Source of the DNA: Betaproteobacteria bacterium
GTDB lineage: Bacteria; Pseudomonadota; Gammaproteobacteria; Burkholderiales; SG8-41
Direction of reading: 5' to 3'
NCBI GenBank assembly: GCA_016202605.1
Contig: JACQOJ010000126.1
Coordinates: 1 to 32,981, forward strand
Length of the DNA: 32,981 bases
The notes beneath the pieces are model-generated. The model ran no database searches and had not been told where the DNA came from. It was given only the letters and a program-made list of their open reading frames with translations. The stretch's first letter is position 1, and each line of letters opens with the position of its first letter. Both the position numbers and the translations under genes were made by a program. Below, in pieces: positions 1 through 32,981 of the stretch.

Positions 1-88
1 CATCACTCATCACCGGTTTCAGGTTGACGGCGAAGTGCTAGCATGACGGCACGATAACTAAGCTGTCATCCATAAGGAGGAGGTTCAG

Positions 89-1060
89 ATGGGTAAAAAA
101 GCATGTGTAGTGGCGGCGGTCGCCGCGATTTGGGTCGTCAATCCAATGCAGGCCGCCGCCCAGCAGTGGCCCGATAAACCGGTGCGTATCCTGGTGCCGT
201 TCCCGCCGGGCGGCGGGACGGATATCCAGGCCCGGCTGCTGTCGACTGCGTTCCAGAAGAGCACGGGACAGAACTTCATCATCGATAACCGGACCGGCGC
301 GGGCGGCCTGATCGCAGGCCAGCTCGCCGTGGATTCCCCGCCGGACGGCAATACCATACTCTTCACGTCCGGCAGCATCTCGGTGGTCGTCACCCTCTAC
401 GGCAAGCGGGTAAAATTCGACATCCACAACGATCTCGCGCCGATCAGCTGGATTTCCTCGACGCCGCTGGTATTGTCCGTGCACCCGAGCGTTCCGGTGA
501 AATCGGTCAAGGAACTCGTGGCGCTGGCGAAGCGAACGCCGGGGAACATGAACGCGGCCGGCAATACCGCGGGCAGCACCAGCCATCTGACCGGCGAAAT
601 GCTCAATCAGGTCACCGGCATCAAATCCACGGTGCTCACCTACCGCGGTGGCGGGCCCGCGGTGCTGGCATTGATCTCCGGAGAAGTCGATTACCTCTTC
701 GCCACGGCGCCTTCGATCATGCCGCACCTGAGGACCGGCAAGGCGAAGGCGCTCGCGGTCACGACGCCGAAGCGCTCCTCGGCCCTGCCGGATTTGCCGA
801 CGATGAACTCGGTCTATCCGGGTTTCGAGTCCGACAACTGGTACGCGATGTTCTACCCGACGGGCACGCCGAAATCGATCGTGGACAAGATGAACGCGGA
901 GATCCGCAAGGCGCTCGATACCGCGGAGGTGCGCGCGTTCATGCCGAAGCAGGCTCTGGATCCCGTCGCCAGCAGCCCCGGGGAGCTGGCGGCGCTGCTC
1001 AAGCGGGAGATCGGGAAATACGCCAAGGTGATCAGGTTGGCGAACATCCGCGTTGAGTAA
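89..1060 (+). CDS. Bug/TctC-family periplasmic substrate-binding protein (copy 1)
   Basis: A 323-residue extracytoplasmic solute receptor of the tripartite tricarboxylate transporter family, expected to bind a small carboxylate in the periplasm. Residues 1-24 form a signal peptide (basic start, hydrophobic core, Ala-Ala-Ala before Gln-Gln). The mature start WPDKPVRILVPFPPGGGTD is the family hallmark, followed by the usual IDNRTGAGG and SPPDGNT segments. A strong Shine-Dalgarno sequence (AAGGAGGAGG) lies just before the ATG. It is the first of six such proteins in the window and no TctA or TctB membrane subunit accompanies it. The aconitase gene follows after a 128-base gap on the same strand. 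Family assignment is secure; the ligand is unknown. Confidence 0.95.
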   Translation: MGKKACVVAAVAAIWVVNPMQAAAQQWPDKPVRILVPFPPGGGTDIQARLLSTAFQKSTGQNFIIDNRTGAGGLIAGQLAVDSPPDGNTILFTSGSISVVVTLYGKRVKFDIHNDLAPISWISSTPLVLSVHPSVPVKSVKELVALAKRTPGNMNAAGNTAGSTSHLTGEMLNQVTGIKSTVLTYRGGGPAVLALISGEVDYLFATAPSIMPHLRTGKAKALAVTTPKRSSALPDLPTMNSVYPGFESDNWYAMFYPTGTPKSIVDKMNAEIRKALDTAEVRAFMPKQALDPVASSPGELAALLKREIGKYAKVIRLANIRVE

Positions 1061-1099
1061 GGAAGGCGGAAGCAACCTTTCCCGGCCGCCTGTCCGCTT

Positions 1100-1115
1100 G
1101 ATGATGCGTATCATC
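1100..1115. promoter_or_regulatory. Small perfect inverted repeat upstream of the aconitase gene
   Basis: GATGAT, a 4-base spacer GCGT, then ATCATC, in the gap between the Bug gene and the aconitase start. It could be a repressor half-site pair or a short hairpin. No T-run follows, so a terminator is unlikely. No regulator can be named. Confidence 0.25.
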
Positions 1116-1188
1116 GGCCTGTGGTTGGGAGAGGTCTTTTGCCATGTTTGTGTTTGCGTGTTAATCCAAGTGCGAGGAAAGCTCGAAA

Positions 1189-3657
1189 ATGGTTACTATC
1201 GAATCGACTCCCGAAATGGCCGCCAGGGTCTACGCGACCATGGCGAAAAATCTGAAGGTGGTGCGCCGCCGTCTGGGCAGACCTCTGACCCTGGCCGACA
1301 AGGTGCTGCTCGGGCATCTCGACGACCCGGAACGCCAGGACATGGAACCCGGCAGGAGCTATCTCTTCCTGCGTCCCGACCGGGTGGTGTTCCAGGACGT
1401 GCTCGGGCAAACCGGCCTGCTGCAGTTCATGCAGACGCGGCGCGGGTCGGTCGCGGTGCCGGCCACGATCCACTGCGATCACCTGATCCAGGCCCGGGTC
1501 GAGGGCGAGCGGGACCTGCGCGAATCGCTTGCGGAAAATACCGAAGTCTATGATTTTCTGCGCTCGGCGGCGGCGAAGTACGGCGCCGGCTTCTGGGGGC
1601 CGGGTGCGGGCATCATTCACCAGGTGGTGCTCGAGAACTACGCCTTTCCCGGCACGCTCATCATCGGCACCGACTCCCACACGCCCAACGCCGGAGGGCT
1701 CGGCGCGTGCGCCGTCGGCGTCGGCGGCGCCGACGCGGTGGAAACCATCGCCGGGCTGCCGTGGGAGGTGCTGTATCCGAAGCACATCTGCGTCTACCTC
1801 ACCGGGAAAATGAGCGGTTGGACCGCGCCCAAGGATGTGATCTTGTACGTGGCGGGCCAGCTCACCGTGTCCGGCGGCACCAACGCGATCGTCGAATACA
1901 TCGGCCCCGGCGCGCGCACCATCAGCGCTACCGGCAAGGCCACCATCACCAACATGGGCGCGGAATTGGGCGCGACGACTTCGATGTTCCCCGCCGACGA
2001 GCACATGGCCAAGTACCTGCGCGCGACCGGCCGCGGCGGGCTCGTGCCGCTGATGGAAAAGCACATGGACATGCTGCAGCCGGATCCGGAGGTTGAGGCA
2101 GACCCCGGGAAATACTACGACCGTGTGGTGCGGCTCGACCTGTCGACGCTCGAACCGCACGTCGTCGGCCCGCACTCTCCCGACCGCGCGCGCCCGATCT
2201 CGAAGCTTGCCGCCGAGGTGAGCGACGCCGGCAACAAGTTCATCGACCGGATCTCGAGCGCGCTCATCGGCAGTTGCACCAATTCCTCGTACGAGGACAT
2301 GAGCCGTGCGGCGGACGTCGCCGAGCAGGCAAAGGCACACGGTGTCAAGGCGGCCGTGCCGTTCCTCGTGACGCCCGGCTCGGAGCAGGTGCGCGCCACC
2401 ATCGAGCGCGACGGCCAGATGCGCTCGCTCAAGGACATCAATGGAATCGTGCTCGCGAACGCCTGCGGCCCCTGCATCGGCCAATGGCGCAGGGCCAAGG
2501 ACGTCGCCACGGTGCCGAACACCATCGTCACCTCGTACATCCGCAACTTCCCGGCGCGCAACGACGGCCAGGCGACCACCATGAACTTCATCGCGAGCCC
2601 GGAGATCGTCACCGCGATGGCGCTTGCCGGAAAACTTTCGTTCAACCCGCTCACCGATGCGCTCGCCGGCGCGGATGGCCAGCCGTTCAAGCTGAATCCA
2701 CCGAAGATCGCGCCCGAAGTGCCGGCGAAAAACTTCGACCGCGGGCACGCCGACTACGTCGCGCCTCCCGCTGACGGCAGCCGCGTCAAGCTGACCATCG
2801 ATCCCAAGAGCCAGCGGCTGCAATTGATGCAACCGTGGCCGGCGTGGGACGGCAAGGACTATCTCGACATGCCGGTGCTGCTGAAGACCAAAGGCAAGAC
2901 CACGACCGATCACATCTCTCCGGCCGGGCCGTGGCTGCGCTTCCGCGGGCACCTCGACAGGTTCAGCGACAACCTGTGCATGGGCGCGATCAACGCCTAT
3001 ACCGGCACGGCCGGCAAGACGAGGAACGTGCTGACCGGAGCAACCGGAGAGACGGTTTCCAAGGTCGCGCGCGACTACGAGTCCGGGGGCGTGAAGTGGG
3101 TCATCATCGGCGACGCCAACTACGGCGAGGGCAGCAGCCGCGAGCACGCGGCACTGTCGCCGCGCCTGCTGGGCGGAGTCGCGGTCATCGTGCGCAGCTT
3201 CGCGCGTATTCACGAATCGAACCTGAAGAAGCAGGGACTGCTCGCGCTCACATTCCAGAGCCCCGCGGACTACGACCGCATTCGCGAGGACGACCGCTTG
3301 AGCCTGGTGGGACTGAAGAACATGGCGCCCGGCAAGCCGGTCGAGTGCCGCGTGACGCACGCCGACGGCACGAACGAGACGCTGAAGCTCAATCACACGT
3401 TCAGCGGGCCGCAGCTCGAATGGTTCCGCAAGGGCTCCGCCTTGAACCTGTTTCACGGCGCGGCGAAGAAACCCGCGGCGAAGAAAAAGACCGCGGCAGC
3501 GCGCAGGCAACCGGCGAAGAAAAAAGCCGCAGCGAAGAAAAAGCGGGGCAGGCCCGCCGCCGCGAAGGCCGCGCGCAAGGCGGGAAGGGTACCGGCGGCG
3601 GCCACGAGAAAGCGCGGCGCAAGGACGCCGAAAAAGAAACGCGCGGCGAAAAAGTAG
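1189..3657 (+). CDS. Aconitate hydratase, mitochondrial type, with basic Lys/Ala-rich C-terminal tail
   Basis: An 822-residue aconitase, the [4Fe-4S] dehydratase that interconverts citrate and isocitrate through cis-aconitate. Segments such as DSHTPNAGGLG, GGADAVETIAG, SGWTAPKDVIL and NMGAELGATTS match the mitochondrial-type aconitase lineage rather than AcnA/IRP1. Cluster ligands are Cys363 (GSCTNSS), Cys426 and Cys429 (NACGPCIGQW). The swivel domain carries the substrate loop YGEGSSREH. The catalytic body ends near residue 756. Residues 757-822 are an added tail with 19 Lys, 10 Arg, 23 Ala and no acidic residue; it includes an AT-hook-like KKRGRPAAAK near residue 788. Such tails are typical of bacterial histone H1-like proteins, not aconitases. 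The start is the ATG after GAGGAAAG. A TTG-start dehydrogenase gene follows after 28 bases. Citrate, 2-methylcitrate or a related acid are all possible substrates. Confidence 0.93.
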   Translation: MVTIESTPEMAARVYATMAKNLKVVRRRLGRPLTLADKVLLGHLDDPERQDMEPGRSYLFLRPDRVVFQDVLGQTGLLQFMQTRRGSVAVPATIHCDHLIQARVEGERDLRESLAENTEVYDFLRSAAAKYGAGFWGPGAGIIHQVVLENYAFPGTLIIGTDSHTPNAGGLGACAVGVGGADAVETIAGLPWEVLYPKHICVYLTGKMSGWTAPKDVILYVAGQLTVSGGTNAIVEYIGPGARTISATGKATITNMGAELGATTSMFPADEHMAKYLRATGRGGLVPLMEKHMDMLQPDPEVEADPGKYYDRVVRLDLSTLEPHVVGPHSPDRARPISKLAAEVSDAGNKFIDRISSALIGSCTNSSYEDMSRAADVAEQAKAHGVKAAVPFLVTPGSEQVRATIERDGQMRSLKDINGIVLANACGPCIGQWRRAKDVATVPNTIVTSYIRNFPARNDGQATTMNFIASPEIVTAMALAGKLSFNPLTDALAGADGQPFKLNPPKIAPEVPAKNFDRGHADYVAPPADGSRVKLTIDPKSQRLQLMQPWPAWDGKDYLDMPVLLKTKGKTTTDHISPAGPWLRFRGHLDRFSDNLCMGAINAYTGTAGKTRNVLTGATGETVSKVARDYESGGVKWVIIGDANYGEGSSREHAALSPRLLGGVAVIVRSFARIHESNLKKQGLLALTFQSPADYDRIREDDRLSLVGLKNMAPGKPVECRVTHADGTNETLKLNHTFSGPQLEWFRKGSALNLFHGAAKKPAAKKKTAAARRQPAKKKAAAKKKRGRPAAAKAARKAGRVPAAATRKRGARTPKKKRAAKK

Positions 3658-3685
3658 CATGGGCGGAAACTGAGGAGTCTGTCCA

Positions 3686-4654
3686 TTGAAGATCGTGTTT
3701 TCTCCCGTCATTTCCCCGGCGGCCTGGGCGATCGGGGAATCGCTTCTGCCGAAGGGCTTCACCATCGAGATCCTCTCGAAGGAGCCGGAACGGCGTGTCG
3801 AGCAGCTCGAGCGGGGCGACTTCCTGATGGGATTTCTGCGCGGCATGCCGCTTGCGGCGGACGACTATCCGCACCTCACCAACATCAAGCTGATCCAGTT
3901 GCTCAGCGCCGGTTACGACGGCATCGATCTCGAACGGCTGCGCCGGAGCGGCATACCGCTTGCCAACAACGGCGGGGCGAACTCCTACGCCGTCTCGGAG
4001 CACGCGATCATGCTGATGCTGGCGGTCTATCGCCGGCTCCCCGCGCTCGACCGTCTGGTCAGGGCCGGTCAGTGGAAGTCGAGCAAGCTGGGTGAGGAGC
4101 AGGAGCACGAGCTTGCAGGCAAGACCGTCGGCGTCATCGGTGCCGGCATGATCGGGCGGACCATCGCGCGCCGGCTGAGCGGCTTCGAGGTGAATCTGGT
4201 CTATTACGATCCGGTCCGGCTCCCGGCCGAGGACGAAGCGAAGCTCAACATGAGTTATCGCGAACTCGACGACCTGCTGCGCGAATCCGACGTCGTGTCT
4301 CTGCATGCTCCGTTCAACAAGGCGACACACCACCTGATCTGCGACCGGACGCTTGCTTTGATGAAGCGCGAGGCCATCCTCATCAATACTGCCCGCGGAG
4401 AACTCGTCGACGACGCTGCATTGTACCGCGCGCTGCGGGACAAGCAGATCTGGGCCGCCGGCCTGGACGCGTTCTACCCGGAACCGCCGGATCCCGGGAA
4501 CCCGATCTTCACCCTGCCCAACGTGGTGCTCACTCCCCACGCCGCCGGGCCGACGTGGGAGAGCTGGCCCAAGCGCTTCGGCAACAGCTATGCCAACATC
4601 CAGCGCGTTGCCCGCGGCGAGCCCCCGCTCTGGGTCGTGCCGGAACTGCGCTGA
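3686..4654 (+). CDS. D-2-hydroxyacid dehydrogenase family, NAD(P)-dependent
   Basis: A 322-residue member of the D-isomer-specific 2-hydroxyacid dehydrogenase family, which reduces 2-oxoacids or oxidises D-2-hydroxyacids in the cytoplasm. The Rossmann motif GVIGAGMIG is at about 149-157. The catalytic set is complete: Arg237 in INTARGELVDD, Glu266, and His285 in TPHAAGPT. Residues 1-100 and the last 35 form the substrate domain. It starts at TTG (3686), supported by TGAGGAG at 3671-3677 and by the conserved opening MKIVFSP. It probably forms a transcription unit with the aconitase gene, consistent with organic-acid metabolism. The exact substrate cannot be told from sequence. Confidence 0.9.
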   Translation: MKIVFSPVISPAAWAIGESLLPKGFTIEILSKEPERRVEQLERGDFLMGFLRGMPLAADDYPHLTNIKLIQLLSAGYDGIDLERLRRSGIPLANNGGANSYAVSEHAIMLMLAVYRRLPALDRLVRAGQWKSSKLGEEQEHELAGKTVGVIGAGMIGRTIARRLSGFEVNLVYYDPVRLPAEDEAKLNMSYRELDDLLRESDVVSLHAPFNKATHHLICDRTLALMKREAILINTARGELVDDAALYRALRDKQIWAAGLDAFYPEPPDPGNPIFTLPNVVLTPHAAGPTWESWPKRFGNSYANIQRVARGEPPLWVVPELR

Positions 4655-4975
4655 CGCTGTTGATCTCCGGGCGTGACAACATGAGATCCTGCTTGACCGG
4701 AACGAACGTCACGGCCTTGTCCATGGGGTGCCGCCCGCCGGCGGCAATCTCGGTTGAACGTCGAAGAGTCCATGCGAGCGGCTTGCCGCACGTAGTTCTG
4801 CAACATGGCAGGGCTGATCGCGTGCCCGAACCTGCGCCAGCGGTCTTCGGCAGGCAAGACTGCCGGGTGTCGACGTATGTCGGGCTCGTGCATCGGCGCA
4901 AGCACGCACGCCGCCGGCTTCGTGGCGAGGAGATGCGCGCTCAATGGCGATCCGTCCGGCCGGAAATGAAGAACG
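4655..4975. other. Non-coding gap, possible gene debris
   Basis: No convincing gene is seen. On the minus strand, about 4753-4893, one frame reads a stretch including AMLQNYVRQAARM. This faintly resembles the YVAQARKLRAEF segment of the small gene just to the right. It may be a remnant of a related small gene, but has no credible start or ribosome-binding site. Confidence 0.3.
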
Positions 4976-5137
4976 TCAGTGCGGCCGCGGCACGTAGTGC
5001 GCGGAACGCTGGCTGATCCTGCGCGCCAGGCGCTTGATGCCGGCCCACGCTTGCCGCATGAGATGGGCGTAAAACTCGGCGCGCAGTTTGCGAGCCTGCG
5101 CGACGTAACGTTCGATTCGGTCGTCATACAACAACAT
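4976..5137 (-). CDS. Small hypothetical protein (53 aa), basic and probably helical
   Basis: Not recognised with certainty. It reads MLLYDDRIERYVAQARKLRA and continues with a basic helix rich in Arg, Lys and Ala. The start was chosen because GAAGGAG lies 6 bases before this ATG. An ATG 15 bases upstream would give 58 residues but lies within that ribosome-binding site. The layout (short acidic start, then an amphipathic basic helix) recalls the small DUF1127-like proteins of proteobacteria, but that is only a resemblance. A second small minus-strand gene lies 109 bases upstream, so the two may be co-transcribed. Confidence 0.5.
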   Translation of the reverse strand: MLLYDDRIERYVAQARKLRAEFYAHLMRQAWAGIKRLARRISQRSAHYVPRPH

Positions 5138-5246
5138 GTCGTACTCCTTCATCTGTTGGGATCCGTCATCACTGCCTTCAATCCGATCGCACGCTCTTGT
5201 CCTGTAAATCCGGACGCCGGCGGCCACCGGGGCCGAGCGGGTTTGC

Positions 5247-5456
5247 CTAACGCGAGAACAACGCCACGCCGCGCCGCACCGGCCGCACGATCACGGCATC
5301 CGCAAGTTTTCCGAGACCCGCGGTAACCCCATGGAGCAGTTCCGCGACCCGCTCGCCGCGGAGCGCGTTCTCAATGGCCACGCGCTTCTCGGCCGTGCTC
5401 AGATCGAGCTGCTCTATGCGCTCGACCAGGCTGTATTTTGATTCAGTTTTTCTCAT
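5247..5456 (-). CDS. Small hypothetical protein (69 aa)
   Basis: Not recognised. It reads MRKTESKYSLVERIEQLDLS and continues with an amphipathic helix (TAEKRVAIENALRGERVAEL) and a hydrophobic C-terminal part. The composition looks like real protein, unlike the neighbouring spurious frames. The chosen ATG at 5456 is preceded by GGGTGATGAA. An alternative ATG at 5468 would add MGDE. The AT-rich stretch upstream (5520-5660) is a plausible promoter region. No signal peptide or cysteine is seen. It may work with the 53-residue product downstream. Confidence 0.5.
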   Translation of the reverse strand: MRKTESKYSLVERIEQLDLSTAEKRVAIENALRGERVAELLHGVTAGLGKLADAVIVRPVRRGVALFSR

Positions 5457-5952
5457 TTCATCACCCATCTGGTTTTTCAAGTGGCTTCCATGCCGGATAA
5501 CATTGGTGTTGCGATGCAATATTTCAATACCCTTCCAAAGTCCTACTATTTGATGCGTCGCACCATTACATAGAGGCCAAATTACGCCTGATCGTTCCCT
5601 TGAGCAAAGCGATTTTTCGTCACGCTAATGATTAGAAAAACTAATTCGATGTCGGGTGGATCAAGCCGGTGCCTTCTGGCCCCCGAATCGCACTGATGGA
5701 GTGCCGGTGCAGTGCCCGATGCGCTCCCAAGAGCGCCGAATCATCGCAGCGGCGAGCAGCCGGAAAGCGCGGGCAAGGCCGGGGCATGAATTCGCGCAGC
5801 GCGAGACGAAGTGAGCGCACGCAAACCCCTGCGCGCGCGCCCGCAGTGCCCTCTCTGCAGGCGCGGCTCGCGCGCAGAGGGGGCTGCGACGCTGATCGCG
5901 TGCGCCGGATCAGGCGGCCGAGCTCGCCTGTGTCACCGGCTGCCGGGCCGGA
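5457..5952. other. Intergenic region with AT-rich promoter-like part
   Basis: About 500 bases with no gene. The left part (about 5520-5660) is much more AT-rich than the rest of the window and contains CTAATGATTAG, a short palindrome. This fits a promoter for the small minus-strand genes. The right part is GC-rich and carries the hairpin at 5849-5883. Confidence 0.4.
5849..5883 (-). terminator. Hairpin downstream of the enolase-superfamily gene
   Basis: CCCTCTCTGC at 5849-5858 pairs with GCAGAGGGGG at 5874-5883 (10 bp, one G-T wobble) around a 15-base GC-rich loop. It lies about 70 bases past the stop codon of the minus-strand gene ending at 5953. There is no U-tract, so it may stabilise the mRNA end rather than act as an intrinsic terminator. 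Confidence 0.3.
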
Positions 5953-7086
5953 TCAAAGAATGCGTTCGCCGAATTTTTTCAGTGCGGCTTCCGACAGCGT
6001 GAGTCCCAGCCCCGGTTGTTCCTTGAGCGTGAGCCGCCCGTGGGCGATTTTCGGCGGATCCTCGAACAGTTCCGCCTGCAACGGATCGCGCTCCGGATCG
6101 GTGAAGGACTCCACGATGCAGCCCGCGGGACTCGCGGCGACGATATGCGCATGGATGAAGCAGTCGTGGTGCGGCGCGACCTGCACATGGTTCAATTCGC
6201 ACAGCGCGGCGAGCTTCCGTCCCTCGGTGAAACCGCCCATCATGGTGCAGTCGAACTGCAGGATCTGGATCGCCTGTTCCTCGAGCAGCCCGCGGCAGCC
6301 GTAGCTCGTGAGCTCGCTCTCGCCGGCCGAGAGCGGAATGCGCGTCTTCTGTGCGAGCAGCTTCAGTTCGCGGCGGTCGTCGGCCCAGCGCACCGGCTCC
6401 TCGAGCCAGCGCGGCTTGAGCGGCTCGAGCAGGCGTGCGCCTTCGACGGCGGTGGCGAGGTCCCAGCCGCGGTTGACGTCGATCATCAGTTCCTTGTCGT
6501 CGCCGATGATTTCGCGCACCAGCGCCATACGCTCGATGTCCTCCGCAAGCGGCACGCCCCCGACCTTGCCCTTGAAGCCGGTGTGTCCCTGCGCCCTGAG
6601 CATCTCGATTTCGTCGCGCAGTTCGGAAAGGCCCTTGCCGTCGCGGTAGTAGGCGCAGGTGACATAGCACGGCACTGCGCTGCGGTAGCCGCCGAAGAGC
6701 CGGTACAGCGGCAGCCCGGCCACCTTGCCGATGATGTCCCATGCCGCGATATCCACCGCCGCGGAGATGCGCACGATCGCTTCGCGCGACCAGCCCTTCT
6801 CGAAAGCGATCTTCTGCGAGGTGAGCGCGAAGAGCTTCTGGTAGAGCCGCTCCGGCGCCAGCGGATCGGCACCGACGATCAACTCGCCGATGCCGGTATT
6901 GAAGGCCTTGATCGCCGCTTCGATCGGCGTGTAGCTGGTGGCGATCCCGATGCCTTCGATGCCCTCGTCGGTTTGCATGCGCACGAGAATTTCGTTGGCC
7001 TTGGGAACGATGAAATGGCTGACCCAGTGCGGACGGCCGGTGTCGGGCGCGCGCAGGATGTGGACGTCGAGCCTGGTGATCTTCAT
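5953..7086 (-). CDS. Mandelate racemase/muconate lactonizing enzyme family protein (copy 1)
   Basis: A 377-residue enolase-superfamily enzyme that would abstract a proton alpha to a carboxylate, leading to racemisation or dehydration of a sugar acid or similar compound. The N-terminal cap (about 1-125) is followed by the barrel. Visible active-site residues are Lys172 and Lys174 (FKGKVGG), metal ligands Asp203 (MIDVNRGW), Glu229 or Glu230 (LEEP) and Glu256 (AGESE), Asp279, and His306 or His307 (APHHD). This is the mandelate racemase-type layout. The start MKITRLDVHILRAP was chosen over an upstream in-frame Met because it matches the usual family N-terminus. It is divergent from a Bug receptor gene, a common pairing in which the receptor supplies the substrate. 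Substrate unknown. Confidence 0.9.
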   Translation of the reverse strand: MKITRLDVHILRAPDTGRPHWVSHFIVPKANEILVRMQTDEGIEGIGIATSYTPIEAAIKAFNTGIGELIVGADPLAPERLYQKLFALTSQKIAFEKGWSREAIVRISAAVDIAAWDIIGKVAGLPLYRLFGGYRSAVPCYVTCAYYRDGKGLSELRDEIEMLRAQGHTGFKGKVGGVPLAEDIERMALVREIIGDDKELMIDVNRGWDLATAVEGARLLEPLKPRWLEEPVRWADDRRELKLLAQKTRIPLSAGESELTSYGCRGLLEEQAIQILQFDCTMMGGFTEGRKLAALCELNHVQVAPHHDCFIHAHIVAASPAGCIVESFTDPERDPLQAELFEDPPKIAHGRLTLKEQPGLGLTLSEAALKKFGERIL

Positions 7087-7217
7087 GGCGGTTCGGTCCG
7101 GTGCGTCGGGAAAACGCCGTTTATCGCAAAGAATGGGCGCGGCGTCAATTTCGCGGCGTCCCATATGATTTTCGCCGCGAAGCGATTACCATCCCCCAAT
7201 CGCATTTTCCGCTCCCC

Positions 7218-7258
7218 GCCGGGCGGCACGTGACATGATTCCGCTCCCGCCGCCCGGC
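7218..7258. promoter_or_regulatory. 10-bp perfect inverted repeat between divergent genes
   Basis: GCCGGGCGGC (7218-7227) and GCCGCCCGGC (7249-7258) are exact reverse complements separated by 21 bases. They sit in the 215-base gap between the enolase-superfamily gene and the Bug gene. The repeat could be an operator for both genes or a stable hairpin in the 5' leader of the Bug mRNA. Confidence 0.4.
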
Positions 7259-7301
7259 TAACCTTGAACCGGGTATGCGGGTCACATCGCCCGAAGAGAT
7301 C

Positions 7302-8273
7302 ATGAGAACGCCAATCGCGATAGCGGTCCTGGCCTGCGGTGCGGTCCTGTCGTCACTCGCGTGCGCGCAGCCGGCGTATCCCGCCCGGCCCGTTCGCATG
7401 CTGGTGGGATTCGCGCCCGGCGGTACGACGGACATCATCGCGCGGCTGATGGCACCGGCGTTGAGCGAATCGTTCGAGCGGCAGTTCTACGTGGAAAACC
7501 GCCCCGGCGCCACCGGCAATATCGCCACGGAGCTGGCCGCCAAGTCGCCTCCGGATGGCACCACTTTGCTCGTCGTGTCGGCCGCATTCTCGAGCAGCGT
7601 CAGCCTGTATTCAAAAATCAGCTACGACCCGATGCGCGATTTCGCGCCGATTACGCGGGTGGCCGCGGTGCATAACGTTCTCGTCGTGCATCCGTCGGTC
7701 CCGGCGAAGAGCGTCAGGGAACTGATCGCGCTCGCAAGACGCTATCCCGGGCAACTGGTGTTCGCATCACCCGGGCACGGCAGCACGCCTCACCTGGGAC
7801 TGGAATTGCTGAGGACCAGGGTGGGCGGATTCAACGTCCTGCACGTGCCTTATCGGGGCATGGCACCCGCCGTGCTCGAAGTCGTCGGTGGACAGGTGGA
7901 TGCACTCCTGTCCACCATGCCACCGGCGGTCATCCACGTCAGAAACGGCCGGTTGCGGCCCATCGCCGTGGCGAGCGTGAAGCGCGCGCGCGCGCTGCCG
8001 CATGTGCCCACTTTCGAGGAAAGCGGCATCCCGGGGTTCGAGGCTTCCGCCTGGAATGCCGTCCTCGCTCCCGCAGGCACCCCTTATGACGTCGTCACCC
8101 GCCTCAACCTGGCGGTGGTGGGCATTGCCCGGTCGCGGGAATTCCGGGAAAGGCTGGCAGGACTGGGCGCGGAAGTGATCGCCGACACGCCCGATCAATT
8201 CGCGGCTTACCTGCGAGTGGAAATCGCGAAGTGGGCGCAGGTGGTCAGGCAGAGCGGCACGAAGCTCGATTGA
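7302..8273 (+). CDS. Bug/TctC-family periplasmic substrate-binding protein (copy 2)
   Basis: A 323-residue tripartite tricarboxylate transporter receptor. Residues 1-22 form a signal peptide, cleaved before QPAYPARPVRMLVGFAPGG. The family segments ENRPGATGN, SPPDGTT, VHPSVPAKSVRELIALAR and HVPYRGMAPAV are all present. The start was set at the ATG at 7302 because GAAGAG precedes it and the signal peptide begins there. An upstream ATG at 7275 would add nine non-family residues. It lies divergent from the enolase-superfamily gene and 258 bases before the first selenoprotein gene. No membrane components are nearby. Confidence 0.95.
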   Translation: MRTPIAIAVLACGAVLSSLACAQPAYPARPVRMLVGFAPGGTTDIIARLMAPALSESFERQFYVENRPGATGNIATELAAKSPPDGTTLLVVSAAFSSSVSLYSKISYDPMRDFAPITRVAAVHNVLVVHPSVPAKSVRELIALARRYPGQLVFASPGHGSTPHLGLELLRTRVGGFNVLHVPYRGMAPAVLEVVGGQVDALLSTMPPAVIHVRNGRLRPIAVASVKRARALPHVPTFEESGIPGFEASAWNAVLAPAGTPYDVVTRLNLAVVGIARSREFRERLAGLGAEVIADTPDQFAAYLRVEIAKWAQVVRQSGTKLD

Positions 8274-8531
8274 TCGGCCCGAGAGGCGGAGTGGTGGCGC
8301 GCATGCGCGTGCCCTCCCATTACCTGCAGTATCGCATCACCGCCGCTCTTGAACGGGACCGCCGCAAAGCGGGCGGCGGTCTCGCGCTCCGGAGTGACGG
8401 GAGCCGATTTTTTGTCGCCACCATATGGACGGCGCTTATCGCGACATCGCGGAGCGTCGTAGAATCCCGGAACATCAGGTGATCCGGCAAGCCACGATTT
8501 GGACACCTGCGGTCCATGATGGGGGATCCGA

Positions 8532-10271
8532 ATGTCGAAAGTGAACGAGGACGGGTACTACGAGGTGTTCTGGCCGCGGGCGGCGCGGCAGACGCGCGCT
8601 AGGCCGCTCGCGCCGCGGCTCGCGTCGCTTGAAGGCAAAACGGTCGCCCAGCTCTGGGATTTCCTGTTCCGCGGCGACCGGGTTTTCGAGTTGCTGGAGG
8701 AGGGGCTCAAGGCGCGTTTTCCCGGCGTGCGCTTCGTGAGCTGGCGGGAATTCGGAAGCACGCACGGGGGAGAAGAGAAAGCGGCGCTCGCGGCGCTGCC
8801 GCAGCGCTTCAAGGAACTGGGAGTCGACGCCGTCGTCTCCGGGATGGCCTGTTGAGGGAGCTGCACGCCCGCCGTGTTGCGGGCGAGCGCGGTGTGCGAA
8901 GCGGCGGGTTATCCGACCTCCTCTCTCGTATGTGAAGGATTCATGCGCCAGGCCGCGACCACTTCGGCAGGGCTCGGCATGCCCAACATCCCGCTCGCCC
9001 TGGTACCGGGTCACGTCGGCACGCAGAACAAAGAGGAGCTGCGGCGCAACATACTCGAAGTCACGGCGCAGCGCGTGATCGACAACCTGACGGTTGCGCC
9101 GGTGGCGGTCGGTGACAAGGCGGAGCCGGGCGTCCGCGATATCGTCTTCAGGGGCGGGTTCAAGGCGGTCAACCGCTACTTCTACGAAAACGAATTTTCC
9201 GACGGCCTGCCGATCGTTCCGCCGACACGCGAGGACGTGGAATCGTTTCTCCGTTTTACCGGGCGCGACCCGGACGAAGTTCTGGGTATCCTGCTGCCCG
9301 ACAATCGCGCCGCCACCGTCTGGAGCGTCGCGGTCAACGGGGTCATGGCCGGCTGCCGCCCCGAGTACATGCCCATCCTCGTAGCCTTGATCAAGGCGAT
9401 GTGCGACCCGGAATATGGCGTGGAGCACAGCGGCAATACGCCGGGCGGCGACACGCTGATCATTCTGAACGGTCCGATCATCAAGGCGCTCGGGTTCAAC
9501 TACACGCAAGGCGCCTTGCGCGACGGGTTCATGCCGAATACTTCGATCGGCCGCTTCTGGCGTCTCTACCTGCGCAACGTGGCGGGGTTTCTCCCCCACA
9601 AGAACGACAAGGCGACATACGGCAACACCTGGCGCGTGGTGCTCGCCGAAAACGAGGATGCGCTCGCGAAGATCGGCTGGGAACCGAACAGCGTGGAAAT
9701 GGGATTCGCCGCCGGGGACAACACCGTGACCATCGCGCGCTACACCGGCGGGGGCTCGCTTTCCTCGGTGTCGGGGAGTACGCCGGAGGAGATGCTGCCG
9801 TATCTGGCGGACTCGCTGCAGAAGTTCAACAACTGGCAGATTACGTTCACCACGAGTCACGGCAACGGCATGCTGCGGCCGCTGGTGGTCGTGAGCCCCA
9901 TCATCGCCGAGACCATCGCGAAAGCGGGTTGGTCCAAGGCGGACGTCAAGCGCTACCTGTTCGAGCACGCGCGCCTGCCGGCGTGGCAGTTCGAGCGTCA
10001 GTTGCGGGACTGGAACATCCGCGGCGTGTGGGACCTGGAGGAGGACGCGCGGCTGGGACGCATCCCGAGGGTATTCCATGAATCCGACGATCCCAACCGC
10101 ATGGTGCCGATCGTCTGGGAGCCGGAAGATTTCATGATCGCGGTTTCCGGTGATCCGCTGCGCAACAACGCCTATGTCTTCGCGCACAACGGTTTCCTGG
10201 GTTACCCGGTGGGAAAGAGAATCGAGCTGCCGGAATACTGGGAGCGTCTGCTGGCGGACGGCGGGCGATAG
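8532..10271 (+). CDS. UGSC-family selenoprotein 1 (in-frame TGA at 8853-8855 read as selenocysteine)
   Basis: A 579-residue selenoprotein when TGA 8853-8855 is read as Sec108. Codons around it give GMAC-U-GSC-TPAV, the conserved [U/C]GSC motif of the family named UGSC (seleno)protein. The frame is open on both sides and the family sequence continues unbroken. A SECIS-like hairpin follows. Residues 20-200 (EGKTVAQLWDFLFRG..., SWREFGSTHGGEE, then the Sec loop and PGHVGTQNKEELRRNILEV) form one domain. From memory this resembles the Sec region of GrdB of glycine reductase (UGTC). Residues 205-579 form a second conserved domain of unknown function (SDGLPIVPPTRE, MAGCRPEYMP, HSGNTPGGDT). No signal peptide is seen, so it is probably cytoplasmic. 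An FAH-family gene follows. A thiol/selenol redox or reductive cleavage role is inferred only. Ordinary gene callers would report 8532-8855 and a false GTG start at 8874. Confidence 0.88.
8853..8885 (+). promoter_or_regulatory. SECIS-like element of selenoprotein 1
   Basis: The recoded TGA is followed by 10 bases and then a perfect 7-bp stem, CGCCCGC (8866-8872) and GCGGGCG (8879-8885), with loop CGTGTT. Bacterial SECIS hairpins, which recruit SelB, lie directly 3' of the UGA at about this distance and carry G and U in the loop. A weaker lower stem, GCTGCA with CGCGGT, can extend it. The same hairpin occurs in selenoprotein 2. Confidence 0.75.
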
Positions 10272-10339
10272 AGGTGGCCGATGAGAGCGATGCGCGTCAT
10301 GATTTCCGCCGCGCCACCGCGTCGCGTTCGGGAGGACGA

Positions 10340-10357
10340 TAATTCCGTGGGGAATTA
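10340..10357. promoter_or_regulatory. Inverted repeat just upstream of the FAH-family gene
   Basis: TAATTCC, spacer GTGG, GGAATTA: a perfect 7-bp inverted repeat ending 12 bases before the ATG at 10370. It is an AT-rich island in GC-rich DNA. It could be an operator or a hairpin that partly occludes translation. Confidence 0.35.
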
Positions 10358-10369
10358 CAACCGGAGATA

Positions 10370-11308
10370 ATGATGAAAATACTGTTCTTCGACGATTTCA
10401 AGCTCGGCGTGCTCAAGGGCGACATGGTCGTCGATGTGTCACAGGTCGTGCGCGACATCCCGCACACCGGGCCGCATAACCTCATCAGTGGCTTGATCGA
10501 GCGGTTTGCAGACTATCGCGCCGCGCTCGAGCAGGCGGCCGCGCGGGGAAGCGGTGTCGCAGTGAGCAAGGTTCGCATCAGGCCGCCGCTGCCCAGGCCC
10601 GTGAATATCGACTGCATGGCGGTCAATTACATGGAGGACGGCACGCGCAAGGAGCCGGCGCCGATCAACGCCTTCCACAAGTCGCCGAGCGGGGTCATCG
10701 GCGACGGCGACACCATGGTGCTGCCGGATGTGCCCGCGTCGCTGTTTGAAGGCGAGGCGGAGATGGCGCTGGTCATCGGCAAGCGCGCCTGCAACGTCAG
10801 GGCGGCGGACGCCATGGATTACATCTTCGGCTACACGAACTTCATCGACGGCTCCGCGCGCGGTTTAATGCCTCCGTGCAACACGTTCTACCAGATGAAG
10901 TCGCGCGACACCTTTGCGCCCATGGGTCCCTGTATCGTCACCGCCGACGAGATCGGGGATCCGCATCGGCTGCAGATACGGCTGTGGGTGAACGGGGAGC
11001 TGAAGCAGAACTTCAACACGAGCGACATGGCGCACAGGATTCCGCGCTGCATCGAATGGGTGACTTCCATTCACGCGCTGGAGCCGGGCGACGTTCTGGC
11101 CACCGGCACCAACCATCGCGGACTTTCCGGGTTCCAGGACGGCGATTTGATCGAGCTCGAGACCGAAGGCCTGGGACGGCTTCATGTGCGTGTGCGCGAC
11201 GACCTCAAACGTACCTGGTCGCGGGAGACGCGCCTCGACCGCCAGCAGAAGGGACTGGAGGGACTGACGCCGCAGTTGAGCGGCAAATACGCGCCGGCGC
11301 GGAGCTAG
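10370..11308 (+). CDS. Fumarylacetoacetate hydrolase-family protein
   Basis: A 312-residue member of the FAH superfamily: metal-dependent hydrolases, decarboxylases or hydratases acting on 2-oxo/2,4-dioxo acids and related compounds. The metal-binding region is recognisable as FEGEAEMALVIGK followed by YIFGYTNFIDGSAR, with the conserved late segments LEPGDVLATGTNHRGL and FQDGD. Two consecutive ATG codons open the gene. GGAG at 10363-10366 favours the second (10373, starting MKILFFDDFKLG) on spacing. It lies 98 bases after selenoprotein 1 and may share its transcript, which suggests that the two act on related compounds. Its TAG stop is directly followed, in the same frame, by an alpha/beta hydrolase remnant. 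Substrate not determinable. Confidence 0.88.
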   Translation: MMKILFFDDFKLGVLKGDMVVDVSQVVRDIPHTGPHNLISGLIERFADYRAALEQAAARGSGVAVSKVRIRPPLPRPVNIDCMAVNYMEDGTRKEPAPINAFHKSPSGVIGDGDTMVLPDVPASLFEGEAEMALVIGKRACNVRAADAMDYIFGYTNFIDGSARGLMPPCNTFYQMKSRDTFAPMGPCIVTADEIGDPHRLQIRLWVNGELKQNFNTSDMAHRIPRCIEWVTSIHALEPGDVLATGTNHRGLSGFQDGDLIELETEGLGRLHVRVRDDLKRTWSRETRLDRQQKGLEGLTPQLSGKYAPARS

Positions 11309-11314
11309 GCGCTG

Positions 11315-11755
11315 GTGCTGCTCTCCGCCGGCCGCGGCGGCCCGATCGAGGGCGGGTCCGGCGGCACGGAGAATCTGTTCTCGGCCGACCGACACGAGGA
11401 AATTCTCGCCCAAGCGCGGGCGCTCGTGAAAGCCGGGCGCGGGCGCGAGCTGATGTTCATGCCGGGCTGGTGGTATGTCATCAGCGCGGAGAGCTTTCTC
11501 GACCGGACCGAGACGGTTCCCGACACGCTCGCCCTCGCGCCGAAGGTTAGATGCCCGGTGTTATGCATCCGCGGCGACAGGGAAGATGCCGGGCGCTATC
11601 CGGCGGAAGCATTCCAGCGCGCGGCGGGCGGATCCTGCGACGTCGAGATCGTGTCCGATTGCGACCACTTTTATAACGGCCGTGAGGACGCGATCGGAAT
11701 GATCGTGTCGTCGTGGCTCGCGAAGACGCTCAAGCGTGCGCCGGAGGGAAGCTGA
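11315..11755 (+). pseudogene. Truncated alpha/beta hydrolase (C-terminal half only)
   Basis: A 146-residue frame that reads like the second half of an alpha/beta hydrolase of about 270 residues. VRCPVLCIRGDRED contains the acid position and DCDHFYNGRED the catalytic histidine. The nucleophile elbow (GxSxG) and everything before it are absent. The frame is open back to the TAG of the FAH-family gene, with only Ala-Leu between that stop and the GTG at 11315. This suggests a deletion that joined the remnant to the gene before it. GGAG at 11301-11304 could still allow translation. It is likely inactive as a hydrolase. A second decayed alpha/beta hydrolase lies next to selenoprotein 2. Confidence 0.6.
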
Positions 11756-11776
11756 GCGTGCTTCCGCGCGCGCGGC

Positions 11777-12721
11777 TTACTCCGGTTGAACAGCCGCCAG
11801 CCGCGCCGGAGCGTCGCTCCCGCCCCACGGCGGCCGGTTGAACAGCGCGACCAGGAAGTCCACGAACACGCGCAGCTTGGGGGCGATGGGCTGCTGCTGG
11901 GGAAAGACCGCGAAGATATCGTATCCCTCGGCCTTGCGGTTCGCGAGGACTTCCGTCAGTTCGCCGTTCTCCAGCAACGATCGCACGTAGTGCTCGGCGA
12001 CCTGGATGATGCCGAGGCCCGCCGCGGCCGCGGCGATGAGCGCGTCGCCGCTGTTGAACGTCATGAACGCGTTGAGGTGAAGATGGCGCACGGACGTGCC
12101 GCTCTTGAAGCGCCACTCCCGCAGCCGCCCGTTGCGGGGCCGGCGGTACATGAGACACGCGTGCGCGCTCAAGTCCTCCGGCACACGCGGCACGCCGCGG
12201 TCCGCGAAGTAGCCGGGAGAGGCGCACACGACATAGCGGGTGGACGCCAGCCGCCGCGCCGCCAGGCGCGAGGCATGCAGGTCGCCGATCTGGACCGCCA
12301 CGTCGAGCCCGTCCTCGATGGTGTGGGGCACGAAATCGCTGCACACGATTTCGAGAGATACCAGCGGATAAACGCGCACGAACTCGGGCAGGTGCGGAAT
12401 GATCCAAGTGCGCCCGAGCACGGAAGGCAGGCCCACGCACAGCTTTCCGGAGGGCACGCGTCCCGCCCGCCCGACGACGAGTTCCGCCTCCTCGAGATCG
12501 TTCGCGACCTGCTTGCACCGCGCGTAGAACTCGGCGCCCTCGGCGGTGACGCTCAAGCGGCGCGTCGTGCGGTTCAGCAACCGCACCTCGAGCTTTTTCT
12601 CGAGCCGGGCAAGCGCCGCGCTCACCGCCGAAGTCGAGACACCGAGCATCCGCGCCGCGCCGCTCAGCGTGCCGTTCTCGACCACGCGCAGGAACACGAG
12701 AATGCCGTGCAGTCGATCCAT
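11777..12721 (-). CDS. LysR-family transcriptional regulator
   Basis: A 314-residue LysR-type regulator. The winged helix-turn-helix occupies about residues 1-60, with the typical segments GTLSGAARMLGVSTSAVSAALARLEKKL and LLNRTTRRLSVTAEG. The effector-binding domain spans about 90-300. It most resembles the CrgA/YafC-like branch in its N-terminal sequence. It is transcribed away from a Bug gene, with a LysR-box-like element at 12735-12763 in the shared gap; a closely similar element lies before the DapA-family gene at 15053. The regulator therefore probably controls both units and perhaps itself. No strong ribosome-binding site precedes the ATG. The effector is unknown but is likely the compound handled by those genes. 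Confidence 0.93.
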   Translation of the reverse strand: MDRLHGILVFLRVVENGTLSGAARMLGVSTSAVSAALARLEKKLEVRLLNRTTRRLSVTAEGAEFYARCKQVANDLEEAELVVGRAGRVPSGKLCVGLPSVLGRTWIIPHLPEFVRVYPLVSLEIVCSDFVPHTIEDGLDVAVQIGDLHASRLAARRLASTRYVVCASPGYFADRGVPRVPEDLSAHACLMYRRPRNGRLREWRFKSGTSVRHLHLNAFMTFNSGDALIAAAAAGLGIIQVAEHYVRSLLENGELTEVLANRKAEGYDIFAVFPQQQPIAPKLRVFVDFLVALFNRPPWGGSDAPARLAAVQPE

Positions 12722-12734
12722 GTCGCAGCCGGGT

Positions 12735-12807
12735 GATTGTCAATTCTGGAGTTAAGAGTGATTCTACGCGCTATCGCCTGTTCGATCCAGAGGGATGCCG
12801 GTAGACT
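12735..12807 (+). promoter_or_regulatory. LysR box and promoter of the Bug/OCD unit
   Basis: The element at 12735-12763 contains ATTGTCAAT (an ATTG-T-CAAT palindrome) and ends in TTAAGAGTGATT. Forty-three bases from its start comes CTGTTCGA, whose TGTTCG (12779-12784) serves as a -35, then 17 bases, then TAGACT (12802-12807) as a -10. The module from 14932 has 26 of 29 identical bases and the same spacing. An activator site at about -50 to -80 fits a LysR-type regulator. Confidence 0.65.
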
Positions 12808-12848
12808 CTCGCGGGGGCCCGGTGCGCCCAGCCACTGAGGAGAGGCCT

Positions 12849-13850
12849 GTGGAATTCAAGCACATTCACCGGTCGATTGCGGCCGCGATCGTGATTGCGG
12901 TGTGCCCCGTGCAATTTGCCACCGAAGCGCGGGCGCAGCCCGCGTGGCGTCCGGACAAGGCCGTCGAAATCATCGTGCCCACCGCGGCGGGCGGCACCAA
13001 CGACCAGATGGCGCGGCTCATGCAGAAGGTTCTGCAGGACCGGAAGCTCGTGCCGGTTCCCCTGGTGGTGATGAACAAGGCGGGCGGCAACCAGACGCTG
13101 GCGGTCGTCTACATCAACCAGCACGCCGCGGATGCGCATTACCTCCTGTACGCGACCGCGACGGTCTTCACCAATCAACTTGCCGGCCTTACGAAGCTGC
13201 ATTACGCCGAGCTCACGCCGCTCGCGCTGTTTCTCGTCGACCACAGCGTGATCACGGTGCGCGCCGACTCGCCGATGAAGAGCATGCGCGACCTGGTCGA
13301 CCGTCTCAAGGCGGACCCGGAATCCATCGCGTTCGGCATGGTCGCGCGCGGCGGGCCCAATCATCTGGCGCTCTCTCAGGCCATGCGATCGGCGGGAGTG
13401 GATCCGCGAAAACTCAAGACCGTCGTCTTCAAGACCAACGCCGAATCCATGACGGCGACGGTCGGCGGGCACATCCATGCCGTCGTGTCGTCGGTGAGCG
13501 CGGCGTTGCCCCAGGTGCTGGCGGGAAATACCCGCCTTCTCGCCATAGCGGCGCCGCAGCGGCAGACAGGTGCGGTGGCGAACGTGCCGACGTTGCGCGA
13601 GCAGGGCATCGACGCGAACGGGATCGCCAACTGGCGCGTCGCGTTCGGCGCGCAGGGGCTGGCGCCGGCGCAGATCGCATACTGGGATGAGACGCTGGCG
13701 CGGATGGTCACGGCGGACGAGTGGAAGAATCAGCTCGCGGCCAACAACGTCGCCGGACACTTTCTGCGCGGCAGGGACCTCGTGAAGTACCTCGATACCG
13801 AGTACAACGCGGCCAGGTCCGCGATGGCCGACCTCGGGCTGGTCAAGTGA
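12849..13850 (+). CDS. Bug/TctC-family periplasmic substrate-binding protein (copy 3)
   Basis: A 333-residue tripartite tricarboxylate transporter receptor, somewhat more divergent than the others (IIVPTAAGGTNDQMARLMQ, MNKAGGNQ). Residues 1-27 form a signal peptide, cleaved after an Ala-Arg-Ala site before QPAWRPDK. The start was placed at GTG 12849, which follows a GAGGAGAGG ribosome-binding site. The upstream ATG at 12795 would lie within the predicted -10 region and adds non-family residues. The OCD-family gene follows after 53 bases and is probably co-transcribed under the divergent LysR regulator. The ligand is unknown. Confidence 0.92.
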   Translation: MEFKHIHRSIAAAIVIAVCPVQFATEARAQPAWRPDKAVEIIVPTAAGGTNDQMARLMQKVLQDRKLVPVPLVVMNKAGGNQTLAVVYINQHAADAHYLLYATATVFTNQLAGLTKLHYAELTPLALFLVDHSVITVRADSPMKSMRDLVDRLKADPESIAFGMVARGGPNHLALSQAMRSAGVDPRKLKTVVFKTNAESMTATVGGHIHAVVSSVSAALPQVLAGNTRLLAIAAPQRQTGAVANVPTLREQGIDANGIANWRVAFGAQGLAPAQIAYWDETLARMVTADEWKNQLAANNVAGHFLRGRDLVKYLDTEYNAARSAMADLGLVK

Positions 13851-13903
13851 GAGCGGACCGGGCGCATGCCGGGTGAAAAGGGCGGGCAGGCCTGGGGGAT
13901 GAC

Positions 13904-14905
13904 ATGGCGGTGATGCTCGGTTTCAATGCGCTCCGCGGTGTGCTCGGCATGCGCGAGGCCATCGATCTCCTGGAAGGCGTTCTGGCGCACGAGGCGGCCG
14001 GCAGGACCGTCGTCTCGCCCAAGTTCAACACGGATTTCGGCACCGGCTCGCTGCGCATGCTGTTCGCCGCCGATCACGCGGCCGGCTATGCGGCCACCAA
14101 GGCGTACCACAGCATCCAGGGCGTGGGCGTGCGTTACGTGATCTCGCTCTATCGGCTGGCAGACGGGGAACTCCTTGCGCTTCTCGACGGGCGGCTCATC
14201 ACGGATCTGCGCACCGGGGCGGCAAGCGGCGTCATCGCGCGCAAGGTGCCGCTCGCGGGGCCGGTTGCGGTGGGCGTGATCGGGTCCGGGAACCAGGCGC
14301 GCACGCAGCTCGAAAGCCTGGCCGCGGTGTACCGCGTGGAGTCGGCCGCGGTGTACAGCCCGACGGCGGCAAAGCGCCAGGCCTACGCGCGCGAGATGTC
14401 GGCGCAGCTCGGGATCACGGTCACCGCGGTGGATTCGGCGGAAGCTGCGGCGCGCGGGCGCGAAGTGGTGGCGACGGCGAGCAGTTCCCGCAGCAGCGAA
14501 CCCGTGCTGCGCGGCGAGTGGCTTGATCGCTGCCGCCTGCTGTGCGCGGTGGGAAACACGCGGCCGCAGTTCGCCGAAGTCGACGTGCGGTGCTTTCGCG
14601 ATGCGCGCCTCGTCGTCGTGGACTCGCCGCATGCGATCGAGGAAGCCGGCGAACTGCGTCAGGCGGTGGCGGGCGGCGTCCTGCCGGAGGCGAAACGGGC
14701 AACGCTGTCGCAAATCGTATCCGGGGCGATCGCCGTGCCGCGCGCAGGGCTCACCGTATTCAAGTCGGTCGGCACGGCATTGCAGGACCTCGCGCTCGCC
14801 GCGCGCTGTTTCGAGTTGCTCGGGGCACGCAGCGGACTGCCTGCGGCGCCGGATCTGGCAAGCCTGAGGGAATCGGCAGGCGCGGGCGGCGGGACGCGTT
14901 CCTGA
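13904..14905 (+). CDS. Ornithine cyclodeaminase/mu-crystallin family protein
   Basis: A 333-residue NAD(P)-dependent enzyme of the ornithine cyclodeaminase/mu-crystallin family. Members deaminate ornithine to proline, dehydrogenate alanine or reduce cyclic ketimines. The substrate region has Lys66 in AATKAYHS and the phosphate-binding RTGAASGV at 103-110. The Rossmann fold has GVIGSGNQARTQLESL at 124-139. The ATG at 13904 follows a GGGGGA stretch. It lies 53 bases behind Bug copy 3, so the receptor and enzyme are likely one operon acting on an amino- or imino-acid. Exact activity is unassigned. Confidence 0.9.
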   Translation: MAVMLGFNALRGVLGMREAIDLLEGVLAHEAAGRTVVSPKFNTDFGTGSLRMLFAADHAAGYAATKAYHSIQGVGVRYVISLYRLADGELLALLDGRLITDLRTGAASGVIARKVPLAGPVAVGVIGSGNQARTQLESLAAVYRVESAAVYSPTAAKRQAYAREMSAQLGITVTAVDSAEAAARGREVVATASSSRSSEPVLRGEWLDRCRLLCAVGNTRPQFAEVDVRCFRDARLVVVDSPHAIEEAGELRQAVAGGVLPEAKRATLSQIVSGAIAVPRAGLTVFKSVGTALQDLALAARCFELLGARSGLPAAPDLASLRESAGAGGGTRS

Positions 14906-14931
14906 CGCAAACACGCTGGGGGCGGCAAGCC

Positions 14932-15004
14932 GATTGTCAATGCTGGGATTAAGAGTGATTGTCAGCACCGCGGACTGTTCGAGGCACGGGAATCCCAATA
15001 GAAT
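14932..15004 (+). promoter_or_regulatory. LysR box and promoter of the DapA-family unit
   Basis: A near-copy of the 12735 module: GATTGTCAAT opens it and TTAAGAGTGATT closes the 29-base box (14932-14960). CTGTTCGA is again 43 bases from the box start. TGTTCG (14976-14981), 17 bases, then TAGAAT (14999-15004) form the promoter. The ATG of the gene at 15053 lies about 40 bases beyond the expected transcription start. Confidence 0.65.
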
Positions 15005-15052
15005 CTTCCGGACTGCCGCGGCAACTACGCGCTAAAGGAGGGAAGTGAACAT

Positions 15053-15970
15053 ATGACGCTCGATCTTAAAGGCGTAATGCAGGCTCCGGTCACGCCGCTC
15101 AAGGACGATTTCAGCTTCGACCCGGACGGATTTTCGAAGATGGTGGAGTTCCACGTCCGCCACGGCGCCCCGGCCATCGCGTGGCCTCACCACAAGGCGG
15201 AGTCGCTCAACCTCACGATCGCCGAACGCAAGCTCGGCGCGGAAATCGCGGTCAAGACGGTCGCCAGGAGAGTCCCCGTGTCGATTTTCGTCGGCACGCT
15301 CTCCGAGGAGGACTCGCTCGACATCGCGCGGCACGCCGAGAAGATCGGGGCGGACGCCATCCTGGCGATATCCCCCTATTGCCGCAGGCCCACGCAGGAG
15401 GAGATCTACGACTCCATCGTGCGCATAGGCACTGCGACCAATCTGCCGCTGCTTACCTACAACTCCCCTTACCGCAACGGCGAAGGCGTGGAATTCACCG
15501 CCGACCTCACGCGGCGCCTCATCGAGCGGCTGCCCAACTACATCGGCATGAAGGACGCGAGCTTTCACAGTGAGAAGTTTCTGGAGATCTCGCGCACGGC
15601 GCTCGCCATGCGGCCCGAGTTCAAGATCATCATCGGCGTCGAGCACCTGCTGCCCGCCTATCCGCTGGGAGCGATCGGATCGTTCTCGTCTTCCGGGGCG
15701 ATCGCGCCGAATCTGTGCAACCGGTTCTACGCGTCGCTGGTCGCGAATGACTGGGAGGCGGGGCGCGCCTGCCAATACAAGATTTCCCGTCTCTGGCGCC
15801 TGTTCAAGGAGCAATATCCGTCCTCGCTGAAGGGCGCGATGGTGATGATGGGCCGCAAGGTCGGGCCCACGCGTTCGCCCCTGCCGACCGCGACCAAGGA
15901 ACGTCAGGCTTTCCTTCGCGACCAGCTCGAGGAACTCGATATCCTGCAGACCGAGCCGCACGGCTGGTGA
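15053..15970 (+). CDS. DapA/N-acetylneuraminate lyase-family aldolase, catalytic Lys present
   Basis: A 305-residue class I aldolase of the dihydrodipicolinate synthase family. These enzymes form a Schiff base between lysine and a 2-oxoacid, then add, cleave or dehydrate. The Schiff-base Lys167 lies in IGMKDAS and the active-site tyrosine in LLTYNSPYRN. The N-terminal segment GVMQAPVTPLKDDFSFD is typical. This is probably not the lysine-biosynthesis DapA: it is a distant family member in a catabolic unit. A strong AGGAGGGAAG precedes the ATG. It is the first gene of a unit with a second family member and Bug copy 4, under a LysR-type promoter. Confidence 0.92.
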   Translation: MTLDLKGVMQAPVTPLKDDFSFDPDGFSKMVEFHVRHGAPAIAWPHHKAESLNLTIAERKLGAEIAVKTVARRVPVSIFVGTLSEEDSLDIARHAEKIGADAILAISPYCRRPTQEEIYDSIVRIGTATNLPLLTYNSPYRNGEGVEFTADLTRRLIERLPNYIGMKDASFHSEKFLEISRTALAMRPEFKIIIGVEHLLPAYPLGAIGSFSSSGAIAPNLCNRFYASLVANDWEAGRACQYKISRLWRLFKEQYPSSLKGAMVMMGRKVGPTRSPLPTATKERQAFLRDQLEELDILQTEPHGW

Positions 15971-16074
15971 CCGCGGTGCGGTAATCGGCGACGGTTGTAT
16001 CGTAGATCGCGATAGGCATCGGGCCACCGGCCAGGTTTCACCCCTCTTTGGATTTTCAGACAGGATTTTCAGAC

Positions 16075-16992
16075 ATGACGACGTTTCAGCCCGGTTTGGT
16101 CCACACTCCGGTGACGCCCTTCACGCGCGATCACCGCATCGACTTCGACACGTTCGCGAAGGTGATCGAATTTCACCTGCGCAACGGCGCCGACGCCCTG
16201 GCGCTGCCCATGCCCGAAGGCGAGGACATCAGCCTGACCGACGAGGAACAGCGCGGGTATCTCGAGTTTGCGATCGCGCAGGTGAACGGACGCGTTCCGG
16301 TCATCGCGCACGTAAGCGATGCCGGTACCGGCATTGCGGTGGCGCGCGCGCGTCATGCCGAAGCGGCCGGTGCCGCCGCCATCGTGTCCCACCCGCCTTA
16401 CTTCTGGCATCCCAAGCCGGCGATGGTCGCCGAACACCTGGTGCAGATCGGCTCGGCGGTAGGCCTCCCGTTCTTCGTCTACAACCCGCCGATAGAGTCC
16501 GTTGGAACGCACATGACCACGGAACTCACGCTTCAGCTCATCGAGCGCCTGCAGAATTTCTGCGGCGTGGTGGATGCGAGCATGGACTGGGTGTTCATGA
16601 TCGAGGCGATCTCCAACGGGCGGCAACTGCGTCCCGGATTTCAGTTGCTTGCCGCGACCGATTACATGGTTTCCGCAAAGGTGATGGGGGGCTCGGGGGC
16701 GTTTTCGGGTGTTGCCGCAATCGCGCCGAAACTGGTGCACCGGGTCTATGATTCGTGCAGCAAGGAGCAGTACGCGGCGGCGCGCAAAGGCCAGGAAGAC
16801 CTCGGGGCGCTGCACCACCTCTTGAAAGAGCCGCGGCTGGAAACCGGCCTCAAGGCGGCGCTGCGTTTCATGGGGCGCGACTGTGGAGACCCCCGTCCTC
16901 CGGCCCGCGCGCTCGGCGAAGCGGAGCGCGGAGAACTCACGGAGGCGCTGGGCGCGTGCGCATTTCTTGAGGCTGAACCGAAAGGCTGGTAG
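16075..16992 (+). CDS. DapA-family protein lacking the Schiff-base lysine
   Basis: A 305-residue paralogue of the gene before it, with the same length and fold landmarks (HTPVTPFTRDHRIDFD, FFVYNPPIESVG). At the Schiff-base position the sequence is CGVVDAS: Val166 replaces the catalytic lysine that its neighbour has in GMKDAS. It therefore cannot use the normal class I mechanism. It may be a pseudoenzyme, a partner subunit of the upstream aldolase, or a lyase with another mechanism. The start at ATG 16075 was preferred over a TTG 27 bases upstream, because it gives the family N-terminus. Bug copy 4 follows after 61 bases. Confidence 0.88.
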   Translation: MTTFQPGLVHTPVTPFTRDHRIDFDTFAKVIEFHLRNGADALALPMPEGEDISLTDEEQRGYLEFAIAQVNGRVPVIAHVSDAGTGIAVARARHAEAAGAAAIVSHPPYFWHPKPAMVAEHLVQIGSAVGLPFFVYNPPIESVGTHMTTELTLQLIERLQNFCGVVDASMDWVFMIEAISNGRQLRPGFQLLAATDYMVSAKVMGGSGAFSGVAAIAPKLVHRVYDSCSKEQYAAARKGQEDLGALHHLLKEPRLETGLKAALRFMGRDCGDPRPPARALGEAERGELTEALGACAFLEAEPKGW

Positions 16993-17053
16993 GACCCGAT
17001 AAGCACGCGATGCGAGCATCGCGATCCGCTGGCCATAATAAGAGGAGGAAGCG

Positions 17054-18061
17054 ATGACAGTGAAGACCCCGCGCATTGGCATAATGCTGCCGCTTCGGGG
17101 AACGTTCCGCATGCTTGGAGTGGCCGCCCTGTGCCTCCTTGCCACTGGAGCGCTTGCCGCCGGCTATCCGGATCGTCCCGTGCGGCTCGTCGTGCCGTCG
17201 CCGCCGGGCGGCGGCACGGATACCACGACACGCATGATCGCGCCGAAATTGAGCGAGATCCTGGGCCAGCAACTGGTCATCGACAACCGCGGCGGGGCGG
17301 CGGGCAATATCGGCGCCGAGATCGTGGCGCGCGCGGCACCCGATGGCTATACGCTGCTTGCCTGCATCGCCTCGCATACCAGCAACCCGGCGGTGATGAA
17401 AAAAGTCGGCTACGACCTGGAGCGCGACTTTGCGCCCATTTCCCTGATGGTGAAGGTCCCCAATATCCTGATCTCGCATCCCTCGCTGCCGGCGAAGAAC
17501 ATCAAGGAATTGATCGCGTTTGCCAGGGCGCGGCCCGGGCAACTGCAGTTCGCCTCGGCGGGCCTGGGCAGCGCTCCCCATTTGATGATGGAACTCTTTG
17601 CGAGCATGGCGGGATTGAAGATGATCCACGTGCCGTACAAGGGCGCGGGGCCCGCGCTCACCGACGTCATCGCCGGTCACGTGCCGATTTTTGCCGGCAA
17701 CATCCTGAGCACGCTGCCGCACGTCAAGGCGGGACGTGTACGCGCATACGGCGTGACCAGTGCCAGGCGCTCGACGGCTGCGCCGGAAATTCCCGCGATC
17801 GCCGAAGGCGGATTGACGGGTTACGAGGCGGTCACGTGGTTCGGGCTGCTCGTTCCCGCCGGCACGCCGCGCGAGATCGTCATGCGGTTGCACGGCGCTG
17901 TGGTGGGTGCACTGGAAGACCCGGCCGTGAAGCAGCGCTTCATCAACGACGGCGCGGAACCGAAACCGAGCAGTTCCCCCGAAGAGTTCCGCGAGTTCAT
18001 GCGCGCCGAAACCAAAAAGTGGGCGAAGGTGATCAGGGACTCCGGCATGAAGCGCGAGTGA
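17054..18061 (+). CDS. Bug/TctC-family periplasmic substrate-binding protein (copy 4)
   Basis: A 335-residue tripartite tricarboxylate transporter receptor. It has a long signal peptide of about 35 residues, with the hydrophobic core MLGVAALCLLATGALA cleaved before GYPDRPVRLVVPSPPGGGTD. IDNRGGAAGN, HPSLPAKNIKELIAFAR and HVPYKGAGPALTD are family-typical. GAGGAGGAAG precedes the ATG. It is the last gene of the unit started by the LysR-type promoter at 14932, downstream of two DapA-family genes, which suggests that it captures their substrate or a precursor. Confidence 0.95.
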   Translation: MTVKTPRIGIMLPLRGTFRMLGVAALCLLATGALAAGYPDRPVRLVVPSPPGGGTDTTTRMIAPKLSEILGQQLVIDNRGGAAGNIGAEIVARAAPDGYTLLACIASHTSNPAVMKKVGYDLERDFAPISLMVKVPNILISHPSLPAKNIKELIAFARARPGQLQFASAGLGSAPHLMMELFASMAGLKMIHVPYKGAGPALTDVIAGHVPIFAGNILSTLPHVKAGRVRAYGVTSARRSTAAPEIPAIAEGGLTGYEAVTWFGLLVPAGTPREIVMRLHGAVVGALEDPAVKQRFINDGAEPKPSSSPEEFREFMRAETKKWAKVIRDSGMKRE

Positions 18062-18115
18062 TGCGGCAAGCCTGCCGGCGACGATCCATCCGCACAGGGC
18101 GCGCGGAGTCGCCGT

Positions 18116-18515
18116 TTATTCGTGGCAATTGATGCCGTCGTGCTGCGCCGCAAAGTGCGGGACGTGACGTGCACACGCCGCCGGCATCAACGTGAGTATG
18201 GAGTGGAACGCGATCGGCAGGTGGACGATGCGCAGATTCCCGATGCCCGCGATCAACTGCTCCTCCTGCTCGCGGCCGGTGATGGGGACCTGAAGTGGGA
18301 TAGAGACCCAGCACCGGCGATTCACCGAGCCCGCGCGGGTCGGGCCGCAGCACTTTGTAGAAACGCGACAGGTACGGCACCCAGCCGTACCAGAAGCGCG
18401 ATGAGCGCCCGAAGCCATGCTGCAGAAGAATCGTCCCCGCGTTGCTCCAGGGATCGGTGAAGTCATCGATCCGGTAATGCAGCGTGGGCTTTCCTGTTCT
18501 CCTGATGAAGGGCAT
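18116..18515 (-). pseudogene. Decayed alpha/beta hydrolase (internal deletion and frameshift)
   Basis: From 18515 the minus strand encodes a good alpha/beta hydrolase N-terminus: TILLQHGFGRSSRFWYGWVPYL with the oxyanion HGFG, then VLRPDPRGLGESP. Near 18290 the frame shifts and most of the middle of the protein is missing, including the nucleophile elbow. In the next frame a family-like C-terminus resumes (VPITGREQEEQLIAGIGNLRIVHL, then AFHS with the histidine) and stops at 18116. About 125 residues remain of an expected 270. It is convergent with Bug copy 4 and divergent from selenoprotein 2. Confidence 0.6.
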
Positions 18516-18706
18516 GGCGCGTGTCCGGGGCGTGGTCGCATGACACCAACTGCGTGTCGGGAGATTCTAACCGGCGGCGCGCGACGCGTCGCGGTTTCAT
18601 TCCGCTCTGTTCATATGTTGGATCGCGCTGGCCGCTGCGTGGGTGCTAGGCGCGGCGGGCGTCGTGCGCTATCCTTGACCCTCCATCGAATCAAGGGCGA
18701 GTTCAC

Positions 18707-20461
18707 ATGGCGAACTCCAGGAAAGAGCAATACGCGGCGTTGTGGCCGCGCAGCCCGCGCCAGGTCGAGTTGAAGCCGCTCTCCAGGCGGCTCGATACGC
18801 TCGCAGGCAAGACCGTCGCGCAGCTCTGGGATTATGTATTTCGCGGCGACGAAGTGTTCGAACTGCTCGAGGAGGGGCTCAAGGCGCGTTTTCCCGGCAT
18901 TCGCTTCGTGAGCTGGCGCGAGTTCGGCAGCACGCACGGCGGCGAAGAGCACGAGGTGGTGGCTTCGTTGCCGCGGCGCTTCAGGGAACTGGGGGTCGAT
19001 GCCGTCGTCTCGGGCATGGGCTGCTGAGGAAGCTGCACGCCCGCCGTGTTGCGGGCGAGTGCGGCAAGCGAGAGCGCAGGGGTGGCGTCCTCGACGCTCG
19101 TGTGCGAAGGGTTTCTCGGACTTGCTGCCGCGTCTTCCGTCGGGCTCGGGATGCCGAACCTGCCGGTCGCGCTGGTGCCCGGGCACACCGGCGTGCAAAG
19201 CAAGGAAGTACTCCGGCGCAACATCCTCGAAGTGACGCTCGATCGCGTGGTGGACAATCTGCTTGCCGCTCCCCAGGCAGCGGCCGCCGACACCGAGCCC
19301 GGTGCGCGCGATGTGGTGTTCAGGGGCGGCTTCGAGGAGGTCAATGAATTTTTTTACGACAACGAGCTGTCCGACGGGCTGCCGATCGTGCCGCCCACCC
19401 GGGAAAAAGTCGAGGAGTTCCTGCGGTTCACCGACCGCGGTGCGGATGAGGTCCTCGGAATCCTGCTTCCCGACAGCCGCGCCGCCACGATCTGGAGCAT
19501 CGCGGTGAACGGCGTGATGGCGGGCTGCAGACCGGAATACATGCCGGTGCTCGTCGCGCTGATCGAGGCCATGGCGGATCCGTATTACGGCGTCGAGCAC
19601 AGCGGCAACACGCCGGGCGGGGAAACGCTCATTCTGCTCAATGGGCCGGTCATCAAGGAGCTTGGCTTCAATTACACGCAAGGCGTCATGCGCGACGGAT
19701 TCCGGCCCAACACGTCGATCGGCCGGTTCTGGCGACTTTATCTGCGCAACGTCGCCGGATTCCTGCCGCACAAGAACGACAAGGCGACTTTTGGAAACAC
19801 CTGGCGCGTGGTCGTCGCGGAAAACGAAGACGTCCTGAAGAAGATCGGGTGGGAGCCTAACTGCGTGGACATGGGATACCCGGCGGGCGCAAACACGGTC
19901 ACGATCGCGCGCTACACCGGCGGCAATCACATCTCGTCCGTATCCGGCAGCACGCCGGAGCAGATGCTGCCCTATCTCGCCGACGGCATGGTCAAGCAGT
20001 ACTCGTGGCAGATCATGTTCACCGTCGGCCAGGGCATGGGCACCTTGCGGCCGCTGGTCCTGCTGTCGCCGATACTTGCCGAGACCATGGCTGCCGGGGG
20101 CTGGTCGAGGAACGAGCTCAAGCGCCAGCTCTTCGAGCACGCGCGCATGCCGGCGTGGCAGTTCGAGCGCTATCTCCGTGACTGGACGATGAAGCCCACG
20201 TGGGATCTCGGGCAGGAGGTGAAGCTCGGGCGCATCCCGAAGGTCTTCCACGAGTCGGACGATCCCGACCGCATGGTGCCGCTGGTGTGGGAACCCGATG
20301 ATTACATGATCGCGGTGACCGGCGACCTGATGCGCAACAGCGCCTACATCTTCGCCCACAACGGCGTGCTGGGTTATCCGGTCGGCAGGGAGATCAGGCT
20401 GCCGAAAAACTGGAAGACGCTCATCACCGGCGTGAAGGGCAGGCATGGCGCAGCGTCGTAG
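18707..20461 (+). CDS. UGSC-family selenoprotein 2 (in-frame TGA at 19025-19027 read as selenocysteine)
   Basis: A 584-residue paralogue of the protein at 8532-10271. TGA 19025-19027 encodes Sec107 in GMGC-U-GSC-TPAV. The two proteins are closely similar along their whole length, for example SWREFGSTHGGEE, LGMPNLPVALVPGH, SDGLPIVPPTRE, MAGCRPEYMP and FLPHKNDKATFGNTWRVV. The same SECIS-like hairpin follows the TGA. The ATG at 18707 is preceded by AAGGGCGAG. Its 3' end overlaps by 17 bases the start of a thioredoxin reductase-like gene, so the pair is translationally linked. This suggests the Sec/Cys centre is reduced by that flavoprotein, as GrdB-type selenoproteins depend on a thioredoxin system (analogy, not proof). 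The substrate is unknown. A gene caller would end the protein at residue 106 and restart it at GTG 19046. Confidence 0.88.
19025..19065 (+). promoter_or_regulatory. SECIS-like element of selenoprotein 2
   Basis: Ten bases after the TGA, CGCCCGC (19038-19044) pairs with GCGGGCG (19051-19057) around loop CGTGTT. A lower stem, GCTGCA (19032-19037) with TGCGGC (19060-19065, one G-T wobble), extends it past a 2-base AG bulge to 13 bp. Stem and loop are identical to those of selenoprotein 1. Confidence 0.75.
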
Positions 20462-21374
20462 GCGCGACATCTGGGACCTGGTGGTGGTCGGCGGCGGCAT
20501 CGCCGGGCTCACCGCGGCGTGGCACGCGGCCCGGCGCGGGCTCGCGGCGGCGCTGTTCGAAGCGCAGCCGGGATGCGGCGGACAGGTGGCCACCGTCAAC
20601 GTCCTGGACGACTGGCCCGCCGCCGGTCCGGCGTCGGGTGTCGAACTTGCCGCCGCGCTGGTCGCGAAGTTGCACGCCGAGGCGGTGGAGTTGTTCCACG
20701 AACCGGTGACGCACGTGATGCATGGCAACGGCGTGCTGCTGGTGGAAGCGCAGCACCGCACCCTGCGCGCGCGGCGGATCGTCGCGGCGTCGGGCGCGCG
20801 GCTGCGCGCGCTCGGCGTGCCGGGGGAAGATGCGCTGCGCGGCAGGGGCGTGTCGCAATGCGCTCACTGTGACGGGCATTTCTTCCGCGGCCGGGATGTG
20901 ATCGTGGTGGGCGGCGGCGATGCGGCGCTGCAGGAGGCGCTGGTATTGTCGGAGCTGTGCCGCTCGGTGAGTATCGTCGCGCGCGCGCGGCTGCGCGCGC
21001 GGCGCGGCTTCGTCGAACGCGCGGTCGGCAAGACCAACGTGCGGTTTATCTGGGATTCGGTAGTTGAAGCCGTGCTCGGCAGCGGCGCGGTGACGGGCGT
21101 GCGCCTGCGCAACGTCGGGGACGGAACGTCCACCGAGATTGCGTGTTCCGGCGTATTTCCCTTCGTCGGCGTGGAACCCGCTTCGGCGTTTCTCCCGCAG
21201 GCGATGAGGCGCGACGGGGCGGGACGCGTGATGACCGACGAGCGCTGCCGCACCAGCGAACCCGCGGTATTCGCCATCGGCGCGCTGCGCTCGGGCTATG
21301 CCGGCGATCTCGTGAGCGCGGTGGGCGAAGCGGCGCTTGCGGTTGCCGGCATAGCCGATGATCTGGAGAACTGA
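20445..21374 (+). CDS. Thioredoxin reductase-like FAD/NAD(P)H oxidoreductase
   Basis: A 309-residue low-molecular-weight thioredoxin reductase-type flavoprotein. The FAD site is VVVGGGIAGLTAAWHAA at about 13-29 and the NAD(P)H site VVGGGDAALQEAL at 154-166. The redox-active pair is Cys139 and Cys142 in SQCAHCDGHFF; most thioredoxin reductases have CATC or CAVC here. The C-terminal FAD segment reads VFAIGALRSGYAGDLVSAVGEAALA, where classical enzymes have a GD motif, so the flavin contact is altered (GA). The ATG lies 17 bases inside the end of selenoprotein 2, implying coupled translation. Its likely job is to pass electrons from NAD(P)H, directly or through thioredoxin, to the UGSC centre. 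A house-keeping TrxB role is less likely given the context. Confidence 0.9.
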   Translation: MAQRRRRDIWDLVVVGGGIAGLTAAWHAARRGLAAALFEAQPGCGGQVATVNVLDDWPAAGPASGVELAAALVAKLHAEAVELFHEPVTHVMHGNGVLLVEAQHRTLRARRIVAASGARLRALGVPGEDALRGRGVSQCAHCDGHFFRGRDVIVVGGGDAALQEALVLSELCRSVSIVARARLRARRGFVERAVGKTNVRFIWDSVVEAVLGSGAVTGVRLRNVGDGTSTEIACSGVFPFVGVEPASAFLPQAMRRDGAGRVMTDERCRTSEPAVFAIGALRSGYAGDLVSAVGEAALAVAGIADDLEN

Positions 21375-21429
21375 CGGGATCTTCCCGCGCGGCACGGTGG
21401 CAAGAGAACAATTTTCGAGGAGAGCGAGC

Positions 21430-22407
21430 TTGAAGCGTTACCGAATCGGCGTAATTGCAGCGATTACCCTGACTCTTGTTGCGGCATTACCGGCATGGGC
21501 GCAGTCATATCCCGGCCGCGTGGTCCGGTTCGTCGTGCCGCTGAGCGCCGGTGGCGCCGGCGACATCGTCGCTCGCACGGTTGCTGCGAAATTCTCGGAG
21601 ATGTGGGGCCAGCAGGTGGTGATCGATAATCGTCCCGGCGCGAATACCATCATCGGAACCGAATTTGCGGCCCGGGCCAAGCCTGACGGCTACACATGGC
21701 TGCTGGGCGTGCAGGGCAGTCTTGCGATCAATCCCGCGTTTTATTCGAAGCTTCCGTACGATGCGGTGAGCGATTTCGATCCGGTCACTCAGCTCACCCG
21801 CTACGGCTACGTGCTCGTGGTGCATCCGTCCTTGCCCGTGAAAAGCGTGCGCGAACTGATCGTGCTCGCGAAGGATCGCCCCGGGGCTCTGGCGTACGGC
21901 ACCTCAGGCACGGGCGGTTCCAATCATCTCGCCGGCGAGTCGTTCCGCCTGGCGGTGGGTATCGACATGACGCCGGTCGCGTACAAGGGCAGCGCACCGG
22001 CGCTGACCGCGCTGTTGTCCGGCGAGACATCGCTGATGTTCGACACGCTCATCACGTCCATCCCGCAGCTCAAGGCACGGCGCATCCGCGCGCTCGCCGT
22101 GACCCTCGCCCAACGGTCGAGCTCGCTTCCCGAGGTACCGACCATCGCAGAGTCCGGCGTGCCGGGATACCGGTTCGAGGCGTGGCAATCGATCGTCGTT
22201 CCGGCTGGCACCAGCAGGGGAATCATCGGGAAGATCTACTCCGATGCGCTCAAGGTTCTGGCACTGTCCGATGTGCGCCGCAAGCTGGTCGACGAGGGCG
22301 CGAATGAACTCGTCGGATCGAAGCCGCAGGAGTTCGCGAAGCGCATCCGTGCCGACATCGAACGCTATCGCAGGTTGATTCGAGATGCCCGCATCGAGAC
22401 GCGGTAA
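21430..22407 (+). CDS. Bug/TctC-family periplasmic substrate-binding protein (copy 5)
   Basis: A 325-residue tripartite tricarboxylate transporter receptor. The start was set at TTG 21430: GAGGAGAG lies 5 bases before it and the signal peptide MKRYRIGVIAAITLTLVAAL begins there, cleaved after Ala-Trp-Ala before QSYPGRVVRFVVP. An upstream ATG at 21358 overlaps the reductase gene and would add a non-family leader. IDNRPGANTIIG, HPSLPVKSVRELIVLAK and PVAYKGSAPAL are family-typical. It follows the thioredoxin reductase-like gene by 55 bases, so it probably belongs to the selenoprotein 2 unit and may import its substrate. Confidence 0.94.
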   Translation: MKRYRIGVIAAITLTLVAALPAWAQSYPGRVVRFVVPLSAGGAGDIVARTVAAKFSEMWGQQVVIDNRPGANTIIGTEFAARAKPDGYTWLLGVQGSLAINPAFYSKLPYDAVSDFDPVTQLTRYGYVLVVHPSLPVKSVRELIVLAKDRPGALAYGTSGTGGSNHLAGESFRLAVGIDMTPVAYKGSAPALTALLSGETSLMFDTLITSIPQLKARRIRALAVTLAQRSSSLPEVPTIAESGVPGYRFEAWQSIVVPAGTSRGIIGKIYSDALKVLALSDVRRKLVDEGANELVGSKPQEFAKRIRADIERYRRLIRDARIETR

Positions 22408-22437
22408 CCGCGGCTCCTTTTGCCCCATCGCCTGCAC

Positions 22438-22938
22438 ATGATCACGAGCAGCACCGCCCGCATGCTGTCACGCTACAAGGCGTGGGCGAACAAGCGCATC
22501 TTCGACGCGGTCGCGGCGCTGCCGGAAGGCGAGGCGACGAGGGAGCGGCCGACCCTGTTCAAGAACATGGTCAACACGCTCAATCACCTCTACACGGTCG
22601 ATCTCATCTGGCAGTCGCATATCGAGTGCCGCAACCACGGTATTACGGCGCTCAATACGGTGGCGCACCCGGAATTCGGTAACCTGTGGCGGGCGCAGCG
22701 CGAGATGGACGCATGGTATGTCGCTTGGACCGATGCGCTCCCGGATGCGGCGCTGGAGGAAAAGGTGAGCTTCACGCTCATCGGCGGCAACCGTGGCGTA
22801 ATGACGCGCGGCGAGATCCTGCTCCATGTCGTCAACCACACAAGCTACCACCGCGGATTTGTCGCCGATTTGTTCTACCAGATACCCGCTCGACCGCCGC
22901 TCACCGATCTGCCGGTCTTTCTCAGGGAAACGCAATGA
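22438..22938 (+). CDS. DinB/YfiT-family putative metal-dependent enzyme
   Basis: A 166-residue four-helix-bundle protein of the DinB superfamily. Members bind a divalent metal through three histidines; several are thiol-dependent transferases or hydrolases. The triad is visible as His50 (NTLNHLYTVD), His134 and His138 (HVVNHTSYHRGF). The start MITSSTARMLSRYKAWAN was preferred over a TTG 18 bases upstream. It lies 30 bases after Bug copy 5 and 87 bases before Bug copy 6, inside what appears to be one transcription unit. A thiol-related role would fit the selenoprotein neighbourhood, but this is only a suggestion. Confidence 0.88.
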   Translation: MITSSTARMLSRYKAWANKRIFDAVAALPEGEATRERPTLFKNMVNTLNHLYTVDLIWQSHIECRNHGITALNTVAHPEFGNLWRAQREMDAWYVAWTDALPDAALEEKVSFTLIGGNRGVMTRGEILLHVVNHTSYHRGFVADLFYQIPARPPLTDLPVFLRETQ

Positions 22939-23025
22939 AGAGGGGCTCGATCCGCAAGCGACACACCGTGTCAGCAAGATGATCGGGCTCGCGCGGGACA
23001 CAATGTACGAGGCCGAGGAGGACCG

Positions 23026-24003
23026 ATGAAGATTTCAGCCCTGCTGTTTTTCGTGGCACTTCTTGCGGGCACGGCGTTCCTGCCCGCCACGGGCGACGCG
23101 CAGACGTATCCCGAGAAACCGGTACGCGTGGTCGTGCCGTTCCCGGCGGGCGGTGCCGCCGACATCGTGGCGCGCCACGTCGCCCAGAAGCTCGGCGAGG
23201 CGTTCGGCGCCCAGCTCATCGTGGACAACCGCGCCGGCGCCGGCGGTGCGATCGGAGCGGAGCACGTCATGCGCGCTGCGGCGGACGGATACACGCTGCT
23301 TTTCGCGTCCTCCAGCGTGCTTTCGATCAACCCGCATCTCAGCGCCAAGTCATCCTACGATCCGTTGCGCAGCTTCACGCCGGTGATCCTGGTGGGCCAC
23401 GCGCCGAACGTGCTCGTCGTTCATCCGTCCGTGCCCGCGAAATCGGTCAGGGAACTCATTGCGCTCGCCAAGAAACAGCCGGATGCCCTCGCTTTCGCGT
23501 CCAACGGCGCCGGCACGCTGAGCCATCTTACGGGAGAGCTGTTCATGCAGCGCGCAGGGATCAGGATGCTGCACGTCCCGTACAAGGGAGCTGCGCCCGC
23601 GGTGATCGACACGATTGCGGGCAACGTATCCGTGCTGTTCGCCGCCTATCCCAGTGTCTCGGCGCAGGAGCGGGCAGGGAAACTGAAGGCGCTCGCCGTT
23701 ACCAGCGCGAAGCGCGTCGCGATCGCTCCCCAGCTTCCCACCGTGGCCGAGGCCGCGTTACCCGGCTTCGAATCGAGCCAATGGTGGGGTCTCTACGGCC
23801 CGGCGGGGATGCCGGCCGGTATCGTCACGCGTCTTAACACGGAACTCAACAAAATTTTCCGCACGCCGGAAATCAGGCAACGCCTCGCTGCGGACGGCGC
23901 GGAGCCGGCCGGCGGCACGCCGGCCGGACTTGCGGCGTACCATCGGGCCGATTACGACAAATGGGGCAAAGTGATCGGTGCGGCGGGCCTCAGGCGCAAC
24001 TGA
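23026..24003 (+). CDS. Bug/TctC-family periplasmic substrate-binding protein (copy 6)
   Basis: A 325-residue tripartite tricarboxylate transporter receptor. Residues 1-25 form a signal peptide (ISALLFFVALLAGTAFL), cleaved before QTYPEKPVRVVVPFPAGGAAD. VDNRAGAGGAIG, HPSVPAKSVRELIALAK and HVPYKGAAPAVID match the family. GAGGAGGACC precedes the ATG. The enolase-superfamily gene starts 34 bases after its stop. This repeats the pairing of a Bug receptor with an enolase-superfamily enzyme seen at 5953-8273, though here the two are co-directional rather than divergent. Confidence 0.95.
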   Translation: MKISALLFFVALLAGTAFLPATGDAQTYPEKPVRVVVPFPAGGAADIVARHVAQKLGEAFGAQLIVDNRAGAGGAIGAEHVMRAAADGYTLLFASSSVLSINPHLSAKSSYDPLRSFTPVILVGHAPNVLVVHPSVPAKSVRELIALAKKQPDALAFASNGAGTLSHLTGELFMQRAGIRMLHVPYKGAAPAVIDTIAGNVSVLFAAYPSVSAQERAGKLKALAVTSAKRVAIAPQLPTVAEAALPGFESSQWWGLYGPAGMPAGIVTRLNTELNKIFRTPEIRQRLAADGAEPAGGTPAGLAAYHRADYDKWGKVIGAAGLRRN

Positions 24004-24037
24004 CGCGCATAATCAGCGGGGTTCACGGAAACATCCC

Positions 24038-25135
24038 ATGAAAATCACGGAAATAAAAACGTTCGTCCTGCGCATGCCGCTCGTGATTCGCGGTGACGTG
24101 CCGATGGTCGGGGGACAGCCGCGCACCGCCATCGAAATGCTGCTCGTGCGGGTCGACACCGACGAAGGCGTCAGCGGATGGGGCGAGGGCTTCGGCCACC
24201 GCGTGTGGCCGGCGACGCGCACCGCGCTCGAAAAAATCGTCGCGCCGCTGTGCGTCGGACGCGACCCCACGGCGATCCACGCGCTCATGAACGATCTTCT
24301 GCGCACGCTGCACGGCGCCGGGCGCGGCGGGCCGGTGGTTTACGCGCTGTCGGCGCTCGACATCGCGCTGTGGGATATCGCGGGGAAGCTCGCCGGACTG
24401 CCGCTCTACCGTCTGCTCGGGGGCAGTCCGCGGCACGATCTTCCGGCCTATGCGAGCCTGCTGCGCTATGGCAAGACGGCGGCGCTCGGGCCGCGTATTG
24501 CGGAAGCCCTGGGCCGCGGTTATCGCCTGATCAAGATTCACGAGATCGATCCCGGGATCATCCGCGCCGCCAGACGGGCGGCGGGGTCGGATGTACCGCT
24601 CATGGTCGATTGCAGTTGTTCGTGGAGCGTGGACGATGCGCTCGCGATGTGCCGGACGCTGCACGATCTGGATCTGGCCTGGATCGAGGAACCGCTGTGG
24701 CCGCCGGAGGATCATGCCGGGCTTGCGCGCGTGCGTGCCGAGGGGCGCATTCCCGTCGCTGCGGGTGAGAACGTCGCGAGTGTGTACGAGTTCAAGCAGA
24801 TGTTCGAGCGCGCGTCGCTCAGCGTCGCCCAGCCCAGCGTGACCAAGATCGGGGGTATCACCGAAATGCGCAAACTCTTCGCCGTGGCCGACACTTTCGG
24901 CGTGCGGGTGGTGCCGCATTCGGCGTATTTCGGCGCCGGGCTGCTCGCCTCGATCCACGCGTGCGCCGCCCAGCCGCGCGAAGTGTGGGTCGAGCGCTTT
25001 TACTGCGATTTCGACGTCACACCGTACGGCGGATCGATCGATCCGGGCGGCGGGCGCATCGCGATCCCTCAGGGCCCCGGTCTCGGCCTCGATCCCGATC
25101 CCGATGCGCTGAAGCGCCTCGTCATAGAGGCATGA
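24038..25135 (+). CDS. Mandelate racemase/muconate lactonizing enzyme family protein (copy 2)
   Basis: A 365-residue enolase-superfamily enzyme. Cap-domain and barrel landmarks are present (VRVDTDEGVSGWGEGFGH, SALDIALWDIAGKLAGLPLYRLLGG). Metal ligands are Asp191 (MVDCSCSW), Glu217 or Glu218 (IEEPLW) and Glu244 (AAGENV). General-base candidates are Lys166 and His168 (LIKIHE) and His294 (VPHS). Mandelate racemase itself has K-x-K where this protein has K-I-H, so stereochemistry or reaction may differ from copy 1. The ATG at 24038 gives the family N-terminus MKITEIKTFVLRMP. It is the likely partner of Bug copy 6 immediately upstream. Substrate unknown, perhaps a sugar acid or 2-hydroxyacid. Confidence 0.9.
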   Translation: MKITEIKTFVLRMPLVIRGDVPMVGGQPRTAIEMLLVRVDTDEGVSGWGEGFGHRVWPATRTALEKIVAPLCVGRDPTAIHALMNDLLRTLHGAGRGGPVVYALSALDIALWDIAGKLAGLPLYRLLGGSPRHDLPAYASLLRYGKTAALGPRIAEALGRGYRLIKIHEIDPGIIRAARRAAGSDVPLMVDCSCSWSVDDALAMCRTLHDLDLAWIEEPLWPPEDHAGLARVRAEGRIPVAAGENVASVYEFKQMFERASLSVAQPSVTKIGGITEMRKLFAVADTFGVRVVPHSAYFGAGLLASIHACAAQPREVWVERFYCDFDVTPYGGSIDPGGGRIAIPQGPGLGLDPDPDALKRLVIEA

Positions 25136-25344
25136 GGCGGGTTTTCCGGCGGCGCCCGGTGCGGATCGCTCCGTTGCCCCCGTCGCCGACGCCAGACACG
25201 GAAACAAAATCGCGCACGGCGACGATCGGGATCGCAGTTGGCGCATTCTGCTTGCTTGCGGCCGGATGCGCGATTTCCATCGGAGCCTCGAACAGTCCCG
25301 ACTGGTGTCCCGATCCATCGAGCGGCGTGGTCTGTCGCCGATAA
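25132..25344 (+). CDS. Possible small lipoprotein (70 aa)
   Basis: A short frame whose ATG overlaps the TGA of the gene before it (ATGA). After a basic and proline-rich leader it reads TATIGIAVGAFCLLAAGC, a hydrophobic stretch ending in a good lipobox (Leu-Ala-Ala-Gly-Cys is slightly longer than the minimal motif), then a short Cys-containing tail. The n-region is long for a signal peptide; later starts at GTG 25159 or TTG 25174 would shorten it. No homologue is recognised and it could be chance. Confidence 0.35.
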   Translation: MRRVFRRRPVRIAPLPPSPTPDTETKSRTATIGIAVGAFCLLAAGCAISIGASNSPDWCPDPSSGVVCRR

Positions 25345-25586
25345 ACGTGGTGGACAGTGCACCCGGGCACGACCTGGCGGCATTTTGCTCGCTGCGGACG
25401 CATCGGGGCCGCCGATCTCGCATGTGGTTGATGTAAATCAAACGCATGCGCGCGCTATGCGGGCACTATAAGTGCTGTCATCCGGTCCCATGGTGGCCAC
25501 CGGAGGTGGCCGGGGTGAGTCCACACTGCGATCAACAGCGGACGCGGGTGTCTCGCCGGGCCGCGGCAAACGACGGAGACATTGCC

Positions 25587-26066
25587 ATGTACCAACGCAT
25601 TTTCGTGCCCGTTGACGGCAGCGAGACTTCAAACCGCGGCGTGAAAGAAGCTGTGCGCCTCGCACGGGATCAAGGAGCGAAGCTGCGTTTTCTGCACGTC
25701 ATCGATCAATCCTTCATACCCTCCGACCCCGGCAGCGGTTTCTATCCGACGGCAGTATACGAGGCGGTGCGGCGGGGCGCGCAGACGGTGATCGATCAGG
25801 CGATGGCTGCCGCTGCTGCCGCGGGGCTTGAAGCGGAGACGCGGACGGTGGAAAACTTCACGGGCAGGGTCGCCGACGTGATCATCCGCGAGGCGGAAAA
25901 CTGGCCGGCGGACGTCATCGTCATGGGCACGCACGGCCGGCGCGGGGTGAGCCATCTCTTTCTGGGCAGCGACGCGGAGGCGGTGGTACGGATGAGCACC
26001 GTGCCCGTGCTGCTCGTAAAGGCCGCCCCGGTCGTCACCCAGGTGAAGGAACCCGTCGCAGCCTAG
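25587..26066 (+). CDS. Universal stress protein, UspA family
   Basis: A 159-residue single-domain universal stress protein. It opens MYQRIFVPVDGSETSNRGV, and the ATP-binding signature G-2x-G-9x-G-S is complete in GTHGRRGVSHLFLGS near residues 113-127, so it is probably of the nucleotide-binding type. The STVPVLLVK end is typical. The start was set at ATG 25587, preceded by GGAGA; the longer upstream frame has no family sequence. About 240 bases of non-coding DNA precede it, which probably hold its own promoter. It is cytoplasmic and usually induced by stress or stationary phase. Confidence 0.93.
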   Translation: MYQRIFVPVDGSETSNRGVKEAVRLARDQGAKLRFLHVIDQSFIPSDPGSGFYPTAVYEAVRRGAQTVIDQAMAAAAAAGLEAETRTVENFTGRVADVIIREAENWPADVIVMGTHGRRGVSHLFLGSDAEAVVRMSTVPVLLVKAAPVVTQVKEPVAA

Positions 26067-26424
26067 TCGGGGTCTTCTGCTGCGGGCGCAGTCCGAGAAC
26101 GATGTCCGTTGGCGCGGCTCGGTGCCGCCCGCCGTCAATCGATCTTCGCGCCCGAGCGCTTCGTTTCGGCCCGCTGACGCCCACCGCCCGTACCCGGCCG
26201 GCCTTGGCGTGTGGCGTGATCGATGACCTCCCTTGACGCAGGGATGCATTCTCTGCGCGCCGTGCACGGGCGTCAATCGCCGGTGCGACGCCGTGATGCG
26301 CCGCTGGGTGATGGCAGGTCAGTACGCGCCGGCCGCCGGGCGACACCCCAGGGATGTCCGGCGGCCGGGTTCGAATGCGGCAGGAGATGTGCTTGGCTAC
26401 TTTTCGCGCATCAAGCGCTGACTG
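26067..26424. other. Intergenic gap, nothing recognised
   Basis: About 360 bases between convergent genes (universal stress protein from the left, repeat-containing protein from the right). Open frames here have unnatural Arg-rich compositions. No clear terminator was found, only a weak CTGC/GCAG stem shortly after the stress protein stop. Confidence 0.4.
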
Positions 26425-27045
26425 CTAGCTTCCGGCATAAGGCGCCGCGCCATTCGCCGCGGGATCAGGATTGCGCGCGATTTCCTGATCCGAAGTTGCG
26501 GGCTGTGTTGGCAGCAGCTTGACGTGCTGTTCGGCGGCGGCCGGTAGCGAAATCTCGTTTTGCGCGACGGCCTGCTCGCGCGCAGCGAGCCGGGTGGCTT
26601 CCAGACGATCGAAATAGGCGATCACCGCCGGCAGCAATCTCCATTCATCCGCCGAAGACGGGAACACGGGACCCGGCGCTCCGGTCAGTTGGGTCGCGGC
26701 GTTCCGGTCGAGATACGCGGCCAGGGCCGGCAGTATGCTTACATCGTCGGCCGAGGACGGGAAAACAGTGCTCGGGACAAACGCAGCCTGTGTATCGGGT
26801 GCAGCGGAAACCACTGCGTCACGCGCGGGCGCGGCTTCTTCTACTGCGCTGGCGGCCTGTTCGACGGGTTCCGCTTCCGGAGCCGCCGCTTCCGCGGACT
26901 CCGCCACAACCGGCGCCGGTTCGGCATACGAAGCTTCCGCGTATTCCTCGCTCTCCGACTCGGGAAGACTGATTGCGGCAATACCCGCTTGCGCGCCGAC
27001 CAGCAGGCCGGCGATCACTACAGCAATACTGCGACGATGCAACAT
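26425..27045 (-). CDS. Secreted Ala/Glu-rich protein with two internal repeats
   Basis: A 206-residue hypothetical protein. Residues 1-25 look like a signal peptide or membrane anchor (RRSIAVVIAGLLVGAQAGIAA). Residues 28-90 are low-complexity, rich in Ala, Glu and Pro. Two repeats follow, at about 95-120 and 128-153, each with the pattern FPSSAD, a few residues, LPA, then AY-x-DR and AT-x-L. The C-terminus is polar. The start was set at ATG 27045, preceded by GGTGGAGA; the upstream in-frame Met lacks this. No enzymatic motif is present. An envelope or surface role is possible. Confidence 0.7.
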   Translation of the reverse strand: MLHRRSIAVVIAGLLVGAQAGIAAISLPESESEEYAEASYAEPAPVVAESAEAAAPEAEPVEQAASAVEEAAPARDAVVSAAPDTQAAFVPSTVFPSSADDVSILPALAAYLDRNAATQLTGAPGPVFPSSADEWRLLPAVIAYFDRLEATRLAAREQAVAQNEISLPAAAEQHVKLLPTQPATSDQEIARNPDPAANGAAPYAGS

Positions 27046-27381
27046 AAGAGAATCTCCACCAGGTAAGTTAATCGATCCTGCACCTTTCTCCTCGAATTCT
27101 CGTTGCGTCGCTCCGATCGGCGATGCTTCGACCGGCCGGCTCCCGCCTGCGTGACTGGTCGTGACGGTCAAGACCGGAACGCCTGGTCTCGGCTCAGCGA
27201 TATTCGTGCCAGGAATGAGATCTTCGAGAAATCAGGTGGTTAACCCGGAGATTGCGCGGGCGGCCGACGAGCAAGCGTCGTGATACGGCGACGCAAATCC
27301 ACAGCGATCACGCAACTACATGATCCGGCGACAATTCCTGCTTCTCAATTCAGCGACAGTGCGGAGCTTCCGCGCCCCGCA
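27046..27381. other. Intergenic region between two minus-strand genes
   Basis: About 335 bases with no credible gene. It contains the likely promoter of the repeat-containing protein and, at 27361-27373, a small perfect hairpin GCGGA-GCT-TCCGC just past the SDR stop. No U-tract follows on the minus strand. Confidence 0.35.
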
Positions 27382-28158
27382 TCAGAACATCATCTGGCCG
27401 CCGTTGACGTGGATGGTCTGACCGTTGATGTAGCTCGCGCCGGAGCCGCAGAGGAAGCGCACCGTAGTCGCGATTTCCTCCGGCTCACCCAACCGGCCCA
27501 GAGGGATCGCTGCTTTGGGATCCACGCGCGGGGAGCGGCCCGCCGCCCGCGTGGTGTTCATCTGTCCGGGTGCCACGCAGTTGACGCGTATTCCCTGTTC
27601 ACCCAGCTCGCGTGCCAGCGCCCGCGTCATGCCGACCATGCCGTGCTTCGCGACCGAGCCGTGCACGCGCCGCCGAGCGCCGGAGAGCGCCATCATGCCG
27701 CCGAGCATGACGATGCTGCCGGCGCCCGCGCCGATCATGGACGGCAGGCACGCCTTGACGCAGTGGAACGAACCGTCGAGCGAGATCGCGAGGATGCTGC
27801 GCCATTCCTCGAAGCTCATCTCGGCGAAAGGCCTCTCGTTGCGCACGGAGGCGTTGAGCACGAGGATGTCGATGCGCCCGAAGCGCTTGATGACGGCTGC
27901 GACCATTTCATTGACCGCGCGCCCATCGGCGATGTCGGCCATGAAAACTTCCGCCTGTCCGCCGGCCGCGGCGATTTCCCGCGCCACGGCCTGCGCGTCT
28001 TCGCGGGAGGCGCGCGCGTTGACCGCGACGGCGGCGCCGCCCGCCGCGAGCGAGAGCGCAATGGCGCGGCCGATGTTGCGCGAAGCGCCGGTGACGAGCG
28101 CCACCTTTCCTGCGAGTTCCGTGCCCGATGCCGGCGTGCCGGCGGATGCCATCGCCAT
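27382..28158 (-). CDS. Short-chain dehydrogenase/reductase-family protein with altered active site
   Basis: A 258-residue SDR-family protein. The cofactor motif VTGASRNIGRAIA and the LVLNAS segment are normal, as are the C-terminal GRLGEPEEIATTVRFL and YINGQTIHVNGG. The catalytic centre is not: the YxxxK motif reads GSVAK, with Gly167 at the tyrosine position, His166 beside it and Lys171 kept. The usual catalytic Ser region reads VMLGGMMALSG. It may be an inactive or repurposed SDR, or one using His166. GGAGGAGA precedes the ATG. It is followed on the minus strand by a gap; the pcp gene lies 50 bases upstream in the same direction. Confidence 0.9.
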   Translation of the reverse strand: MAMASAGTPASGTELAGKVALVTGASRNIGRAIALSLAAGGAAVAVNARASREDAQAVAREIAAAGGQAEVFMADIADGRAVNEMVAAVIKRFGRIDILVLNASVRNERPFAEMSFEEWRSILAISLDGSFHCVKACLPSMIGAGAGSIVMLGGMMALSGARRRVHGSVAKHGMVGMTRALARELGEQGIRVNCVAPGQMNTTRAAGRSPRVDPKAAIPLGRLGEPEEIATTVRFLCGSGASYINGQTIHVNGGQMMF

Positions 28159-28207
28159 ATCCGTCTCCTCCCGAAAAGGGTGTGTTGAATTGTCTGCGGA
28201 GCCAATT

Positions 28208-28849
28208 CTAGCGCGTTGCCGCCGCCGTCCGATCGATTTCCGAAAGGTTTGAAGCCGTGACCGTCAGAACGATCCCGATGCCCCGCACGATGTCGTCGAG
28301 GGACACCGGGGGCGCGCTGCCGTGGTGCGCTCCGATTCCCGGGAGCGCCGGGACGTGCAGGAAGCCGCCGCGAATGGCGCGCATGCGCGTTGCCGCAAGA
28401 TGCATCAGTCCGTAAAAGACATGGTTGCAGACGAACGTGCCGGCGCTGTTGGATACCTCGGCCGGCACGCCGCCGGCGTGCAGCGCGGCTACGGCTGCCT
28501 TGATCGGGAGCGTCGAGAAATAGGCCGGCGGACCGCCGGCGATGACGGGCAGATCGACAGGCTGCGCGCCGTCGTTGTCCGGAGTGCGCGCGTCCTGCAC
28601 GTTGATCGCCACGCGCTCGACGCACGGCACGGCGCGGTCGCCCGCCTGTCCGACGCAGAGCACGATCCGCGGCCCGGCGCGCACGATCGCTTCGTCGAGC
28701 ACGGCCAGGGCGCGCGCATACGAAGTCGGCAGCGTGGCGGTCGCGACTTCGATCGCGCCGATGCGCGACGGCAGGCGCCGCACCGCTTCAAGGGAAGCGT
28801 TGACGTTCCCGCCGCCGAAGGGATCGAATCCGGTGACCAGTGCGCGCAT
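28208..28849 (-). CDS. pcp: Pyroglutamyl-peptidase I
   Basis: A 213-residue cytoplasmic cysteine peptidase of family C15, which removes N-terminal pyroglutamate from peptides. The opening MRALVTGFDPFGGGNVNAS is diagnostic. The catalytic triad is visible as Glu78 (PCVERVAIN), Cys141 (SAGTFVCNHVFY) and His165 (GFLHVPALP). Length is normal for the family. It lies in line with the SDR gene downstream (50-base gap) and the glycine-zipper gene upstream (133-base gap), all on the minus strand. Confidence 0.95.
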   Translation of the reverse strand: MRALVTGFDPFGGGNVNASLEAVRRLPSRIGAIEVATATLPTSYARALAVLDEAIVRAGPRIVLCVGQAGDRAVPCVERVAINVQDARTPDNDGAQPVDLPVIAGGPPAYFSTLPIKAAVAALHAGGVPAEVSNSAGTFVCNHVFYGLMHLAATRMRAIRGGFLHVPALPGIGAHHGSAPPVSLDDIVRGIGIVLTVTASNLSEIDRTAAATR

Positions 28850-28982
28850 CGTGGAGAGCGGAAAAATCGCAGGAAGCGATTGTGCGGCAAAAGTGGATTC
28901 CGCGTCGATCCCGGACGAAAATCGTGAACCGGCGAGGGCGGCCCCAGCCGCCCTCCGCGGTCAAAGCTCCGCTCGTCGCGGC

Positions 28983-29504
28983 TCAAAACCTGCTGCCGAG
29001 TATCCCGCCGAGAATCGCGCCCACGGCGGTTGCCGCGGTCCGGTCGTCGCCATGGCCGACCTGGCTGCCGACTGCGGCGCCGATCAACGCGCCGCCGATG
29101 ATGCCCAGCGTGTTGTCCCGCTCGGGCTCGTAGTAGGCGGGCGGGCCGCTGTGGTAGACCGGTTCGGGATAGTAGGGCGGTTCGCTGTAGTAGACAGGGC
29201 GCGGGACGACGACAGGCCGCTCGACGTACATCGGGCGTTCCACGATCACCGGCCGCTCGACGACGACTTTCCGATGGACCACCACCGGCTTCTCGACCAC
29301 TATGCGCCGCTCGACCACGGCGCGCCGCGCGGCCACGCTCTCGCGCAGTCGCGGACGATGGGCGCGCTCGGCGGCCGCGACCCGCTCCTGGCGGGGGTGA
29401 AAACCGCGCGCGGTTGCCCAGTTGGGGGGATCGGCGACCGCCGGCGTGGCCGCAGCGAGCATGGCGCCGGCGCACAGAATCGAGATGCTGTTCACGGGTC
29501 TCAT
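28983..29504 (-). CDS. Secreted glycine-zipper protein with Val/Glu/Pro repeats
   Basis: A 173-residue envelope protein. Residues 1-24 form a signal peptide cleaved after Val-Ala before DPPNWATARGF. The middle (about 60-105) is a run of imperfect VE(K/R)PVVV repeats, then a Tyr/Pro-rich stretch. The C-terminus carries a glycine zipper (TLGIIGGALIGAAVGSQVG, and AVGAILGGILGSRF), as in outer-membrane 2TM glycine-zipper proteins. It is divergent from guaC. Function unknown. Confidence 0.85.
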   Translation of the reverse strand: MRPVNSISILCAGAMLAAATPAVADPPNWATARGFHPRQERVAAAERAHRPRLRESVAARRAVVERRIVVEKPVVVHRKVVVERPVIVERPMYVERPVVVPRPVYYSEPPYYPEPVYHSGPPAYYEPERDNTLGIIGGALIGAAVGSQVGHGDDRTAATAVGAILGGILGSRF

Positions 29505-29591
29505 CGCTACCTCCTGTCGTCATTACCTGCAGCCTAGAACGCGCGCGTCGCGGGAAATGCCGACATGGAGGTGCAAGAATATGTGAGCGCG

Positions 29592-29607
29592 GTAACAACT
29601 GCGTTAC
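29592..29607. promoter_or_regulatory. Inverted repeat GTAAC-N6-GTTAC
   Basis: A 5-bp inverted repeat with 6-base spacer in the gap between the glycine-zipper gene and guaC. The half-site layout resembles a dimeric activator or repressor site, but the evidence is slight. Confidence 0.2.
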
Positions 29608-29641
29608 ATTTTGCGGCGGGGCGCGGCAGGCGCGCGCACCG

Positions 29642-29665
29642 TGCGTCGCATCGCGATGCGACGCA
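29642..29665. promoter_or_regulatory. 24-bp perfect palindrome upstream of guaC
   Basis: TGCGTCGCATCG is followed at once by its exact reverse complement, giving a gapless 24-bp palindrome about 60 bases before the guaC ATG. A TAGGATAGT -10-like sequence starts 7 bases after it. This is the expected place for a repressor operator; a purine-responsive repressor is a natural guess for guaC, but unproven. Confidence 0.6.
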
Positions 29666-29726
29666 AAGTGCTAGGATAGTTACCTGGGCCGGACAGGGTG
29701 TGCGGCGCGGATTTTCAGATTCCCTC

Positions 29727-30767
29727 ATGCATATCGATCGCGATCTCAAGCTCGACTTCAGGGACGTGCTCATTCGTCCGAAGCGCTCGGCGCTGCCGTC
29801 GCGCGCGGAAGTCGCCATCCATCGCGAATTCACCTTCAAGCACTCGCAGCGCAAATATCGCGGCATCCCGATCATCGCGGCGAACATGGATACCGTCGGC
29901 ACGTTCGAGATGGCGCGCGCGCTTGCGCAGTTCGATCTGTCGGTGGCGCTGCACAAGCATTACGCGGAGGACCGGCTCGTCGCCTTTTTCACCTCTCTCG
30001 GGTCGAAGTCGAGCGCGTATTATTCGATGGGCATCACGAGGAGCGATCTGGAGAAGTTCGAGGGCGTGATGCGCCGGGCCGGCGACGCGATCGAATACGT
30101 GTGCGTGGACGTGGCCAACGGCTACACCGAATCCTTCGTCAAGTTCATCGAGAAGTTCCGGGAAGCCTGGCCCGGGCTCACCATCATGGCGGGCAACGTC
30201 GTCACCGGGGAGATGACCGAAGAGTTGATTCTTTCCGGGGCGGACATCGTCAAGGTCGGGATCGGACCCGGTTCGGTCTGCACGACGCGCAGCATGACCG
30301 GAGTCGGATATCCGCAACTGTCGGCGGTGATCGAGTGCGCGGACGCGGCGCACGGCCTCGGCGGCCTGATTTGCGCCGACGGCGGGTGCGCCGCGCCGGG
30401 CGATCTCGCCAAGGCGTTCGGCGGGGGAGCGGATTTCGTCATGCTGGGCGGGATGCTGGCCGGCCACGCGGAATGCACGGGGGACGTCATCGAAAAAGAG
30501 GGCAGGCAATACAAGCGTTTCTACGGGATGAGCTCGCGCGCGGCGATGGAGAAGTACGCCGGCGGGGTGGCCGACTACCGCGCGTCCGAGGGCAAGGAGG
30601 TGCTGGTGGAGTATCGCGGTCCGGTCGCCGGCACGGTGCAGGAGATCCTGGGCGGCGTGCGCTCCGCCTGCACCTACGTCGGCGCGCGCAAACTGAAGGA
30701 GCTCACCAAGCGCACGACGTTCGTGCGGGTGGGCGCGCAGGCGAACGACATCTTCGCCGAGAACTAG
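29727..30767 (+). CDS. guaC: GMP reductase
   Basis: A 346-residue GMP reductase, which converts GMP to IMP with NADPH in purine salvage. The protein is close to the length of enterobacterial GuaC, with no CBS domains, which separates it from IMP dehydrogenase. The catalytic cysteine is Cys185 in [49 protein letters not shown] and [14 protein letters not shown] are typical. The ATG at 29727 gives the family start [21 protein letters not shown]; the frame is open further upstream but lacks family sequence. Regulation by the upstream palindrome is likely. The CinA-type gene follows after 77 bases. Confidence 0.95.
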
Positions 30768-30844
30768 CCCGCGATCGCGGCTCGCCGCGCGGCGGGTTGC
30801 GGGAACGGCGGCGAAACATTCAACCGGAGAGCGAAGGAGACGCG

Positions 30845-31330
30845 ATGCGGGAACTGTTGCCCGTTGCTGAAAAAGTGGGCGCGCTGTTGCGGCAGCGCGG
30901 GGAGACGATCGCGGTTGCCGAGTCGTCCGCCGGCGGCCTGATCACGGCGGCGCTGCTCGCGATTCCGGGCGCTTCGAGCTACTGCCGCGGCGGCGCCGTG
31001 ATCTATACCCGCAAGGCGCTGCTGGGACTGCGGGATGTGTCTGACGACATGCTGGCGGGCATGACGCCCTCGACCGAAGCCTATGCGCTGTTCAAGGCGC
31101 GCACGATACGGGCGCGCTTCTCCGCCGATTGGGGCCTCGGCGAAACCGGTGCCGCCGGCCCCACGGGAAGCCGCTACGGCTATCCGGCGGGGCATGCGTG
31201 CTTCGCCGTGGCCGGTCCCATCGAGCGCGCGCTCACGGTGGAGACGGGGAGCGCCGATCGCGTGGCCAACATGCATGCATTCGCGGCCGCCGCGCTCGGG
31301 CTGCTGGCGGAAGGGCTCGCCTCGCTCTGA
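30845..31330 (+). CDS. CinA-family nicotinamide-nucleotide amidohydrolase (PncC-like)
   Basis: A 161-residue stand-alone CinA C-terminal domain. PncC-type members deamidate nicotinamide mononucleotide to nicotinate mononucleotide in pyridine-nucleotide recycling. The active-site loop AESSAGGLITAALL (about 25-38, usually AESCTGG), GGAVIYTRKALLGL, and GLGETGAAGPTGSRYGYPAG are all recognisable. GAAGGAGA precedes the ATG. It lies directly behind guaC, a loosely related nucleotide-salvage function. Some divergence in the loop leaves the exact substrate open. Confidence 0.88.
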   Translation: MRELLPVAEKVGALLRQRGETIAVAESSAGGLITAALLAIPGASSYCRGGAVIYTRKALLGLRDVSDDMLAGMTPSTEAYALFKARTIRARFSADWGLGETGAAGPTGSRYGYPAGHACFAVAGPIERALTVETGSADRVANMHAFAAAALGLLAEGLASL

Positions 31331-31470
31331 GGGCGCGAGCGCGCCGCGCCTGATGCTGTCCGGCGCCGGATGCGGTCGAATCCCGGCCGGCTGATAATCC
31401 GGTATCATGCACACCGGCGACGGATATTCCTGATCCTTTTCCGCACCAACCCCGATATCGGAGAACCCGC

Positions 31471-32334
31471 ATGAATGCATCACGTTATCTGCGTCAGCCG
31501 TTGCTGGCGCTTTTTCTGTCCCTTGTCGCCGCCGCGGTCCTGGCGCAGCCCCAGCCCGCGAAGCAGGACTACGAACCGCAGGTCGGTCAGGAAGGCAAGG
31601 ATGTGGTCTGGGTGCCGACCTCCCAGGCCCTGGTGAACAAGATGCTCGACATGGCCAAGGTCACGCCGCAGGACTACGTGATCGACCTCGGTTCGGGCGA
31701 CGGCCGCACCGTGATCACGGCGGCGAAGCGCGGCGCCCAGGCCCTCGGCATCGAGTACAACCCGGACATGGTGGAGCTTTCGATACGCAATGCCGCGCAG
31801 GAAGGCGTGAGCGAGAAGGCCAGCTTCCAGAAGGCGGATCTCTTCGAGAGCGATTTTTCGCGCGCCACGGTCATCACGATGTTCCTGCTGCCGGAGATCA
31901 ATATCAAACTGCGTCCCAAGATCCTCAACCTGAAGCCCGGCACCCGCATCGTTTCGAATTCCTTCACGATGGGCGAATGGAAGGCCGACCGGACGGAGAC
32001 GGTGACCGACCAGGAAGGCTGCACCTCGTACTGCACGGCGTACCTGTGGATCGTGCCGGCGAAAACGGAGGGTACGTGGCGGCTGCCGCAGGGCGAACTG
32101 ATGCTCAAGCAAAGCTTCCAGATGATTTCCGGGACCCTCAAGTCGGGGACGGGCACCCAGCAGATATCGGGCCGGCTGCGCGGCGATCGGATCAGCTTCA
32201 CCGCCGGCAGCGCGCGGTACAGCGGGCGCGTGAGCGGCGACACGATCGAAGGCACCGTCAAGTCCGGAAACAATTCCGCAAAGTGGAGCGCGACCCGTCT
32301 GGGGAAACTCTCCGCCGCGCCGCCGGCTTTCTGA
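31471..32334 (+). CDS. Methyltransferase-like protein with signal peptide and beta-rich C-terminus
   Basis: A 287-residue protein. Residues 1-25 are a clear signal peptide (LLALFLSLVAAAVLA, cut before QPQPAKQD). Residues 45-200 form a class I SAM-dependent methyltransferase fold: motif I VIDLGSGDGRTVI at 70-82, the acidic end of strand 2 in ALGIEYNPDM, and the LKPGTRIVSN motif. Residues 205-287 form a Gly/Ser/Thr-rich beta-type region (LKSGTGTQQISGRLRG, GRVSGDTIEGTVKSG). S-adenosylmethionine is not normally available in the periplasm, so either the fold has another role or export is not classical. An alcohol dehydrogenase-family gene follows after 4 bases. Confidence 0.88.
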   Translation: MNASRYLRQPLLALFLSLVAAAVLAQPQPAKQDYEPQVGQEGKDVVWVPTSQALVNKMLDMAKVTPQDYVIDLGSGDGRTVITAAKRGAQALGIEYNPDMVELSIRNAAQEGVSEKASFQKADLFESDFSRATVITMFLLPEINIKLRPKILNLKPGTRIVSNSFTMGEWKADRTETVTDQEGCTSYCTAYLWIVPAKTEGTWRLPQGELMLKQSFQMISGTLKSGTGTQQISGRLRGDRISFTAGSARYSGRVSGDTIEGTVKSGNNSAKWSATRLGKLSAAPPAF

Positions 32335-32338
32335 GCGC

Positions 32339-32981
32339 ATGAAAGTCTACAGACTTGACCCCGTCGGCACCCTCGACGATCTGAAGCTTGGCGACGAGGA
32401 GGACCGCCGCCCCGGTCCGAGGGAGGTTGCGATCCGCATCCGCGCGACCTCGCTCAATTACCGCGACCTCAAGGTCGCCACCGGCGCCTATGAGCGCAAC
32501 GCGATCAAGCCGCGCGTGAGTCCGCTTTCGGACGGCGCCGGCGAAGTCGTGGAAGCCGGCCCCGGCGTCACGCGCGTGAAGGTGGGCGATCGCGTCGCGG
32601 CGATCTTCGTGCAGCGCTGGCTCGCCGGGCGTATCGATCCGGCATACGCATCCTCCGCGCTCGGCGGCCCAGCGGACGGCGTGCTGGCCGAGCGTATCGT
32701 GCTCTCGGAAGAAGGCGTCGTCTCGATTCCCGCGCACCTCACCTTCGAGGAGGCGGCGACGCTGCCGTGCGCGGCGGGTACCGCTTGGCACGCCCTGTTT
32801 GCCCGTGGCAAGCTGACCGCGGGCGAGACCGTGCTGACGTTGGGCACCGGCGGCGTGTCGCTATTCGCGGTGCAGTTTGCGCGCATGGCCGGGGCACGCG
32901 TAATCGTCACCTCGGGCAGCGAAGAGAAGATCGCGCGGCTCAAGACGATGGGGATTACCGACGTCGTGAACTACCGCGCGA
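32339..32981 (+). CDS. Zinc-type alcohol dehydrogenase-family oxidoreductase (partial, cut by window end)
   Basis: The first 214 residues of a medium-chain dehydrogenase/reductase. The GroES-like domain is visible (REVAIRIRATSLNYRDLKVATG, SDGAGEVVEAGPGVTRVKVGDRV), then ATLPCAAGTAWHALF and the start of the nucleotide-binding fold (GETVLTLGTGGVSLFAVQFARMAGARVIVTSGSEEK). The SLNYRDL sequence lacks the catalytic-zinc cysteine at that place, so this is probably the quinone-oxidoreductase-like branch that needs no zinc. ATG 32339 lies 4 bases past the previous stop, so the two are co-transcribed. The gene continues beyond the window. Confidence 0.88.
   Translation, partial: MKVYRLDPVGTLDDLKLGDEEDRRPGPREVAIRIRATSLNYRDLKVATGAYERNAIKPRVSPLSDGAGEVVEAGPGVTRVKVGDRVAAIFVQRWLAGRIDPAYASSALGGPADGVLAERIVLSEEGVVSIPAHLTFEEAATLPCAAGTAWHALFARGKLTAGETVLTLGTGGVSLFAVQFARMAGARVIVTSGSEEKIARLKTMGITDVVNYRA

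Follow-up and report, generated by a model that had tools for sequence, protein, structure and literature searches.

The segment at positions 8532–10271 of the window, by which we mean the whole stretch of 32,981 nucleotides analysed here (contig C102 of a 2.8-Mb MAG that is 73.7% complete), is very probably one selenoprotein gene, which the standard code splits into two frames as if its 579 residues were broken by a stop. By computation we find this selenoprotein gene and the hairpin that follows its in-frame TGA, the selenocysteine (Sec) machinery in the same genome, the pairing of the UGSC domain with a partner domain, and a radiation of UGSC genes among related bacteria. The family and the fusion of the two domains are known; what this analysis adds is the rule by which UGSC and its partner are paired, together with the size of the radiation.

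Reading through the TGA at codon 108

Two open frames, 8532–8855 and 8874–10271, lie in phase with each other on the + strand, as the preliminary description stated, and translating the TGA at 8853–8855 as Sec joins them into a protein of 579 residues (...GMAC-U-GSCTPAV...) whose sole other stop is the final TAG. The Cys-Sec-Gly-Ser-Cys motif described at the junction is confirmed in this translation, with Sec as residue 108. The run of 471 open codons that follows the TGA has a probability of about 6e-6 of arising by chance, as calculated from base composition alone. The features of the predicted gene are as follows.

8532–10271, + strand: coding sequence of the predicted UGSC/Unknown_1 fusion selenoprotein, 579 residues from ATG to TAG with the TGA read through
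8853–8855, + strand: predicted Sec codon 108 (TGA), then Gly-Ser-Cys, from the translation and the alignment of relatives' loci
8861–8892, + strand: SECIS-type hairpin of 12 consensus pairs with the loop CGUGUU at 8873–8878, 5 nt after the TGA

Comparison with relatives provides further insight into this codon. Scanning species genomes with peptide patterns lying outside the UGSC motif yields 19 relatives' loci, with protein identities of 65–89% over the best segment, and every one of the 17 loci that extend over the site has TGA at the codon aligned with 108; the partial loci L037 and L038 end short of it and are left out of this count. Homologues do not consistently stop at codon 108, as all 17 of the covering loci read on in frame, and a distant homologue from the same order (L077) aligns with a Cys at residue 108 (LSDCGSCT). 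Residues 108–111 are invariant across alignment A1 (36 UGSC proteins), which is no independent test because the rows of A1 were chosen by the UGSC pattern, and the motif variants U-G-A-C and U-G-G-C turn up in wider sampling. Several relatives have peculiarities of their own. In L035 another in-frame TGA occurs at codon 369 and the partner domain is disrupted beyond the Sec site, possibly by a frameshift; L031 departs from the family alignment near its end and has a divergent C-terminus, possibly again by a frameshift; and the additional stops of L025 fall outside its gene. L026 and L027, relatives at 75% identity, lie in MAG records titled Bordetella parapertussis, titles that give the impression of being misassigned.

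A hairpin had been reported directly after the TGA, and it is indeed present at 8861–8892 and backed by comparison among relatives. Counting stem positions from the T of the TGA, 97.5% of the 240 cells of the stem 9–20/27–40 are paired (20 sequences), and pairing drops to 22–56% when the partner strand is slid along. Two pairs are replaced by other pairs, G15-C32 by A-U and C9-G40 by U-A, and as both double changes are confined to L033 and L034, two paralogous genes in one MAG, they may reflect a single history. Shuffles match the number of pairs changed on both sides in 83 of 500 cases and the covariation score in 2 of 500, and the covariation of the hairpin is modest. The pair A13-U36 is broken in 4 sequences including the window, and L027 and L036 each break one pair. 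In a scan of synonymous codons in 13-codon windows, from which those with codon 108 were left out, codons 109–121 have a same-codon fraction of 0.734, the mean being 0.560 (sd 0.062; 18 sequences), and the four most conserved of these windows begin at codons 109–112. When single sequences are folded the hairpin is no stabler than its shuffles (z of −1.3 to +0.2 in four windows), so we take conservation as the evidence for it instead; no Rfam family reaches its gathering threshold anywhere in the window.

The supposition that SelA/B/C/D are encoded elsewhere in the genome holds for three of the four: contig C48 carries tRNA-Sec (77.7 bits, UCA anticodon), selB (444 bits) and selA (587 bits), so that selB and tRNA-Sec are both encoded in the same genome as the candidate selenoprotein. 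The fourth, selD, stays below its cut-off, with a best match in the 73.7%-complete MAG of 51.6 bits against 125. As selD exceeds the cut-off in 34 of 40 genomes (the window's own included in the 40), among them 4/4 other members of the genus, we read its absence as assembly incompleteness. The selD gene itself carries one in-frame TGA in 25 of these 34 genomes.

Two other readings of the TGA have to be weighed, both of which we consider extremely improbable. If it were a true stop, the segment would hold a short gene (8532–8855) and a second, independent gene starting at GTG (8874–10271), or else a decayed pseudogene, and translation table 11 does yield two ORFs, the second of them from GTG 8874. 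However, this GTG forms part of the hairpin loop and falls within the UGSC domain, the protein is conserved across the TGA in every covering locus, the Cys homologue reads through, the Sec machinery is encoded, and the window's genome has 8 UGSC matches only, each holding one TGA. If instead the TGA were decoded as another amino acid, such as Trp, or Cys by near-cognate readthrough, the inserted residue would not be discernible from sequence alone, but the genome encodes tRNA-Sec, SelB and SelA, the codon is followed by a conserved hairpin, Cys occupies the site in L077, and UGSC-motif proteins are among the selenoproteins reported, in the available part of PMC5330540, in Geodermatophilaceae, where the anticodon of tRNA-Sec is CUA and the selenoprotein genes, UGSC-motif ones included, have the matching codon. 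We strongly infer that Sec is inserted at UGA108.

The UGSC domain and its partner

The two domains of the predicted protein, and the one near-universal Cys of the second, are located as follows.

8562–9089, + strand: UGSC domain, residues 11–186; Pfam match, modelled as Rossmann-like in order
9132–10268, + strand: C-terminal partner domain; no Pfam/NCBIfam family, confident model (pTM 0.91)
9354–9356, + strand: codon of Cys275, the partner domain's one near-universal Cys (64/66 sequences)

Assignment to the UGSC family, already proposed in the preliminary description, is upheld by Pfam (PF24696, 102.1 bits against a cut-off of 25) and not by NCBIfam (NF041046, 42.3 against 125); the latter cut-off is cleared by a short paralogue, L012, with 134 bits. 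The UGSC family and a UGSC/Unknown_1 fusion were printed in 2008, as the accessible part of PMC2398784 has it, and a table of 2016, in the accessible part of PMC5029168, gives 33 UGSC-containing selenoproteins from 26 organisms, printed as 'UGSC-containing protein' without a function. Together with the Geodermatophilaceae reports, these show that this kind of protein was already known. The window protein has in common with the family (PF24696/NF041046) the UGSC motif, the in-frame UGA and the Pfam score, but represents a divergent fused subfamily with an extra Cys (CUGSC) and a C-terminal domain of about 380 residues. Within the portions available of the literature surveyed on UGSC, selenoproteomes, groundwater selenoproteins and selenoproteins linked to tripartite tricarboxylate transport, which takes in PMC9312934, PMC7539508, PMC9402790 and PMC12013277 besides the papers cited here, there is no function, no betaproteobacterial radiation and no partner rule beyond the 2008 fusion.

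The AlphaFold2 model (pLDDT 82, pTM 0.82) arranges residues 37–187 as five strands alternating with helices, and places Sec108 directly after the strand 100–106 and Cys111 at the opening of the helix 111–124. Rossmann-like chains align to the UGSC model with Z up to 10.3, the fold being a common one, and the domain is thus modelled as Rossmann-like in the order of its strands and helices. Foldseek with the whole model finds nothing at E <= 0.001, and sequence searches of solved structures with alignments A1, A3 and A5 find no convincing relative. The 50 matches listed for the UGSC model against structures contain no thioredoxin, an outcome compatible with either fold. A thioredoxin-like fold was expected for UGSC in the 2008 text, so far as PMC2398784 is available, and the fusion would then be a general thiol oxidoreductase of thioredoxin type, as suggested at that time, and not a catabolic enzyme resembling GrdB/PrdB. 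The UxxC motif and the thioredoxin-reductase-like (TrxR-like) gene beside the second copy described below would suit such a function, which we nevertheless consider unlikely: the predicted five strands alternating with helices and their Rossmann-like matches point elsewhere, and tens of paralogues in one genome, TctC enrichment and neighbours from carboxylate metabolism fit substrate-specific enzymes better.

It is likely, but unproven, that UGSC is remotely related to PrdB/GrdB, with which it has a weak in-register resemblance around Sec. In NCBIfam the window protein weakly matches PrdB (E 0.004, 16.6 bits against a cut-off of 300) and a short paralogue weakly matches GrdB (E 0.002), and hhalign against 10 PrdB-like proteins from related genomes places Sec on Sec at E 8e-4 to 4e-3, with probabilities of 9–24%. 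With a threshold of 8 bits, a PrdB-like HMM picks out 9 of 56 UGSC proteins (8–13 bits) and 2 of 11,256 decoys, the nine being fused proteins that are mutually close relatives. UGSC shares with PrdB (TIGR04483) and GrdB (PF07355) a Sec-x-x-Cys-Thr after a GVDAV-type strand, Sec being aligned with Sec in the profiles, but the UGSC protein lies far under the cut-offs of these families and has another partner domain. A candidate PrdB-like selenoprotein with one in-frame TGA occurs in the window's own genome (G000:C73:14286-14864), and the PrdB-like model has matches in 19/40 genomes, some of the weak ones probably being UGSC genes.

By its architecture the partner domain is probably the 'Unknown_1' of PMC2398784, the available part of which describes UGSC likewise joined to a conserved uncharacterised domain in what is very probably the same architecture. 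Searched against Pfam and NCBIfam, the domain gives scattered weak matches and nothing more, and the best match of its sequence to solved structures is thioredoxin reductase (E 0.016, 56 profile positions). Its invariant residues are D224, G225, P227, R341, N349 and E373. For the model of the partner domain, Foldseek fills its top 23 places with fumarate hydratases from Leishmania major and Methanocaldococcus jannaschii (best E 6e-4), which we take to be class I, and the domain could on this basis be a class I Fe-S fumarase-like dehydratase served by the UGSC domain. We consider this highly improbable, as the Foldseek matches have TM-scores of 0.17–0.29 and an rmsd of 16 Angstrom or more, VIA-align gives a Z of 4.3–4.7 at 5–6 Angstrom, and hhalign gives a probability of 0.1% against 14 fumarases (PF05681). 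Class I fumarases have three Cys cluster ligands, whereas the partner domain has one near-universal Cys; the kinship suggested by Foldseek is not borne out by VIA-align, by hhalign or by this count.

Whether fused or next door, the partner domain is near-obligate for UGSC. Among 84 UGSC sites in the loci analysed, counted with the pattern U-G-[S/A/G]-C, 32 are fused to the partner domain and 52 are short, and 48 of the 52 short sites have a partner domain nearby on the same strand (32 upstream, 14 downstream and 2 both). In L057 and L060 the partner domain is cut by the edge of the locus, and in L103 and L111 none is seen in the fetched DNA. The same rule is evident across the whole genome of a relative from the same family (G005; 98% complete, 2% contaminated), where a same-strand partner match lies no more than 400 nt away from 57 of the 58 UGSC matches. 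This genome has 62 partner matches, 8 of which are left over by a nearest-gap rule; two of the leftovers, C52 and C101, adjoin another UGSC gene, which leaves 6 on their own. In the window's genome 7 of the 8 UGSC matches have a partner, and the eighth (C119) is at a contig end. Compared with the fusion of 2008, the partner is here near-obligate also when unfused, occurs in both gene orders, and is greatly amplified.

Radiation and genomic neighbourhood

UGSC matches are found in 74/74 genomes searched of the window's taxonomic family, with a count for each genome that ranges between 1 and at least 40. When 300 genomes are drawn from the order, 32 have UGSC matches, 29 of them over the cut-off, and outside the taxonomic family the same draw gives matches in 22/290 genomes. 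The 58 matches of G005 comprise 51 in which a single TGA is the sole stop, 3 in which a TGA is accompanied by another stop, and 4 with none; in this genome the TGA was checked at the motif for 34 distinct sites, those in fetched DNA only. Identity among the 34 sampled copies is at most 75%, with a median of 30%, which makes them paralogues rather than strain duplicates. Counted over three families, candidate selenoprotein genes in G005 come to at least 55 (51 UGSC, 3 PrdB-like with TGA and 1 selD with TGA); one more PrdB-like match, overlapping a UGSC gene, is left out. The selenoproteome records cited in the available part of PMC13188914 are 57 for Olavius algarvensis Delta 1 and 63 for a Methylomirabilota MAG, both of which, like G005, have more than 50 selenoprotein genes per genome; what sets G005 apart from these large selenoproteomes is that UGSC alone supplies its 51 single-TGA matches without other stop.

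The label 'protein 1' in the preliminary description implied a second UGSC gene, which is real and is about 72% identical to the first. It and the genes discussed below are located in the window as follows.

7275–8273, + strand: TctC (tripartite tricarboxylate transporter receptor) gene, directly upstream of the first UGSC gene
17054–18061, + strand: TctC receptor gene, upstream of the second UGSC gene
18707–20461, + strand: second predicted UGSC/Unknown_1 fusion selenoprotein, 584 residues, with Sec codon 19025–19027 and hairpin 19033–19064
20445–21374, + strand: TrxR-like flavoprotein with CAHC (CxxC); TIGR01292 at 242 bits, below the cut-off of 343
89–1060, 12795–13850, 21358–22407 and 23026–24003: further TctC receptor genes

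The last 17 nt of the second UGSC gene are shared with the TrxR-like gene, and a gene of this kind follows UGSC in the window and in 2 of the 19 relatives' loci only (L032 and L036). TctC accounts for 36 of 83 genes flanking 53 UGSC units but for only 53 of the remaining 254 genes in these loci (P = 1e-4), with genes called by our own script and TctC recognised by similarity to one window protein. The commonest Pfam families among 80 further neighbours are MmgE/PrpD (9), CoA-transferase III (7), FAD_binding_2 (4) and acyl-CoA dehydrogenase (4), and the window also encodes aconitase, MR/MLE (aldarate-dehydratase-like), DHDPS and FAH proteins. The density of TctC receptor genes in the window, six within 33 kb, is high.

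A possible two-part selenoenzyme

From these observations we infer a function as a Sec-dependent reductase-like enzyme of carboxylate catabolism, and what follows on the chemistry, the substrate class and the electron route of the UGSC/partner enzyme is to be understood in the same way. SelB and Sec-tRNA(UCA) very probably decode UGA108 as Sec, guided by the adjacent 3' hairpin. The UGSC domain has a predicted Sec-x-x-Cys redox pair, and the C-terminal domain is a fused copy of a partner that is elsewhere encoded next door. Sec108, just before a helix, may be the selenolate that acts on a carboxylated substrate held together with the partner domain, Cys111 may resolve the selenenyl-sulfide, and a TrxR-like flavoprotein such as that beside the second copy may re-reduce the enzyme, in a logic like that of the proline and glycine reductases. 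We put forward this reductase-like chemistry, with its selenolate at 108, resolving Cys111, shared substrate site and TrxR-like reduction, as the likeliest, though tentative, scheme, whose chances we rate at somewhat less than even. A UGSC-like fusion (L157) keeps a Cys at 108 without the second Cys, and two others (L158 and L159) have neither motif residue, yet in each the partner domain is still joined; the motif residues lost in these three proteins argue against a fixed need for both redox residues.

More speculative again, though worth considering, is the notion that UGSC and its partner make up an undescribed two-part class of selenoenzyme, in which a UGSC domain remotely related to PrdB/GrdB is combined with a new fold. 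Within this betaproteobacterial family the class would have expanded together with TctC receptors for the use of diverse organic acids, some genomes having come to hold tens of paralogues, each specific to its substrate. If this were true, the UGSC/partner radiation would be the largest single-family use of Sec known. The many single-TGA UGSC matches in G005, the fixed partner and the TctC neighbours make the function approachable, and the cost of using Sec tens of times per genome becomes a direct question.
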